Shown one piece after another: positions 1-64,000 of a stretch of 64,000 nt of DNA; the first letter of the stretch is position 1; every line of letters begins with the position of its first letter. This DNA comes from Candidatus Zixiibacteriota bacterium (lineage in GTDB: Bacteria; Zixibacteria; MSB-5A5; GN15; FEB-12). Both the position numbers and the translations under genes were made by a program. The DNA is taken from contig JBFMDV010000023.1 in NCBI GenBank assembly GCA_040753875.1, positions 124,001-188,000 of the forward strand, given 5' to 3'. Under the pieces are notes generated by a model that made no database searches, was not told the DNA's origin, and was given only the letters and a program-made list of their open reading frames with translations.

Positions 1-442
1 CCTCTCGAAACGGTTCACTGTCCGGGGGTTGTCCTCGTTGGTGATGAGAAGGGTGGCCGAGTCGATTACATGGGCCTGAGGCCCGAACACCAGGGCGTAC
101 TTAGCCTCTTTCCTGTTGATCACTTCTCTCAGAGAATCGAGGAGATGACCGTATGCGACCGTGTCATCGGGCGCGGATGTCAGGACGCCGGTCACGAGGT
201 ACGCCGGCACAGTCCCCTCTTTCAGCGTATACTGCTGGATCGCTTCGATGAACGGACTGGTCAACTGCAGGCCGGAATGGTCGAGGATCACCAGTTTCTC
301 GCTGTCGCTTACTTCAGCTTTCGCGAACAATGCCGGCAGCACCATGAAGGTCACCATGATGACCGGTGTCAGCAGCAGACCTATTAAGAAGGAGCGCTTC
401 TTCACCACTTGTGCATATTCGTACTTGCAAACCGTCCAGAAT

Positions 443-450
<8 letters not shown>
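1..450 (-). CDS. ABC transporter permease, NatB-like (N-terminal part only)
   Basis: The gene starts at the ATG whose first base is 450 and runs off the left edge, so only about 150 residues are visible. The protein opens MGKFWTVCKYEY, then a hydrophobic segment (SFLIGLLLTPVIMV) and a long extracytoplasmic stretch. This is the usual layout of ABC-2 type permeases such as NatB, which pair with an ATPase to export sodium or small compounds. The start overlaps the stop of the ATPase gene by 8 bases, so the two are translated together. The substrate cannot be read from the sequence. The last six transmembrane segments expected of the family lie outside the window. Confidence 0.75.
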
Positions 451-1378
<928 letters not shown>

Positions 1379-1465
1379 TATAGCGTTCTCTTTCAACAGG
1401 TGAGCAAATGTCGGCGTCGCTTGGCACTGGGTCAACAAAAAACCCGCGCCGCGCATAGCCATCTG

Positions 1466-1624
1466 TTACGCGTCATTGCCGCAGTTTGTTTCGGCGTCCG
1501 CGGCGCTCGCTTTGCGGACGCGTTGCATGCGCACTCGTCCGCATTTCGGGCAGATCCATTTGCGCTGCTTGTGATAGGTTCGGCGGCGTTCTTTCATGCG
1601 GTGTTTGCAGCGGGGGCAGATCAC
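1466..1624 (-). CDS. Small zinc-ribbon protein (52 aa)
   Basis: A 52-residue basic protein starting at a GTG (1624) only 7 bases after the stop of the preceding membrane gene. It reads MICPRCKHRM, then WICPKCGRVR about 20 residues later: two CPxC knuckles that would bind one zinc. The middle is rich in Arg and Lys (KERRRTYHKQRK), so nucleic-acid or ribosome contact is possible. It is the last gene of the DUF6754 operon. The start is uncertain because no strong ribosome site is visible; translational coupling is likely. Function unknown. Confidence 0.6.
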   Translation of the reverse strand: MICPRCKHRMKERRRTYHKQRKWICPKCGRVRMQRVRKASAADAETNCGNDA

Positions 1625-1631
1625 GGCGGAG

Positions 1632-2246
1632 TCACCGCACCAGGTGAAGCACGTCGCCGAGGAGGAACTCCATCCGGCCGATCAGCGTCGACATGCGGGA
1701 CATGACGGTGTAGCCGAACGTGGCACCGAAGAAGATCATCAGGAAGAAGGTCCCGGATTTGGCGGCAACGCCCAGGACCCCGCCGCGGACACGGGAAAAA
1801 TAGAAGTAGGCCAGGGTGCAAACCAGGCCCACCAGGACGACAAGGCCGGATATATCGACCGAACCACCGGCTGCGAACAGCGGTGCCACTGATTCCGATA
1901 CCTGTTTCATCACGCGCGGACCAAGCATGGCCGGTATGGCCACACCGGCGCCCGAGCCGATAAGGACGGCGAGCGGGATTCGCGACAGGTGACTGGTGCG
2001 AGGGTGAAAGCGGGCGAACATCAAGAGTCCCAGAGCGAATGGAGCCAACAGGTAAAAGTGGCCGCCATCACTCAACGGCTCAAGCAGGAGGTCCATCACC
2101 GAGTTCGTCCACGTGATCACCAGCACGTACCCGACTGAGACGCCCACAAGCAAATATTCGGCCATTTTATAGATGGGGTTGTCACGATAGAGAAATGTCA
2201 GGACGGCAACGGTGAGCACCGCAGCTACGAGAGTACCTGTTGTCAT
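1632..2246 (-). CDS. Conserved membrane protein of the DUF6754 operon
   Basis: 204 residues, with about six hydrophobic segments beginning at residues 6-20 (LVAAVLTVAVLTFLY) and ending with FFLMIFFGATFGYTVMSRM. No enzymatic motif is seen. Its ATG overlaps the stop of the upstream gene in an ATGA arrangement, so it is translationally coupled. Membership in the operon is the only functional clue: all partners are membrane proteins, so it is probably a subunit of one inner-membrane complex. I do not recognise a named family. Confidence 0.75.
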   Translation of the reverse strand: MTTGTLVAAVLTVAVLTFLYRDNPIYKMAEYLLVGVSVGYVLVITWTNSVMDLLLEPLSDGGHFYLLAPFALGLLMFARFHPRTSHLSRIPLAVLIGSGAGVAIPAMLGPRVMKQVSESVAPLFAAGGSVDISGLVVLVGLVCTLAYFYFSRVRGGVLGVAAKSGTFFLMIFFGATFGYTVMSRMSTLIGRMEFLLGDVLHLVR

Positions 2247-3058
2247 ACCGTACCTCTCCCCTTCCGCCCAGTTCGGAAGTACAGGACATTACCAATGATC
2301 ACAAGGACTATGATATAGATGTGCGATGCGGACTGCGCCAGCATGCCGCGCGCGCCTCCGCCACCCACGGCCAGAAGTCGCTCATATTCTGCGGCGCCCC
2401 GAAGACCGCCGATCAGCGAATAGAGTTGACCGGAAGAGACGTACGGGTCGAACTGAGTCATCATGACGGCGGTCATTGCCGAGCATATTCTCACACCGAA
2501 TCGAGCTCCGGCGTATTCGATCCAATACGTGGGCATGTTACCGTCGGTGATAGAGATGACTGCTGCGACCTGTCGATAATCATTGACGCCTTTCATCAGG
2601 TCAAGTTGATCGTAGGGAGCGCCAAAGTAATCCTGGGGAAAGGTCTGTGAGAACGATTCGCCCATCGAGAGCATGGTGGCGATATTTTGCGGTTTGAAAC
2701 CGAGATAGACATAGTCTCTGCCATATGTTCGGTCGAACTCTCTGGCAGTTTGCTCCATGAGCCGATAGCCGATGACAGTACCCTCGGCCATCAGGGCCAA
2801 ACCGATTAGGCGGTGCCCCTTACGGAAGGCATGTCGAACCACGGCCTGTGCCAGCGGGCGGATCTCCGGCAACGCGGATGCTTCATGGTCAAACGAAACC
2901 ACGAGCACCGAGCCGGACGGGAGTGAATCGATGTAATCGAACAGCTTGCGTGTCTCCGATGTGACAGGAATGTCGGGGCGAAAGCCTGAGAGCATAGCTA
3001 CAACGACGACTACAAACAGACCAAGGAAGGACCAGTGGCGAGTGCTCAGACTAATCAC
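2243..3058 (-). CDS. Conserved membrane-anchored protein of the DUF6754 operon
   Basis: 271 residues. The N-terminal segment (WSFLGLFVVVVVAML) and a C-terminal one (IYIIVLVIIGNVLYF) flank a soluble domain of about 200 residues with FDYIDSLPSGSVLVVSFD and SITDGNMPTYWIEY. I start it at the GTG at 3058, which overlaps the TGA of the upstream gene as GTGA. The frame is open much further upstream (to 3385), but that region is coding in another frame, so it is not used. The domain probably faces the outside. Family unnamed to me; function unknown. Confidence 0.75.
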   Translation of the reverse strand: MISLSTRHWSFLGLFVVVVVAMLSGFRPDIPVTSETRKLFDYIDSLPSGSVLVVSFDHEASALPEIRPLAQAVVRHAFRKGHRLIGLALMAEGTVIGYRLMEQTAREFDRTYGRDYVYLGFKPQNIATMLSMGESFSQTFPQDYFGAPYDQLDLMKGVNDYRQVAAVISITDGNMPTYWIEYAGARFGVRICSAMTAVMMTQFDPYVSSGQLYSLIGGLRGAAEYERLLAVGGGGARGMLAQSASHIYIIVLVIIGNVLYFRTGRKGRGTV

Positions 3059-3675
3059 CGCGATCCTCCGAGCCAGGTTCGTTCGATACCGAGCAGAACG
3101 CGAAGTGAGGTGGTCAATGAGCCGAGACCGATGCCAATCAGGATAGCGCGGCGAGCCGCCATGGAGGGATTGTTGCGCAACCAATCGGCGAGGTCGCTGA
3201 GGATGCTCGATGAGAATCCTTCGAGCGATGAACGACTGAGCAGCACGAGGAGGGCGGCGCCCAGCAGGACCGATGCCTGGAACGAGCGGGCGCGAAAGCC
3301 GCGAAATGAGGCCGAAGCCACAAAGAACGCCAGGAGGGCGAAAACGGTTGACTGCATTGGCGCCTGGACATTTTCGAACAGCCACATGAAGGGCGAGTCA
3401 CCGCCGATCCCCCAAATAATGGCAACCGCTGGCATGGCGGCCATGCCGGTGAGTCCGACAACACGGAATGGAATATCGCTCCCCTGCCGGATACCTTTCA
3501 GGTGAATCCTGGCAAAACCGACAACGCCGACGAGCAGCGCAAAGGCGGCGATGATCTGCCAGTAATCGAGGGCAGTCTGATTGACGGCTTTGGCCAGGGG
3601 ATGATTCGAGAAGAACAACAGGAACATGAGAACGCCGCACAGACCGCAGATCAATTGTGGCAGGCGACGATTCAT
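3055..3675 (-). CDS. Conserved membrane protein of the DUF6754 operon
   Basis: 206 residues, mostly hydrophobic, with about six predicted membrane segments (for example PQLICGLCGVLMFLLFF and TVFALLAFFVASASF). The start codon overlaps the stop of the DUF6754 gene as TAATG, and its own stop overlaps the next start as GTGA. This tight packing implies equimolar synthesis of the products. No catalytic motif is visible. Probably a membrane subunit of the same complex. Confidence 0.75.
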   Translation of the reverse strand: MNRRLPQLICGLCGVLMFLLFFSNHPLAKAVNQTALDYWQIIAAFALLVGVVGFARIHLKGIRQGSDIPFRVVGLTGMAAMPAVAIIWGIGGDSPFMWLFENVQAPMQSTVFALLAFFVASASFRGFRARSFQASVLLGAALLVLLSRSSLEGFSSSILSDLADWLRNNPSMAARRAILIGIGLGSLTTSLRVLLGIERTWLGGSR

Positions 3676-4484
3676 TAGAATTTCCACCAGGTTGCGGAGG
3701 GAGCAAGCGCCGCCCAAATGAACGCAATCAGGAGAAAAGCGGCGATAACGACCTTGAGCAAGTCCTGGGCCCGCACCGAGGCCAGGATCGCCGGATCACC
3801 GGAGAGATAGCCTGATGCGGCGAACAGCTCTTCACCGATGAGCGTGTAGTCGCACGCGACGATAAAAAATGCGAGCTGGATGGTGGAGTCAGTGCCGGCG
3901 ACCTGGATCGCACCGACACTGTTGGCGGTTTCCGCAAGAATGAGCGATTCGGCTTCGAAGGTGCCGAGCAGGAACACGGCGGCAGGTTTTCGACGAGCGA
4001 TGATCCCTTCGACCGCTGCGGCATATCCGAACTGCGATGAACTGACGTAATGAGTATCTTCGTCTCGAAACCGCTCAGGGTAGCCGGCCCGGGCGGCGCT
4101 TTCACGAATCACCTCCTGAGCTACCGACATGATCACCGGGTCGTGGGTGGGATACAGCAGGCGACAATCGTAGGTGGCCGTCTTCTCCGCCACCTGGCTC
4201 AAGATATTCATTGAAGCGATGGTGGTGGGACGCTGAATATCGCCGCCCCAACCGGGTGTATAGAGAACGGGGCGGGCCATCTCCGTAGCTCGCCCGATCG
4301 CCTCTTCGACGGCCTTAAGCCCGCCAATCTCGCGGAAACGTAGATTCGTCTTGTGCCGCGAGCGCCACGTGGTGTACAAAACGACAGCCAAGGAGAGCAG
4401 GGCGAAAAGGAGAATAGGAAGCCGACTGGTGTCAAACCAGGCAGTTCCGGGGGTCAGCAGAATTGTCCAGTGGTTTGGCCACAT
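3675..4484 (-). CDS. DUF6754 domain-containing membrane protein
   Basis: 269 residues: an N-terminal membrane segment (LPILLFALLSLAVVLY), a cytosolic domain of about 190 residues, and a C-terminal segment (VVIAAFLLIAFIW). The domain carries features I associate with DUF6754 proteins: EEAIGRATEMARPVLYTPG, ASMNILSQVAEKTA, FAAAVEGI-like FGYAAAVEGI, LGTFEAESLILAETA and ACDYTLIGEELFAASGYLS. I start at the ATG at 4484; an upstream TTG at 4520 is in frame but has no ribosome site. It is first in a five-gene operon (4484 down to 1466). The biochemical role of the family is not known to me. Confidence 0.78.
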   Translation of the reverse strand: MWPNHWTILLTPGTAWFDTSRLPILLFALLSLAVVLYTTWRSRHKTNLRFREIGGLKAVEEAIGRATEMARPVLYTPGWGGDIQRPTTIASMNILSQVAEKTATYDCRLLYPTHDPVIMSVAQEVIRESAARAGYPERFRDEDTHYVSSSQFGYAAAVEGIIARRKPAAVFLLGTFEAESLILAETANSVGAIQVAGTDSTIQLAFFIVACDYTLIGEELFAASGYLSGDPAILASVRAQDLLKVVIAAFLLIAFIWAALAPSATWWKF

Positions 4485-4531
4485 GTGACCCAGAGTAGTT
4501 TCGTGGACCGGTGCAATCAACTAAAGATTTT

Positions 4532-4561
4532 TTGATTGCCCGGCCTCTTCCCTGCTATATA
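4532..4561 (+). promoter_or_regulatory. Candidate sigma70-type promoter of the sugar ABC operon
   Basis: TTGATT at 4532-4537 and TATATA at 4556-4561, spacer 18. It lies about 25 bases before the binding-protein start at 4586, which has an AGGA ribosome site. Confidence 0.4.
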
Positions 4562-4585
4562 TTGGTCCGCTTTAGGAACGATACT

Positions 4586-5800
4586 ATGCAAAAATTACTG
4601 ATTCTCATTGTAACTGCGGTCCTCACCCAATCTGTCGCGCGAGCAACGACGACTCTGGAGTGGTGGCAGTTCTGGACCGACCCTGATTCGCGCCCGACAA
4701 TCCAGGCGATAGTCGACGATTTCGAGAAAGCCAATCCCGACATCAAGGTGAATATTACCGATCTCACCTGGGCCAATGGCCAGGAGAAGATTGTGATCGC
4801 GTTTGCATCCGGCACCGGCCCTGACGTGGTCGAGCTGGGGAGCGATTGGATCGCGCAGTTTGCGGCCAACGGGCAATTGGCGGATATATCGCAACGGGTC
4901 ATTGCCGATAGCGGCAATTTCCAGGGCTGGGGGCTGGCCACGTACGACGGAAAGGTGTTTGGCAGGCCGTGGATTCTGGGGACACGCGTCCTGTTTGCGA
5001 ACGAGGATCTGATGCGGAAGGCCGGCTACGACACTTCCTTTCTGCCGTATAACTGGCCACAATTGGAGCAGGCGGCGATCAATATCCGGCATCTCGGAAA
5101 AGACTATTATGGGTGGGGTTCAAATACGGCCGAGAAACATCGCCTGTACAAGAAGTTCCTTCCGTTCTTCTGGTCGAACGGCGCACAGTTTTTCACTGAC
5201 GACAACAGGTATTCGATTATTTCATCGATGAAAGCAATTGATGCGCTCAAATTCTATAAGAAGCTGCACGATTCGGCCGGGTTTGTGGGGGACCAGAGGA
5301 GTATCGAAGATGCCTTTCTTGATGGGAAGATCGGTTTTATCATTTCCGGCGACTGGTTGCTGAAGCGCATCGAAGTCGAGAAGCGGAAGATCGATTTCAA
5401 ATCGGGGCCGATACCGGGCCCAAAATATCCAGGCAAGTCGTTCCTCGGTGGCGAATTTCTGTCGATCAACCAAGCATCAAAAAACCACGATGCCGCGCTC
5501 AAGTTCATTGCCTTTGTCACATCGCCGGAGAATCAACTCCGGTTCTGTAAGGCCAACCGCTCGGCGAATCCCTCCAGTCTACTGGCGCAGCAGGATCCGT
5601 ATTTCACCGGCAACCCGCATTTGCAGGCGTTCATCAAACAGATTAAGAGCGCCGAGCACCCCCCGGTCGACCCTCATTGGGTGGTGATCGAAGATGAACT
5701 GGAGAAGGCGATCGAGGACGCTCTGTTCGGATCCCGGCTCCCGGCACAGGCGCTCCGCAACGCGCAGACGAGAATCACCCAGGCACGCGCAAAGCAATGA
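4586..5800 (+). CDS. Extracellular sugar-binding protein of ABC transporter
   Basis: 404 residues, family 1 solute-binding protein (MalE/UgpB type). An N-terminal signal peptide (MQKLLILIVTAVLTQSVARA) is followed by LEWWQFWTDP, then VNITDLTW, GTGPDVVELGSDWIAQFAANGQL and GKIGFIISGDW, all usual landmarks of this family. There is no lipobox, so it should be a free periplasmic protein. The frame opens at 4511, but the ATG at 4586 has AGGA 8 bases upstream and begins the signal peptide. Its stop overlaps the next start. The sugar bound cannot be read from the sequence. Confidence 0.88.
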   Translation: MQKLLILIVTAVLTQSVARATTTLEWWQFWTDPDSRPTIQAIVDDFEKANPDIKVNITDLTWANGQEKIVIAFASGTGPDVVELGSDWIAQFAANGQLADISQRVIADSGNFQGWGLATYDGKVFGRPWILGTRVLFANEDLMRKAGYDTSFLPYNWPQLEQAAINIRHLGKDYYGWGSNTAEKHRLYKKFLPFFWSNGAQFFTDDNRYSIISSMKAIDALKFYKKLHDSAGFVGDQRSIEDAFLDGKIGFIISGDWLLKRIEVEKRKIDFKSGPIPGPKYPGKSFLGGEFLSINQASKNHDAALKFIAFVTSPENQLRFCKANRSANPSSLLAQQDPYFTGNPHLQAFIKQIKSAEHPPVDPHWVVIEDELEKAIEDALFGSRLPAQALRNAQTRITQARAKQ

Positions 5801-6669
5801 GAGCGCATCGCGGGATCGCGCTGGCGCTGGGACTCCCCTGGCTTCTGACATTCGGCCTGTTCTGGGCATTCCCCATGGTGTACTCTCTGTTCATGGGGTT
5901 CACCGATCATCAACTGCTCGCGAAGTCGTTTCAATGGGTTGGCCTGGACAATTACCGTGCCCTGTTTCGCGATCCGGATTTCGTGAGCTCGCTCAAGAAT
6001 ACGTTTGTGTTCGTTCTGGGAACCATCCCATTTACCACGGTCCTATCACTGGCCATGGCACTGTTGGTTAATCGTCAGTTCCGGGGACGGGGACTGTTTC
6101 GGGCGGGATATTTCCTTCCCTCTATTACGTCACTGGTGGTGATCTCGCTCATCTTTACGAATCTCTATTCGCGGGGCGGCTATGTTGCGCTTCTGGCCCA
6201 CGTGATCGGATTGACGCCACCGGAGAATGGTTTCTTGTACGATTCGGGGACGGCGCTATATGCCATCATGGCGATGGATGTGTGGATGGCGGTCGGTTAC
6301 TACATGCTGATCTTTCTGGCCGGACTGAAAGCCATACCCGAAGAGCTGTATGAGGCGGCCGAAATCAACGGCGCCTCCCCCCTGCGGCAGTTCGTTTCGA
6401 TTACACTGCCGATGTTACGACCGGTAACACTGTTTATAGTCGTTATCAATTCCATTAAGTCGTTTCAGATTTTCACAGAAATGTTCGTGATGACCAAAGG
6501 GAAATTCGATACTGCCACGACCGTCTACTTCATTTATGATACGGGCCTGACCACGCAGTTCAAGTTCGGGTATGCGTCGGCCGCAGCCTACGCGCTGTTT
6601 GCGATCATCGGTCTTTTTTCGCTGGCGCAGTTCATTCTGTTTCGACGCCGACAGGAGTACTCATGGTAA
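5797..6669 (+). CDS. Sugar ABC transporter permease, MalF/UgpA type
   Basis: 290 residues, six membrane segments starting with LGLPWLLTFGLFWAFPMVYSL. The cytoplasmic EAA loop that docks the ATPase is visible: EELYEAAEINGASPLRQF followed by TLPML. The ATG overlaps the binding-protein stop as ATGA and the stop overlaps the next start by 7 bases, so the three genes are one operon. It forms the heterodimeric channel with the next product. Confidence 0.9.
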   Translation: MRAHRGIALALGLPWLLTFGLFWAFPMVYSLFMGFTDHQLLAKSFQWVGLDNYRALFRDPDFVSSLKNTFVFVLGTIPFTTVLSLAMALLVNRQFRGRGLFRAGYFLPSITSLVVISLIFTNLYSRGGYVALLAHVIGLTPPENGFLYDSGTALYAIMAMDVWMAVGYYMLIFLAGLKAIPEELYEAAEINGASPLRQFVSITLPMLRPVTLFIVVINSIKSFQIFTEMFVMTKGKFDTATTVYFIYDTGLTTQFKFGYASAAAYALFAIIGLFSLAQFILFRRRQEYSW

Positions 6670-7490
6670 GACCTGTCTCACTCCCGGCGAATGCTCTCCG
6701 GTATTCATTGCTGGGCGGTCTATTGGTCGTCATGGTGTTTCCGCTGGTCTGGATGTTTCGGGTGGCGTTCCTGCAGCCCGGAGATAGCCTTTCGTTCGGG
6801 TCATTGTTCGGCGGCGGATTCACTTTCGGTAATTTTGCGGACCTGTTTGTGCAGACCAACATGGGACGGTATCTCTTCAATTCAGCACTGGTTGGCATTC
6901 TGGTCACCCTAGGGAACCTGGTATTCTGTTTCATGACCGGCTACACGCTGGCGAGGTACCGCACACTGACGAACAAGGCGTTGTTTGTAACCGTGATCCT
7001 GATACTCATGATCCCGGCGCATGTTACCATCATTCCGCTCTATGTGCTGTGTGTGAAAGCCCGCTTGTTCGACAGCTACGGGGCGCTTATTCTGCCCTGG
7101 CTGGTGAATCCGATCGGCATATTCCTGGTGAAGCAGTACGTGGAATCAGTACCGCCCGCCATGGAAGAGGCGGCGCGAGTCGACGGAGCGGGTGAGTTCC
7201 GTATCCTGTTTGCAGTCGTTATGCCGGTCTGTCGGCCTGCCCTGGCGGTTCTGGCAATCCAGATTTTCTTCACCAACTGGAACTCGTTCTTTTTCCCGTA
7301 TATCCTCACGTCTCGGGAGGAACTGCGGACGCTTCCGGTCGGGCTGGCGCTTTTCCAGGGGCACCAGGCGGTCGACTGGCAGCATCTTATGGCGGGGTCC
7401 GCACTGGCGGTGCTGCCGGTTTTGGCACTGTTTATTCTGCTGCAGCGAAGGATCGTGTCCGGGATTACGGCGGGCGCCATCAAACAATAA
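6663..7490 (+). CDS. Sugar ABC transporter permease, MalG/UgpE type
   Basis: 275 residues, six membrane segments. The EAA loop is PPAMEEAARVDGAGEFRI followed by VVMPVCRPALA. It ends the operon: no ATPase gene follows, so the importer must borrow a shared MsmK/UgpC-like ATPase encoded elsewhere, which is common for this family. It begins at ATG 6663, inside the end of the preceding permease gene. Confidence 0.9.
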   Translation: MVRPVSLPANALRYSLLGGLLVVMVFPLVWMFRVAFLQPGDSLSFGSLFGGGFTFGNFADLFVQTNMGRYLFNSALVGILVTLGNLVFCFMTGYTLARYRTLTNKALFVTVILILMIPAHVTIIPLYVLCVKARLFDSYGALILPWLVNPIGIFLVKQYVESVPPAMEEAARVDGAGEFRILFAVVMPVCRPALAVLAIQIFFTNWNSFFFPYILTSREELRTLPVGLALFQGHQAVDWQHLMAGSALAVLPVLALFILLQRRIVSGITAGAIKQ

Positions 7491-7521
7491 CCGTTGGGGC
7501 GAACGGACCCTATTTTTTCAA

Positions 7522-7552
7522 TTGACCTGAATATGGACTATAGGCGTATAAT
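7522..7552 (+). promoter_or_regulatory. Candidate promoter for the OmpA-like lipoprotein gene
   Basis: TTGACC at 7522-7527 and a perfect TATAAT at 7547-7552. The spacer of 19 is long, so the -35 call is the weaker part. The gene starts 28 bases further on with GAGG five bases ahead of the ATG. Confidence 0.4.
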
Positions 7553-7579
7553 ACTGGAAACCAAAACAGTGAGGTTTTG

Positions 7580-8185
7580 ATGAAAAGAATGCTTGGAGCC
7601 GTTCTGTTCAGCGTCCTCTTTTTGGGCGCCTGTGGGGCTAAGAAGGACTATGTCGACAAGCAGGTGGCTGATGCCGAGGCGCGATCCAATGCCCGCATGG
7701 CCCAATTGTCGTCGCAGTCCGATTCGACAGCGGCCGAGGTGGTGCGGCTGGGGCAGTTGTCCCAGGAGCTTTCCCGCAAGACCGATCTTGCACTCAACCA
7801 GGCCAGTGGATTCGAGAATTACGAAATCGTCTGGCAGGGAGAGATCACCTTTGGATTTGACCGGTACGATCTGGATGGCGTGGCGCAGCAGATCCTTGAT
7901 GACGCCGGCGCCAAATTGAACGCAACCAGTCACTCGATCATCGAGATCGCCGGGCACACCGACGCCACCGGCCCGTCCACGTATAACTACACGCTGGGGG
8001 AACGTCGGGCCAGCGCGGCCAAGAGGTACCTGGCTGACAGATATGGAGTGGGTCTGTATCGCATGTTCATCATCTCGTACGGCAAGGACAAACTGGTATC
8101 GTTGCCGGATCAGAGACAAGGGAACGCCAAAAATCGACGGGTAGTGCTGAAAGTTTGGGCGCCGAAGCAGATCGCGGCACAATAA
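7580..8185 (+). CDS. OmpA-like peptidoglycan-binding lipoprotein
   Basis: 201 residues. The signal peptide ends in the lipobox LGAC (Cys near residue 17), so it is lipid-anchored. A short coiled-coil follows (residues 25-70, heptads in VADAEARSNARMAQL), then an OmpA C-terminal domain: ITFGFDRYDLD, IIEIAGHTDATG, YTLGERRASAAKRYL and GNAKNRRVVL. The domain binds diaminopimelate in peptidoglycan and ties the outer membrane to the wall, as Pal does. I start at ATG 7580 after GAGG. It resembles Pal in size but no tol genes are near, so I do not assign that name. Confidence 0.85.
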   Translation: MKRMLGAVLFSVLFLGACGAKKDYVDKQVADAEARSNARMAQLSSQSDSTAAEVVRLGQLSQELSRKTDLALNQASGFENYEIVWQGEITFGFDRYDLDGVAQQILDDAGAKLNATSHSIIEIAGHTDATGPSTYNYTLGERRASAAKRYLADRYGVGLYRMFIISYGKDKLVSLPDQRQGNAKNRRVVLKVWAPKQIAAQ

Positions 8186-8191
8186 ATCAGG

Positions 8192-9868
8192 TCACTTGAA
8201 TTCGAAGTTGAGCCCGGCGGTCTCGAAACGGGCCCTCACGGCAATCGTATCAGGATAGGCTGACGCAGTTTCAGAGAGGGTGAAAGGGTATATCCCTCCA
8301 AGCCCTCTCTTGCTGTTGCGATCGGTGTCGACGAATCCCGAGAGCATGTATTTGCCGGCGGGCAGGTCCAGTCGGAAAGTCCGATCCGTGCTCGTCTGCC
8401 TGTATTGCTGATTTGTGCCGACGCTGGCAAAGGTTAAGAAAACCGGACTAAGTCTGCGATCCGGCAGGTCGATTGTGAGTTCACCAGAGACGGTGCCCAG
8501 AGAATCCTCATTCAGAGTCGAGAACGTATATGTTTTGAGCGTGTCCCCCATCCGGTTGCCGGCCAGATCGACAATTTCGAATTCGGTGATGTCAAGCCGG
8601 TAGTTCGCTCCCGCGATCAATTCTTCGGGCAATAGTGTGAGGTGAAAGGGATCGTTCCAACGCCTGTGGACCGGTACGGGGTTGGCCTTCCCCTCCCAGA
8701 AGGCGAAAGTTTGTGGGGTGAATTTCATGGTGTCCAGAGGCTCAGAGAAAGTCATCGTGAGATCAAAATCACGTGTGAAAACTGCGGCGGCACCAGGCTG
8801 CACCCCCGTCACGGCGGGTGCCGCTTTATCGGGCAGGGCACGGACGACAAGGCTATCCCATACCAACGGCGGTTTTTGCAGATCGTATTGAAGTTCGACC
8901 CGGTAGGTGGAATCCGGCAGATTGGCGCAATATGCGGTGAGTTGAGCCGATTCTTTAAGCTCGGATTCAAGGATCCCCTGGGCCGCATAAACAGCCAGTG
9001 TATCGTTGAGGGTTTTGAACTGCAGGCCGGAGGGAGCAAGTTTGAGGTCGGACATGGGGATACTCCGCGATAGACGGAGCCGGATCAGCCGGTCAGTCGT
9101 CGCAGTCGCTGAGATAATCTCCGGTTTGGTCGTATCCCATGATGTCAGGCTAAGGGACAGATCCGGGTAGTTTCGTTCTTCCAATTGGATACGACGGTCC
9201 GGCATGGCGAACATCTCCGAGACGGGTCGGAACCGTCCATTGTTGTCCTTGTCGACGAAGGCGATCAGTCGGAATTCCCGTTTCGGCAAATACCCAAGTG
9301 AGAAAGCGCCTTTCGAATTGGTGGCGGTCATGTATGCGGGATGAAGTGAGTCGATCACCGAAGAATCAGTTGCGGTATCGAGAGGGTATAGCGCCACGCT
9401 GACACCGGACTTTGGCTTGTTGTCGAGATAGACGACTCCGGATATAGCGCCGGAGTCGAGCGTCTCGCCGGTAGAGAACGCAAGGGCGATGGCGCTGTCC
9501 AGCTTGTTCCCCCGCAGGTCCATGACAGCTGAGCCGAGTGAGACAATATATGTTTGGTTCGCCGAGAGAGAATCCTCGAACAGCACTTCGACTCGGTCGG
9601 CGTGCCATTTCACTTTTGGTTCTTTACCCGGTCGGGGAGATACGAACACGGCCGTACCAATGGCAGGTTTCTGAACTTTCTCGGAGAACAACAGCGTGAC
9701 AGTGATGATGCGCGGGACATTGAGTGCCCCATTCGCCGGCGATGAACTCAGAAGCGATGGGCCGGCTTTGTCTGCTTCTCCGCCCGGCGGCGGCTGGACC
9801 TCGGCGCATGCGAGCAGCATTGCCGCTACCACTGCAAACGACAACCGGAGCCCGGAGCACAAACTCAC
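8192..9868 (-). CDS. Lipoprotein with bacterial Ig-like (Big_5) domain
   Basis: 558 residues. Signal peptide with lipobox LLAC (Cys about residue 21). Residues 40-135 form a Big_5-type Ig-like domain (PANGALNVPR, VTLLFSEKV, ANQTYIVSLG, GNKLDSAIALAFSTG). Carboxypeptidase-like segments follow (GVVYLDNKPKSGVSVALYP, FRLIAFVDKDNNGRF) and a second Big_5-like part appears at about residue 355 (LTMTFSEPLDT, VDLAGNRMGDT). The start is a GTG overlapping the TGA of the TPR gene, so the two are coupled. Such proteins sit in the outer membrane or periplasm; the ligand is unknown. It ends face to face with the OmpA-like gene, 6 bases apart. Confidence 0.8.
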   Translation of the reverse strand: MSLCSGLRLSFAVVAAMLLACAEVQPPPGGEADKAGPSLLSSSPANGALNVPRIITVTLLFSEKVQKPAIGTAVFVSPRPGKEPKVKWHADRVEVLFEDSLSANQTYIVSLGSAVMDLRGNKLDSAIALAFSTGETLDSGAISGVVYLDNKPKSGVSVALYPLDTATDSSVIDSLHPAYMTATNSKGAFSLGYLPKREFRLIAFVDKDNNGRFRPVSEMFAMPDRRIQLEERNYPDLSLSLTSWDTTKPEIISATATTDRLIRLRLSRSIPMSDLKLAPSGLQFKTLNDTLAVYAAQGILESELKESAQLTAYCANLPDSTYRVELQYDLQKPPLVWDSLVVRALPDKAAPAVTGVQPGAAAVFTRDFDLTMTFSEPLDTMKFTPQTFAFWEGKANPVPVHRRWNDPFHLTLLPEELIAGANYRLDITEFEIVDLAGNRMGDTLKTYTFSTLNEDSLGTVSGELTIDLPDRRLSPVFLTFASVGTNQQYRQTSTDRTFRLDLPAGKYMLSGFVDTDRNSKRGLGGIYPFTLSETASAYPDTIAVRARFETAGLNFEFK

Positions 9869-11544
9869 TTCGCGAGTTTCTCCTTGATGGCGTCATTCGT
9901 CGGGGTCAGGTCGAGCGCCTTGCGCCACCATTTGTGGGCCGTGGCCCGGTCCCCTCTGGCGTTGTAGGTATCGCCGACATGCTCGAAAACGACGGCGTCT
10001 TCGGTGCTCTCGGCTGCGCGAGTGAGGTATTCGAGTGCCTTGTCGAAATCACCGAGGCGGTAATAGACCCACCCATAACTGTCGAGAAAAGCGCCGTTCG
10101 TGGAGTCAATGGCGAGTGCACGACCAATGAGTTCCCTGGCGTAATCGAGCCTTTGATTTCGGTCGGCGAGCATGTAGCCGAGATAATTCAGGGCCTGACT
10201 ATGGTCCGGGGCCTTGGAGATAAGTTTTTCGAACACGGCCACGGAGCTGTCGAACTGTCCGTATCGCTCGTACGCGGCGCCGAGCGCGAAGAAAACACGA
10301 ACGGCGTTGTTTTCATCGCGCATGTGGTTCAATCCTGCCTGATAGGTAGCGATCTCGTGGTTGGTATCGTTGAGCTGCCGATACGCGAATCCGAGGTTTA
10401 GCCAGCTTTCCGAAAGCGTGTCGGCCAGGTCAGTCAGGGTAGTGAATTCACTTTTGGCGCGTGTGTAGTCGTGCTCTCTGAGCGCTATGGTGCCGAGGTA
10501 GTAGTGGTTGCTGGCGTTGCGTTCGCCGCCTGAAACGAGATATGAGAAGAGGGAATCCGATTCCTTGAGCGAGTCCAGTCCGAAATAGATAACGGCAAGG
10601 CGTCGTACGCCCACTCGATCAAGCGGCGCCAATTCGACAACCTTCTGTGCGTAGGGCAAAGCCAGCCGGAGCGAGTCCATGCTCAGATAAAGCGAAATCA
10701 GTTGACGATTGAGGAGTACATTGTCGCCGTCGACGCGAAGTCCCGCCAGGTAGTACGACGCGGCTGAATCCGTGCGGTGCATGAGATCGTAAATGTCTCC
10801 CAGCCCGGCATAGGCCAAAACGTTGGCAGCGCTGCGGTCAAGCTCCAACGATCTCTGAAACGCCTCTTTGGCGCCATCGAGGTTTCCTCGCTGTGCCCGC
10901 AGCTTCCCAAGTTCGTTCCACAACCTGCTGTTGGCTTCAGGCGAGCGTTGCGCCAGCAATTCCATCGCCCACATCATCGAATCGGGATCATTCCGCTGCT
11001 GGTACGAGTTGGCGAGGTATCCGAGAGCGGTGGCATTGGCTGAGTCGAGTTGGAGGAGCTTCAGGTAGGTGCTGCGGGCAGCGTTATCGTCCCCCATGGC
11101 GCGATAGCACGCGGCGCTGAGAAGGTACACGTTGACCGTGCGCGGCACCAGGCGCGACAGTGCTTCCAGCGCCAGTGTCGGCTGCTGCATGCCGTAATAT
11201 GTTTCAGCCAGTGCAAAGCCGATCTCGTAGGAATCCGGATAATACTGCAGCGCTCGAAGGAAACTCCGCGATGCCTGCACCGGGTCCCCCATGCCTTCAA
11301 GCAGCAGACCATCGATATAATAGTCGTAGGCTCGCGGGTCCATCATGTCGTGAGGCAGCCGCAAGGGCAAAGCGACGGGGGGTCTCCGGAAGTGGCCCGA
11401 ATCGGGTTTTGCATCGCCGGCGATGACCCTGACCGACGCAATGGGCACGAGAATCAGAACGGCAAAAAGCGCCACACGGTGGAGTGTTTGAACGGGCCGA
11501 TACTTTTGACATCGACTGGGCGACATAAATTGATACTTCCGCAT
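9865..11544 (-). CDS. Exported tetratricopeptide-repeat protein
   Basis: 559 residues. After an N-terminal hydrophobic segment (VALFAVLILVPIASVRVIAG) the rest is TPR: I count at least ten 34-residue units from about residue 75 to the end, the clearest being LNYLGYMLADRNQRLDYARELIGRAL-type and SYGWVYYRLGDFDKALEYL (quoted in part). TPR arrays are protein-docking scaffolds; the signal segment points to the periplasm. Start is 11544 or the internal ATG at 11526, which has the better ribosome site (GGAAG). It lies 35 bases after tyrS and overlaps the lipoprotein gene by four bases, suggesting one transcript. Confidence 0.82.
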   Translation of the reverse strand: MRKYQFMSPSRCQKYRPVQTLHRVALFAVLILVPIASVRVIAGDAKPDSGHFRRPPVALPLRLPHDMMDPRAYDYYIDGLLLEGMGDPVQASRSFLRALQYYPDSYEIGFALAETYYGMQQPTLALEALSRLVPRTVNVYLLSAACYRAMGDDNAARSTYLKLLQLDSANATALGYLANSYQQRNDPDSMMWAMELLAQRSPEANSRLWNELGKLRAQRGNLDGAKEAFQRSLELDRSAANVLAYAGLGDIYDLMHRTDSAASYYLAGLRVDGDNVLLNRQLISLYLSMDSLRLALPYAQKVVELAPLDRVGVRRLAVIYFGLDSLKESDSLFSYLVSGGERNASNHYYLGTIALREHDYTRAKSEFTTLTDLADTLSESWLNLGFAYRQLNDTNHEIATYQAGLNHMRDENNAVRVFFALGAAYERYGQFDSSVAVFEKLISKAPDHSQALNYLGYMLADRNQRLDYARELIGRALAIDSTNGAFLDSYGWVYYRLGDFDKALEYLTRAAESTEDAVVFEHVGDTYNARGDRATAHKWWRKALDLTPTNDAIKEKLAK

Positions 11545-11579
11545 CGCGATATAAGCTCTTGCTGGGGAGAATGTTACGG

Positions 11580-12854
11580 TCAGTCCCTGACTATTTTCAG
11601 GAACCGCCTCTTCCCTGCCTTTATTATAACCGAATCGGACCGGCCGAGTTCAGTGGCCAGCAGTAACTCGTGATTTGGATCGGTGATCCGCTGATCGGCC
11701 ACACTGACACCACCCCCTTCGATGAGACGTCTCCCCTCGCTGTTCGTCTTGGTTAGTCCGGTCTTAGTCAGCAGGTGGACCAGTAGAAGTCGGTCCCCGT
11801 CGAGACCCATAGATGCCAACTGACTTTGCGACACTTGCTGGATATCATCGGGAAGCTGCTTTTGAGAGAACACGCGTTCAAACTCTTCGCGGGCCTTCCT
11901 ACCCGCTCCCGGCGGGTGATACATATCGACAAGAGTCTCGCCGAGTTCCTTCTTGATAGTCATCGGGTTGACATCGGTGCGACCGAGTTGCGCCTTGATC
12001 TCGGCGAGCCGGTCATCGGAAACCTCGGTCACCAGCAGGAAATAGTCGTAGATGAGACTGTCGGGAATTGACATGACTTTGCCGAATATCTCCTTCGGTG
12101 ATTCATCGACTCCGATATAGTTCCCCAGCGATTTGGACATCCTGCGCTCGCCGTCGAGCCCAAGGAGAACGGGCAGCGTGAGAATGCACTGGGGCGCGAC
12201 GCCGTACGCTTCCTGTATGGCTCGCCCGCACAGGAGATTGAACTTCTGTTCAGTGGCCCCCAGCTCCACATCGGCTTTGATCGCCACCGAATCATACGCC
12301 TGCATGAGCGGATAGAACAGTTCGTGCAGAGATATGGGGACATTGGCCTTGAACCGTTTGGTGAAGTCGTCACGTTCGAGCAACCGAGCAACCGTGTAAT
12401 GCGTGGCCAAGTGCATGACGTCCAAAAACTCCATTTTCTTAAACCAGTCGCCGTTGAACCGGATTTCGGTTCGGGAGCGGTCCAGTATCTTGAAGAACTG
12501 CGCTTCATATGTCTCGGCGTTTTTCATGATTTCGTCGTACGTTAGTTGCGGGCGGGTGGCCGATCGACCGGACGGATCCCCGACCATGGCGGTGTAATCG
12601 CCGACAATCAACACGATCTGGTGCCCAAGGTCCTGGAACTGCTTAAGCTTTCGGATCCCGATGGTGTGGCCGAGGTGAATGTCGGGGGCAGTTGGATCAA
12701 ACCCCTGTTTGACCCGAAGGGGGCGGTTCTCACTAATGGAGGTCGCGAGTTTGGCGCGAAACTCGTCCTCGGGCAGAAGGTCGACGGCGCCACGAGCGAT
12801 GAGTTTCCACTGGCGTTCCAGTTCACGACGAATGCCCGGATCGATGTTGTCCAC
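11580..12854 (-). CDS. tyrS: Tyrosyl-tRNA synthetase
   Basis: 424 residues, class I aminoacyl-tRNA synthetase that charges tRNA-Tyr. The HIGH signature is HLGH at residues 60-63, inside GFDPTAPDIHLGHT, and KMSKS appears as RMSKS at 238-242. The C-terminal 80 residues are an S4 RNA-binding domain (RRLIEGGGVSVADQRI). The start is a GTG, with GAGGAG about 12 bases upstream. HLGH together with the short connective insert places it with the TyrZ-like bacterial branch. It is divergent from the penicillin-binding protein gene. Confidence 0.95.
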   Translation of the reverse strand: MDNIDPGIRRELERQWKLIARGAVDLLPEDEFRAKLATSISENRPLRVKQGFDPTAPDIHLGHTIGIRKLKQFQDLGHQIVLIVGDYTAMVGDPSGRSATRPQLTYDEIMKNAETYEAQFFKILDRSRTEIRFNGDWFKKMEFLDVMHLATHYTVARLLERDDFTKRFKANVPISLHELFYPLMQAYDSVAIKADVELGATEQKFNLLCGRAIQEAYGVAPQCILTLPVLLGLDGERRMSKSLGNYIGVDESPKEIFGKVMSIPDSLIYDYFLLVTEVSDDRLAEIKAQLGRTDVNPMTIKKELGETLVDMYHPPGAGRKAREEFERVFSQKQLPDDIQQVSQSQLASMGLDGDRLLLVHLLTKTGLTKTNSEGRRLIEGGGVSVADQRITDPNHELLLATELGRSDSVIIKAGKRRFLKIVRD

Positions 12855-12973
12855 GGTCTGGCGGTTCTCCTCAATTCAACTTTGGGTTCTCTATCGGCAT
12901 ATAATAGCCGATGTTGATTGATAGCGAAAGTGCCGAGAAAAAGCAATCCCGGAAAGCGGCGCCTGCTTTTTCC

Positions 12974-13003
12974 TTGACTATGATGTACAAGGGTCGGTAA
13001 ATA
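12974..13003 (+). promoter_or_regulatory. Candidate promoter of the PBP1A-like gene, with little or no 5' leader
   Basis: TTGACT at 12974-12979 and TAAATA at 12998-13003, spacer 18. Transcription would begin at about 13010, the A of the start codon. Just before it a 9-base inverted repeat (GAAAAAGCA 12937-12945, TGCTTTTTC 12964-12972) lies in the intergenic region shared with tyrS. Confidence 0.35.
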
Positions 13004-13009
13004 GAAATC

Positions 13010-15169
13010 ATGGCATGGTTCAATACGGACAATCAACCGCTCTCCAAGGATGGTCGGAGATGGCGGACCTCACTGGTCACGCTGATCGGGTTGATCGCCA
13101 TCCTGGTGGTTCTCATCGGCGTGCGAACGTACCGGGTCTATCAGTCCGAGCTGCCGTCTTTTGAGCAACTCCATAATATCGAACCGAGTCTGGCCACGCG
13201 GGTGTATGACCGCAACGGCGTTCTCCTGAAGGAGTTCTACAGCGAAAACCGGGCATTGACGCCATTCAGTGAGATCCCGCGCCCGCTTATCGACATGCTG
13301 ATGGCGACTGAGGACCAGGAGTTCTACAGCCACTGGGGAATCAACTTCCGTCGGGCATTGATCGTAGCCGCAACAAATCTTCTGCATCTTGAGCTTAAGG
13401 CGGGCGCCTCGACCATCACCCAGCAGTTGTCGCGTATGCTGTTTCTGACACAGAAGAAGACATTCGAGCGAAAGATCAAGGAAGCGCTGACCGCCATCAA
13501 ACTGGAGCGCACGTATTCCAAGGATGAGATACTCGAAATGTATCTCAACCAGTATTACTTCAGCCGTGGCGCTTACGGTATAGCGGCGGCATCTCACCTG
13601 TTTTTCAACAAGCGACCGCGTGAACTGAGTCTCGACGAGTGCGCCATTCTGATCGGCATGTTGAAGGGGCCTAATATCAATTCACCGGTCAATAATCCCG
13701 AAAAGGCTTTCAAGGCCCGCAACCGAGTTCTGTATAGTTATTACGAGTGGGGTGGTATCAGCGAACCGCAGTATGATTCCTTGAAGGAACTCGCTGTCAG
13801 AGTGACGCCGCCATCGGAGCGCGAGGGGATCGCTCCCTATTTTACGGAGTGGATCCGGCAGCATCTGCTCGAGAAGTACGGCGAGTCGGTTCTGTACTCG
13901 GGGGGTCTCCGAGTCTACACCTCACTTGATGCGAGTCTCCAGCGGGTCGCCGAAGAGGCAGTGAACCGGAAAATTGATTCCCTGCGGTCCCAAACGATCA
14001 AACAACACGGCTCCCGTAGTCCCGATTACACGTATTACCTGCCGGACACTCTGGACAGTTTTGGGCGTCCCATTCGGGTCTCCAAGCTGGTTCAAGGCGC
14101 GTTCGTGGCGATAGACAATGCAACAGGTGACGTGTTGTCGATGGTGGGGGGGCGCTCGTTTGAGGAGTCCGAGTTCAACCGGGCTGTGCAGGCGCTCCGT
14201 CAGCCGGGATCATCGTTCAAGCCGTTCGTGTACACGGCCTGTATCGACAACGGTTACAAGACAACGGACATTGTCGACGACAACCCCCTGGTTCTGGATA
14301 TTCCCGGCTCCAAGCAATGGCGGCCGCACAATTTCGACGATCAGTTCCTTGGTCCGATAACGATCAGGGACGCGTTGCGGCTATCGCGAAATCTGGCCAC
14401 CATACGGTTGTTGTTGAAGGTGACGCCTGACCAGGCGATCTTCTATGCGCGCAAAATGGGGATAACGACGCCGCTACCCGCGGTGCCGTCGCTTGCCATC
14501 GGGGTCGGCGAAGTACGTCTTGTTGAATTGGTTTCCGCGCTCTCGACCTTCCCGGACAAAGGAATACATATTCCTTACCGGTCGATCCACAGGATCGTGG
14601 ATCGATACGGCAAGGTCCTTGAGGACAATTCGGCAGTGCGAAAAGAAGAGGTGCTGTCGGCGCAGACGGCATTCCTGATGGTTGACATCATGCGGTCCGT
14701 GGTGGATGCCGGTACCGGCCAGCGGGCGCGATGGATGGGGTTCACGCGACCGGCCGGCGGCAAGACCGGAACCTCGGACAATTTCTGCGACAACTGGTTT
14801 GTCGGCTACACGCCCCAGATCACGGCGGGCGTGTGGGTCGGGTTCGACGACAAGACATCTCTCGGTGGCGGCGAGGATGGCGCTCGCAACGCCGTGCCGG
14901 TCTGGACAGAATATATGCTCAAGGCGCACGACTCGCTGCCGGTGGAAGATTTCGAAGAACCGGAGGGGATTGTCCATCTCGATGTATGCACGGAGTCCGG
15001 TGAGTTGGCTACCGATCGCTGTCGAAACGTGCGCACCGATGTGTTCGCCGAGGGTAACCAGCCGACAGTCGCCTGTCATCTTCATCCGTCGCGAGGCATG
15101 TACCGTCTTTCGGATCGCTACCGGCGGGCACGTCAGGCCGACAGCCTGAACGAGCGCGGCCACTTCTAA
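13010..15169 (+). CDS. mrcA: Class A penicillin-binding protein (PBP1A-like)
   Basis: 719 residues; bifunctional peptidoglycan synthase in the inner membrane. Short cytosolic tail, one membrane helix (about 20-38), then a GT51 glycosyltransferase domain with catalytic Glu101 in ATEDQEFYSH and the STITQQL motif at 134-140. The transpeptidase domain has SSFK at 401-404 (Ser401 active site), SRN in LRLSRNLAT, and KTGT at 585-588. A Cys-containing tail (VCTESGELATDRCRN) follows. No clear ribosome site precedes the ATG, matching the possible leaderless promoter. It is monocistronic and followed by tRNA-Leu. Confidence 0.93.
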   Translation: MAWFNTDNQPLSKDGRRWRTSLVTLIGLIAILVVLIGVRTYRVYQSELPSFEQLHNIEPSLATRVYDRNGVLLKEFYSENRALTPFSEIPRPLIDMLMATEDQEFYSHWGINFRRALIVAATNLLHLELKAGASTITQQLSRMLFLTQKKTFERKIKEALTAIKLERTYSKDEILEMYLNQYYFSRGAYGIAAASHLFFNKRPRELSLDECAILIGMLKGPNINSPVNNPEKAFKARNRVLYSYYEWGGISEPQYDSLKELAVRVTPPSEREGIAPYFTEWIRQHLLEKYGESVLYSGGLRVYTSLDASLQRVAEEAVNRKIDSLRSQTIKQHGSRSPDYTYYLPDTLDSFGRPIRVSKLVQGAFVAIDNATGDVLSMVGGRSFEESEFNRAVQALRQPGSSFKPFVYTACIDNGYKTTDIVDDNPLVLDIPGSKQWRPHNFDDQFLGPITIRDALRLSRNLATIRLLLKVTPDQAIFYARKMGITTPLPAVPSLAIGVGEVRLVELVSALSTFPDKGIHIPYRSIHRIVDRYGKVLEDNSAVRKEEVLSAQTAFLMVDIMRSVVDAGTGQRARWMGFTRPAGGKTGTSDNFCDNWFVGYTPQITAGVWVGFDDKTSLGGGEDGARNAVPVWTEYMLKAHDSLPVEDFEEPEGIVHLDVCTESGELATDRCRNVRTDVFAEGNQPTVACHLHPSRGMYRLSDRYRRARQADSLNERGHF

Positions 15170-15341
15170 ACTCTGTGCCCCCCCTCAGTCTGCGACCCAA
15201 TTTGACCGTCCAGGTGCGGGGAGCACTGCGCATTCCGATCCGCCAACATTCGCAAGACCATTCAAGTCCTGAGCGAGTGCTGGTGCACTTGACACCTGGT
15301 CTGACACCGGTTATGTTCTCGGCCGCAGTTCTCTTTTTGTC

Positions 15342-15425
15342 GCCGGAGTGGTGAAATTGGTAGACGCAGGGGACTCAAAATCCCCCGGTAGCAATACCAT
15401 GTCGGTTCGATTCCGACCTCCGGCA
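15342..15425 (+). tRNA. tRNA-Leu (anticodon CAA)
   Basis: 84 bases with all arms: acceptor stem GCCGGAG paired with CTCCGGC plus discriminator A, D arm with TGGTAGACGC, anticodon stem GGGGA/TCCCC around loop CTCAAAA (anticodon CAA, reading UUG), a long variable arm typical of class II tRNAs, and the T arm GTCGGTTCGATTCCGAC. CCA is not encoded. Confidence 0.95.
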
Positions 15426-15560
15426 TACAATTCTCCTCGCACGTCTTCCGGTATCCCGTTCCTGTGGTGTGTGCTTGCTGTCCATGCGTCTTGCACCGAA
15501 CAGAACCCGGGCGTATATTGACATAACCAGATTTGGCGAATAAGACACGGAAGACGCCGT

Positions 15561-17051
15561 ATGCCCAGACAACAGGGTCCATCAGTCCTTCTGACATATC
15601 CCTCCATGTTTTACTATCCGGAGTCGATGCATAGCGATGAGGTGAAAGCATCGCAACTGGTGCTGGCATCATATCTGGCGCAGTTCTTCCCCGTCGAATA
15701 TATGGATCTCGAAGTCAGCATCGGTCGCCCGACCAGCGCCGTACAGATCAAGCGGTTCGAGCGGCGTGTTCATGAGATTCTCCAGCGAGATTTTGATGTC
15801 CTCGCGATCTCATGCTGGACGAGTTTATGCTATAAAGCTGCGATGTCTGTGGCTCGCATCGCGCGAGAGTTGCATCCCGACCGCTTAATCGTGGTCGGCG
15901 GATATCATCCGACTGCTCGACCGGATGATTTCGTGACAGCCGACAATCTGTTTGACTACGTGGTGCGCGGCGAAGGGGAACTGGCGCTGCGTGATATCGT
16001 GCAATCGTTCTCCACACAGGGACGCCCAGCGGCAACAACGACGGTCATCGGTCCGACCGTGTACCCCGAACAGTTCCCTGCCGTCGACTGGGACATTATC
16101 GACGGTTTGATGAAAACCGAAGTCCCCGGGCAGATGAACACACTCACTATTTACCTTTCGCGCGGCTGTCCTTTCGAATGCTCCTTCTGTATGGAGAGCC
16201 TCAAAGATCATTGCTGGCGCCCGCTCTCCCCTTCAGTTGCAGTCACACAGATTCGAGAGGTTATCAGGCGCTATAATCCGGCAGCAGTCGGCCTGGGTGA
16301 TGCCTGTTTTGGAGTTCGACCGGAATGGCGCAAAGAATTTCTCAGTCGCCTTGCCGATCTGCATCCGACATGTTACATCCTCTTTGAAACCCGTCCTGAG
16401 TTTCTGGACCACGACGACATTGAGGTGCTGTCGGGACTGAAAGCCGAAGTGCAGTTTGGTGTTGAGAGTTGTTCTCCGATGATGCTACGAATCATGAACA
16501 AGAGCAAGCAACCGGAGAAGTTTCTCGATAAGTTCCGCCAGGTGAGTCACCTCCTGTCGGAGCGTGAGGTGGTGCACGGAGCCAATTTGATCTTCAACCA
16601 TCCCGGCGAGACACAGCGGACTCTGGAGGAAACGTTTGACTTCGTGGATGCCGAACTTGACCGCGGGCCATCATCGCTGATCTGGACATGTCATGGTTAC
16701 ATGCATTTTCCGGGGAGTGCAGTCGACCGTGAGCAGGCATATTTCCAAAAGGAGTGCGGTACTCAGTTCCTCTGCGGAGACTGGTGGTACAAAGATGAAG
16801 ATCCGTTCGTCAGCAGCCGCCAGGTCATTCCCTCGAGTGATTTGTCCGGGGAGCGGGTCAGCTTGTGGCGAGAGATGTTCCAGGAGCGTGATGCCCGACT
16901 TCGCGACGCGCTCATTCCAGAGGCGTTTCGGATGGCGGCCGCTACATTATATTCGAACTGGATGAATGACCCCAGATACACTGCTCCCCAGGTCGCATCG
17001 TTTTCGAACCCGGTCGGGTCGGAAAACATTACTGGGTTCCCCTCGGCATAG
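15561..17051 (+). CDS. B12-binding-domain radical SAM protein, 3' end altered by Rhs DNA
   Basis: 496 residues. The N-terminal 150 residues look like a cobalamin-binding fold (SVLLTYPSMFYYPE, FDVLAISCWTS, RLIVVGGYHPTARP, YVVRGEGELAL). The radical SAM core follows with the iron-sulfur triad in RGCPFECSFCMES (CxxxCxxC) and later FGVESCSPMMLRIMNK and NLIFNHPGET. Enzymes of this type do radical methylations or rearrangements; the substrate is unknown. The last 23 codons (about 16983-17051) are the antisense of an Rhs core remnant, so the native C-terminus has been replaced or lost. Whether the enzyme still works is unclear. It is alone, downstream of tRNA-Leu. Confidence 0.8.
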   Translation: MPRQQGPSVLLTYPSMFYYPESMHSDEVKASQLVLASYLAQFFPVEYMDLEVSIGRPTSAVQIKRFERRVHEILQRDFDVLAISCWTSLCYKAAMSVARIARELHPDRLIVVGGYHPTARPDDFVTADNLFDYVVRGEGELALRDIVQSFSTQGRPAATTTVIGPTVYPEQFPAVDWDIIDGLMKTEVPGQMNTLTIYLSRGCPFECSFCMESLKDHCWRPLSPSVAVTQIREVIRRYNPAAVGLGDACFGVRPEWRKEFLSRLADLHPTCYILFETRPEFLDHDDIEVLSGLKAEVQFGVESCSPMMLRIMNKSKQPEKFLDKFRQVSHLLSEREVVHGANLIFNHPGETQRTLEETFDFVDAELDRGPSSLIWTCHGYMHFPGSAVDREQAYFQKECGTQFLCGDWWYKDEDPFVSSRQVIPSSDLSGERVSLWREMFQERDARLRDALIPEAFRMAAATLYSNWMNDPRYTAPQVASFSNPVGSENITGFPSA

Positions 17052-17230
17052 CTGTACGGCGAGGCGCAGGAGAGGATCGGGTCAGGTGCCAGGAACCGGC
17101 CGATATCTCTATCGTAATATCTCGGCCCAAAGTCGAGCTGTCGCGTCTTATCTAACTCCTTGCCAATGAACCGACGATTTGGCACGTTCAACTCAGTGAG
17201 CGAGTAGTGCCCACCATATGGATAATACTC
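16983..17230 (-). pseudogene. Rhs core remnant a (toxin tip lost)
   Basis: Read leftward from 17230 the sequence encodes YYPYGGHYSLT, NVPNRRFIGKELDKTRQLDF, RFLAPDPI and AEGNPVMFSDPTGFE, nearly identical to the end of the Rhs core at 20171-20420. Upstream of 17230 the frame meets a stop at once, and homology stops at the same base as in the other copies. On the left homology fades at about 16983, inside the radical SAM gene. No toxin tip or immunity gene remains. It is a decayed cassette. Confidence 0.8.
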
Positions 17231-17403
17231 TCAGAATTCAGTGGACATTTCCACGAATCCAAATTCAGCTCATGCGACGTGATTAACTCAACGAATGGTC
17301 AGTGTTTCCGAGTGCGCTATGCAACTTCAGCACATTGAAACAGTCATTCGAAAAAGCGTCTGTTGTCAGGCCCGGCCAGAGTTTGATCATAGTGAACTAT
17401 TGT

Positions 17404-17832
17404 CTATTCGCTGTCCTCGCTTCTTTGACTGTCGACTTCTCGTCGAAAACTCGTGTCGTCAGGTGGCCATGCGACACGAACCTTGACTTTGGGATGGGCG
17501 CGACGGTATTCTCTCAGAGCATCCATGAACCGGGTGCTGTAAGAGAGTTTGGTGTCACCATTCGGATATACAACAACGCTCAGTGAAATCCCTTGCAGTG
17601 TGTCCAAGAACATGAACGCGGCTATATTTCTGTCTTTCCCCTCCATCTGCTTAACGGGTTCCGGCAGAAGGCACGGATCGTAGCCAATCTCTCGCGCCGT
17701 CCGTGGATCCCGAACTTCATCCATGGCAATCTGGAACACTAATTCGTCCGATAACGGTTCTCTTTGACAGCATGCCGTCAAGCACAGTAGACATAAGCAT
17801 CCAAAGGTGAAGTGTTGTCCCTTGCTCATCAT
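17404..17832 (-). CDS. Lipoprotein, candidate immunity protein for displaced Rhs tip b
   Basis: About 142 residues. The signal peptide (CLCLLCLTAC) ends in a lipobox, so the mature protein is anchored in a membrane facing the periplasm. It contains DEVRDPRTAREIGYDPCLLPEPV and FMDALREYRRAHPKVKVRVAWPP segments I do not recognise. The start (17832, or the adjacent ATG 17829) overlaps the stop of tip b as ATGA behind a GGGGG ribosome site. Position directly after a toxin tip, small size and export suggest an immunity protein that neutralises a periplasmic toxin. This is inference from context. Confidence 0.65.
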   Translation of the reverse strand: MMSKGQHFTFGCLCLLCLTACCQREPLSDELVFQIAMDEVRDPRTAREIGYDPCLLPEPVKQMEGKDRNIAAFMFLDTLQGISLSVVVYPNGDTKLSYSTRFMDALREYRRAHPKVKVRVAWPPDDTSFRREVDSQRSEDSE

Positions 17833-18845
17833 CGTCCCCCGTTCCAATTCACCGAGCGCCCTCCGTCAAAAGTCACCCGATAAGGAGTTCCTGGGGTATT
17901 ACGACCTACCGTCGTCAATTGCTCCCAAGGGAAGCCACGTGATGCCGCATTGAAATCATAGTAATTGTCCCTCGCGGTAATGGTACCCTCGAAAGAAACA
18001 GACGTTTCGTCGACTGTGAGAGTTCCATCCAGTTCTAACCTCACATCTCCAAATGCAAGATATGTATCGTAGTCACCATGGCCCTTTGGGCTGAATCCCA
18101 TTTCCGCATGGAACGCATACACTCCGTTATCGTAATTCGAGGCTGCTTCTTTAAATGCCTCGAAGTCTGTTGGTTCGACGTTGCCCGCGCCGAGCTGTTT
18201 GAATGGGACCGACAGGTCTTTTCCTCCACCTACTAAGTAATGTAAGAACGCTTGCACGGCACTGATGCGCGACTCTGCACTCTTGAGAGGTTTGAATCCC
18301 ATAGCTTCATCTGTTACGGACGCATAAACTGCACCGTAGTATCGAGCCTTGTCGATTGTCTGTCTTGGAACATGTCCGACGTCCCAACCGCCGATTTCTA
18401 ACCATGCGTCTGTCAGTTCGCCGTCCTCATACTTGCTGTACAAATAGCCCATCGATTGGCCACAATCGTTCACGTTGACAGAAGACAAATCATCAGTGGC
18501 GTAATGAGGAATTCCAGACCGTATTTCAGTTGCCATGTAGATTTGCTCCAATTCCGCTTGAAAGGCTAAGTCCTCCTCAATTCCACCTCCAAGCGGACTG
18601 TCATAGATCGAATAGCGCCACCAGGCTTTCTTCTCGTATTCCGCTGCCCAGGCAGCATCGTATTCGAACCCGGTCGGGTCGGAAAACATTACTGGGTTCC
18701 CCTCGGCATAGCTGTACGGCGACGCACTGGACAGAATCGGGTCCGGTGCCAGGAACCGGCCGATATCTCTATCGTAGTATCTCGGCTCAAAGTCAAGCTG
18801 CCGCGTCTTGTCCAATTCCTTGCCAATAAACCGCCGGTTCGGCAC
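17829..18845 (-). CDS. Displaced Rhs C-terminal tip b with colicin M-like toxin region
   Basis: Open for 338 residues from a GTG inside the Rhs core (VPNRRFIGKE). Residues 1-125 repeat the end of the main Rhs protein (RFLAPDPI, DPTGFEYDAAWAAEYEKKAWW, IEEDLAF, EIRSGIP), then the sequence changes completely. The last 110 residues (AVQAFLHYLVGGG, VEPTDFEAFKEA, YLAFGDVRLELDGTL, NYYDFNAASRG, LTTVGRN, TPGTPYRVTFDGG) recall the lipid II-cleaving domain of colicin M relatives. The family's D-x-Y-D...R signature is only approximate here (D-N-Y-Y-D, then R six later). The core upstream has a TAA stop (in YYP-stop-GG), so this is a displaced, probably silent cassette unless recombined into the main gene. 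Confidence 0.62.
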   Translation of the reverse strand: MPNRRFIGKELDKTRQLDFEPRYYDRDIGRFLAPDPILSSASPYSYAEGNPVMFSDPTGFEYDAAWAAEYEKKAWWRYSIYDSPLGGGIEEDLAFQAELEQIYMATEIRSGIPHYATDDLSSVNVNDCGQSMGYLYSKYEDGELTDAWLEIGGWDVGHVPRQTIDKARYYGAVYASVTDEAMGFKPLKSAESRISAVQAFLHYLVGGGKDLSVPFKQLGAGNVEPTDFEAFKEAASNYDNGVYAFHAEMGFSPKGHGDYDTYLAFGDVRLELDGTLTVDETSVSFEGTITARDNYYDFNAASRGFPWEQLTTVGRNTPGTPYRVTFDGGRSVNWNGGR

Positions 18846-18890
18846 GTTCGACCCTGTCAGGGAGTAGAATCCGCCTTACGGGTAATACTC
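18469..18890 (-). repeat. Rhs core-end repeat, copy b
   Basis: About 420 bases strongly similar to 19999-20420 and, over its right part, to 16983-17230. The right boundary is sharp (GAGTATTA at the start of the EYYPYGG codons) in all three copies; the left boundary is where the toxin tips diverge. Confidence 0.85.
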
Positions 18891-18924
18891 CCACATCGCA
18901 CAAGCCGGTATCCCGGTCGTTTGT

Positions 18925-19377
18925 TCATAACTTGGCACTGTCGGCGGAACCTTGTTTGACGAAGTAGTACTCATCGTCGTACATTTCGAGAGCAATTATG
19001 ACCTTGCCGCTGTACTTGCCACATTGAAATCTCATCGAAAAACCAGGACCAACTTCATGACCGTACTGCATAGGCCGTCTGTATCGAAAGGTAGGCACGG
19101 CGAACCGGCACGCACCTCCCGTGTCCAGTTCAAACCTCCAATTTCCTGAGTCGTAGTACTTTGTGCCTTCGTGACTAAACTCGTGCATATACGAACCATC
19201 TGTATCTATGTATAACCACTGGTAAGGTGGCTTATTCGTCACAAATGTACCAACAATCTCATGTTGTTCGACTGGGCTGACCTGTGGACCGGGGGCGATG
19301 TTGCATGCCAATGCCATGACTACAACAACACAGCAGCTATTGATCAGCCATCTCACCGAAATATTGGTTCTGTCCAT
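18925..19377 (-). CDS. Lipoprotein, candidate immunity protein for Rhs tip c
   Basis: 150 residues. Signal peptide INSCCVVVVMALAC ends in lipobox ALAC. The mature part is beta-rich (IVGTFVTNKPPYQWLYIDTDG, NWRFELDTGGACRF, KVIIALEMYDDEYYF), a compact lipocalin-like pattern. Its ATG lies 25 bases inside the end of the Rhs gene in another frame, the close coupling usual for toxin-immunity pairs. Lipid anchoring places it where a periplasmic toxin would act. The immunity role is inferred from position; no family recognised. Confidence 0.68.
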   Translation of the reverse strand: MDRTNISVRWLINSCCVVVVMALACNIAPGPQVSPVEQHEIVGTFVTNKPPYQWLYIDTDGSYMHEFSHEGTKYYDSGNWRFELDTGGACRFAVPTFRYRRPMQYGHEVGPGFSMRFQCGKYSGKVIIALEMYDDEYYFVKQGSADSAKL

Positions 19378-22300
19378 TTGAAGTGTTCCCTTATTGTTCC
19401 ACCGGGAGTCGGGATCCCGGTCATTCGATTATAACTCGGTAGAGATGGTATCCCAATGAGAGTGTTGTAGCGGGTAAATGATGTCATACTGGTTTCATTG
19501 TAGACGTCGAACTCAAGCGAATTGCCATCATCCGTTGGGGTTATCGTAACAGAATAACTTCCCACGAAATGCCACGTTAGGTTCTGCATCGCAGTAGCCT
19601 CAAGAAACTCGTCACCTTCAAATTGAAGGCCGTCAAAATCGCCTGGGATATATTCTCTCTTCAGCAATGTGGTACCTTTCGGGATCGAAATGCCGTCACC
19701 AAACTCGTCATAGTATTCCTTGCGCGCGTTTCGGACTCCCTTTGTGGTTTGTATCTGTCGCGTGTTGGGTGACTTCTCATTGAAATGCCATTCCGAAGGT
19801 CCTACTCCAGTGACCCACGATGAGGTCATCCCCATAACCGTAACATGAATTGTCGCCACATCCAACAGAAATTGAGACGCTTCCGCGATCAACTTACCTC
19901 CGCTAAAAACTGCTATGCGAGTAATATCGAGTATCTCCCCTGTTTCATGGTCTTTCGTGCCTTCGACTCGCACATCAAATTCTACGTCACCAGAGAAATT
20001 CACATTCTCAGAGGATATATCGTTTGTTCCATAGATCGGAATTCCAGACCGTATCTCGGCTGCTAAATACGTTTGTTCCAATTGCGCCTCAAAGGCTAAG
20101 TCCTCCTCAATTGAACTTCTAGGCGGACTGTCATAGATCGAATAGCGCCACCAGGCTTTCTTTTCGTATTCCGCTGCCCAGGCAGCATCGTATTCGAACC
20201 CGGTCGGGTCGGAAAACATTACTGGGTTCCCCTCGGCATAGCTGTACGGCGACGCACTGGACAGAATCGGGTCCGGTGCCAGGAACCGGCCGATATCCTT
20301 GTCGTAGTATCTCGGCCCGAAGTCGAGCTGTCGCGTCTTATCCAACTCCTTGCCAATAAACCGCCGGTTCGGCACGTTCGACCCGGTCAGCGAGTAATGC
20401 CCACCATACGGATAATACTCCAACAGGGAAGTTCCCGGATTCCCAGTAGCCTGCACGACCGATCTCACTGTTCCAAGGTAATCGGTCACCAGCACGTCCA
20501 GTGAGTCCACGGCCAGTGTGTAGTCACGCCTGGCGAGATGACGTCCCAGACCATAGATGTTCACCTGACTCACAGAGACAGGATTGTCCAGTTCAACCAC
20601 GACCTGCCCGCCGGACCAGATGTAATATCGAACTTCCTCGCGGTTTTGCCAATACCCACCTCCGCCAGGGCCGCTGAGACTTTCCACCTGGCTGTCACCG
20701 ATCGAAAGAGCGGACTCGCCGCCCGGCACCAGCCCCTCAATCCCACCACCGCCTGTATCCGGGGGGATATACACCTGATACCGGTAAATCTGCTTCACTT
20801 TCTCGCCACTGGAATTATACAGATTTATCACCGAATCCGGTCCGTCGCCGCCGGAGTAGGACGGAAGCTCGAACAGAACGGTCGTCAGGAGGTTGCGATG
20901 ATCGTATCGGTACTGGGTCCGACGGTTCCAGTTAATTTGATCCCAGGCTGCGTATTTTGTCACAGAGGTCACACGTCCCCGGGCGTCGTATTGGTTCACC
21001 AGGAATGAATCATAATACACGGATCCGTGGTAGTATTTGATCTCCGCGTCCTGGTTCTTCCCTTGACTCAGAAGGTACCGCACCGAATCAACTCCAACAG
21101 CCGTCCTCTTAGAGAAGTTGTTGCTGACGTCGTAGTCATAACCCAAACTGCGATCGGGTGCAGCGCCATTCGGGTCCTGCAAATCGGCCCCGACCAATCG
21201 GCCACGGTAATCGTGGGTGTAGTCCCGAACGATCCCGTAGGTAGTTGGAGCACCGGTCGTGTCGATGTCTGTCTCGGTGTCCAGACGCCCGAACGAGTCG
21301 AACTGATAGGATCGGCAGAACATGCGCCCCCATGAGGTCCAGTTGCGCACTTCATTCGCCCTGCCCAGATCGTCATAGCTGTAACGGGTTTTCAGGCTAT
21401 TCTTGAAGTCAATGCTCTTGACCGCGCCCCATGGCTCGTACAGAATCTTGCCCGTGTCGATGATGTCCGAGACCCCCTTCAATTGGCCGGTTTGGTAATA
21501 AGAATAGTCTGTATAGGTTCCGTTGGGATAGGTGACCCGCTTGAGGGCATCGTTGGCATAGTAGGTAAAGCTCAGCTTCTTGGAGGCAGACAAACCCTTC
21601 ACCCAAGTGGTTTTCAGGCCGATACGACCACGAGCATCGTAATAGAGGTAGGTGTAGCCGGAAGAATCGACCACTTCGGTCATGCGTCCCTTGCAGTACC
21701 CAAGACCTCCCGTAGTATCGGCGGCGATGCTTGGAGTCGAATAGGAGTCGTACCTATAAGTCGCCCACACGGTCTTGGGGTCAGAAGCCCCGGGGTAACC
21801 GCGATCGTTCACCCTTGTTGTGTCGGGATTGCTCAAAGTGCCCTCTTCCAACAACCGGTTGTCGCTGTCATACTTGAAATAAGTACACGTCGTTTCGATG
21901 TTGCGCCTGACAAATCGAATCCTGCCACCCTTGTTGTACCAGGTTTGCGTCGTGCCGACATCCGGATCAGATTTCAGAATCTGCCGAGCCCAGTGGTCGT
22001 AGGTATAGGTGCGCGTGAGACCCTTGAAATCCGTAGCCGCCAGGACATTCCCAAACGGGTCATAGACCGCAGTAGAAGTGTCGATCGCCACGAACCCGGT
22101 GCCCACTGTACTGTCTCCGAGGTAGCTGTACACACTGTTTCCGAAGAAGTCGGTTATTACCCGCGTCTTCTGCCCGCGAGTGTTCCGGCGATCGGTCGTG
22201 AAGTAATCAACGAAATTGATCGAATCCCAAAGACCAGTTGGGTACGATGCCTTATATCGTCGAAATCGCACGTCGTACGCAAAATCCGTCCAGACTGCGG

Positions 22301-23837
22301 TATCCGTTTGCAATCGGGCGCGGCTCGTCCTCGTCAGATCACCCCGTGAATTGTACACGACGGAATCCACGATGGAGAGTGTATCGTTCACGCGAAGTAC
22401 GCTTTTCCTCGGGCGCAAGTACTGGTCCGCCAACGTCATCGACGTGATGGTGTCGGTACTGTCAATCCTCGTCCACAGCGTTATCGTATCCTTGAGGCCG
22501 TAGAGCTTCATTGTTGAAAAGGAACTCTCAAGTGGAAGGCGGACGACCGAATCTCTGCCGATGTGATCGTAGAAGTAGTGAGTAGCGGCCCCGTTCAGAT
22601 CGGTCACCGACTGCAATAGTCCATTGGAGAAGTATTCGCGTGTCTCCACTGCTGGGTGACTGGCATCCACCAGCGAGGAATCTACGGTCTTCCAGAGAAA
22701 GCCATTGCTGTCATATTCATAGTACAGGGTATCATCGGTCGGACTGATCACGGCCGACAACAGCCCCAGAGGATTGTCGTATCGGTACTTAGTCGTCAAT
22801 CGCTCGTTTGGCGATGCAGCCGTGTACGTGGTGATTTCACTCACCTGGTAGTGCTTGGTCGGGTCATTCACGTACTCCGTGTATACGGCAAAGACGCTGT
22901 CTCGGTTCTTTACCGTGTGCTTGGTGCGCTTGGTGAGCGTGAGATTCCATGCAGGAATGTACTCCCACTCTTCAACGCTGTCCTTGACAAACGGAATTGT
23001 ATCCACATTGTCCGGCAAGCAGCTATCGCATGGTTGGCACGGCAGTTTCCATGGACAGAGGTAGTAGTACGGTAACCAAGTGCTTTCCCAGTCGGGACCG
23101 AAAAGTTGTATGGACCTCGGCGCAGTTATGGACAACAGCTGCACATTGGGGTGCAGGGAATCGTTGAGGATCAATGTCGATCTGAGGTTCTTTTCAGAAG
23201 TTGGAACCATCGGATAGAGGAACTCACGCTTGTAATAGCCGACTCCCTCGTGTGCAAACGCAACAAGCGATGCAAAAACGGCCGTCGTATCGACGGTAAA
23301 GCTTGAATCAATGATCGAGTTATACGTCGCACTATCCCACTCATAGAACCAGGTCGAGTCGTCGAGTCTTCCAATGCGTGAAGCCGGAGAGAAACCACGA
23401 GTATCATAGAAACTGGTTCCGAAATCGTAACCTGTGCAGATCGTATCCTTACCGAGAATAGACTGCCGCTGAAACAGGGCGCTTGGCAACATACCCGCGG
23501 CTTCTTGTCGTGAACCACGGTTGGCGGCCCACTCACGGTTATCCTCATAAAAGAAGAAGTACTCTCTTATTCCACCATCGGGATAGAAAACTGTCGTCCT
23601 GGAAGCGACGTTCGGAATCGCTGCACCGTCGTCATTGAGATTGTCGAGAATGCTGCGATATTGAAATTCCACGGTCCCTTCGTCAGAATACCTGTGCCAC
23701 ACTGCTTGGTGTCCCCGGTAGTGGAACCCCATTTCCGTGTCCCATCCTCCACCATTGGGGTCTAAGTAGATTGCGCGATTGATGCGCCTGTAGTCATACG
23801 TAGCGACAGCTCCTGCGATACCTGTGTACTTATTCAA
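19353..23837 (-). CDS. Rhs/YD-repeat polymorphic toxin, main part with tip c
   Basis: 1494 residues from the first in-frame start-like codon (TTG 23837); the frame is open back to the TGA at 23895-23897. The body is a long chain of YD repeats (YRYDNPLGLLSAV, YTYDHWARQILKSD, YSYDDLGRANEV, YDYDVSNNFSKR) that form a hollow beta-shell around the toxin in known Rhs proteins. The core ends with NVPNRRFIGKELDKTRQLDF, RYYDKDIGRFLAPDPI and NPVMFSDPTGFE. The variable tip of about 260 residues includes FLLDVATIHVTVMG, KGVRNARKEYYDEFGDG, GSYSVTITPTDDG and a final PTPGG...REHFKW; I do not recognise its activity. It overlaps a lipoprotein (immunity) gene by 25 bases. Confidence 0.85.
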   Translation of the reverse strand: MNKYTGIAGAVATYDYRRINRAIYLDPNGGGWDTEMGFHYRGHQAVWHRYSDEGTVEFQYRSILDNLNDDGAAIPNVASRTTVFYPDGGIREYFFFYEDNREWAANRGSRQEAAGMLPSALFQRQSILGKDTICTGYDFGTSFYDTRGFSPASRIGRLDDSTWFYEWDSATYNSIIDSSFTVDTTAVFASLVAFAHEGVGYYKREFLYPMVPTSEKNLRSTLILNDSLHPNVQLLSITAPRSIQLFGPDWESTWLPYYYLCPWKLPCQPCDSCLPDNVDTIPFVKDSVEEWEYIPAWNLTLTKRTKHTVKNRDSVFAVYTEYVNDPTKHYQVSEITTYTAASPNERLTTKYRYDNPLGLLSAVISPTDDTLYYEYDSNGFLWKTVDSSLVDASHPAVETREYFSNGLLQSVTDLNGAATHYFYDHIGRDSVVRLPLESSFSTMKLYGLKDTITLWTRIDSTDTITSMTLADQYLRPRKSVLRVNDTLSIVDSVVYNSRGDLTRTSRARLQTDTAVWTDFAYDVRFRRYKASYPTGLWDSINFVDYFTTDRRNTRGQKTRVITDFFGNSVYSYLGDSTVGTGFVAIDTSTAVYDPFGNVLAATDFKGLTRTYTYDHWARQILKSDPDVGTTQTWYNKGGRIRFVRRNIETTCTYFKYDSDNRLLEEGTLSNPDTTRVNDRGYPGASDPKTVWATYRYDSYSTPSIAADTTGGLGYCKGRMTEVVDSSGYTYLYYDARGRIGLKTTWVKGLSASKKLSFTYYANDALKRVTYPNGTYTDYSYYQTGQLKGVSDIIDTGKILYEPWGAVKSIDFKNSLKTRYSYDDLGRANEVRNWTSWGRMFCRSYQFDSFGRLDTETDIDTTGAPTTYGIVRDYTHDYRGRLVGADLQDPNGAAPDRSLGYDYDVSNNFSKRTAVGVDSVRYLLSQGKNQDAEIKYYHGSVYYDSFLVNQYDARGRVTSVTKYAAWDQINWNRRTQYRYDHRNLLTTVLFELPSYSGGDGPDSVINLYNSSGEKVKQIYRYQVYIPPDTGGGGIEGLVPGGESALSIGDSQVESLSGPGGGGYWQNREEVRYYIWSGGQVVVELDNPVSVSQVNIYGLGRHLARRDYTLAVDSLDVLVTDYLGTVRSVVQATGNPGTSLLEYYPYGGHYSLTGSNVPNRRFIGKELDKTRQLDFGPRYYDKDIGRFLAPDPILSSASPYSYAEGNPVMFSDPTGFEYDAAWAAEYEKKAWWRYSIYDSPPRSSIEEDLAFEAQLEQTYLAAEIRSGIPIYGTNDISSENVNFSGDVEFDVRVEGTKDHETGEILDITRIAVFSGGKLIAEASQFLLDVATIHVTVMGMTSSWVTGVGPSEWHFNEKSPNTRQIQTTKGVRNARKEYYDEFGDGISIPKGTTLLKREYIPGDFDGLQFEGDEFLEATAMQNLTWHFVGSYSVTITPTDDGNSLEFDVYNETSMTSFTRYNTLIGIPSLPSYNRMTGIPTPGGTIREHFKWTEPIFR
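19999..20420 (-). repeat. Rhs core-end repeat, copy c (in the main gene)
   Basis: The parent copy of the module repeated at 18469-18890 and 16983-17230. It encodes from EYYPYGGHYS through EIRSGIP and the SENVN stretch. Beyond its left end the toxin tip of the main gene begins. Confidence 0.85.
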
Positions 23838-23894
23838 GAGGTACAGGGCGCCAAACGTATCGAGGCATTGGGTATAGAGGCTGTCCCAATCAGG

Positions 23895-23897
23895 TCA
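23895..23897 (-). other. In-frame TGA interrupting the Rhs gene
   Basis: Reading continues in the same frame on both sides: FYQT, stop, then PDWDSLYTQCLDTFGALYL for 19 codons before the TTG at 23837. It is therefore a point nonsense change rather than a frameshift. TGA serves as a normal stop elsewhere in the window, for example in the ATGA overlaps. Confidence 0.85.
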
Positions 23898-24824
23898 GGT
23901 TTGGTAGAAGTACGCCTTGGAATAGTCAAACGACTCCTGATCTCCACTTGCAAAAGTCACAGATCGTAGATTGCAGCTCTTGGAACCTGCGGGGTAGAAT
24001 CCATACCGCACCCGAATCGTGTCTCCCGATGCACTCAAATAATTCAGCTGCCGTAAGCGGTACGTGGTATCAGGCGGTGGCGTTCCGACCGGCAGAACTG
24101 TAGAACCGCTCACAGTACCGTATCTGAACAGTACCTCCAATCCAATGGGGCTGATCACCCTGTCAATCCATGCGGTTGTGCCAAGGTATTGAACGCGGAG
24201 CGTATCCCCGAAACGGTTTGCAATCTTGGTAAGAAGCTTTCTCTGCCCAACAATGTGATCGAAGATCCACTTGGTGCCGTCCGTCAAGAGGAGAGTGTCG
24301 GGCAGGGAACTGCTCGGACCATGCCCCGTGAAGAGAGCAAGTGAACGTGTCTTCTTTCGGTAATCCGTGTTGGTCAGTGAATCAAGATTCTTGATGAATG
24401 ACTCTCTCGAACCGTCCCCGTGAACCAAGAAGTCCGTGAAACGGTGGTACACCGGGTTTCGCCGGTCATCGTGGATCAGATACGGGTAGCCGATGGTCCA
24501 ACCCTGACCCAAGTACGCGAATCGGTCTGGGTTCGACAACTTAACGTAATCACTGTATTGCCCAGCGTCGGTGTAAGCAGAGTCTCGGTAGATGCTGGTT
24601 GAGTAATGACGAGCTATGACGACATCCAGGCCTCGCCTGCCTGGCAGGGTGACATCTACATGGTCAATGGTCAACTCACCGTTGTAGTAATTGATGTTGT
24701 CGCCCAGGCGACAGGGGTAACTCGTCTCAGAGGCGGCAGAAAGAGGTCCCGGCGTGGCCAGGATGCCGAGCGTAATCGACAGAGCGCCAGCCACGAATGC
24801 GAACGCGCGTGTTTTGTTACCCAT
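23895..24824 (-). CDS. Rhs polymorphic toxin, N-terminal part up to a nonsense codon
   Basis: 309 residues from ATG 24824, which follows GGAGG by 5 bases. A signal peptide (FAFVAGALSITLGILATPGPLSA, shortened here to its hydrophobic span) directs Sec export. Next comes the usual opening of secreted Rhs proteins: NYYNGELTIDHVDVTLPG, then RGLDVVIARHYSTS and YLGQGWTIGYP. It is the start of one 1,800-residue protein with the following frame. As it stands a secreted fragment of 309 residues would be made and the toxin would not, unless the stop is an assembly error or is read through. Confidence 0.8.
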   Translation of the reverse strand: MGNKTRAFAFVAGALSITLGILATPGPLSAASETSYPCRLGDNINYYNGELTIDHVDVTLPGRRGLDVVIARHYSTSIYRDSAYTDAGQYSDYVKLSNPDRFAYLGQGWTIGYPYLIHDDRRNPVYHRFTDFLVHGDGSRESFIKNLDSLTNTDYRKKTRSLALFTGHGPSSSLPDTLLLTDGTKWIFDHIVGQRKLLTKIANRFGDTLRVQYLGTTAWIDRVISPIGLEVLFRYGTVSGSTVLPVGTPPPDTTYRLRQLNYLSASGDTIRVRYGFYPAGSKSCNLRSVTFASGDQESFDYSKAYFYQT

Positions 24825-24836
24825 GACTCCCTCCAA

Positions 24837-25166
24837 GAAGTCTGACGTTTATGAAATATTTACCTCACCACTTATACTAAGGACGAAGCTGCCCAGCACG
24901 TTGTCAAGCTAAAACATCGTTAGGTTTGTCCGTGCTGGCGTTTGGGTAAGGTCTATCTGTACCGGCTGGAGGGTTCTGCCAGACGAAGAAGATGATGCTG
25001 TTGAAGTAGCGACACGCTACGTAGTAGCGTCGAATGATTCGGTGACTTGCAGTCGTGTGCGGGCCGGCACTGAAACGGCCGGCTCGCCGCGACTCTTCTT
25101 CGACCACTTCACGCGGAAGCGGCACGGTCAGGTATCATTGGGGGGCAATCACGCGCGGGGCGTTGT
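24837..25166 (-). other. Intergenic region upstream of the Rhs gene
   Basis: No convincing gene. A minus-strand frame at 24904-25125 (with FFVWQNPPAGTDRPYPNA) lacks a ribosome site and family features; it resembles spurious frames over dispersed intergenic repeats, but I cannot confirm that here. A GCCGG...CCGGC hairpin lies at about 25065-25085. I see no good promoter. Confidence 0.3.
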
Positions 25167-26471
25167 TTAGTGCGTGGCTACTGGCACCTTCCGGTTGACC
25201 ACGACCGCCTGATGCTCAAACCTTCGACCTACGAAAAAGAACGCCACACCTACGGCCGCAATAAGGAGTGTCATCACGGCGAAATAACTTCCCGGAGTCA
25301 TTTGCGTGTAAAGGCGCGCAAAAAGGCCAGCCAGAAGATTGCCGAGGAACGTCACGAACAACCAGATACCAGTGATCATCGATTTCATCTGCGCCGGCGC
25401 TTCCTCGAAGGCCATCTGCAACCCGATAACAGAGATGCACAGTTCCCCCATCGTGACCAGCACGTATGCGCCTGCCTCCCACAGGATCGATATCCTCGAT
25501 GAGGCCGCATAGTACCCGGCCACAGTCATCACCGCCATGCACGCGGTCACCAATACGAAGCCGATCATCATCTTCCTGGGCGAGGAGAGTTTGGCGCCAT
25601 TCCTTTCGTCGAGGCGGGTCCACAACCAGGCGAACAGTGGAGTCATTACGACGATGAGTATGGGATTCAGCCCTTGAATGGCATCCGGCGCAATGCGTCC
25701 AAATGGCGTGTCAAGGCTCAGATAATCGCGTGCGAACAGAGTCCAGGTGGAGTATGACTGATCGAAGATCGACCAGAAGAACACAATGAGAACGAACAGG
25801 CCGGACAACCGCAACAACGTGGTGCGCTCGTCATAACGCTGTTCGGGAGTCTTTGGGATTCGGGCGGCCGCTCGAACATCCTCTTTGGGGTAGTATTTCT
25901 TGCCGATGTAGAATATCCCCAATGACACGACCATAAGAATTGTCGGTGCCATGAACGCGGCCGCGTAACCGTAATGGTTGCGAATGAATGGAAGGGTGGT
26001 CATCGTGGACGCCGCACCGATGTTTATGGCCATGTAGAACCAGGAAAAGGCGCGGGACATCAGATGTTCCTTCCCCTCCTTCTGGTACATCAGGCCCATG
26101 AGGGTGCTTATGTTGGGCTTGATGGAACCGGACCCACCGGCCAACAGGGCCAGGGCGGTGAACAACCCAACCTCAGTGGTGAATGTGCCGAGGACAATAT
26201 GGCCGAAGATATACGGGATGGCGAAATAGATGATGGTACGGAATTTCCCGAGCCAGCGGTCGGCGACGTAGCCCCCTGCAATCGGCAGGATATAGCACGA
26301 GGCAGTGAAGAACGAGGCGACAGTCGCGCTGTTGGCATCAGTGAAGCCCAGCTTGTCGACCATATAGAGCACGAGGAGCCCTTTCATTCCGTAGAAGCTG
26401 GCGCGTTCGGCAAGCTCGCCCCAGAAGATAAACCAGAACCCGCGTGGGTGTTTGTTGTGATCGGTCCGCAT
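25167..26471 (-). CDS. POT/PTR family proton-dependent peptide transporter
   Basis: 434 residues, 12 or more membrane segments, major facilitator fold. The proton-coupling motif of the family is present at the N-terminus as ELAERASFYG (ExxERxxYYG form) in the first helix, and GSGSIKPNISTL is the second family signature. It imports di- and tripeptides with protons. The ATG at 26471 has AGGAGG 7 bases upstream; the frame extends to 26750 but that part is not protein-like. Peptide uptake fits the many exported peptidases at 50-64 kb. Confidence 0.92.
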   Translation of the reverse strand: MRTDHNKHPRGFWFIFWGELAERASFYGMKGLLVLYMVDKLGFTDANSATVASFFTASCYILPIAGGYVADRWLGKFRTIIYFAIPYIFGHIVLGTFTTEVGLFTALALLAGGSGSIKPNISTLMGLMYQKEGKEHLMSRAFSWFYMAINIGAASTMTTLPFIRNHYGYAAAFMAPTILMVVSLGIFYIGKKYYPKEDVRAAARIPKTPEQRYDERTTLLRLSGLFVLIVFFWSIFDQSYSTWTLFARDYLSLDTPFGRIAPDAIQGLNPILIVVMTPLFAWLWTRLDERNGAKLSSPRKMMIGFVLVTACMAVMTVAGYYAASSRISILWEAGAYVLVTMGELCISVIGLQMAFEEAPAQMKSMITGIWLFVTFLGNLLAGLFARLYTQMTPGSYFAVMTLLIAAVGVAFFFVGRRFEHQAVVVNRKVPVATH

Positions 26472-26614
26472 TCGGTCGTCCTCCTCAGGTGTGCATATAT
26501 GGTATCGATCTCGCCTCGGCAGGCTGTGACTCCCAATAATACGACATAACCAGTGCTTCGTGCAACCTGAATAGCGGGGTCGGCCAGACCGCATTTGCGA
26601 GCGAACGATTCTTA

Positions 26615-26643
26615 TTGACAACAGCAGTCCATTTTTGTAGGAT
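26615..26643 (+). promoter_or_regulatory. Candidate sigma70-type promoter of the STAS gene
   Basis: Perfect TTGACA at 26615-26620, 17-base spacer, TAGGAT at 26638-26643. It sits in the 343-base divergent region between the peptide transporter and the STAS gene and would give a leader of about 165 bases, in which I see no clear structure. Confidence 0.55.
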
Positions 26644-26814
26644 GGGGTGCAGACATCATTGACAGTCATCAAACGGCGGCGTGTGGCGTGACCGGCTGAA
26701 CCGGTGCACTCGTTCAATGTCGCTGCAATCAGGGCAGCTAGCACAAGCACAATACTCGGCTGACCGAGTAATACTTCGAATCAGACAGGGGCAGTTGCAT
26801 AAAGGAGGCGATCT

Positions 26815-27153
26815 ATGAAAGTGAAAGACTATCTGGACGGCGATGTGGTGACTATCGAGCTCAGTGGCAGAATACTCCCGTGCGACGAGCTGACATCGTT
26901 TCACGGCCGCATTCATTACTACCTCAACTTGAACAAGAAGCGGTACGTGATCGACCTGAAGGGTGTAGATTGGATGAGCTCGGCCGGTCTTGGCGCGTTG
27001 ATAACGGCGTATACATCGGTCACGAAAGCCGAAGGCAAACTGATTCTGACCAACATTACCAATATTCAGAATCTGCTGAATATCACTCAGCTGGTGCGGG
27101 TGTTTGAGATCAGGGACTCGAAGCCCGAAGCCATGGAGGCGGTCAAACGCTGA
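26815..27153 (+). CDS. STAS-domain anti-sigma factor antagonist
   Basis: 112 residues, a single STAS domain as in SpoIIAA and RsbV. The phosphorylation loop reads VDWMSSAGLGAL; Ser56 (or Ser55) would be phosphorylated by a partner-switch kinase. The N-terminus VVTIELSGRI and middle KRYVIDLKGVD match the family. Start ATG has AAAGGAGG 6 bases upstream. No kinase or phosphatase lies beside it, so the partners are elsewhere. The output is unknown. Confidence 0.88.
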   Translation: MKVKDYLDGDVVTIELSGRILPCDELTSFHGRIHYYLNLNKKRYVIDLKGVDWMSSAGLGALITAYTSVTKAEGKLILTNITNIQNLLNITQLVRVFEIRDSKPEAMEAVKR

Positions 27154-27287
27154 GCATCGCACACGGAACGCCTTTGATCTTATAGCCCGTATTTCTCTAT
27201 AAAGCCGACTGTTTACGTCATGCCTGTGGGTTCGCAGCCCGCTGCGAAACTTGCCCAGCTCAGAGTTTGCTGGTCCCCTCCTTCCTG

Positions 27288-29213
27288 TTATTTCGCCACA
27301 GCCGGGGCAGGTTTCAACATGACTATGGCATTCTTCTCGCTCGCTTCGGCCAGCAGCAACTGCCTTAAGGCGGGCCACTCCGATGACGAAACCTGCGTTT
27401 TGACAAGCTGCAGTTCACGAATCACGACCAATCGACCATCGCGAATCTCCGCCATTACAGAGAACTGACCCGCGGCATTCTCGACGCGCATGGGAGTCGG
27501 ATAATGGACAACCTGAACCGACGTTGTATCTATTGACAGCATAACGCGCTGCATCACCGGGGACGAAAGGTGCACGGTTGATTGGCGTTCCGGTTGATAT
27601 ACGAGAAGATCGTGCGGCAAATGATCAAAGACGCCGTCTTTCGGGCGTCCAATCGATATGACGGTCCGTGCGAAATCGTCCGGTTCTGGTTTGGGGAGTT
27701 CGACCATGAAGCCCACCGACACAGCTTCCGGTTCGAAGCGGCCTGGGTTATATTCAGTTACAGTTGTTCCCTTTAGCACGCTTGCAGCAAGACCACCCAG
27801 ATAGGTCTTGGCCTCTGATTCCAAGCCGGACATCTGGCTGAACGGACACATTTCTCCATCCGCTGCCAGCATCCCTTTACCGACAAATTTGGCCTTCTCT
27901 TTGTCGTAGCTCAGATCAACGCGGACAGCGTAACGAGCTGGACTCTCCCCCATTCGATGTGGTGCACTGTCCGTGTCGGGATTCCAAAGCGTGCGGCCTG
28001 CCAAGCCCATGTCCCCGTACGATATCGTACCATCGTTGGGGTGGTATACGGCTCGAAAGATATTATCCTCAATCAGCAAGTCTATTCCCTCAAAGGGCGC
28101 CAATGACGGAACGTCGGAATCGATTGGCGTGGTCCCCTTGCTCACAAACAATGGATGCGTAGAAACACCCACTCGCCTGAAGAGCGCGGATGCCAGGACG
28201 GCGCGGTCGAGGCGGTGACCGTAGGCTGAATTGTAGACCTGGTCAGCTGTCCTTGCTGCAGACCACCAGTAGGATTCCGGATAGTTGACATAGGTTACCC
28301 TGTCATTCACGAATCTGGCTATGGACATCACCCTCTCACCGAACGTTCGGGACAAGTGAATGAGAGAATCCGCGGCCTTGATTAGCAATGGATCGTTGAT
28401 GCCGGCGGATTGAAAAGGATGCTGAACGAACGCTCCCAGATCAGTCCAGCTACTCCACACTGTCCAGGCGACGTGCGGCAGTTCCGCAGCCTGGTCGACC
28501 GTATGTGGCAGCGGACTGGCCGATGATGGGCCCATCTCCCATCGAACGATTTCCATCCCGTTCTCTTGGTCAATTCTGCGGACGGGTGGCGGCACATCAG
28601 CGGAAACGGCCAGATGCAATTTCGTGCCGCGAGGCACCGCGAGTTCCAGCCAGCATCGCACTGCGGGATCATCGCGCTGAAACTGGAATACGCCGTCTAT
28701 CGATCTGCGGTATGGCGCTTTGTCGTCTATGCGGTAGGCCAGTTCCAGTATACAGGGAACCTCCACCCCGTTGTGCAAGAGCATCATCTCGCGCATACCG
28801 GCGTAATCGACGGCATGTTCGAGTGCAAACGGAAGCGTCTCGACGATTCCGGTGGAATCGGTTGGCCACCACCGATTGTCCCGCCAGGTGCGGAGAGCCA
28901 ACGGCGTGAAGGTGCAATGCTCTTGATCGAACGGGATGCGGTTATCGGCATAGAGATCGCCGGCCACATTTGAATTGACCAGCAGAATACGATGCACCAG
29001 TGTGGACATCCGGCCGTCGTGCGACCATGTCACTGATCTGCCCTCGGACAATATGACAGCGTCGGCCTTGGCGGTGTCAATGGTGCGGATAGCGATGGCC
29101 AGCTGTGCCGCGATGTCAATCCGACCATCGTATGATTCCTGAGCAGTGCCTGCGGAAGTCATCAAGGTCACCACGAAACCGAGGCGTGCAATTTGAAGGG
29201 GTAAACGTCTCAT
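27288..29213 (-). CDS. Exported DUF3857-type protein
   Basis: 641 residues with a signal peptide (LGFVVTLMTSAGTAQ). The order resembles its upstream neighbour: an N-terminal domain with VTWSHDGRMSTLVHRILLVN, a middle beta-rich part, and a transglutaminase-like region at about residues 300-370 (IARFVNDRVTYVNYPESYWW, RLDRAVLASALFRRVGV). The catalytic Cys of transglutaminases is replaced (RLDRAVLASAL lacks Cys), so this copy is probably not an active enzyme. Its ATG overlaps the upstream stop as ATGA. Related gene pairs are frequent in the FCB group; their role is unknown. Confidence 0.75.
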   Translation of the reverse strand: MRRLPLQIARLGFVVTLMTSAGTAQESYDGRIDIAAQLAIAIRTIDTAKADAVILSEGRSVTWSHDGRMSTLVHRILLVNSNVAGDLYADNRIPFDQEHCTFTPLALRTWRDNRWWPTDSTGIVETLPFALEHAVDYAGMREMMLLHNGVEVPCILELAYRIDDKAPYRRSIDGVFQFQRDDPAVRCWLELAVPRGTKLHLAVSADVPPPVRRIDQENGMEIVRWEMGPSSASPLPHTVDQAAELPHVAWTVWSSWTDLGAFVQHPFQSAGINDPLLIKAADSLIHLSRTFGERVMSIARFVNDRVTYVNYPESYWWSAARTADQVYNSAYGHRLDRAVLASALFRRVGVSTHPLFVSKGTTPIDSDVPSLAPFEGIDLLIEDNIFRAVYHPNDGTISYGDMGLAGRTLWNPDTDSAPHRMGESPARYAVRVDLSYDKEKAKFVGKGMLAADGEMCPFSQMSGLESEAKTYLGGLAASVLKGTTVTEYNPGRFEPEAVSVGFMVELPKPEPDDFARTVISIGRPKDGVFDHLPHDLLVYQPERQSTVHLSSPVMQRVMLSIDTTSVQVVHYPTPMRVENAAGQFSVMAEIRDGRLVVIRELQLVKTQVSSSEWPALRQLLLAEASEKNAIVMLKPAPAVAK

Positions 29214-31225
29214 CTCGTCCCTCCTTTCTCGGCTCGATAAATGGTCGCGGCGTAGGCCTTCGTTTCTTTGAGCGCCTTGCGAAAGCCAGTATAGCCGCCA
29301 GGCGGTATCTGCCGTCGTCGAATCTCTACTCTCTGAGTGACGAGCAGTTCCTGCCCTTTCATCTCGGCCGAACCATGGAACGCGGCATAGGTCTCATCGA
29401 CAGTGCTGCCGTTCTTGGGCGTGTTGACCTTGTAACCGGGCGGAAGAGTAATGAATTCGCGACCGTCAAGAAGTTGTGTTGTATACAGGAAGACATCGTC
29501 GTTTCGTTTTTCCGGCCATTCACCAGTTACCGGGCTCAACAGCGTGGGGCTATTGGTGGTCACTTGCATCAGCGGGCTCTTGAATTCGAGGGCGCTGTCC
29601 ACTCGCCGGGCGTAATCCAGAACACGAAAACTGATTTTCCACCACATGGATTTCTTGAAGTCAAGTGGGTTCCCATGTTGGTATCCCAGAAGTTCGACTC
29701 GATCGTCGATCGGCCGAAGGAGTTTGGCAAGAGCAAGGTTCATTTCGGACTTTCGTGTGTTTACCAGCATGCGGCGAAGACGGCTGTCCATAGCCCCATC
29801 GGAATCGACAGACAGCTCTCCCTCCAGCGTCCCATCCGCAAGGATCTTCGCCTTGCTCGTGACCCGCATCGGGGATTCCTCCGGCGCGCTATAGCGAATG
29901 CGGTTGAGTCGTTCGCCGGTTGCCGAGCCGACCAGATAATGCTGTTCGGATTCGTATTTGCTCCAGATGTCTTTGTAATCCGGCACCCAGGTCGGGTCAT
30001 ACATTTCGTAGCTGCCATCTGGTTTGTGGAGCGCAACCACACAGTGGTTGAACTGGTCCGCAGGAACATCGTCGATCCGGCTCCCGGCCATAGTCATAGC
30101 CGGATTTGCCTCAAGACCGGCCGCGCGCATCATGGTTACCAGCATGCCCGCAATATCCTTGCAGACGCCGCTTCTCTGCTCGAATATCATATCCCCGGGA
30201 TGAAGTGTGAATCCTTCCCCTTTGCCCATTGTCTGACCACTGTAGCGGATATTCTGCGCTACCCAGTGTACGAGCTCGAACGCTTTCTGTTCGTCGGTCC
30301 CTCGGCTTACTCCGGCGTTCGTGAGTATCTCAGTCACTTTCTCACGAATAGGCTCTGTCGCGGCAAACTGCCCGTTGTTGACCTCGAAAAACCACCGGCT
30401 CTTCGCCTCCCAGCTTTCGACCGTGGCCAGAACCACCTTGGTCAGAATGTCGGGGTCGTCAGGGTGTGACCGTTCCGGTTTCCAGGCGGGCATATCTTTG
30501 GCCCACCATATATAGAAGGTGGTATCAGCGGAGTAGCTGGTGCTGCTGTACATCGGACCATTGTATACCTGTGAATGAAGCCGCTTCCGTGATGGCAAGG
30601 CAAGTTGGTACCTTTTCTCGACTATCGGGACGGTAGCTTCAAACAACACGATGTCGAAATATTCGCCGCGCATCGGCGGGATGTACCGTTCGTCCTCCAT
30701 CGGCACACCCGGCTGGTCCAACAAGGCGTACGAGTATCCCTTTCGAAACGAGCGCACTTCTATGCCGTCTCCGACGTGCAATCGCGGCAACTGCAGCAGC
30801 TCGATCCGATTCCCCCAGTAGATCATGCTCTGCGGTGCCGGAAGGTCCCTGACACCATCGACTGAAACTGAAATTACCGTGTCACCACGAATGACAGAGA
30901 CGCTCTTCACGTCGACATGACTGCTGAGTGGCTCATACCCCCAATTCAGGACAGCAAGATTGCGACACCCTTCCTCGGTGAGTACTTTGTACAGGACATA
31001 ACTGTCGGTGTATGCTATGCCGACGTCACTCACCCGGTTAACAGTCGAGTCGAGCACGAATATGTACGGGGCGCCTTCGAATTCCTTCGCAGTTCCAGCT
31101 CGCTTGACGCGTTCAAAGACCGTCAGTGGCGGAGTGTAGCCTGGTGGGAGTGTTGGTTCGCTTTCGCCTCGTCCAGGCAACAGGAGTGCCAACACCATTG
31201 CCTGCATGCACCACTTTTTCACCAT
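29210..31225 (-). CDS. Exported DUF3857 and transglutaminase-like protein
   Basis: 671 residues from ATG 31225, with GGAGG 6 bases upstream. Signal peptide MQAMVLALLLPGRGES. Residues 40-260 match DUF3857 (YVLYKVLTEEGCRNLAVLNW, VSVIRGDTVISVSVDG, RNG-type RKGYSYALLD). A transglutaminase core follows with Cys in RSGVCKDIAGMLVTMMRAAG, His in FNHCVVALHK and Asp in YDPTW. The triad looks intact, so it may be a cysteine protease or cross-linker in the periplasm. The frame is open to 31366 but nothing supports a longer form. It forms a two-gene operon with its degenerate paralogue. Confidence 0.82.
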   Translation of the reverse strand: MVKKWCMQAMVLALLLPGRGESEPTLPPGYTPPLTVFERVKRAGTAKEFEGAPYIFVLDSTVNRVSDVGIAYTDSYVLYKVLTEEGCRNLAVLNWGYEPLSSHVDVKSVSVIRGDTVISVSVDGVRDLPAPQSMIYWGNRIELLQLPRLHVGDGIEVRSFRKGYSYALLDQPGVPMEDERYIPPMRGEYFDIVLFEATVPIVEKRYQLALPSRKRLHSQVYNGPMYSSTSYSADTTFYIWWAKDMPAWKPERSHPDDPDILTKVVLATVESWEAKSRWFFEVNNGQFAATEPIREKVTEILTNAGVSRGTDEQKAFELVHWVAQNIRYSGQTMGKGEGFTLHPGDMIFEQRSGVCKDIAGMLVTMMRAAGLEANPAMTMAGSRIDDVPADQFNHCVVALHKPDGSYEMYDPTWVPDYKDIWSKYESEQHYLVGSATGERLNRIRYSAPEESPMRVTSKAKILADGTLEGELSVDSDGAMDSRLRRMLVNTRKSEMNLALAKLLRPIDDRVELLGYQHGNPLDFKKSMWWKISFRVLDYARRVDSALEFKSPLMQVTTNSPTLLSPVTGEWPEKRNDDVFLYTTQLLDGREFITLPPGYKVNTPKNGSTVDETYAAFHGSAEMKGQELLVTQRVEIRRRQIPPGGYTGFRKALKETKAYAATIYRAEKGGTR

Positions 31226-31521
31226 CCCATACCTCCAAGAGCTATGTCGATCGTACGACCTGTTCGTATTTACCGACTTGGATAATAAGCAATTGCGCAG
31301 CGCTCGGCAGTAAAATCTATTCAGTTCCGGCGGACAGATACTCAATCGAGTCGGACACTGCTCCAAGGTTGCCTGACCCTATGTATCTGCCTGGTGAGCA
31401 CAAGAAAACATGTGCAAGATTGTCGGTTATGACGTATCTTATAGTGTCCGCCGCACAGACGTGCATCATTGGTCCGACATCGGCGCTCATTGCGAGTACA
31501 GTTCTCCTAAGGAGGTCCGCC

Positions 31522-31857
31522 ATGAAAACGTTTATCATGATGAGCCGCCTCTGTCCGCATGGTCCCAGCCTGGTAGAGGTAGCCGCGCGAGTGAAAAATG
31601 GCGAGAAGGTTGGTCGCGCCTGGGTGGATCAGGTTAAGCAGCTCTGTCCTGAAGCGAAGTTCGTCGCCCATTTCGCTCTCCTCGGACCGTATGACTTCAT
31701 GGACATTTATGAAGCGCCGGACGAGCAGGTAGCGGCCAAGGTTGCGATGATCGGCAGCGCCCGCGGAGCTTTCCAGGTAGAGACCTGGATGGCGTTGGCT
31801 GATGCCAGGCTGGTTGAACTTGCCCGAGAAGTCCACGGCGCGGCAAAAGCTGAGTAG
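31522..31857 (+). CDS. GYD domain-containing protein
   Basis: 111 residues, cytosolic, no membrane segment. It matches the GYD family in length and in the block FVAHFALLGPYDFMDIYEAPDEQVAAKVAMI. The family is a small ferredoxin-like fold of unknown role. ATG 31522 follows TAAGGAGG by 6 bases. Monocistronic, ending at a hairpin shared with the usher gene. Confidence 0.85.
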   Translation: MKTFIMMSRLCPHGPSLVEVAARVKNGEKVGRAWVDQVKQLCPEAKFVAHFALLGPYDFMDIYEAPDEQVAAKVAMIGSARGAFQVETWMALADARLVELAREVHGAAKAE

Positions 31858-31892
31858 CCTGGCTCAGATGTCGGCTGCCGGATGTCAAACTA

Positions 31893-31923
31893 AAGGGCCG
31901 GTTGCCTGGTGCTACCGGCCCTT
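31893..31923. terminator. Hairpin between convergent genes, possible bidirectional terminator
   Basis: AAGGGCCGGT (31893-31902) pairs with ACCGGCCCTT (31914-31923), loop 11. The stem is perfect but no long T run follows on either strand, so strength is uncertain. Confidence 0.5.
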
Positions 31924-31961
31924 GGTTACAGTTGTCGGGAGTTCCGTACTGTGCGCCGAAG

Positions 31962-34541
31962 CTACTCTTTCGCTGTCAGGACAAAATCGATGTGCTCGAC
32001 CGATTGGGCGGTCTCCCCTGCATTGACCTGAAACTGGATCGACTCCGGCTTCGAGCGGTAACCGAATTTTTCGAGTTGCCCCGGATCGATATACGCGCGA
32101 TACATGCCAGGAATCAGCCCCAGATAATAGTACTCGCCGTTGTTGAACGTTGGTATCTCGGTGACAATATCTTTGGACACATTGAGGACCTTGATCCTGA
32201 TGCCGCCGACGCCGTACAGGCCGTCGGTAGTCTGGCGCTGTACCAGCCCGCTGATATCCGATGCCACCAGGACCGGCACGTCAACCGATGTGACAACATT
32301 CGGCGTGGTTGAGACCTTAAAATTCTCATAGGAAGGCTTGAGCATGGGGTTGTCAAGGCTGTTGGGATCCACCTGGATCACATATTCGTCGTAAGCTCGA
32401 AGGCCGTCGTAGAAAAACAGCCGTTTGTCGCCGACCGGCCGTCCGCCCGCGCCATTGACCTTTGCTTTCATCCCAGGCAAAAACTCTTCACCGTCGTTCA
32501 GGGAGCCGTCATTGTTCTTGTCGACAAACGGCCGGACGACCGCTGAGCCGAAGCCGACCGCACTGCGGCGGTCGAGACGGATCGTACTGCTGACCCGGTC
32601 GTAGCGGATGGAACCGCGCTGCACCTGACTCATGGACGTCTGCCGGTCCGACCGGAGAAATCTCGACGCGAAATAAGCGATCTGATTGAAGAAATTGACG
32701 TTCACCATGATGGAGTTGCTCTTGGCGAGCGGATACCGCTCATACGCTATGGAGAGTTGGGCGGTCCGGAACATGCGACGAGTCAGATATACGCCGTACT
32801 GGGTAACCAGTTTCTGGTCGTGTGCGTAGTCCATGCGAAATTGCGGGCGGAACCAGTTGGCGATCTCAGCCGAGACGAGCACCTGGCTGCCCGCGGTGTG
32901 CAGCTTCCTCGTCTCATACGTTGAGACTTTATACTTGCCCGTGTAGTTGATATAGAGCGGCGCCATGGTAGTATTGAAACCGAAGTTCATCGAAGTGCTG
33001 GAGAATCCGAGGAATTTGTCGAGCGCCACATAGTACCGCAGGCCAATATACTTCTGTCGCAGGCGAAGCGGCACGGACGTAGAGAAGGTGATGTTCTGTT
33101 GTTGATTGAGAGCGTTGCGGAACGAATTCCGTTCGAATCTGGTGACGTTCACGTTGGCGTTGACGAATGACGGCATGGAATAGTTGAGTCCAAGCTGCGC
33201 CTGGTAGTTGGGAGAGAACGACCCGTTGGCGGTCAGATTGCGAAATATCTGGCAGGTGGCTTCGCCGGCCACCAATGGGGTTTCACCGTACTTGTCGGCG
33301 ACAGGCAGGTCGGCGCCGGCCCCTACCGTAAGGAATCGCGTAACACCGTAATAGCCGGCGGCCTGCGTGTACGTGCTTTTCCCCTTGAGCATCCGGCCAG
33401 AACCGGCACCAACGCTATACTCGGCCGTGTTTTTCGGAACAAGGTTGTACGGTACGCGGATGAACTGCTCTTCGGTTCGTATCTCTCCGTTGGGGCCGAA
33501 CTTCTTCAAGGTCACGAGCGACGCGCCGTACATGATATCCAGGTTGAATGAATAGTCACCATGCTCATCGACAGTAGCGAAATCGACGAGTCGACTGTCG
33601 ACATACAACTCCACCTCCCACCCCGGCTGCAAATGACCCGAGAGGGTGATGGTCTGGAAATAGGTGCGTTGTATCTGCGGTCGGTTGGTCAGCAACCCAC
33701 CCTCGAGGCTGCGAGAAAGTGGACCGCCGATGAACACGTCACCGAGCTCCGCTTGTGTGAGATACGGATTGTCCCCAACATAATAATGCCAACGGTAGCC
33801 GAACTGGTCCGGCTGGACACCGGTAACGGTATTGCCGCTGCCGGTGAGGGTGAGGTCTCCCCCCATGACCATGGAGCCCAGTGTCAGGTCAAAATACTGC
33901 CCATTCCCCCCAAGCGGGTTGGCCGAAAGAACCCAGTCCGCCGCGCCGCCTGAGAAATACTCATGCCTCGGTGGAACGACCCGGATATTTTTTAACTCGG
34001 CCGTTTCTGTCTGGAGCTTCTCCCTCGCTTGTTTGCGCTTCAACTTCTGGTACGCCGGAAAGGAGTCGTTCAGAGGGACGAGCACCCGCAGGGCAGCGAA
34101 GTCGAACGTCAGATTGAGTCCGAAAATGGTTTCGAAGACGTCGATCCGCAGATAGAATTCGTGCTCCGTCCTGACAAAATCCGATGCCATAAGGGGTAGG
34201 TCACGGCCATGAATCTTCGCCGTGTGCGCCACGAAATCCAGTTCGTAGGTGACATTGGTGGACAAGAAGAAGCCGGCGGCTTTTCCGGCACTGAAGTCGG
34301 TCTTGATATTCAGGTCGAGCAGGTCGAACAGTTCGGTCAGCGGAAGATACACGGTTCGGCCATCAAACCGAACCAGCAGATCGCGCGACACGAGTCGCGG
34401 TACGTCGAAATTGACGACAATTTCCTCGTACGATGCCGATTGGGCAGAAGCATTGCCCGGACTTATGGTCAGGAAAATGAGGGCTGCCCAAAGAGCAGCT
34501 GACCTGATCACTCCGGCTATGATGTCTGGTCGCACGGCCAT
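31962..34541 (-). CDS. Outer-membrane usher-like protein of chaperone-usher pilus
   Basis: 859 residues from ATG 34541 (AGGG 8 bases upstream; an upstream GTG at 34559 is also possible). A signal peptide ends near NASAQS. Usher landmarks: VNFDVPRLVSRDLLVRF start region, YRWHYYVGDNPYL and LGDVFIGGPLSRSLEGG in the barrel, and PGWEVELYVDSRLVDF with GDYSFNLDIMYG, LVTLKKFGPNGE, the plug-type Ig domain. Many amphipathic strands follow and a C-terminal beta-domain (KVLNVSKDIVTEI, GLIPGMYRAYIDPG). It would be the pore that assembles and exports pilus subunits. It ends the pilus operon. It is far from classical FimD sequences and closer to archaic or alternative ushers. Confidence 0.75.
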   Translation of the reverse strand: MAVRPDIIAGVIRSAALWAALIFLTISPGNASAQSASYEEIVVNFDVPRLVSRDLLVRFDGRTVYLPLTELFDLLDLNIKTDFSAGKAAGFFLSTNVTYELDFVAHTAKIHGRDLPLMASDFVRTEHEFYLRIDVFETIFGLNLTFDFAALRVLVPLNDSFPAYQKLKRKQAREKLQTETAELKNIRVVPPRHEYFSGGAADWVLSANPLGGNGQYFDLTLGSMVMGGDLTLTGSGNTVTGVQPDQFGYRWHYYVGDNPYLTQAELGDVFIGGPLSRSLEGGLLTNRPQIQRTYFQTITLSGHLQPGWEVELYVDSRLVDFATVDEHGDYSFNLDIMYGASLVTLKKFGPNGEIRTEEQFIRVPYNLVPKNTAEYSVGAGSGRMLKGKSTYTQAAGYYGVTRFLTVGAGADLPVADKYGETPLVAGEATCQIFRNLTANGSFSPNYQAQLGLNYSMPSFVNANVNVTRFERNSFRNALNQQQNITFSTSVPLRLRQKYIGLRYYVALDKFLGFSSTSMNFGFNTTMAPLYINYTGKYKVSTYETRKLHTAGSQVLVSAEIANWFRPQFRMDYAHDQKLVTQYGVYLTRRMFRTAQLSIAYERYPLAKSNSIMVNVNFFNQIAYFASRFLRSDRQTSMSQVQRGSIRYDRVSSTIRLDRRSAVGFGSAVVRPFVDKNNDGSLNDGEEFLPGMKAKVNGAGGRPVGDKRLFFYDGLRAYDEYVIQVDPNSLDNPMLKPSYENFKVSTTPNVVTSVDVPVLVASDISGLVQRQTTDGLYGVGGIRIKVLNVSKDIVTEIPTFNNGEYYYLGLIPGMYRAYIDPGQLEKFGYRSKPESIQFQVNAGETAQSVEHIDFVLTAKE

Positions 34542-34614
34542 GTGCTTACCCTGAATCACCTGTGAACGTCAGAAAGCGAGACTTCCCGTCTCGCCCATTA
34601 CACTGACAGCTGCG

Positions 34615-35487
34615 CTATTCGACAGCCATCGAATACGTGACTTTGTTGCCGGGTATAAGGTCCTCGGGCGCAATGTCGGACCGTCCGTCGGTCGTAATGG
34701 ACACTTCGACCTGATATGGCCCGCTGGCTGTCACGTTTTGAAGCGGCAGCTCCATGCGTCGCTTCAAATCACGATACACCGCCAAGTCAGTCTGCTGACG
34801 CCCCAGTTCTTTCTTGTTCATGTCGAGCAGGCGGCAACTCAACATGCCGACATACGAGACATTTCCCTTATTGCTCAGGTCGACGATAACAACTACCGAG
34901 GTGTCATTACGATAAGCTTCGGCGGAGGCCAGTTCGATCTTCGATGTGAGATTCCCCGTCCGGTACTTCACCATGATGGCGGTCTGCATGATCATGTTGA
35001 GTTTGGTACTGATGGTCCCTTCTTCGGCCGGGGCCGGGATACTGGTTTCCCCTTCCTGTGTTCGCACCACGATGCGGGCCCAATATTCGCCGTCGGCCAG
35101 CCCCTTTGGAGGCGTGGCGACCAGGCGAACCACCTGGGTGCCGTTCGGGGGAATGACCACTTTGCGCGGAAACGCTTTGATCCACTCGACCGCTGAGCGC
35201 GGGTCCACCACACCGGAATCCTGCAGTGTGATGTACACGTTGCCGGCGGTATCAGATATGGGGAGCCCATAGCTGAATCGAATGGTTACTTCCTTGGGGA
35301 TATTCGTGGGATTCTGGATGTCCATACGGCCGGTACGGCTTTTGTCCGACATGAAAATGACGGTCGGCGCTACCAACACACCGGCAACGAGGTTTGACGC
35401 GGCTATGGTCGACAAAGCCGCGCCCAAAAACAGACCCCACCGGAAACGGCTGGTTTTCAGCGGTGGGGTGATATGTGCCTTTTTCAT
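34615..35487 (-). CDS. PapD-like periplasmic pilus chaperone
   Basis: 290 residues. Signal peptide with GLFLGAALSTIAASNLVAG. The first Ig domain shows chaperone features: VAPTVIFMSDKSRTGRMDIQN, WIKAFPRKVVIPPNGTQVVRL (the basic and hydrophobic G1 region that donates a strand to subunits) and GEYWARIVV. A second domain follows from about residue 165. It would capture DUF4402 subunits in the periplasm and deliver them to the usher, whose gene is next. ATG follows GAGAGG. Confidence 0.78.
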   Translation of the reverse strand: MKKAHITPPLKTSRFRWGLFLGAALSTIAASNLVAGVLVAPTVIFMSDKSRTGRMDIQNPTNIPKEVTIRFSYGLPISDTAGNVYITLQDSGVVDPRSAVEWIKAFPRKVVIPPNGTQVVRLVATPPKGLADGEYWARIVVRTQEGETSIPAPAEEGTISTKLNMIMQTAIMVKYRTGNLTSKIELASAEAYRNDTSVVVIVDLSNKGNVSYVGMLSCRLLDMNKKELGRQQTDLAVYRDLKRRMELPLQNVTASGPYQVEVSITTDGRSDIAPEDLIPGNKVTYSMAVE

Positions 35488-35603
35488 GGCCTCTCATCCT
35501 ATGTGTTATATCTGCCTGTGGTGCTTCTCCGCGCCGGGCATCCTGCCCAACTGACTGGAGACCGCACTGCCGGCGCTTTCGTTGGCCGGCGTTCACTTAC
35601 TGA

Positions 35604-36161
35604 TCAAGAGCCTGTATACGAAACGGTCAACACGATATCGGCGGAATACGCACCCGCGGTCTGGTTTACCGAAGGAAACACCTGGCCACCGAGGAAAATC
35701 GCAGCGGAACCGCCACCGCCGATCCTGGTCGCAGTCGGAAACGCGTGCGGGTTAATGTTGTCCCAACCACCGGCTCCCGGCGTAGTCGGGTCGACGTTAG
35801 CTGTCGAATCGACAGTGGCATCGGTCGTGCTGAATGAGACCACCATCCTGTCGTTGCCCACGCCGCCCTGGAGGTATTCCGGCAGCTGCATGTAGATCGA
35901 GATCTGGGCATCGGCGGCGCCAGCGATAGTGAAGACACCAGCCTGGGCGACGTTATTCGCGACGGTCTTGGAGATCCCCTGGTACACGTTGCCAAACGCC
36001 AGCGCGTTGGTCGCCGTGACTGTCAGGGCCGCCAAAAGCGTTGCTGTGGCCGAGCCGTTCGCGACGTCCTGGGCCTGAACCGACATCGGTCCCGCCAGTA
36101 GCGCGACGGCGATCACTGCAATGAGCAGAGTGCGAATCTGCTTGAAAGAGAACGTGTGCAT
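35604..36161 (-). CDS. DUF4402-type pilus subunit 1
   Basis: 185 residues, from ATG 36161 with AAGGAG 6 bases upstream. Signal peptide LLIAVIAVALLAGPMSVQAQ, then the subunit domain: ATATLLAALTVTATNALAFGNVYQG, ISIYMQLPEYLQ, SFSTTDATVDS, IFLGGQVFPSVNQTAGAYS and VLTVSYTG at the end. A Gly-rich incomplete Ig fold ending in SYTG is typical of subunits completed by a donor strand. Closest to subunit 2 in this cluster (long identical stretches), so recently duplicated. It lies 116 bases before the chaperone gene. Confidence 0.82.
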   Translation of the reverse strand: MHTFSFKQIRTLLIAVIAVALLAGPMSVQAQDVANGSATATLLAALTVTATNALAFGNVYQGISKTVANNVAQAGVFTIAGAADAQISIYMQLPEYLQGGVGNDRMVVSFSTTDATVDSTANVDPTTPGAGGWDNINPHAFPTATRIGGGGSAAIFLGGQVFPSVNQTAGAYSADIVLTVSYTGS

Positions 36162-36249
36162 TCTCGTCTCCTTGGACTCTATGGGGACTCCGCCCCTCTT
36201 TCCGTGAATATTCTTCATGACCTAATATCCCGGTGGTGTAGCGCTTTTC

Positions 36250-36813
36250 TCAGCTTCCGGTGTAGGCCACGGTCAGGACGACATCGGCGCTATAAGCGCC
36301 CGCCGTCTGGTTGACCGATGGAATGACCTTACCGCCAAGGTAGATGTCGGTGTTGCCGCCGGAACCAATCACAGCCGCAGCCGGAAAAGCGTGCGGATTG
36401 ATGTTCTGCCAGCCGCGTCCAGCCACCATGCCGGTCGGCGCATTGGCGCCGGTCGAATCGACGGATGCATCGGTGGTGCTGAACGAGATCACCATCCGGT
36501 CGTTGCTGACGCCGCCCTGCAGATATTCCGGGAGTTGCATGTAAATGGAGATCACGCTGCTGGCCTGGCCGCTGACGCGGAACACTCCGGCTGCGGCGTT
36601 GTTGTTCGCGATCGTCTTGGCAATTCCCTGATAGACGTTGCCGAAGTCGAGGGCCGCGGTGGAGGTCACAGTCAGGGTCGCGTAAACCGTCGCGGTCGCG
36701 GATCCCACGGCAACGTCCTGTGACATAGCTCCGGAGGGCAACAACCACGCCGCAGCTATCAGAACGGCGGCCAGCGTCCGTGCCATCCCAAGCCTTCCGA
36801 GAGTGTTTCTCAT
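36250..36813 (-). CDS. DUF4402-type pilus subunit 2
   Basis: 187 residues from ATG 36813 (GGGAG upstream; 36831 and 36786 are alternatives). Signal peptide ends AMSQDVAVG. The domain repeats the pattern of subunit 1: TATVYATLTVTSTAALDFGNVYQGI, ISIYMQLPEYLQGG, SFSTTDASVDS, IYLGGKVIPSVNQTAGAYS, VAYTGS. High similarity to subunit 1 suggests duplication. A long spacer with possible promoter signals precedes it. Confidence 0.82.
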   Translation of the reverse strand: MRNTLGRLGMARTLAAVLIAAAWLLPSGAMSQDVAVGSATATVYATLTVTSTAALDFGNVYQGIAKTIANNNAAAGVFRVSGQASSVISIYMQLPEYLQGGVSNDRMVISFSTTDASVDSTGANAPTGMVAGRGWQNINPHAFPAAAVIGSGGNTDIYLGGKVIPSVNQTAGAYSADVVLTVAYTGS

Positions 36814-37031
36814 ATCTGGCTTTTCTCCCATGTTCAGTCTTTATGCAAAATATGTGTCTTCGCCTTAGCGCTTCTGTTCAGTTGTTTAATCGGTACACAG
36901 TGCAGATTCTTTACACTGTTTCAGGAAAAAACGGCAAATTGCCATTTCGGGGGATATGTGAGGGAAATGCTCCGGACTAATTCGCTCGTGATGAGAGTCG
37001 GGTGAACAGCCCAGTTGTGCAGGCAGCAGAA

Positions 37032-37051
37032 AGCCGCCGGAAGCGGCGGCT
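37032..37051 (-). terminator. Hairpin after pilus subunit 3, possible partial terminator
   Basis: AGCCGCCG and CGGCGGCT form a perfect 8-base stem around a 4-base loop. On the minus strand TTTCTG follows, a weak T tract. It lies 39 bases after the stop of subunit 3 and before subunit 2, so it may lower expression of the downstream genes. Confidence 0.5.
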
Positions 37052-37090
37052 AAGCATCAATAATACAATGACTTACGTGTCAGCCTGGAA

Positions 37091-37654
37091 TCAGGTGCCG
37101 GTATAGGCGACGCTGCAAATGATATCCCCGGCGTAGTTGCCCGCACTCTGGTTGACTGATGGAGTCACCCGTCCGCCGAGATAGATTCTGGTCGCACCGC
37201 CCGCTCCGATACGGAGGGTTATGGGAAGGTTGCGGGGGTTCTGGTCAGCCCAGCCATCGGCAGGTGCGAAAGTGGCAGGCGTGACGGTGGTGGAATCGAC
37301 GTTGGCATCGGTGTTCGAGAACGCAATGTTAAGTCGGTCGGAGCCGTTAGGTAGAGCCAGATAGTCGGGCAGTGTAAGGTAGACTGAAAGCCCGGCACTG
37401 GGAACGCCGGCAATGCCGAATATTCCCGACGAGTCATCATCGTTCTTCACCATAGACTTCGCGATCCCCTGGAACACGTTGCCAAACTGGAGATTCTGAA
37501 TAGCAGTGACAGAGAGACCGGCAAGAACAGTGGCCGTGGCCAGTCCATTGGCAACATCCTGACTATGGGTCAGTTCTGCCTGAAAACCGATGGCCAGGAC
37601 AGCGACAAGCACAAGGATGCGGCTCATGGATCTGCGTTCCTGTAGAGGCTTCAC
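37091..37654 (-). CDS. DUF4402-type pilus subunit 3
   Basis: 187 residues from a GTG at 37654 with GGAGG 7 bases upstream; ATG 37627 is an alternative and fits the signal peptide (LVLVAVLAIGFQAELTHSQ) well. Domain blocks: ATVLAGLSVTAIQNLQFGNVFQG, GLSVYLTLPDYLAL, FSNTDANVDS, IYLGGRVTPSVNQSAGNYAG, VAYTGT. More divergent from subunits 1 and 2. Confidence 0.8.
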   Translation of the reverse strand: MKPLQERRSMSRILVLVAVLAIGFQAELTHSQDVANGLATATVLAGLSVTAIQNLQFGNVFQGIAKSMVKNDDDSSGIFGIAGVPSAGLSVYLTLPDYLALPNGSDRLNIAFSNTDANVDSTTVTPATFAPADGWADQNPRNLPITLRIGAGGATRIYLGGRVTPSVNQSAGNYAGDIICSVAYTGT

Positions 37655-37821
37655 GTGTCTCCCTCCTTCATTTCCGGGACCGGCTTAAGCTGTGCATCGC
37701 GAGTATCATCTACCCGGGAGAATCGACAGAAATCAGCGCACAAAGACTGAAAATGGACAATTCCAGCCGCTGTCACCAAACGTTTGAAGGTGAATTGAAC
37801 AATGAAACAAAAAGTGCAAGG

Positions 37822-38310
37822 TCAGTTGCCGGTATACTCGACTTTGACCTGTATGATGCCGGAGTAGTTGCCCGGTTTTTGACCAATATTCGGCACGATC
37901 GTCCCTCCCAGCCAGATGGTCAAACCGTTCAGCCCAAGACGATAGGTGATCGGTTGCCACGGATTCAGATCATCGTAACCGGGAGTCGATTGGTTGGGCG
38001 TGGCGCTGGAATCCATAGCGCAGTCCGTATTGCCAAAAATTACGTGCATGTTGAAGCCGCCCTGATTGATGTAGGTCGGCAAAAATAAGAACGTAATCAG
38101 TACTTCAGAACCGGCCGTACCAGACACGTGGTATTCGGCCGCCGCACCGGCGGTCGCCTTATCGATTACCTTGGGGACGCCAGGAAACAGATTCCCGAAT
38201 CGGAGAGGGGCTACCTCGGAAATGGTCTGTGCAGCAGACATCCCGCCAACAACACATATCAACATCACAGCCAGGAGGATATTCGAGTATGTCATGATTC
38301 GCGTAGACAT
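37822..38310 (-). CDS. DUF4402-like pilus subunit 4
   Basis: 162 residues. Signal peptide SNILLAVMLICVVGGMSAAQ. Shorter domain: APLRFGNLFPGVPKVIDK, AGSEVLITFLFLPTYI, FGNTDCAMDS, IWLGGTIVPNIGQKPGNYSG and VEYTGN. The same FGN, LGG and final YTG positions as its neighbours place it in the family, although the first strand differs. It could be a tip or an adaptor subunit; this is inference. Confidence 0.75.
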   Translation of the reverse strand: MSTRIMTYSNILLAVMLICVVGGMSAAQTISEVAPLRFGNLFPGVPKVIDKATAGAAAEYHVSGTAGSEVLITFLFLPTYINQGGFNMHVIFGNTDCAMDSSATPNQSTPGYDDLNPWQPITYRLGLNGLTIWLGGTIVPNIGQKPGNYSGIIQVKVEYTGN

Positions 38311-38411
38311 GTGTGCCGTTCAGGAAATGGAATTGAGCTATCCGAGTCAACAATTAACTGAATCGGATGATACTGGCGGCAGGTGCCTTCACGAAGCTTG
38401 AAAACGGCCGG

Positions 38412-38801
38412 CTAATTCTCGGTGCCGATCAGTGTCATGACTATGGTGGCGTCAGGACCGGCTGCAGATTGCAGTGCGGCAGCGAGGGAATATACAGCGG
38501 CCAGGTCACCCTCCTCCGCTCCAAGATCAGGCAACGGGGTCACCTCCCGGGGTGAATTGTTGTCGACCGACAAAGTCAAACACAGCCCTCCCGGTCGCGG
38601 CTGGAGGAGAATCATACCCGGCGGCGCGCCGGTAGCTGAAACGGTAGGTCCGCCGTTCAGAATCCCGAGCGGGCGGATAACCGATGCTGATACCTGAATG
38701 GATGACGATACCGATCTACCTTGCGCTCTGCCGTCAGAGGCGAAGACCATCACAAGGCTGAACAACAAACAGAACGAGCTAAGAGTACGCTGCCAAGACA
38801 C
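38412..38801 (-). CDS. Small exported protein in the pilus operon
   Basis: 129 residues. Signal peptide (FCLLFSLVMVFASDGRAQG) then SSSIQVSASVIRPLGI and a Pro/Gly-rich beta region (LLQPRPGGLCLTLSVDN), ending LIGTEN. It lacks the FGN and LGG blocks of the DUF4402 subunits but has a similar first strand (VSASV). It may be a degenerate subunit or an accessory protein. It lies between subunits 4 and 5 on the same strand. Confidence 0.6.
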   Translation of the reverse strand: MSWQRTLSSFCLLFSLVMVFASDGRAQGRSVSSSIQVSASVIRPLGILNGGPTVSATGAPPGMILLQPRPGGLCLTLSVDNNSPREVTPLPDLGAEEGDLAAVYSLAAALQSAAGPDATIVMTLIGTEN

Positions 38802-38909
38802 GACGGTATCCGATGTACGTTAGTAGGTACATCACGAAGATACCGCAAATTCCGTTTCTGTCAATCGGGAAACGGACCTCGAATCTGTCTCAGCGCATGT
38901 GTCAATTCA

Positions 38910-39443
38910 TCAGTTGCCGGTATACGCGACGGTCAACATGATGTCCGCGGCATAGTCCCCGCCGGTCTGTGAAACCCTGGGAAGCACAGTTCCGCCGATC
39001 CAGACCCACATTTGACCACCGGCGGCCAATCGCAAAACCGAGGGCCCATTGGGATTGAGTATGCCGCTTGGCGATGCCTGCCCGCCTCCGGAGCCATCAT
39101 CGTACGAGGCATCGGTGGCACTGAAGGTTACTCTCATGGCCGAGAGCGTGTCAGCGGTGCGAAGCGAATCCGGCAGAGAAAACGCGATAGACAACTCTGC
39201 CGATGGGGAACCGTTGATTGTCCACTCACCGGCAAAACCGACTGTCGCTTTGTCCACCGATTTATTGATGCCCGGGGTTACGGTGCCAAAAAGCAGATTA
39301 TTGGTTCCCAGCACGCTCAAGCTGGAAACCACCGTAGCCAGTGCTTGAATAGTAGCCCGTTCCTGAGCCACTGCCGCAGACGACGGGATCAGGCTAAGAC
39401 CAACTGACAGACTTAACGTCAGGAATTTCCATCGAGATCTCAC
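38910..39443 (-). CDS. DUF4402-type pilus subunit 5 (first gene of the pilus operon)
   Basis: 177 residues starting at GTG 39443, which follows GAGGTGA by 5 bases; a GTG at 39452 is also in frame. Signal peptide FLTLSLSVGLSLIPSSAAVAQ. Domain: ALATVVSSLSVLGTNNLLFGTV, AELSIAFSLPDSL, FSATDASYDD, VWIGGTVLPRVSQTGGDYAA and VAYTGN. As the first gene it may be made in the largest amount. Confidence 0.8.
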   Translation of the reverse strand: MRSRWKFLTLSLSVGLSLIPSSAAVAQERATIQALATVVSSLSVLGTNNLLFGTVTPGINKSVDKATVGFAGEWTINGSPSAELSIAFSLPDSLRTADTLSAMRVTFSATDASYDDGSGGGQASPSGILNPNGPSVLRLAAGGQMWVWIGGTVLPRVSQTGGDYAADIMLTVAYTGN

Positions 39444-39464
39444 AGTGTTCACCTCACCCAGAAG

Positions 39465-39485
39465 GTTTCAGATCTTGTCTGAAAC
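39465..39485. promoter_or_regulatory. Inverted repeat upstream of the pilus operon
   Basis: GTTTCAGA, 5-base loop, TCTGAAAC: a perfect 8-base palindrome 22 bases from the first pilus gene. ACAGTGC at 39484-39490 and GCACTGT at 39521-39527 form a second inverted pair. Could be operator or leader hairpins. Confidence 0.4.
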
Positions 39486-39746
39486 AGTGCTTGAGCAAGG
39501 CCAATGCCGCAAGTTCAGGTGCACTGTATGAGCTGAATTCGCATAGACTTGCGATTCGTCGAGCCCTATCAAACGTGAATCAAGAGCGGACCCGGCATGG
39601 TCTGCATCCCTCTATATCGTTGCAGCAGGTGGACTGGTAATCAATGCTCCGGCGTCGAGACTGACCGGAACCGTCGCTAAAGGATCGTGGGGTTTCGCCG
39701 ACACATTCAATGTGACCTGTTCAGAAATCGAACAGTCTGCAAGATT

Positions 39747-41240
39747 ATGAGAGACAAGTACTCGGGCGCTGATCACGTGGCTGCTAAGGCTCTCTTCCTC
39801 AGCATACTGATTTTGTACGGCTCGGCGGCAGCACAGAACATGGTCTGGTCTGCCAGCTACGGCGGCACTTACAATGAGGGCGGGTACGCCTGCCTGAGTC
39901 TACCTGATAGCGGTTATGTTGCGGTCGGCTCAACATTCTCGTTCGGCTCGGGAGATTATGATGTCTACCTGTTGAGGCTGGACTCGCTCGGCAATATCCT
40001 CTGGAGTCGCACCTACGGCGGACCCGCATCCGATATGGGACATGATATCCAAACGACTCCCGACGGTGGCTTCATAATTGTGGGCACTACCAGTTCCTAT
40101 GGGGCCGGTGGTGCCGATCTGTGTTTGTGGCGGACCGACTCTGCAGGTCAGCTTCAATGGACCAGGACCTTTGGCGGTGCACAAACCGACGAGGGCTGGT
40201 CGATCCGAGCAACGTATGATCGCGGCTTTGTCGTGTGCGGCAGCACCAGCTCAAGTGGTGCCGGGTATGCGGATCTGTTTGTGATCAAGGTGGATTCATT
40301 GGGCAACAGCGACTGGGCGCAAACATTTGGGGGATCCGGAGGCGAGTCCGGGTACGCCATCCGCCAGACACGAGACTCAGGGTACGTTGCGGTCGGCGCA
40401 ACCGGCTCGTTTGGCGAGGGGTACAGCAGCATATACGCGGTCCGAGTCTCCCCTATGGGTGATTCTCTTTGGGCGAAGACCTACGGTGGGGCAAGGGCCG
40501 ATGTCGGTTATTCAGTTGAGGTCACGCCCGACGGTGGCTTTGTGTTGGTCGGGGTAACAGCTTCGTATGGACTCGGGTACTATGATGCGTACCTGGTCCG
40601 AACCGATGCCGACGGCACCCAGCTCTGGGATAAAACGTACGGCGGAGCGAGAGACGACTACGGCTATTCGGTCAGCATTACCCCGGACGGTTTTCTACTC
40701 GCGGGCACCACCGAGTCATCAGGAGCGGGAGCCTCCGACGTATTCGTAGTGAAAGCCGACCCGGTCGGAACTCAAGTTTGGAGCCACACGTACGGCGGAA
40801 ACAAGGCCGACTATTGCCGCACGATTCTCAAGAATCGTCTGTCGCAATTCGTTGCGGTCGGCAGTACATACTCGTACGGTGTGGGCGGTTCAGACCTCTA
40901 CATGGTAGCTCTCATGGCTGATGGACAAACGCCGGTGGACGACTGGTCAGGCTCATTACCCGAGGGATTCGACCTGACCCAGAACTATCCCAATCCGTTC
41001 AACGCCACCACCCGGATTGAGTTCAGCGTGGGATTTCGCACCAATGTGCGGTTAACCCTTTACAATATTCTGGGTCAGGAAGTCCGGACCTGGCTTATCC
41101 CCCGTGCAACAGAAGGCAGCTCAAGTATCGATTGGGATGGTACGGATGCGACGGGGAGGCCGGTGGCGACGGGTGTCTATCTCTATCGAATCGAAGCCGG
41201 CCCATTTGTGCAATCGCGCAAGATGGTCCTGCTTAAGTGA
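39747..41240 (+). CDS. Exported repeat protein with FlgD/T9SS-like C-terminal module
   Basis: 497 residues from ATG 39747 (the frame opens at 39687 without support). Signal peptide ALFLSILILYGSAAAQ. Residues 30-390 hold about seven repeats of 50 residues of the form YGG..D.GYS....DGG.VLVG.T.SYG.G..D.YLVR.D..G...W, a probable beta-propeller. The last 80 residues are the sorting-like module with NYPNPFNATTRIEF, LYNILGQEVRTW, GVYLYRIEAG and final SRKMVLLK, typical of exported FCB proteins. Likely surface or secreted; no enzyme motif. Confidence 0.82.
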   Translation: MRDKYSGADHVAAKALFLSILILYGSAAAQNMVWSASYGGTYNEGGYACLSLPDSGYVAVGSTFSFGSGDYDVYLLRLDSLGNILWSRTYGGPASDMGHDIQTTPDGGFIIVGTTSSYGAGGADLCLWRTDSAGQLQWTRTFGGAQTDEGWSIRATYDRGFVVCGSTSSSGAGYADLFVIKVDSLGNSDWAQTFGGSGGESGYAIRQTRDSGYVAVGATGSFGEGYSSIYAVRVSPMGDSLWAKTYGGARADVGYSVEVTPDGGFVLVGVTASYGLGYYDAYLVRTDADGTQLWDKTYGGARDDYGYSVSITPDGFLLAGTTESSGAGASDVFVVKADPVGTQVWSHTYGGNKADYCRTILKNRLSQFVAVGSTYSYGVGGSDLYMVALMADGQTPVDDWSGSLPEGFDLTQNYPNPFNATTRIEFSVGFRTNVRLTLYNILGQEVRTWLIPRATEGSSSIDWDGTDATGRPVATGVYLYRIEAGPFVQSRKMVLLK

Positions 41241-41337
41241 AATTCCCGATTCATTCACTATCTGCATATTCGCCTACACTTCCGTACCTTCGATTTCAAT
41301 GGCTTGACAACCGCACTGGGATCGTTACTGTGAAGTC

Positions 41338-41856
41338 ATGGCTGTTCGCCCAATTCTACAACTTGGCAATCCACTGCTTTGGCGAGTGTCTGAGCCGGTG
41401 ACGGATATTTCGTCTCTGGATCTGCCAGCTCTCATAAACGACCTTCAAAACACGCTTGCGGATTTCCGCAGTCGCTTTGGCTTTGGCCGGGGCGTTGCAG
41501 CACCACAGATAGGAATCCTGAAACGGGTGATATATGTACGCATTCACCCCGAAGGATTCACCGGACCGCTTATCAATCCGAGAATCGTGTGGCACAGCGA
41601 GAGCACCATTGAACTCTGGGATGACTGCTTCAGTTTTCCCGGGTTGCTTGTGAAGGTGAGCCGAGCCGCCACCATACGCGTGATGTACGAAGACCCGGCA
41701 GGCACCAGTTGCTCGATCGATGCCAAGGGAGAACTCTCTGAATTGCTGCAGCACGAGATCGATCATCTCGATGGGATTCTTGCGACCGACCGCGCGCTCT
41801 CGCCGCGTTCGTTTATGATGCGGACAGAACGGGAAATCGCCCGGCCCGGCCAGTGA
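41338..41856 (+). CDS. def: Peptide deformylase
   Basis: 172 residues. All three motifs are present in family form: GRGVAAPQ (motif 1, GxGLAAxQ), DDCFSFP (motif 2, where EGCLS is usual, so the metal Cys is kept), and HEIDH (motif 3). The enzyme removes the formyl group from new proteins. The relaxed first and second motifs place it with divergent deformylases, and a second, canonical copy may exist elsewhere. It stands alone rather than beside fmt. Confidence 0.87.
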   Translation: MAVRPILQLGNPLLWRVSEPVTDISSLDLPALINDLQNTLADFRSRFGFGRGVAAPQIGILKRVIYVRIHPEGFTGPLINPRIVWHSESTIELWDDCFSFPGLLVKVSRAATIRVMYEDPAGTSCSIDAKGELSELLQHEIDHLDGILATDRALSPRSFMMRTEREIARPGQ

Positions 41857-42040
41857 TTTTTTCAGAGGGCAAAGTTGACCTGCATTCTGTAACATTCGCA
41901 CGTTCCGTTCGTATTACCTCTACAGCCTCCTCATGATGCCATGATCTCGTCCTACCGAACTGCGGAGATGACGAGGCCGCTTTGTAACGGAAATGTCCTT
42001 GATTACTGCCTGTTTCGGCTTCGTTCGGCGGCCTTTTGGC

Positions 42041-42069
42041 TTGACACAATGGTCAACAACGACGATATT
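42041..42069 (+). promoter_or_regulatory. Candidate promoter of the dockerin protein gene
   Basis: Perfect TTGACA at 42041-42046, 17-base spacer, GATATT at 42064-42069, in the 373-base noncoding stretch 41857-42229. The leader would be about 155 bases. I see nothing else there. Confidence 0.4.
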
Positions 42070-42229
42070 GGCATCGAAGGTCAGTGGCGCGGACTTTCGG
42101 ATACTGCCGAAAGGGCTGAACTTTCCGCTGATGTCTCCCGATACCTCACTTATATACGGCACATAAGGTGTGCAGATCGACGAATACAGGTTCACAGCAA
42201 CATACCCAGCATGGGACTGGAGAAGCACT

Positions 42230-44437
42230 ATGAAACAAAGGTTAATGGTGGTACTGCTGACCGGCTGCTTGATAGCGGGACTGGTAGCAGCCAGCATCGT
42301 TGAAGCCGTGGCCGGGCAACCGAAAACGGGCGACGCCTCGGCTATGAATGCCAAGGGGTTGAGGCTCGACGCGATTCCTTCACACAAAATTGAGGGAGGC
42401 CCGATCACGTTACCGGTAGGCCTTCCGCTGGAGCAGGTGCCGAAGGCAGACGCAGAAGCTGCGAAGCAACTGGCTCCCCACCAGGGTGGCGAAAACATCG
42501 CTTCAGCTACGGTGATCCCCAGCATGCCATACAGCGACACCGGCCACACGACCGGCTACCTGAACGATTACCAGGAAGACGTCTGCCGTGGGGCGGGGAT
42601 TTCTACGCAGCCGGATGTCGTGTATTCATACACGCCGTCCAGCGCCGAACTGGTGACAATCGACCTATGCGCTTCCTCGTACAATACGAATGTCTGGGTG
42701 TATCGGACGACGGCGGATACGCTGGTCGGCTGCAACCGATTCAATTCCACCCTCTGTGTCGGGCTTCGTTCGGCCATGGCTGACGTACGCATGGAGGCAG
42801 GCATCACGTATTACATCGTAGTCGATGGAGACCATATTGCACCCGGCTCGGGAGACTATTCGATGTCGTGCACGGCTGTTCCCGCGCCACCGATGGTTCC
42901 GGCGCAGACTATTCACCCGACACTCGGTGATGCCGGAAACGGCAGCCTCATGCTTGGGTACGAGGAGAAACTCCAGAATGACACCACGCTGGTGTGGGCC
43001 GGCTCCGGCGATGACGGCATGACTTTTCCGACCGCGGGCGCCTTTACCGCTACCGGATACCCCACCTATCCGGCGATCGATTTCTGGGGCCACGACTCGA
43101 TTTTCTACGGGACTGAAGTCGGCCCGACTCAGGAGAGCGGCGGCGGCAGGGTGTACCTGACCGAGATCCCCAACGCCACGAACGGTACGATCTGGTCTCA
43201 GTCGTACTGGAACTGGAACACGTACGGATGGAACACTGCTCGTGCCGCCGACGTCGCTTGCGATACGTCGGGCGAATTCAACCAGCGTCCCGGCGAGTAT
43301 GCCTTCGGCATCGTCTCCTGGGTTGCCAATACCACATACCCCACGCCAGATCTGCTCGCGGCGCCTCATATTCTTTACGAAATAGACACAACTATTGCCG
43401 GTTACGCCACGATCAGTTGGTATTCAGTGAGCGGTTGCAAGACTACCGCCGTAGATATCGACAAGGTCACCACGCTGTTATACGCGGTGTACGACCGGCT
43501 AAACGACACAACCAATTTGTGGGAACTGCTTATTAGACGCGACCTGTTCTCTAATTTCAACGACGAGACACAAAGCGGCATGGTGATGTATGAAATGGGA
43601 GTGGACACCAGCGTTACCAACCCTGCAGTAGCCGCACACGGCGGACAGATCGCAATTGTTACGGAACTTGGGACCACGGCTGCGCCGAATGACCATGATA
43701 TTATCTGCTGGCACCACACCGGAAGCTTTTACGATAGCCTCGAAACCAGTATTGTGGCTGCGACGGCGGCTGACGAGCGGTACCCGCGCATTTCACATGT
43801 GGGAGGTAATAAATTCGCCTGCACGTACATTTCCGGTAACCAGCTCTATCTTTCGACGAGTTGCGACGGCGGAGCAACCTGGAGCATGCCGGCGGTTGTC
43901 AGCGGCGCCGATATTGTCGTGCCTGAATACCATGCATCCGATATAGGCGAACAAGGACAGAAGGTGATCTGGGAATACTACTCCAACCTGCCGACCGACA
44001 GCGCCATCAGCCTGCACTTTGCCGAGACGAACATTGCATTCGACACCGACGGTGATTGCGTAGATGACCCGTCCGACAACTGCCCTGCCATGGCGAATCC
44101 CTTACAAGAGGATGGGGATGCCGACGGTGTCGGCGATCTGTGCGACAACTGCCCAGTGGACCCGAATCCAAATCAGGCCGACACCGATCAGGATGGGATC
44201 GGTGACGTTTGCGATGGCTGCTGCCTGGTGCTAACGGGCAATGTCGACGGTGACACCGGTGACCTGGTCGACATTTCCGACCTCTCGGCCATGGTGGACT
44301 ACCTGTTCTTCAGTGGCTCTATTTCAAGCTGCTTCGAGGAAAACGATGTCGATAAATCGGCGAGCGTAGACATTTCCGACTTGTCGGTCTTAGTGGATTT
44401 TCTGTTCTTCTCAGGGGCACTGCCGACCTGTCCGTGA
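42230..44437 (+). CDS. Secreted protein with TSP3-like repeats and C-terminal dockerin
   Basis: 735 residues from ATG 42230 (GGAG 7 bases upstream). Signal peptide [20 protein letters not shown]. Residues 90-220 form a jelly-roll-like domain ([28 protein letters not shown]). The middle is unrecognised and Trp/Tyr-rich. Near residue 605 two thrombospondin type 3-like calcium repeats appear ([40 protein letters not shown]), then LTGNVDGD and a dockerin pair ([30 protein letters not shown]) ending LPTCP. Probably bound to the surface through a cohesin not seen here. It ends at a strong terminator. Confidence 0.8.
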
Positions 44438-44478
44438 TGTTGACTTAGGATAAAAGGGACCGCAGATCCCTCAGATTG

Positions 44479-44518
44479 GCTGGCTGCTCCCAAACGGGGC
44501 AGCCAGCTTTTGTTTTTT
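44479..44518 (+). terminator. Rho-independent terminator after the dockerin gene
   Basis: GCTGGCTGC pairs with GCAGCCAGC (12 pairs counting TCC/GGG), followed by TTTTGTTTTTT. Confidence 0.9.
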
Positions 44519-44670
44519 GGCCCAAGGGTTTAGCGGCTTTTGGGACGGGAGGTCAGAGATCAGATGAGTGCCAACCAACGCGTACGGAGCCGGTGATGTG
44601 TCGCCCGCCCAGCCCATTTCCGGCCACGCCGAGCAGGCTTGGCCGGGGCCAAAAAAAACTCAGCAAATAC

Positions 44671-44699
44671 TTGACAGTTGAAGCAGTTTATGACATTAT
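44671..44699 (+). promoter_or_regulatory. Candidate promoter of a noncoding transcript
   Basis: Perfect TTGACA at 44671-44676, 17-base spacer, CATTAT at 44694-44699. The complement of the same -10 reads TATAAT, so a leftward promoter is also possible. Confidence 0.45.
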
Positions 44700-44705
44700 A
44701 CCGGC

Positions 44706-45092
44706 GAGGACAATTGGGACACAAAGCTCAGCCGGATAACGATCGTGGACCCGTCGGCGAAACAGGCTGCGCGAAGTTGTGTACCCGTTAGTTAAATATG
44801 GGAGGTTACGTTCGGGCGAAGACGGGAGTCGCGAAGTCGACACGAAATAGCGCAGGTGAGCAGGATTCACGTATGGGGGAATTTGCCTAGGATGCCTATC
44901 GACCCACACCCCCTGAAGCGCTGAGATCGCACGAATAAGATTGACTGAGCAGTAGACAATAGCTAAATATCCCCTCACGAGGGCGCAACCCACGTGATAT
45001 GATGAAGGGGCTGGCGGAGTGTTTACCACTCACCTCCTTACTTGTTATCCCTCCCTCCCCCCGAGTAAGGCAGGCGCCAGCCCCGCCTTTTT
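44706..45092 (+). ncRNA. Candidate structured RNA ending in a branched hairpin and T run
   Basis: About 385 bases with no believable protein. The 3' end forms a perfect 10-base stem, GGGGCTGGCG (45007-45016) with CGCCAGCCCC (45075-45084), enclosing two inner hairpins, GAGTG/CACTC (45017-45031) and CCTTACT/AGTAAGG, and is followed by GCCTTTTTAT. With the promoter at 44671 this makes a self-contained transcription unit. I looked for RNase P, tmRNA, SRP and 6S signatures and found none. It might instead be only a leader with a terminator upstream of the VKOR gene. Confidence 0.35.
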
Positions 45093-45482
45093 ATCTTCGA
45101 GATCCTGATTCCGATTTCACCCAACGTGCGTGAAATTCCAGGCGCATTGCTTTCGACGGCGAGGGAGAAATTGCTTCGCATAATTCACGATAGTCCGGAA
45201 TTTCACAAGCCGGATGCTAACCGCTACGGGCGGGTCCCCGGGTTCATATCATACGATGAGGCGCTGGGGAACTCATCTCCCCTTCCGGCATCTCATACGG
45301 TCCGGCACTAAATCTCAAACGCAGACTGTTTGGGTCCCTGCACGACCTTTTACTGGCATCTCATCGGAAGAGGCCGTATACTTAGACTGTCTAACGGGCA
45401 GCGATACAGTAAGCAGGCTGTGACACCAAAGCAACGAACAGACAGGGGACTTCGACAACCTTCTTCCGCCGGTCATCCCGGT
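45093..45482 (+). other. Noncoding stretch upstream of the VKOR-DsbA gene
   Basis: No supported gene. A frame at 45126-45311 has no ribosome site. A 9-base inverted repeat is present (TGAAATTCC 45131-45139, GGAATTTCA 45197-45205). No clear promoter seen. Confidence 0.3.
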
Positions 45483-47303
45483 ATGAGCAGGTTTCTCATC
45501 GGCACGCTTCTACTCCTCGGTGCATTAACAGCGTCGGGACTGCTGACGGCAAGACATATCTGGGCCCTGGCGGTCGCTGGGTGCGGTTCTGATGGTGGCT
45601 GCGACTGGGCTGTCAGAGGACCGTACAGCAAGGTCCTCGGTGTACCAGTTGCACATCTTGGGTTGGCCTACTTTGCGGCTATCCTGTACTTGTGGTTCGA
45701 TCGACGCCGCATGGATGCCGGCGGTGTAGTTCGGTGGGTGGCACGGGGAGGCGTAGCTGTCTCACTGGCCTTCATCGGGATCATGTTTCTCGCCGGCCGC
45801 TGGTGCCCGTGGTGCCTGGTTGTGCATGCGGCGAATGTGGGGTGGTGGCTCCTGATAGAGATTGGCGAGCGGGGACGTGATTCGGCACGTCCGACATCAC
45901 GCCTGGCGATGGGGCTGGCGGCACTTCTTTTCGCGCTCACCATTGCCACAACTCAGGCTCTGTATTTCAGAGAACAGATGGCATCGCAATCAGCGGCTCA
46001 TCGTGCGGCGCTTGAGTCAATCGCACGGATGAGCCAGCCTCTCTCCCAGACTCCAGTTGATTCGGTAGATCGTCCGGCTGCTGTGGTCACCGACACGACC
46101 ACAAGTCACCAAACAACCAAGACCGCAAATCGATTCGGGGGCAGGTTCTGGCTGGGGAGCACAAATCCGACAGTGAGGTTGGTAATTTTCAATGACTATC
46201 AATGCGAACTCTGTTTTCAAGTGGAGCAACAGATCAAGCAACTTCTCGCCAGTCGAAAGAACCTGGCCCTCTCGGTCAAGCAATGGCCGTTTGACGCCGA
46301 TTGCAATCCGAACATTCTGACAGAGAGTCCACATAAAGGTGCCTGCAAGGCGTCGCGAGCGGCTGAAGCGGCGGGACTGTTGGGGGGCGAGCAGGCATTC
46401 TGGAAAATGCACTTCTGGCTGGTGGAGCATGGCGGGCAGTTTACCGATGCGGCTCTCGATCAGCAGGTGAAGTGGCTCGGCCTCGACCCGGCGCGGTTCC
46501 GCGAATCCATGCGCGGCAGGGTTGTCGACAGTCTCTTGCAGGGTGACATTTCCGAAGGGATGGCGTATGGCCTGAAATGGACGCCGATGGTGTTCGTCAA
46601 CGGCTATGAAGTACAAGGTTGGAATTCCGCGGGTGCACTGCCGGCGGCAATCGACCGCGCGACACAACTGGCGCTGCAAAGCCCACGCTCCAAAGATCGA
46701 CCAGTGCCGGCTGCCGAGATGCAGCTGCGAGCCTGGCAAGGCCAGCGCGTTCAATCCATCCCTGTCACCAGCGATGACCACACGCGGGGTCCGGCTTCAG
46801 CCCCAGCAACGGTAATTGTCTTTGGAGATCTCACCTGTAATTTCCATGCAACCGCCCGGCAGATACTGGCGCAGGCAATCGGTGACTCGTCGCAGGTCCG
46901 GATCGTATTCAAGGACTTCCCGCTCGACGGCCGCTGCAATGATCTGGTGACCCGCGAAATCAACCCGAACGGCTGTCTCGCATCGAAGCTCGCTCACGCC
47001 ACAGGGCTGGTGGCGGGCGAAGACGCATACTGGCGTGCCTATCAATGGATTGTGGACAATCGCGCAACCATTACTTCAGCATCGGTAACCCAACTCGCCA
47101 CTTTCCTCGGCGTTGCTCAGCTCGATCTGGAGACGGCACTTTCTGACCCGAGAATCGAGGCCCGCATCGCCCGGAATGTCGAGTTGGCCAAGAAGCTGGG
47201 TGTCGACAGCTCCCCCACCATCTTTGTCAACGGTCGCAAAGCAGCCGGCTGGCAGACACCCGGCCTGCTTGACAAAGTCCTGTCGGCTGCAATCAACCGC
47301 TAA
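45483..47303 (+). CDS. VKOR-DsbA-DsbA fusion, disulfide-forming enzyme
   Basis: 606 residues from ATG 45483. The first 150 residues are a vitamin K epoxide reductase-type membrane domain: outer Cys pair in CGSDGGCDW, GVPVAHLGLAYF, and quinone-side CPWC at 108-111. After a further membrane segment and a Gln/Thr-rich linker come two thioredoxin/DsbA domains. The first has CELC at 241-244 and TPMVFVNGY at the cis-Pro loop. The second has C452-N-F-H455, where the second Cys is His, with SSPTIFVNGR. Both carry an extra Cys pair (DADC...GAC, DGRC...NGC). It should reoxidise its own periplasmic domain and fold exported Cys-rich proteins such as the next gene product. Confidence 0.85.
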   Translation: MSRFLIGTLLLLGALTASGLLTARHIWALAVAGCGSDGGCDWAVRGPYSKVLGVPVAHLGLAYFAAILYLWFDRRRMDAGGVVRWVARGGVAVSLAFIGIMFLAGRWCPWCLVVHAANVGWWLLIEIGERGRDSARPTSRLAMGLAALLFALTIATTQALYFREQMASQSAAHRAALESIARMSQPLSQTPVDSVDRPAAVVTDTTTSHQTTKTANRFGGRFWLGSTNPTVRLVIFNDYQCELCFQVEQQIKQLLASRKNLALSVKQWPFDADCNPNILTESPHKGACKASRAAEAAGLLGGEQAFWKMHFWLVEHGGQFTDAALDQQVKWLGLDPARFRESMRGRVVDSLLQGDISEGMAYGLKWTPMVFVNGYEVQGWNSAGALPAAIDRATQLALQSPRSKDRPVPAAEMQLRAWQGQRVQSIPVTSDDHTRGPASAPATVIVFGDLTCNFHATARQILAQAIGDSSQVRIVFKDFPLDGRCNDLVTREINPNGCLASKLAHATGLVAGEDAYWRAYQWIVDNRATITSASVTQLATFLGVAQLDLETALSDPRIEARIARNVELAKKLGVDSSPTIFVNGRKAAGWQTPGLLDKVLSAAINR

Positions 47304-47347
47304 TTCGAGACATTTCGATTTTGTCAGGGTCCTGTTAGTTTTTATAC

Positions 47348-47375
47348 TTGACAAACACGGTCCATTATCTATACA
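47348..47375 (+). promoter_or_regulatory. Candidate promoter of the Cys-rich dockerin gene
   Basis: Perfect TTGACA at 47348-47353, 16-base spacer, TATACA at 47370-47375; leader of about 145 bases. Confidence 0.5.
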
Positions 47376-47526
47376 TTAGCCCGTAAATACTCACACCCGA
47401 CCTCATTACTTGAGTCATTTCGCCGGGTTGTGCTCCTGAATTCGAGAAGTCCGAACGCAAAAACATTTACCAAACGTACGCCGAGAACCTAAAACACTAA
47501 CTACTCGCTGAGCTCAAGGAGGGTTC

Positions 47527-49755
47527 ATGCAAAAGTTTAAGTTGCTGTGGAGCGTTCTATGGCTCGCTCTACTCGTGCTCTTTTGTCCGGTTCCGGGCCG
47601 GGCAATAACGCACAACGTCAGCATTGTCGATTTTAGCTACACTCCGCCGTTAACCCAGGTGAATTGGGGAGACACGGTCAAATGGACCAACATGGGGGCG
47701 TTCGCACACACCGTCACCAGCGATCCCTCCTCCGCAAAAAGCTTCAGCTCCGGCACGTTATTGCCAGGGCAATCATTCTTCGACGTCTTCGTATCGGTCG
47801 ATGGGATGGGGCCATTCCCGTATCATTGTGACTTTCACATTGACATGAAAGACACCATTATCGTCCGGCCCGGACAGCCGCCCACCGGGGCGTGCTGCCA
47901 GCAAGGGGCCGCCGGTCCTTTCTGTTCGCAATTGACGGCCTCCGAGTGCCAGGCTGCAGGCGGCACCTATTTTGGTGACAATGTGCCCTGTTCCCAAGTG
48001 AACTGCACGCCGCCGCAGGGAGCCTGTTGCCGTCCCGGCGCACTCTGTTTCATTACCACTGCTTCCCAGTGTCAGGCCGCTGGCGGCACGTATCAAGGGG
48101 ATGGAACCACCTGTACCCCTGACCCATGCAACCAGCCAGTAGACGGTGCCTGCTGCATTCCGGGTGCCGGTTGCCAGATAATGCCGCAGACGCAGTGTAT
48201 TGCCAGCGGTGGTAGCTGGTACGGACCTGGCACAACGTGCACACCAGACCCTTGTTCGCCTCCAATCGGTGCGTGCTGCCTGCCCGATGGCACCTGTGCG
48301 CAGATGAGCGAACTTGACTGTATTTACAAGAATGGTGCCTGGCAAGGGCCAGGTACTAACTGCGCGACGATCGTCTGCCACCCACCGGTTCGGGGCGCGT
48401 GCTGTCTGCCCACCGGCGGATGTGTCATGTTGACACAGGCCGACTGTCTGCAGCAGGGAGGCCAGTACAAAGGGGACGGCGTGCTGTGCAGTCCGCTAAT
48501 CTGCTTCGATTCGACGGGCGCATGCTGTCTGCCAACGGGTGCCTGTGTGCAGACCACCGCAGATAAGTGTAAAGATGCCAATGGCATCTATTTCGGTAAC
48601 GGCGTGCCTTGCAGCCCGACACTCTGTCCGGGTGGTGGCAATGAGGTCGGCGCCTGCTGTCTACCGGATGGCACCTGCGTACCGAACCTGCTGCCGTCCG
48701 AATGTAAGTATATGCATGGTCTGTTCCTTGGTGTCGGGACAACGTGTGCCGGCGTCGTCTGTCAGCCGCCTCAGGAAGGGGCGTGTTGTCTGCCGAACGG
48801 CACGTGCATCCAGACTTTCAAGGACAGCTGCCGGGTGTACCATGGGACATTCTATGGCCCCGGCTCGCCGTGCACGCCGACCCTCTGTCCGCCTCCTCAG
48901 AGTGGGGCATGTTGCTTGCCTGACGGTACCTGTATCAACACCACGCCCAAGGGGTGCAAGCTTCGTCACGGGCACTGGCTCGGGTTTGGCACCAACTGTG
49001 CGACGGTCGATTGTCCGCCGCAGCCGGATCGGGGCGCCTGCTGCCTGCCGAGCGGTGCGTGCGTGATTATCACATCGGCTCAGTGCAAGGCTCAAGGGGG
49101 CGCATATCAAGGCAATGGAACATCCTGTTCGCCGAATCCGTGCGGCAAGCCTAAAGGCGCTTGCTGTCTGCCCAGCGGTGCGTGTGCGATCATGACGGCC
49201 CTTGAATGCGAACGTCTACATGGCAAGTACAAGGGGAACGGCACACCGTGTCTGCCCAATACCTGTTTGCCGCATGATCAGGTAGGGGCCTGCTGTCTTC
49301 CGAACGGAGCCGGTTGCATAGTTCTACCACCTTCCGCCTGCGCCAGCCTTGGCGGAGCGTTCATGGGGGTAGGTTCGATATGTACAGCGACCACCTGTCC
49401 GAATATCGATCCGACCGGCGCCTGCGATCTGCCTGACGGGAGGTGCATCCAGACCACACGTGTGGTTTGCGATGCCGCCTCGGGCATGTACGAAGGGGAC
49501 GGTACACTTTGTCCGGGAACGCTGACCGGCACACCGTGTTGCATCGGACTCACCGGTAATGTGGACGGCGACGAGGACGATATGACGGATATCTCCGACC
49601 TGTCTACGATGGTCGACTTCCTGTTCTTCGGAGGCACCGTATCCGGATGCTTCGAGGAGAACGACGTCGACAACTCCGATTCGGTCGACATCTCCGATCT
49701 GTCGGTACTGGTGGACTTCCTGTTCTTCGGCGGGACATTGCCGACCTGTCCGTAG
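47527..49755 (+). CDS. Secreted cupredoxin, Cys-rich repeat and dockerin protein
   Basis: 742 residues; ATG follows AAGGAGG. Signal peptide (WLALLVLFCPVPGRA). Residues 27-115 are a plastocyanin-like domain with a complete type 1 copper site: His61 (AHTV), Cys101, His104 and Met107 (HCDFHIDM). From residue 120 come 13 modules of 40-45 residues opening GACCLP(D/N/S/T)G(T/A)C with six Cys each; the last has GACD instead of GACC. The end is LTGNVDGD plus a dockerin pair ([28 protein letters not shown]) finishing LPTCP like the gene at 42230. More than 70 Cys would require the oxidase encoded just upstream. Role unknown: copper redox or a rigid surface stalk are possible. Confidence 0.83.
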   Translation: MQKFKLLWSVLWLALLVLFCPVPGRAITHNVSIVDFSYTPPLTQVNWGDTVKWTNMGAFAHTVTSDPSSAKSFSSGTLLPGQSFFDVFVSVDGMGPFPYHCDFHIDMKDTIIVRPGQPPTGACCQQGAAGPFCSQLTASECQAAGGTYFGDNVPCSQVNCTPPQGACCRPGALCFITTASQCQAAGGTYQGDGTTCTPDPCNQPVDGACCIPGAGCQIMPQTQCIASGGSWYGPGTTCTPDPCSPPIGACCLPDGTCAQMSELDCIYKNGAWQGPGTNCATIVCHPPVRGACCLPTGGCVMLTQADCLQQGGQYKGDGVLCSPLICFDSTGACCLPTGACVQTTADKCKDANGIYFGNGVPCSPTLCPGGGNEVGACCLPDGTCVPNLLPSECKYMHGLFLGVGTTCAGVVCQPPQEGACCLPNGTCIQTFKDSCRVYHGTFYGPGSPCTPTLCPPPQSGACCLPDGTCINTTPKGCKLRHGHWLGFGTNCATVDCPPQPDRGACCLPSGACVIITSAQCKAQGGAYQGNGTSCSPNPCGKPKGACCLPSGACAIMTALECERLHGKYKGNGTPCLPNTCLPHDQVGACCLPNGAGCIVLPPSACASLGGAFMGVGSICTATTCPNIDPTGACDLPDGRCIQTTRVVCDAASGMYEGDGTLCPGTLTGTPCCIGLTGNVDGDEDDMTDISDLSTMVDFLFFGGTVSGCFEENDVDNSDSVDISDLSVLVDFLFFGGTLPTCP
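47887..49545 (+). repeat. Thirteen tandem six-cysteine modules (coding)
   Basis: Units of about 125-135 bases, each beginning with codons for GACC and ending with a C-x4/5-C pair. Middle units (GACCLPDGTC, GACCLPSGAC, GACCLPNGTC) are most alike; the first three and the last are divergent. Confidence 0.85.
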
Positions 49756-49778
49756 GAACATTGTCTACCGAGACTCCT

Positions 49779-49814
49779 GGGGAGCTGGTCCGGACGGACC
49801 GGCTCCCCTTTTTT
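49779..49814 (+). terminator. Rho-independent terminator after the Cys-rich gene
   Basis: GGGGAGC..GGTCCG pairs with CGGACC..GCTCCCC, followed by TTTTTT. Confidence 0.9.
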
Positions 49815-49916
49815 AAATCGCGAACGGCTGCCTCACCGGCTGGAAGGCATCAAAACTTATCCATGTCAGACTCGTATCAGAGCGATATGGATTATGTCTC
49901 ATCATTCAGAAGACAC

Positions 49917-49945
49917 TTGTGTCAATCATCGACAGTTTGTAGGTT
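49917..49945 (+). promoter_or_regulatory. Possible promoter of the M13 peptidase gene
   Basis: TTGTGT at 49917-49922, 17-base spacer, TAGGTT at 49940-49945. Only a moderate match. Confidence 0.3.
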
Positions 49946-49975
49946 TGGCCTTCCTAAATTGAGGAGATGTATAGA

Positions 49976-52009
49976 ATGAAGCAGTTCTGTTTTCGCACGG
50001 TTGGCGCAACACTGATAGTGTTCGTACTCACCTTCGGTGTTACCGTTGCCCAAACCAATGAACACGGTTTGGACCGCGCCAACTTCGACACCACCATCAG
50101 TCCCTGCACTGACTTCTACCAGTTTGCGAACGGCAGCTGGCTGAAGAACAACCCGATTCCGGCCCAGTACGGCACATGGGGAGCGGGTCACGAGGTATAC
50201 GAGAGAAATATCGCACTACTACGGAGTATCCTTGAAGAGGCTGCCACAACGGCAGGGGCTTCAAAAGGGAGCATCACCCAGAAACTGGGTGATTTTTATT
50301 CGACTGCAATGGACAGTGCTCGCATCGAAGCGGATGCTGCCAAGCCGCTGCAGGCAGAGTTCGCTGCATTGGATGCCCTCAAGACCGGTCAGGATATCCA
50401 GAAACTAGTGGCCGGTTATCATGCCGGAGGGCAGACATTCTTGTTCGGTATCGGTTCTGATCAGGACATGAAGAACAGCACCGAGGTCATTGCCTATGCG
50501 ACGCAAGGCGGCCTTGGGCTGCCAGACCGCGATTACTACACCCGCGATGACGATGAGTCCAAACAACTGCGCGAAAAATACGTGGCCCATGTCTCTAAGA
50601 TGCTCCAGTTGCTGGGTGACAGTCCCGCCGATGCGGCGGCCCACGCCGAACGCATAATGGTGCTGGAGACCCGTCTGGCCAAGGCGTCATTGACAAATGT
50701 GGAGCAGCGTGACCCGAACAGCTGGTACAACATGGTATCGGTGGTTGATGCCGACAAAGCCACGCCGCATTTTGCCTGGTCATACTATTTCTCGACTATA
50801 GGCCTCCCGGAGGTGCAGAAGTTCTCGTTCGCTCATCCCAAATTCTTTGCGGCAATGGATTCTCTGATTACGGAATTGCCGATCGATGACTGGAAGCAGT
50901 ATTTCCGTTGGCATCTGGTGCACGACGCGGCGCCGCAACTGAGTTCCGATTTCGTGAACGAGAATTTTGCGTTCTACGGAACAGCACTGGCTGGTACCAA
51001 AGAACTGCGCCCTCGGTGGAAGCGTGTGCTGACGGCCGCCGACAACACGCTGGGCGAGGCACTCGGCCAGGCCTACGTCGCCAAGGCGTTCCCACCCAAG
51101 TCGAAAGCACGGGCGATTGAAATGGTGAATAATCTGCGCGAGGCGCTCAAGGCGCGCATCCAGGCGCTCGATTGGATGAGCGACTCGACCAAGGCCCTGG
51201 CCCAGAAGAAGCTCGCGGCCTTCACGGCGAAAATCGGTTATCCCGAGAAATGGCGTGACTACTCCGGCCTCGAGATCGACAAGTCATCGTACTATGCCAA
51301 CATGCGCCGGGGTGAGGCATTCGAGCTGCACCGGCAGATCGCTAAGATCGGCAAACCGGTCGACCGCACCGAGTGGGGCATGACACCACAGACGGTCAAT
51401 GCATACTACAATCCACTCATGAATGAGATAGTCTTCCCTGCCGGCATTCTGCAACCGCCGATGTTTGACGGTGAAGTTGACGATGCCGTCAATTACGGCG
51501 CCATGGGTTCGGTGATAGGACACGAGATGACACATGGTTTCGACGACCAGGGAAGCCAGTTCGACGCCGAAGGAAATCTGAAGAACTGGTGGACGGAAAA
51601 AGACCTCGCCGAGTTCAAGAATCGGACACAGCGGCTGGTGGCGCAATACGGGGCATACGTGGCGATCGATAGCCTGCATGTGAACGGCGAGTTGACGTTG
51701 GGTGAGAATATTGCGGACCTCGGCGGCGTGCTGATAGCATACGACGCACTCAAGATGGCGCTCAAGGGGAAGCCAGTCGAAAAGATCGACGGTTTCACGC
51801 CGCAGCAACGGTTCTTCCTGTCATTCGCACAGAGCTGGCGTGAGAATTATCGCCCGGAATCGCTCAAGCTGCAGGTGAACACCGACCCGCATTCACCGAC
51901 CAACTTCCGCACCGATGGTCCCTTGTACAATGTCCCGGCATTCAAAGAGGCTTTCGATTGCGAGGCCGGATCCAAAATGGTTAACGCGGACCTTGTGAAT
52001 ATCTGGTAA
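49976..52009 (+). CDS. M13 family metallopeptidase (neprilysin-like)
   Basis: 677 residues from ATG 49976, placed 9 bases after GAGGAG; ATG 49967 overlaps that site and is less likely. Signal peptide VGATLIVFVLTFGVTVAQ. The zinc site is HEMTH at 516-520 with third ligand Glu577 in ENIADLGG. Family motifs NAYYNP and FPAGILQPP come before it, and the protein begins DFYQFANGSWLKNNPIPA as in PepO. It cleaves oligopeptides in the periplasm or outside. Monocistronic, ending at a hairpin. Confidence 0.94.
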   Translation: MKQFCFRTVGATLIVFVLTFGVTVAQTNEHGLDRANFDTTISPCTDFYQFANGSWLKNNPIPAQYGTWGAGHEVYERNIALLRSILEEAATTAGASKGSITQKLGDFYSTAMDSARIEADAAKPLQAEFAALDALKTGQDIQKLVAGYHAGGQTFLFGIGSDQDMKNSTEVIAYATQGGLGLPDRDYYTRDDDESKQLREKYVAHVSKMLQLLGDSPADAAAHAERIMVLETRLAKASLTNVEQRDPNSWYNMVSVVDADKATPHFAWSYYFSTIGLPEVQKFSFAHPKFFAAMDSLITELPIDDWKQYFRWHLVHDAAPQLSSDFVNENFAFYGTALAGTKELRPRWKRVLTAADNTLGEALGQAYVAKAFPPKSKARAIEMVNNLREALKARIQALDWMSDSTKALAQKKLAAFTAKIGYPEKWRDYSGLEIDKSSYYANMRRGEAFELHRQIAKIGKPVDRTEWGMTPQTVNAYYNPLMNEIVFPAGILQPPMFDGEVDDAVNYGAMGSVIGHEMTHGFDDQGSQFDAEGNLKNWWTEKDLAEFKNRTQRLVAQYGAYVAIDSLHVNGELTLGENIADLGGVLIAYDALKMALKGKPVEKIDGFTPQQRFFLSFAQSWRENYRPESLKLQVNTDPHSPTNFRTDGPLYNVPAFKEAFDCEAGSKMVNADLVNIW

Positions 52010-52059
52010 GGCTGCGGCGTTTGGCGCCTCCGCGCACACGCAAATAACTTCGAATACAA

Positions 52060-52094
52060 GAGGGCGGTCGCCAGTTGCGACCGCCCTCTTCTTC
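52060..52094. terminator. Terminator between M13 and tricorn genes
   Basis: GAGGGCGGTCGC (52060-52071) pairs with GCGACCGCCCTC (52077-52088), loop 5, followed by TTCTTCT. It can serve both convergent genes. Confidence 0.85.
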
Positions 52095-52129
52095 TGGTCT
52101 TCCGGACGGTGGGACTGATTCTGTATCAG

Positions 52130-55100
52130 TCACCGTGGGGTCGGCGGTCCGGGAGGAGGAGGCAGCGTTTTCGGCTCGGACTTCAGTTTCTCCGCGACAT
52201 ATTGAATGGCCCGGTCCAGTTGGTCGTCGGAGCCCCGGGCCTCACGGTCCGGCAGATTATCGACCTCCATGTCCGGTGATACGCCTACGTTCTCCATCAC
52301 CCACTGGCTCTTCATATTGTAGGTAGAGAATTCGGGAACGGTGTAGTATCCGCCGTCGATGAGTTCATCCATGCCTCTGATGCCGACAACTCCGCCCCAG
52401 GTCCGCTTCCCCATGAGCGGGCCAAGTTTGTATTCACGGAAGCAGTACGGGAAGATATCTCCATCGGAGGTCGAGAACTGATTCATGAGCGTGATCATGT
52501 GGGCATAGGGTGCGTCGCCCGGATCAGGACCGGCAGCAAAATTGCGCGAGTACCCCATACCAACCACTTCGCGCCGGAGCCGTTCGAGCACGAGTCCCGA
52601 CACGAACCCGCCACCGTTGTATCTCACATCGATGATGAGGCCGGGCTTGCGCAACTGGCCGAAATACATCTTGGCAAATCGGACCAATCCGTAGCTTCCC
52701 ATGTCGGGGATATGCAGATAACCGATCTGGCCATGCGAGACGGAATCGACGTATTTTCGATTCTTCTCAACCCAGTTGAAATACCGAAGGTTTTCCTCCG
52801 AAGCGATCGGCTTGACAGTAACCTCGCGAGCTCCTTTCAAACCGGGTGAGCTGTTCAATGTCAGCGTCATCTGCTTGCCGACGGTGTGTTCGGTGAGCGA
52901 GTATGGATCGATGTCTGCCGTCAATTCCTGGCCGTTGATGGCAAGAAGATAATCCCCCTCTTTCACCTCTATACCCGGGTCTCGGAGCGGAGAGCGAAGT
53001 TCAGGGTCCCAGTTCTCTCCTTCGAGAATATGCGCGAGGCGAAGCCGTTTGCTCGCCGGATCGACCGCAAAGTCGACTCCCAGTAATCCAATGTCGCTAG
53101 ACGGTACTTTCGGTTTCTCGCCGCCACCGACATAAGTGTGCGAACAACAGAGTTCGCCGACCATCTCCCCCAGCACGTACGTGAAGTCGTACCGGTTGAT
53201 GACATACGGTATAAGCGGTGCATACTTGTCGTGCATTTTCTGCCAGTCAACGCCGTGCATGTGCTCATCGTAGAAATAATCCCGATACCGGCGCCATACC
53301 TGGTTGAACATCTGGGAGAACTCACTCTCATGGTCGACCTTCATCTCCATCCGGCTCAGGTCGAGTTTCTTGTCCTCAAGGTCAGCTTTCTCACCTTCAG
53401 CGGACACGACATAGAAGTTGTTGTCTTTCTTGATCAGGAGGTTCTTCTGATCGGCCGACAAGGCGTAACTCTCGATGCCACTCAGGAAGGCGAAATTCTT
53501 CTTTTTGGCAATGTCATATTTGTTGAGTATTCGATCTGGCTGACCAATATTGCCCACCATCCCCCGCACCGGATTTCCCAAGTAGAAAATACCGCCGGGC
53601 ACAGCCATGAGACCGTTGTAATTACCTGCGGGCAGATCGATCGCAACCTGTCGCTCATATATTCCGTCAAAATCGACCTTAACTTTGACAGGTCCGGTCT
53701 TGGGTTTATCTTCTCCCTCCTTCCCGGTTTTCCCCTTGTCCGACATCTTCTTAGCTGTGTCCACCTTAACCTCTACTTCATCACTTTTGGGGCGGAACGG
53801 ACTCAGACTGTCGGCATTCAGCACAATAAGATACAGATCGTCAATAGATGTGTTGATGTATTCGAACTCATACGCGCCCAGGACCGGATTAAAATTCCGC
53901 TCGGATATGAAATACAGGTACTGGCCGTTGGGGTCAAACGCAGGGCCGTAATCGTTGGTCCAGCTGGGTGTCAATTGGTGGAGTGTGTTGTTGTCGAAAG
54001 CAAACGTGAAGATGGTCCGGATACCGTTGTCCAATACTTTGGAGTATGCCAGGAACCGGCTGTCCGGAGACCAGGCCATGTCTCTGATCTCATTTCGCGT
54101 GGCTTTATCGATCTGTACGGTCTGCTTCGTGGCTACCGCGACGACGTACAAGCGAAGGCTCTTGTCGGAAAACGCGAGTTTCTTCGAATCGGGGGACCAT
54201 ACCGCACCATATCGATGGCTGTCGCCACCGGTGATGAGCTGCACCGATTCCTTGCCGTCTTGAGACGTGATGTAGAACTCATCCTCGCCGGATTTGTCGG
54301 ATATGTACGCCACCCACTTGCCGTCGGGCGACCAGACCGGATTCATGTCATTTGCAGACGAACTCAGTGTCAGATTCCTGGTGTTTCCTTCCTTGGCCGG
54401 GACAGTGAATATGTCGCCTCGCGCCGCAAAAACCGCCCGCTTACCGTCGGGCGAAATGTCGAAGTCAGTAACGCACTCCGAGACATTCTGGAACTCTGTA
54501 CGCACCGTGTTGCGATCCGTAATTAGGGATATCTCGATTTTATGTATCTCTTCCGAGGGGAGGTCCATAACGTACAGAAAACCGCCGCTCTCGAAAACAA
54601 TGCCATTATCCCCCAGGGATGGCCAGCGGACATCGTAATCGGTATAGTTGGTGACCTGTCGAGTTTGGCCGGAGTTCATTTCGTAGCAGTACAGGTTGAG
54701 ACGCCCGGTGCGATCGGAATTGAAATATATACGCTCGCCAAACCACATCGGCATGTTGTCAGTCCCCTCCCAATCGGTTATCTTTTGATTGGCGTAGGTG
54801 GTGAGGTCAAAAATCCAGACATCCTGCGCCATTCCCCCTTTGTAGCGTTTCCAGGTGCGAAAGTCGCGATAGACAGGACAGTAGGCCACTTTCTTTCCGT
54901 CCGGCGACAGGCTGGTGAAACCGGCTGTGGCCATTGGCAACGGTTCCGACATCCCACTAGCCACGCTCACCAGATAGGCACGGCCATCCCACCAATTCAT
55001 GGACTCTTTGCGCGACCGATATAGCACCTTATCCCCCGCCTTCGACCAACCCATAACCACGTTTTCCGGGCCGAAGCGCTCGGACGTATTCTGAAGTCCC

Positions 55101-55414
55101 GGATGATAGGTGAGTCGCTTCGGCTCGCCGCCGGCGACCGGTATGACGTAGACGGAGAAATCGCCATCGTATTGGCCGGTGAAGGCGATGTGCTTGCCGT
55201 CTGGTGAAAATCGTGGGAACATCTCGAGTCCTTCGTGGCTGGTTAACCGTGTGGCCTGTCCACCGGTGCGAGCCGCGACATAGATATCGCCTCCATACGA
55301 AAACGCTACTTGATTCCCGTTTACGGTCGGGAAGCGAAGCAGCCGCGCTTCCTCGGCGTTGAGCGTCAACGCCAGAAGCACCAACACTGACAGTAGCGCT
55401 GCTATGTTCCTCAT
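52130..55414 (-). CDS. Tricorn protease homologue (S41 family)
   Basis: 1094 residues with a signal peptide (AALLSVLVLLALTLNA). Residues 25-560 form WD40-like/TolB-type propellers (FPRFSPDGKHIAFTGQYDG, MNPVWSPDGKWVAYISDKSG). A charged linker (KTGKEGEDKPKTG) follows, then a tricorn core domain, a PDZ-like region (GDYLLAINGQEL, about 855) and the S41 catalytic domain (IGYLHIPDMGSYG, IIDVRYNGGG, then FSTSDGD at 980-986 with the catalytic Ser, then GKRTWGGVVG). A Pro-rich tail ends it. It degrades peptides to short products in the periplasm. ATG follows GAGG by 5 bases. Confidence 0.93.
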   Translation of the reverse strand: MRNIAALLSVLVLLALTLNAEEARLLRFPTVNGNQVAFSYGGDIYVAARTGGQATRLTSHEGLEMFPRFSPDGKHIAFTGQYDGDFSVYVIPVAGGEPKRLTYHPGLQNTSERFGPENVVMGWSKAGDKVLYRSRKESMNWWDGRAYLVSVASGMSEPLPMATAGFTSLSPDGKKVAYCPVYRDFRTWKRYKGGMAQDVWIFDLTTYANQKITDWEGTDNMPMWFGERIYFNSDRTGRLNLYCYEMNSGQTRQVTNYTDYDVRWPSLGDNGIVFESGGFLYVMDLPSEEIHKIEISLITDRNTVRTEFQNVSECVTDFDISPDGKRAVFAARGDIFTVPAKEGNTRNLTLSSSANDMNPVWSPDGKWVAYISDKSGEDEFYITSQDGKESVQLITGGDSHRYGAVWSPDSKKLAFSDKSLRLYVVAVATKQTVQIDKATRNEIRDMAWSPDSRFLAYSKVLDNGIRTIFTFAFDNNTLHQLTPSWTNDYGPAFDPNGQYLYFISERNFNPVLGAYEFEYINTSIDDLYLIVLNADSLSPFRPKSDEVEVKVDTAKKMSDKGKTGKEGEDKPKTGPVKVKVDFDGIYERQVAIDLPAGNYNGLMAVPGGIFYLGNPVRGMVGNIGQPDRILNKYDIAKKKNFAFLSGIESYALSADQKNLLIKKDNNFYVVSAEGEKADLEDKKLDLSRMEMKVDHESEFSQMFNQVWRRYRDYFYDEHMHGVDWQKMHDKYAPLIPYVINRYDFTYVLGEMVGELCCSHTYVGGGEKPKVPSSDIGLLGVDFAVDPASKRLRLAHILEGENWDPELRSPLRDPGIEVKEGDYLLAINGQELTADIDPYSLTEHTVGKQMTLTLNSSPGLKGAREVTVKPIASEENLRYFNWVEKNRKYVDSVSHGQIGYLHIPDMGSYGLVRFAKMYFGQLRKPGLIIDVRYNGGGFVSGLVLERLRREVVGMGYSRNFAAGPDPGDAPYAHMITLMNQFSTSDGDIFPYCFREYKLGPLMGKRTWGGVVGIRGMDELIDGGYYTVPEFSTYNMKSQWVMENVGVSPDMEVDNLPDREARGSDDQLDRAIQYVAEKLKSEPKTLPPPPGPPTPR

Positions 55415-55668
55415 ACAATCCTCGCGTATATCATGGGATGATCGATAATTGAGTTCAGATACAATAGACTAATCCGATGGGGCGGAATCTGTGAGAACGA
55501 TGGGACGGTGTTCATACGGGTCAAGGGTAATACGAATACACTGCGAGTCCCCATCTCGTCATAGACGAAAAGCCAGGGATGAAGTTTCAAGATTCACCAG
55601 TTGACTAACCTGCCGCCGATCACGTATTGTGTCCCAGAAGGACGTCACACCGGCCAAGGCATCAAAGT

Positions 55669-56664
55669 ATGTCTGAATTTCGCCAGAATCAAGCAACCAA
55701 GGAATGGGTGATCATGGCGCCCGAACGCGGCAAGCGCCCGTCGGATCTTCGCAAACAGCAGCCGCAGCGCGCACCGATCCCGGAATTCCGCGATGATTGC
55801 CCCTTCTGCCCCGGACACGAAGAAGCCACCGATGAAGCGGTATACGTTCAGCCTGTCGAGGGGCAGTGGGCCGTTCGTGTCGTGCCGAACAAGTATGCCG
55901 CACTCCAGCCCCATCTGGCAGCAACTCGATCGCATGTGGGTCGATTTCTGGCCGCCAAGGGGTTTGGGATCGCGGAGGTGGTGATCGAGCACCCTAAACA
56001 CCATGTGACCATTGCCACCATGGCGACGACGGAGGTTCAGGAAGTCCTTCGTGCGTACCGCCAGCGCCAGAGGGCACTGAGCAAAAACGACAAGATCAAT
56101 CTGGTTTCGGTCTTCCGAAACCATGGTGCGCAGGCCGGTACATCATTGGAGCACCCGCACTCGCAGATCATCGCCACGCCGATCGTCCCGCCTCATGTTC
56201 GATATCCTCTCGAACAAGCGGTGCTGCATTATGACAAGCATGGCACGTGTGTGTATTGCGACATGCTGGAGGAGGAGCGACGCCAACAGGAGCGGATCAT
56301 AGCCGAGACATCGCATTTCGCAGTCTTTTGTCCGTTTGCCGCTCGTTCTCCTTTCGAATGCCGTATCTATCCAAAACGTCACACTGCAAGTTTTCTTTCG
56401 GTGGATGATAACGAACTGGCCGATCTGGCAGCAGTGTTGAGAGACTTGCTCGGACGACTCCATTACGGCTTGAACGATCCCGACTACAACATGATCATCC
56501 GCTCGTCGCCGATCGGCGACGAGGACACGCGGCACTTGCACTGGTACATGGTGATCATTCCTAAGATATCGATCCCGGCCGGCTTCGAAATCGGCTCGGG
56601 GATATTTATCAACACTGTCCCACCCGAGGAGTCGGCGCGGTTTCTTCGCGAGATCAGCGTGTAA
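55669..56664 (+). CDS. galT: Galactose-1-phosphate uridylyltransferase
   Basis: 331 residues from ATG 55669 (AAGG 9 bases upstream; the frame opens at 55627). HIT superfamily enzyme of the Leloir pathway that exchanges UMP between UDP-glucose and galactose-1-phosphate. The active site is HPHSQ in SLEHPHSQIIATP, with the nucleophile His in the second position of the pair. CPFCPGHE and the later CVYCD provide the zinc-type Cys motifs. The second half repeats the HIT fold with TRHLHWYMVIIPK. No other gal genes are nearby; it stands between peptidase genes. Related ADP-sugar enzymes look alike, so the substrate is not certain. Confidence 0.88.
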   Translation: MSEFRQNQATKEWVIMAPERGKRPSDLRKQQPQRAPIPEFRDDCPFCPGHEEATDEAVYVQPVEGQWAVRVVPNKYAALQPHLAATRSHVGRFLAAKGFGIAEVVIEHPKHHVTIATMATTEVQEVLRAYRQRQRALSKNDKINLVSVFRNHGAQAGTSLEHPHSQIIATPIVPPHVRYPLEQAVLHYDKHGTCVYCDMLEEERRQQERIIAETSHFAVFCPFAARSPFECRIYPKRHTASFLSVDDNELADLAAVLRDLLGRLHYGLNDPDYNMIIRSSPIGDEDTRHLHWYMVIIPKISIPAGFEIGSGIFINTVPPEESARFLREISV

Positions 56665-56703
56665 CGGCAGTATGTTCGCTTGTGGGGTGTTGACGGCGCG
56701 GAT

Positions 56704-58743
56704 TCACTTCAACCACCGTGCCAGCCACTCAAACTGTTTTTCGTACACGTAGCGAAGGTTCACAAGCTTGCCGACATGGTGTCCCTCATCGGGGAAATAG
56801 AGCAGTTGTGACGGTACCCCGTGCCTCTGCAACGCCGTGAACATCTGCAACCCTTCGCTCAGATCGACCCGATAATCGCGCTGCCCGTGGATGACCATGG
56901 TGGGAGTCTTGAAGTTGTCTGCATACATGATGGGTGACGAGCGCATATATTCTTCGAGATTACTCCAAGGGGTTCCCCGGCTTTCCCATTCCGGGAACCA
57001 GAGTTCTTCCGTGGAACCGTAGTCGCTGATCTGATTGGCGGTGCCGTCGATGGTGACAAGACATTTGAACCGGTCGGTGTGACCGCAGATCCAGTTGGTC
57101 ATGAAACCGCCGTAGGAACGCCCCAGCGCTGCCATGCGAGTCGAATCAATGAAGGATCTGGTCGTCAGGAGATAGTCCACACCCATCATGAGGTCGTCAT
57201 AATCCCCTTTCCCCCAATTGCCTGAGACATACTCCTTGAACGCGCGGCCGTAGCCGACGCTGCCGTGCGGATTGATTTGCGCCACGACATATCCCTGTGC
57301 AGCCATCAACTGCGTGTTCCAGCCGTAGTAGTTGAAATCTCTCAGCCAGCACCACTGCGGGCCGCCGTGAATGAGAAGGACCAACGGATACTTTCGCGAG
57401 CCATCAAACGACGGTGGCCTGGTCAGGAAGCCCTGCACCGAGTCGCCATTCGCGCCGATGAACCAGAAATCCTCATCATTGGTCAAGTCGATATCTTTCA
57501 AAGTTGGCTCGGCAACTCGAGTCAATCGATGCAACGCTCGTGATTTGAGATCATATTTGTACAATTCGTGTGGTTGATCGGAGAGCGACCTACTGACGAC
57601 GAAAAACGAACCGTCGGAAGCAAGTCGCAGAGAATTGTACACCGCGCCGTCAAGCAGCCGCTCTACATGTCGAGATTCGACATTCACCCGATACACGACC
57701 GTCATACCGCGCTCGATCACCGTGAAATAGATATGTCGTGACTGGCTGTCCCATACGTACTCGCCGACTGAATTGTCGACGGATGTCGTGAGGATGGACC
57801 AGGCGCCGGACTTGCGGTCCATGAGGGTAAGGTCACGTTCATCTGATTCGTAGCCAGGGGTCGCCATAGACAGATAGCTGAGGTATTTGCCGTCGGGCGA
57901 GTAGCGAGGCGAATTCTCGAGCCCGGGAGCCGATGTAAGCTGAAGCGGTTCGGGCGCGAGTGCAGTGACCGTAAACAGGTCGTTGTTGACCCGGACCGCC
58001 GGCACGGAATCTGTCTGCATTGTAAAGCACACGGTAAGGCCATCCCGCGAGACTGCGACATCCTCTCCACCTCCGAGTGTAGAGGTCGGTACATCAGTTT
58101 CATTCATGAAGAGTGGTCGATGCGTTTCAGTGGCTATGTCGCATACGTACAGGCGAGACACACAGCCGTCATCCCATTGATTGTAGTGTCGATACAACAA
58201 GTGGTCGTACAGCTTGGCCTGAACCGGGCTGTTCTTTGCCTTCGTCAGTTCGGCCTTGTTGCAGCCGTCATCGGCACAGTGCGGTAACGATTTTGACGTC
58301 AGAATCAGCGTGGTTCCAGAGGGGGATACGAGAAAGTCGGATACCAATGAGGGCAAGTGGCTCATCTGTCGCGCCTCACCTCCCGTTATCGGAAGAAACC
58401 ACACCTGTGCGCTTTCAGACCGATCGGTGAGGAAAAACAGTCCTGTTCCGTCCGCATTCCATTGCGGCTGCCATTCATTCGTGGGGCCGAAAGTCAGTTG
58501 ATGAGGGTCGCTGCCGTCGTTGTTCATGAGCCACAGATGTGAACTTTGCGTATTGGTCTCGGTGTTCGTCAGACGAAGGACATATGCGATGTGGCGACAG
58601 TCAGGCGATACCTGGGGATCGGAAGCACGCGGCACGCTATAGAGATCGTCAAACGTGATCGGACGAGCGATCGCAGATGTTCCGCCCGATACGATTACAA
58701 GCGCCATCAACAGGGTGCAGACCCATATTCGGAGTGGACGCAT
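56704..58743 (-). CDS. S9 family prolyl oligopeptidase-like serine peptidase
   Basis: 679 residues. Signal peptide (VCTLLMALVIVSGGTSAIA). Residues 30-410 are a beta-propeller (PQVSPDCRHIAYVLRL, PRYSPDGKYLSYLSM). The alpha/beta-hydrolase domain contains the nucleophile in GRSYGGFM, Asp in HGQRDYRV and His in DEGHHV. It matches the S9C acylaminoacyl-peptidase branch and would cleave short peptides in the periplasm. ATG follows AAGGAG by 6 bases. It lies after the M16 pair on the same strand with a hairpin between. Confidence 0.92.
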   Translation of the reverse strand: MRPLRIWVCTLLMALVIVSGGTSAIARPITFDDLYSVPRASDPQVSPDCRHIAYVLRLTNTETNTQSSHLWLMNNDGSDPHQLTFGPTNEWQPQWNADGTGLFFLTDRSESAQVWFLPITGGEARQMSHLPSLVSDFLVSPSGTTLILTSKSLPHCADDGCNKAELTKAKNSPVQAKLYDHLLYRHYNQWDDGCVSRLYVCDIATETHRPLFMNETDVPTSTLGGGEDVAVSRDGLTVCFTMQTDSVPAVRVNNDLFTVTALAPEPLQLTSAPGLENSPRYSPDGKYLSYLSMATPGYESDERDLTLMDRKSGAWSILTTSVDNSVGEYVWDSQSRHIYFTVIERGMTVVYRVNVESRHVERLLDGAVYNSLRLASDGSFFVVSRSLSDQPHELYKYDLKSRALHRLTRVAEPTLKDIDLTNDEDFWFIGANGDSVQGFLTRPPSFDGSRKYPLVLLIHGGPQWCWLRDFNYYGWNTQLMAAQGYVVAQINPHGSVGYGRAFKEYVSGNWGKGDYDDLMMGVDYLLTTRSFIDSTRMAALGRSYGGFMTNWICGHTDRFKCLVTIDGTANQISDYGSTEELWFPEWESRGTPWSNLEEYMRSSPIMYADNFKTPTMVIHGQRDYRVDLSEGLQMFTALQRHGVPSQLLYFPDEGHHVGKLVNLRYVYEKQFEWLARWLK

Positions 58744-58767
58744 ACAGAGCTCCTTACCGAAGGGTGT

Positions 58768-58798
58768 ACGGGTCCTCCCTTCGCATGAGAGGACCCGT
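58768..58798 (-). other. Intercistronic hairpin between M16 and S9 genes
   Basis: ACGGGTCCTC and GAGGACCCGT form a perfect 10-base stem with an 11-base loop. No T run follows on the minus strand, so it may stabilise or attenuate the message rather than end it. Confidence 0.45.
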
Positions 58799-58814
58799 GC
58801 ACCGCGTTCGACGA

Positions 58815-60266
58815 TCAGTCAATCGATGGGGGCGCGAGTTCGATAGTTGTCACGGGACCAAATTCGTCGAGCGATTTATCAAATGTAGCCGGATTGCCGA
58901 CCACGATGAACGACAACTCGCCCGGTTTGAGATACTTCCCGGCCACCATCTGAACATCCGCTCGCGTCACCTTACGGTAGTTGTCGAAATATGTCTTGTA
59001 ATAATCGAGCGGATACCCGTCGAATTCAAGTGCCATCAGGTTGCGCACAATCTTTCCGGCGTTGTCGAAATTGAACACCAGCCGATTCATGAGTGATTCC
59101 CTGGCTTCGGTCAATTCCTGCTCGTTGACTCCCTCGCGAGCAATCCTCTCGATCTCATCGACGATGATCCGTGTCGCCTTGTAGGTCGAAGCGGCCTTGG
59201 TCTGGCAGGACGCCCGGAACATGCCATAATCGCGCGAGCCGATATCGAAGCTGGAACTGACATGATAGGCCAGGCCTTCATCGGAGCGGACGCGCGATGT
59301 AAGACGCGAGGTGAACGAGCCGCCGCCGAGAATGTAGTTCATGATATTGATGGCAAAACGGTCCGGATTATCGCGCTTTATGCCGAGATGTGCGATCCCC
59401 AGATTTGTTTGATTGATATCCTTCTTGATCAGAAACACACCGGGATGGGGCGCCGCAGCAACCTCCTGAATCGCCGGCAACGGTTCCGATGACCTGGGCC
59501 AGTCTCCCAGATACTGCTTCAGTTTGGCAACCAGTTCATCTGACGAAAAGTCACCAGATACGCCAATCAGGAGATTGTTCGGCACGAAGAAACGCTGATG
59601 ATAGGTCACCAGGTCCACCGGGGTTATCCCCTTGATCGTCGCCCATTCAAGCACCCGCCCGTATGGGTGCTCACCATACAGCGTATGGTATACATACCTG
59701 TTCGTAATAGTCGCCGGATCGTCATTGCGACGTTTGATTCGGTTTTTGATTTCAGTCTTGGCCAGATCCAGTTTGTCCTGCGGAAAGGCGGGGTTCCGCA
59801 AAAGATCTGCGTACAGACCCAGCCCCCGATCAAGATCCTTGGACAAGACGCTGAGGGAGGCAGAACCGCTCTCGGTGCCAATCGAGGTCTCCAGCGAACC
59901 GCCCATATACTCCATGAGCATATTAAGGGAATCGCCGCTGATATTCTTCGTGCCGCCGGTTCGCATGACCGTTCCGACCAAACCGGAGAGCCCATCCTTG
60001 ACGTCGTCATCATAGATGCTGCCACAACGAATTATGCTGCTCACGTTCACCATCGGCAGCCGATGATCTTCGTACAAATACACGATAATGCCGTTGTCGA
60101 GCGTAACGCGCTTGACATCGACACCGACCTCCGGAATAGTCAGGTCCAGTTTGCCTTCAGATAACCGGGCAATGGTCTTTGAGCCCGGGGATTTCCTGCC
60201 GGTTTCCTCACACCAAGCGCCCGTTACCAGCAGCAGGAATACAACAAACAATGTCGCTTTCTTCAT
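58815..60266 (-). CDS. M16 family peptidase, non-catalytic partner
   Basis: 483 residues from ATG 60266 (GAGAGG 9 bases upstream). Signal peptide ATLFVVFLLLVTGAWCEE. It has the M16 fold (VKRVTLDNGIIVYLYEDHRLPMVNV, shortened; later GGGSFTSRLTSRVRSDEGLAYHV) but the zinc motif HxxEH is missing: the matching place reads DGLSGLVGTVMRTGG. The RxxxGxxY-type substrate motif is kept, as in the partner subunit of PqqL/mitochondrial-type pairs. It lies 13 bases after the catalytic subunit and likely forms a heterodimer with it. Confidence 0.9.
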   Translation of the reverse strand: MKKATLFVVFLLLVTGAWCEETGRKSPGSKTIARLSEGKLDLTIPEVGVDVKRVTLDNGIIVYLYEDHRLPMVNVSSIIRCGSIYDDDVKDGLSGLVGTVMRTGGTKNISGDSLNMLMEYMGGSLETSIGTESGSASLSVLSKDLDRGLGLYADLLRNPAFPQDKLDLAKTEIKNRIKRRNDDPATITNRYVYHTLYGEHPYGRVLEWATIKGITPVDLVTYHQRFFVPNNLLIGVSGDFSSDELVAKLKQYLGDWPRSSEPLPAIQEVAAAPHPGVFLIKKDINQTNLGIAHLGIKRDNPDRFAINIMNYILGGGSFTSRLTSRVRSDEGLAYHVSSSFDIGSRDYGMFRASCQTKAASTYKATRIIVDEIERIAREGVNEQELTEARESLMNRLVFNFDNAGKIVRNLMALEFDGYPLDYYKTYFDNYRKVTRADVQMVAGKYLKPGELSFIVVGNPATFDKSLDEFGPVTTIELAPPSID

Positions 60267-60279
60267 AGTGCCCATCCTC

Positions 60280-61791
60280 TCAGTTTGCGGATGCCGCGCT
60301 GCTGTCGGCCTTCACGATATACACCACCGACCGATTGCTTTTGGTCAGATATGTTTTTGCCACGCGCATGACATCATCGGCGGTCACTTTCTTCATGGCA
60401 TCCTGATAATCGAGGAACAGATGCCAGTTTCCGGTGACAGCTTCGCTGTTGGCAATCCGAAACGCCAGCCCGGTGTTGGCATCAAGCGACCGAATAAAAT
60501 TGGCGTCAAGCTGATTGCGCACTCTTTCCAGTTCCCAATCCGTAACCTTCTCGGTTTTCAGGCGATCGATCTCAGCATAAATGGCGCCTTCGATCTCCGA
60601 TATGGTGTGGTCGCCGAACGGCGTCATGGAACAATAGAATGCATCCGGGTAGCGCGAGTTTGACACCGATGCCTGTGTCGTGCCGAGACGCTTTTCGCGA
60701 ATTGCTTTATAGAAACGGGAAGTCCGCCCGTTGGACAAAATGTTGGCAGCGACATCAAGAGCCGCAATGTCAGGATGCCCGACCTGCGGCACCCGCCAGG
60801 CAATATAGCCGGTCGGGTTGGCATCGTATTCGATCTCCACTCGGCGCTCCCCCTTCTGTGGTGCGTCGCGCGTCACGACCGGCGGGGGAACCGGCTGAGA
60901 CGGAATCTTGCCAAAGTATCGCTCGCATAGAGAGAATACCTCGTCCGCGTTGACGTCTCCAACGACCACCGCGACTGCGTTGGCCGGAGAATAGTGCGAA
61001 TGGAAATATGCTTCGACGTCCTCACGAAGCACGGTCTGTAAATCGCTCATCCAGCCGACCACCGGCCAACTGTAAGGCGAGGCCCAGTTGATGGTGGCAC
61101 TAAGCGCTTCGTCAATAATGCCGCGCGGGTCGTTCTCCGTCCGCAGCCGACGCTCCTCCATCACCACGTCACGTTCGGAGTAGAATTCGCGGAGTACGAG
61201 ATTGGCCAGGCGGTCCGATTCCAGAAATGCCCAGAGCTCGAGGCGATTCTTGGGCAGCGAGACATAATACTGCGTACCGTCGTTACCGGTCGAGGCGTTG
61301 AGTCCGGTACCGCCGACTTGAAGATATGTGCCCCAGAGCTCATCCTTGATGACGTACTGCTTTTGCTCAGCCTGAAGCGCCGCGATCTGGTCCTTCAGCG
61401 CTTTCAGTTTGGCTGAATCCTGTGGGTTGAGCGGGCTCGCGAGCCGCGCCTGTTCAGCATACATGAGATGAGCCAGCGAATCAATCTTCTTCATGATCGG
61501 CGCTTCGGCCTCGTAGTTGCTGGTACCGATGATCTTCGTCCCCTTGAATAGCATGTGCTCGAGAAGATGCGAGGTTCCCGTGATACCGGGACGTTCATCC
61601 ACCGAGCCGGTGTTGAAGCGAATAATCGTGCTGAACACGGGGGCAGCGTGATTCTCGAGAACGAGAATTCGCATACCGTTGCTCAGGACTTTCTTTTTTA
61701 CGTCAAGCTGGATATCGCCGGTTTGCGCGAATGCCAACGACGCCGCAGCCAGCATGACTGTGGGGAGTAGAAACTGACGTACTCGTCGCAC
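60280..61791 (-). CDS. M16 family zinc peptidase, catalytic subunit
   Basis: 503 residues. Signal peptide VMLAAASLAFAQ. Inverted zinc motif HLLEH at 75-79 and the downstream Glu in VVMEERRLRTEND. An inserted helical hairpin (residues about 100-150, AKLKALKDQIAALQAEQKQY) separates motif and ligand, as in many bacterial M16B proteins. First gene of an operon with the inactive partner and perhaps the S9 peptidase. Periplasmic peptide breakdown is the likely role. Confidence 0.92.
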   Translation of the reverse strand: MRRVRQFLLPTVMLAAASLAFAQTGDIQLDVKKKVLSNGMRILVLENHAAPVFSTIIRFNTGSVDERPGITGTSHLLEHMLFKGTKIIGTSNYEAEAPIMKKIDSLAHLMYAEQARLASPLNPQDSAKLKALKDQIAALQAEQKQYVIKDELWGTYLQVGGTGLNASTGNDGTQYYVSLPKNRLELWAFLESDRLANLVLREFYSERDVVMEERRLRTENDPRGIIDEALSATINWASPYSWPVVGWMSDLQTVLREDVEAYFHSHYSPANAVAVVVGDVNADEVFSLCERYFGKIPSQPVPPPVVTRDAPQKGERRVEIEYDANPTGYIAWRVPQVGHPDIAALDVAANILSNGRTSRFYKAIREKRLGTTQASVSNSRYPDAFYCSMTPFGDHTISEIEGAIYAEIDRLKTEKVTDWELERVRNQLDANFIRSLDANTGLAFRIANSEAVTGNWHLFLDYQDAMKKVTADDVMRVAKTYLTKSNRSVVYIVKADSSAASAN

Positions 61792-62135
61792 GGGTGACTC
61801 TCCTTGTACCGTGTGTTGATATGGATAAATAGGATATGAATTGTTGTCGTTCTCATCGCCTGCCCAGTGATCATTTGGCCTCGGCGGTCAATCGGACGCC
61901 ATATGACATACAAGAAACGCCATAACAATCAGTCGTGCAAGCTGTTTCAGACCGTTTGGTTCTCCTTTTTGCTGGACAAAATCGAGCCTGCAGACTATTA
62001 TGAAGTTGCAGCGTATCTGCTCACCAGCCCCGTCGTTCAACTGGACCTCACCGAACGCCGGCATGCTTTTTGGAATCGACGGTCTGATTTGATAGTTAAG
62101 CTAACCCTCGAAATACCCCTCAGGAGGCCCCTTTA
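61792..62135. other. Divergent intergenic region
   Basis: Holds the upstream signals of the M16 operon (leftward) and the M28 gene (rightward). Frames over it lack ribosome sites. I see no confident promoter; AGGAGG at 62122-62127 belongs to the M28 gene. Confidence 0.4.
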
Positions 62136-64000
62136 GTGAAAATGCTAACAGCGTGTGTGCTTGTTGCGCTGGCCTTAACGGGATCGGCGCTTGCCGGTGA
62201 CCTGTATCGCGTAGAGGTCAGCAGCGCCAAAGAGGCAACGGTTCTTGCCGGTCTCGGTGTTCAGCCCGTTGCCGCCCTTCCGGGTGCGTACCTGGTGATC
62301 TGTGATGAGATGGCTGTCAACCGCCTTGCGCAAAGCGGTCTGATGAGCCGCTTTGTCGCTAATGATCTGACCACGGAACAACTGGCGGTGGACAACCGTC
62401 TTGACCGAACAAATGTCCGGCGATATCCGCTTGTCTACGAAGAAGGCAATTTTCGGATGTACCGGATTCAGCCGGCTGATCTTCTGGATCAAGGGGCCGA
62501 ACTGGGCTTGCGGCCGTTGAGAGGCGACGCCGTGAAAATCCTGGCCCCCGAACCGAAGATCATGGCGGATGCTACGCGTGCAATGGCCAGTCCTTCTGAT
62601 GTTCCGCTTGACAGCCTGATCAGCCGCATCAGCCAGGATACCTTGACGGCCTCGGTGTTCAAACTGCAATCGTTCTATCGTCGCTTGAACGGCACCGACT
62701 CAAACCGAGTGGCAAGGGACTGGATTGCCAGCGCGCTGCAGTCATATGGCTACGATTCGGTTGTATTCGACAGTTTCACCGTATCCGGTATCACGATGCC
62801 GTGCGAGAACGTGTTGGCCTACAAAGTCGGCACGCGGTTTCCCAACCACTATGTGATTGTGGGGGCGCATCGCGATGGCGTGGCCGTATCACCTGCTGCC
62901 GACGACAACGGCTCCGGGACAGCTGGGGTGCTTGAGGTGGCACGAGCGCTGGCCAATGTCGAGACCGACATGACGTTCGTTTTCGCGCTGTTCGATGCGG
63001 AGGAGTCCGGGTTAAACGGCTCGTACCACTATACCGACGAAGCGTACGCTCGGGGGGATTCTATAGTATACATGTTCAATATGGACATGATCGCACAGTA
63101 CACCAACAGCACGCAAGCCAATCTGTACCATGGTTCCCTTACGGGATTTTCAAGCCTTTGCATCCAGTTGCTGGACTCTCTTTGTGGAATAACCGGATAC
63201 CTGGCGGGCGCATCGGGAGGATCCGATCATTACCCCTTCGTTCAGCGCGGCTGGGAAGCGACGTTTCTGGCTGAATACGATTTCTCGACTGTCTACCATT
63301 CTGCTCGCGATAGCACTACCTACATGAATTTCGAGTATATGACTCGCATGGTCAAAGGGGCGCTGGCCACAGTCTATACGGTCAGCCAGACCGCCGGACC
63401 TATACCGTCGGTTGTTCTGGCATACCCTGGTGGCGTGCCGCAGATGCTCGCCCCCCAAACAGCTTCGAGTTTCGATGTAACAGTCACCGGATCATACGAC
63501 GGCATCCCTGTTCCCGGCAGTGGTCGTCTGCACTACTCGCTTGATGGAGGGGCGTGGGTCAGTGTGCCGATGGTCGAGGGTGCGCCCGGGCAGTACACTG
63601 CCACACTTCCACCAGCCCCTTGTTTCGGGCGGTATTTGTTCTATTCCAGCGCCGATGAGACCACCAACGGAACTTTCTACAATCCGGACCCATCCAAGCC
63701 TTATGAAGCAGTTGTGGCAACGTCCACCAGCTACGCGTATGAGGACCAGTTTGAAGTTGCCACCGGCTGGGTGGTAACTGGAACAGCCACCGCCGGGCAA
63801 TGGGCACGAGGCGTACCCGTAGGGGGAGGTGACATGGCAGACCCACCGACGGCCTATGGAGGTTCAGGCGCCTGTTATCTGACCGGCAATATCGACGGAA
63901 ATTCGGATGTCGACGGCGGTACCACGATCCTCACATCGCCGGTGTTCGCTGTGAATGCGGATGACGCCCGTGTCTCTTATGCCCGCTGGTACAGCAACAC
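62136..64000 (+). CDS. M28 family zinc aminopeptidase, secreted (C-terminus beyond window)
   Basis: More than 620 residues visible. I start at GTG 62136, 8 bases after AGGAGG; an ATG two codons on is the alternative. Signal peptide (CVLVALALTGSALA). The M28 domain (about 180-420) shows GAHRDG (His ligand), PAADDNGSGT (bridging Asp), DAEESGLNGS (catalytic and ligand Glu), FNMDMI (Asp) and TVYHSARDS (His). After it comes an Ig-like part (GRLHYSLDGGAWVSVP) and the start of a jelly-roll domain (DQFEVATGWVV). Long C-terminal additions are usual in secreted FCB peptidases and suggest a sorting module further on. Confidence 0.9.
   Translation, partial: MKMLTACVLVALALTGSALAGDLYRVEVSSAKEATVLAGLGVQPVAALPGAYLVICDEMAVNRLAQSGLMSRFVANDLTTEQLAVDNRLDRTNVRRYPLVYEEGNFRMYRIQPADLLDQGAELGLRPLRGDAVKILAPEPKIMADATRAMASPSDVPLDSLISRISQDTLTASVFKLQSFYRRLNGTDSNRVARDWIASALQSYGYDSVVFDSFTVSGITMPCENVLAYKVGTRFPNHYVIVGAHRDGVAVSPAADDNGSGTAGVLEVARALANVETDMTFVFALFDAEESGLNGSYHYTDEAYARGDSIVYMFNMDMIAQYTNSTQANLYHGSLTGFSSLCIQLLDSLCGITGYLAGASGGSDHYPFVQRGWEATFLAEYDFSTVYHSARDSTTYMNFEYMTRMVKGALATVYTVSQTAGPIPSVVLAYPGGVPQMLAPQTASSFDVTVTGSYDGIPVPGSGRLHYSLDGGAWVSVPMVEGAPGQYTATLPPAPCFGRYLFYSSADETTNGTFYNPDPSKPYEAVVATSTSYAYEDQFEVATGWVVTGTATAGQWARGVPVGGGDMADPPTAYGGSGACYLTGNIDGNSDVDGGTTILTSPVFAVNADDARVSYARWYSN

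Follow-up and report, generated by a model that had tools for sequence, protein, structure and literature searches.

Three classes of chaperone-usher pili are usually distinguished, classical, alternative and archaic, and it is from these classes that the models used in annotation derive. In known chaperone-usher pili the tip subunit is the only one that lacks an N-terminal extension. The archaic (sigma) class is represented by Csu of Acinetobacter baumannii, the alternative (alpha) class by ECP and CFA/I, and the classical class by Fim, Pap and Caf1. Pakharukova et al. described how non-classical chaperones grip the subunit C-terminus through Arg89, on strand F1, and Tyr196/Arg174, while Pro59 is invariant throughout the chaperone superfamily (PMC4654587). 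Here we describe a gene cluster from Candidatus Zixiibacteriota which very probably encodes a chaperone-usher lineage distinct from all three of the classes above, with pilins of DUF4402 type, an assembly that would begin from the subunit designated s4, and a second transcription unit behind a promoter of the FliA type. The principle is known, and the system is an unrecognised deep variant of the chaperone-usher pathway; in the open literature (subscription papers being outside the scope of our search) DUF4402 is mentioned nowhere and Zixibacteria are never paired with chaperone-usher systems.

The window, by which we mean the whole 64,000-nucleotide stretch analysed, comes from contig 23 of a genome of 3.29 Mb whose completeness is rated at 100%. 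According to the list of open reading frames (ORFs), the cluster occupies positions 31962-39452 as eight minus-strand genes for five DUF4402 subunits, a small exported protein, a PapD-like chaperone and an usher, and all eight were found in the order and on the strand given by the original prediction. Its identification of a chaperone-usher pilus set is likewise borne out, although its label for the host, 'FCB-like bacterium', has to be amended to Candidatus Zixiibacteriota. From upstream to downstream, the features are these:

38910-39452, minus strand: s5, a DUF4402 pilus subunit with an N-terminal donor-strand extension (19.4 bits to DUF4402), which would open the upstream transcription unit.
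38412-38801, minus strand: small exported protein, with a signal peptide, a location kept across loci and an N-terminal match to s5.
37822-38310, minus strand: s4, a DUF4402 subunit without an N-terminal extension (31.2 bits to DUF4402), the predicted tip, or first-exported, subunit by residue count.
37091-37654, minus strand: s3, a DUF4402 shaft subunit with a donor strand, the last gene ahead of the internal terminator.
37033-37050, minus strand: intrinsic terminator-like hairpin, GCCGCCGCTTCCGGCGGC-TTTCTG, 40 nt past the s3 stop.
36887-36913, minus strand: putative sigma-28 (FliA)-type promoter, TAAAGAATCTGCACTGTGTACCGATTA, 82 nt upstream of s2, assigned by consensus and flagellin sharing.
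36250-36831, minus strand: s2, a DUF4402 shaft subunit, which would open the second transcription unit.
35604-36218, minus strand: s1, a DUF4402 shaft subunit, with a structure model.
34615-35487, minus strand: PapD-like periplasmic chaperone, by alignment and PapD_N matches, non-classical by its anchor residues Pro107 and Arg138.
31962-34559, minus strand: outer-membrane usher, by AlphaFold2 model and Foldseek.
31894-31921, minus strand: possible terminator 3' of the usher, GGGCCGGT...ACCGGCCC-TTTAGTTT, read by eye, its U-tract being too weak for the terminator scan.

The downstream neighbour (window 29210-31366) encodes a DUF3857/transglutaminase-core protein, and the upstream neighbour (window 39687-41240) a divergent repeat protein with a C-terminal domain of FlgD_ig/type IX-like character.

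Neither the usher nor the chaperone of the window is recognised by Pfam or NCBIfam, in which the usher yields only weak matches to SdrD_B and CarboxypepD_reg at its C-terminus. Searches of PDB sequences with usher and chaperone profiles returned no usher and only a marginal match to CupB2, and because these searches were uninformative structure models were needed. The AlphaFold2 model of the usher (35 sequences, mean pLDDT 86.6) consists of an N-terminal domain (residues 43-165), a linker helix (168-190), a barrel (202-654) and C-terminal domains (about 670-863). In the DSSP assignment the barrel begins with six strands and, after plug strands at residues 300-369, continues with 18 more to residue 654; the total is 24, strands 6 and 7 being separated by the plug, and the model thus has the barrel and plug by which the original prediction proposed that the usher be judged. 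In a Foldseek comparison with the PDB, FimD and PapC accounted for every one of the top 17 matches (from E 2.4e-27 downwards, 12–15% identity), and TM-scores to FimD were moderate, at about 0.5–0.6.

The chaperone is similarly divergent. PapD_N (Pfam) matches 34 of the 42 aligned chaperones, with a best value of 3e-6; the window sequence on its own gives no PapD match. Pro107 is invariant, and together with the PapD_N matches it supports assignment as a two-domain, PapD-like protein. Pro107 and Arg138 align with Pro59 and Arg89 respectively, and Arg138 is present in 36 of the 37 chaperones of the window's kind (type 1). Tyr238 falls within one column of Tyr196 and an equivalent of Arg174 was not found, so that placement of the Tyr/Arg pair is uncertain. 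The carboxylate anchors of classical PapD, Arg8 and Lys112, are replaced in the window chaperone by V43 and M172, and position 43 is V, S, I or A in all 37 type-1 sequences. Chaperones of a second type from the same phylum (type 2, see below) and of Proteobacteria have Arg43 and His138 in place of the type-1 residues. The DUF4402 lineage offers a natural setting in which to test the evolution of chaperone anchoring, with Arg138 in type 1 set against His138 with Arg43 in type 2.

Pfam DUF4402 matches each of the five subunits, as had been proposed from the sequence, although only s4 exceeds the curated cut-off of 25.2 bits and the other four score 19–23 bits. The shared blocks FGN, LGG and YTG reported earlier are real, except that s5 departs from them with FGT and IGG variants. 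The model of s1 (62 sequences, mean pLDDT 87.5, with 10-residue core blocks mostly at 93–98) has an open Ig-like core and a free N-terminal arm, residues from about 48 to 64 being unstructured. Its best Foldseek matches, at a modest E of 3e-4, are Caf1, FimI, FimA, CfaB, PapE and Csu, which represent all three known classes; the s1 model resembles donor-strand-complemented pilins, in agreement with the incomplete Ig folds that had been put forward as a test.

Counting residues from Gln(+1), immediately after the signal peptide, to a conserved Phe separates s4 from the remaining subunits. The distance is 24 residues in 55 of 55 countable rows for s1-3 and in 23 of 23 for s5; for s4 it is 9–11 residues in 26 of 26. 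When s1-3 are aligned with s4 by hhalign (E 5e-40), the alignment is continuous save for one 15-residue gap, and this gap is the donor strand. Without a donor strand s4 could sit only at the distal end of a fibre, which would make it the likely tip subunit, a role argued by analogy with FimH, PapG and CsuE. Being a single domain, s4 has no separate binding domain; the earlier observation that no adhesin of that kind was obvious thus stands insofar as there is no two-domain adhesin, and is refined by a tip candidate minus its donor strand. It might be supposed that the usher-like protein exports each DUF4402 protein on its own, to act at the surface or in the matrix, and that no fibre forms, given that the tip has no adhesin with its own binding domain and that a fibre has never been seen. 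We regard this as very improbable, since four of the five subunits have the additional strand by which classical subunits polymerise and one is without it, as a tipped fibre requires.

The small exported protein comprises a signal peptide, a donor-strand-like N-terminal segment (SSSIQVSASVIRPLG), a variable middle and a strand-like C-terminus, IVMTLIGTEN. At 22 or more further loci it occupies the same position, flanked in the majority by s5 and s4, and its N-terminal segment matches s5 in hhalign (93%). We rejected it as an ordinary DUF4402 subunit; a Pfam match is absent and the N-terminal segment alone aligns. The counterpart in Polaromonas resembles it in place and layout only. It may be a terminator, an adaptor or a variable adhesin.

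That this set is distant from the chaperone-usher pili of Proteobacteria had been recognised, but the distance was understated, for neither the usher nor the chaperone groups with any of the three known classes. The usher tree places both Zixiibacteriota types and the Proteobacterial members apart from classical, archaic and alternative ushers (support 100/99) and the chaperone tree likewise separates the DUF4402 lineage from the three classes (97/92), both trees being midpoint-rooted and built from alignments of very low identity, with long branches flagged and only two archaic references. Comparison by hhalign with single FimD, EcpC and FimC sequences was too weak to rank the classes by itself, and we therefore relied on the trees and on comparisons with CsuD and Polaromonas. 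The usher profile, A1, matched CsuD at E 2.6e-5 over 152 columns, FimD at 0.005 and EcpC at 0.018; it aligned with the Polaromonas usher over its full length at E 4e-48, a value favoured by the inclusion of type-2 members in A1.

With the classical systems the window shares usher topology (24 strands and a plug) and subunit fold, but neither the PapD carboxylate anchors nor a FimH-like adhesin. The pathway is shared with the alternative systems, and EcpB likewise has an arginine on strand F1; the usher, however, lies in a separate clade, its profile match to EcpC is not significant, and CS1-type subunits are absent. Among known ushers CsuD, of the archaic system, is the nearest by profile, and this system has the usher-chaperone-pilin logic and the non-classical Pro/Arg hallmark in common with the window, so that the cluster could be read as a very divergent archaic system and not a separate class. 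This seems unlikely to us, because the trees join the classical and archaic classes and leave the DUF4402 lineage apart, and because the window has DUF4402 subunits instead of SCPU (spore coat U) and no gene for a two-domain, CsuE-like tip adhesin in the cluster. Its usher also carries C-terminal domains of SdrD_B/CarboxypepD_reg-like type. A separate lineage remains our preferred reading.

Proteobacteria too carry members of this lineage. The window usher alone found seven matches among plasmid records, all of DUF4402 type, compared with 2260 for a FimD search. The matching records name DUF4402 and chaperone genes, with the usher labelled 'carboxypeptidase regulatory-like' or hypothetical, although two of them are unannotated or without a named DUF4402 gene. 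Plasmid clusters in Polaromonas, Sphingopyxis, Novosphingobium and Pseudoalteromonas contain the same kinds of gene and belong to the same lineage as the window, their ushers not being annotated as such. Two Polaromonas plasmids share the order subunit, small protein, subunit, chaperone, usher, and in Polaromonas JS666 the subunit that follows the small protein also appears without a donor strand. The plasmid systems differ from the window in having His for Arg138 and Arg at position 43 of the chaperone, and in having fewer subunits. On plasmid 2 of JS666 (L079 1825-9428) genes for IS6-family transposases flank the DUF4402 cluster on either side, which suggests that it moves as a unit. One entry of the plasmid collection, NZ_CP104448.1, is apparently a 4.09 Mb Acinetobacter chromosome filed as a plasmid.

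Within Candidatus Zixiibacteriota, a search of 132 genomes with the chaperone gave matches in 64 and near-full-length orthologues in 57, and the relatives located in named genomes all belong to Candidatus Zixiibacteriota/GN15. The order s5, small protein, s4, s3, s2, s1, chaperone, usher recurs across 32 fetched regions and 12 named contigs, the number of shaft genes varying from one to three. With order and sequence both conserved across the phylum, the cluster goes far beyond what chance would give. The second, divergent chaperone-usher type was seen in this phylum at five loci (L064 7998-11758, L074 7930-11696, L067 4609-8405, L065 and L066), where the subunits are DUF4402-like and nearer to the Proteobacterial plasmid systems; at L067 the first subunit and the chaperone stand some 3 kb apart, with two more subunit-like ORFs in between. 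The usher frame is broken in two at L006 9820-12477 and at L066 7254-9994, through frameshift or assembly error. Chaperone-like Ig proteins, one of them of 585 aa, occur with no recognised usher nearby at L068 6628-8385, L069 7430-8236 and L070 7653-8462.

The original prediction treated the eight genes as a single operon. This does not hold, because the gap between s3 and s2 contains a conserved terminator and promoter, and on the sequence evidence the cluster probably comprises two transcription units with their boundary in that gap. A terminator-like hairpin lies +22 to +40 nt past the first shaft gene (s3) in 20 of 23 loci, against a mean of 0.4 in shuffled sequences, and the terminator scan found almost none in the remaining intra-cluster gaps. 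The gap that holds hairpin and promoter-like motif has a median length of 282 nt. The motif, T[AT]AAG-N16-CGAT, is present in the remainder of this gap in 16 of 23 cases (0.25 in shuffles), and in 26 of 37 loci it stands directly ahead of the first gene past the hairpin; none was found ahead of s5 in 25 upstream regions. A scan for sigma-70 promoters was uninformative (four found, 4.3 expected), and an Rfam search of the s3-s2 gap for known RNA gave nothing credible.

A different reading of the gap is that the hairpin is a leaky attenuator within one operon, through which the genes before it, and s3 in particular, become more abundant. Known fimbrial operons include some in which a stem-loop 3' of the major pilin gene does set stoichiometry, and the two halves of the cluster always stay together in gene order; a promoter-like element nevertheless sits past the terminator in the same gap, and we consider an attenuator rather less likely than two transcription units.

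The motif upstream of s2 fits the textbook FliA consensus. Of 17 flagellin loci, 14, that of the window genome among them, have the same half-sites at the same 16-nt spacing, 212–255 nt ahead of the flagellin domain. A stricter sigma-28 pattern occurs eight times in the window genome (reversed control, 0), with other sites before flgN and a chemotaxis receptor (MCP) gene; in the AT-rich relatives chance matches are as common as genuine ones. FliA scores above cut-off in the window genome and in 123 of the 132 genomes of the phylum. With TAAAG-N16-CGAT common to the pilus gap and flagellar genes, and FliA encoded, a sigma-28 promoter is most likely, an assignment that rests on the consensus and on joint use by flagellin genes. 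A regulator specific to Zixiibacteriota could instead bind the motif, its likeness to sigma-28 sites being incidental, and the spacer TGAACTG, which is better conserved in pilus copies than in flagellin copies, does suggest a further bound factor. That such a regulator acts in place of FliA is improbable, given half-sites and an exact 16-nt spacing common to the flagellin loci, flgN and the MCP gene.

From what the analysis shows, namely the gene set and its conservation, the folds as models and not as structures, the strand missing from s4, the terminator and the promoter motif, we predict donor-strand exchange, assembly of a surface fibre and adhesion, with s4 at the tip and sigma-28 control of the second unit. 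Subunits would reach the periplasm by means of their signal peptides, where the PapD-like chaperone would complete their open Ig fold and deliver them to the 24-strand usher. The usher would begin with s4, after which s1, s2, s3 and s5 would join through donor-strand exchange. In Zixiibacteriota, s2, s1, chaperone and usher would form the second transcription unit, and since this unit stands behind a FliA-type promoter, machine and shaft would probably be produced together with the flagellum. Such a promoter would couple pilus assembly with flagellar assembly; the commoner view is that attachment and motility are oppositely regulated.

The lineage is at least as deep as the known classes and is present in much of an uncultured phylum as well as on Proteobacterial plasmids. 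Recognising it gives DUF4402 a predicted function and defines a minimal pilus that has no two-domain adhesin. More tentatively, and at somewhat less than even probability in our judgement, it may constitute a fourth chaperone-usher class, found in Zixiibacteriota and in Proteobacteria whose ushers are mis-annotated; on this reading, shaft and machine in Zixiibacteriota belong to the FliA regulon, tip and minor subunits come from a separate unit, and the small protein is a new donor-strand component without a full Ig domain; if true, this would mean a pilus built together with the flagellum in Zixiibacteriota.

Two further sigma-28-like sites were noted. One lies at about 18127-18153 of the window, on the minus strand, and the end of the next ORF resembles a colicin M domain, with a Pfam E of 4e-6 that falls slightly short of the cut-off. 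The other (G000:C26:37936-37962) is found 34 nt ahead of a gene for an HDOD-domain signalling protein.
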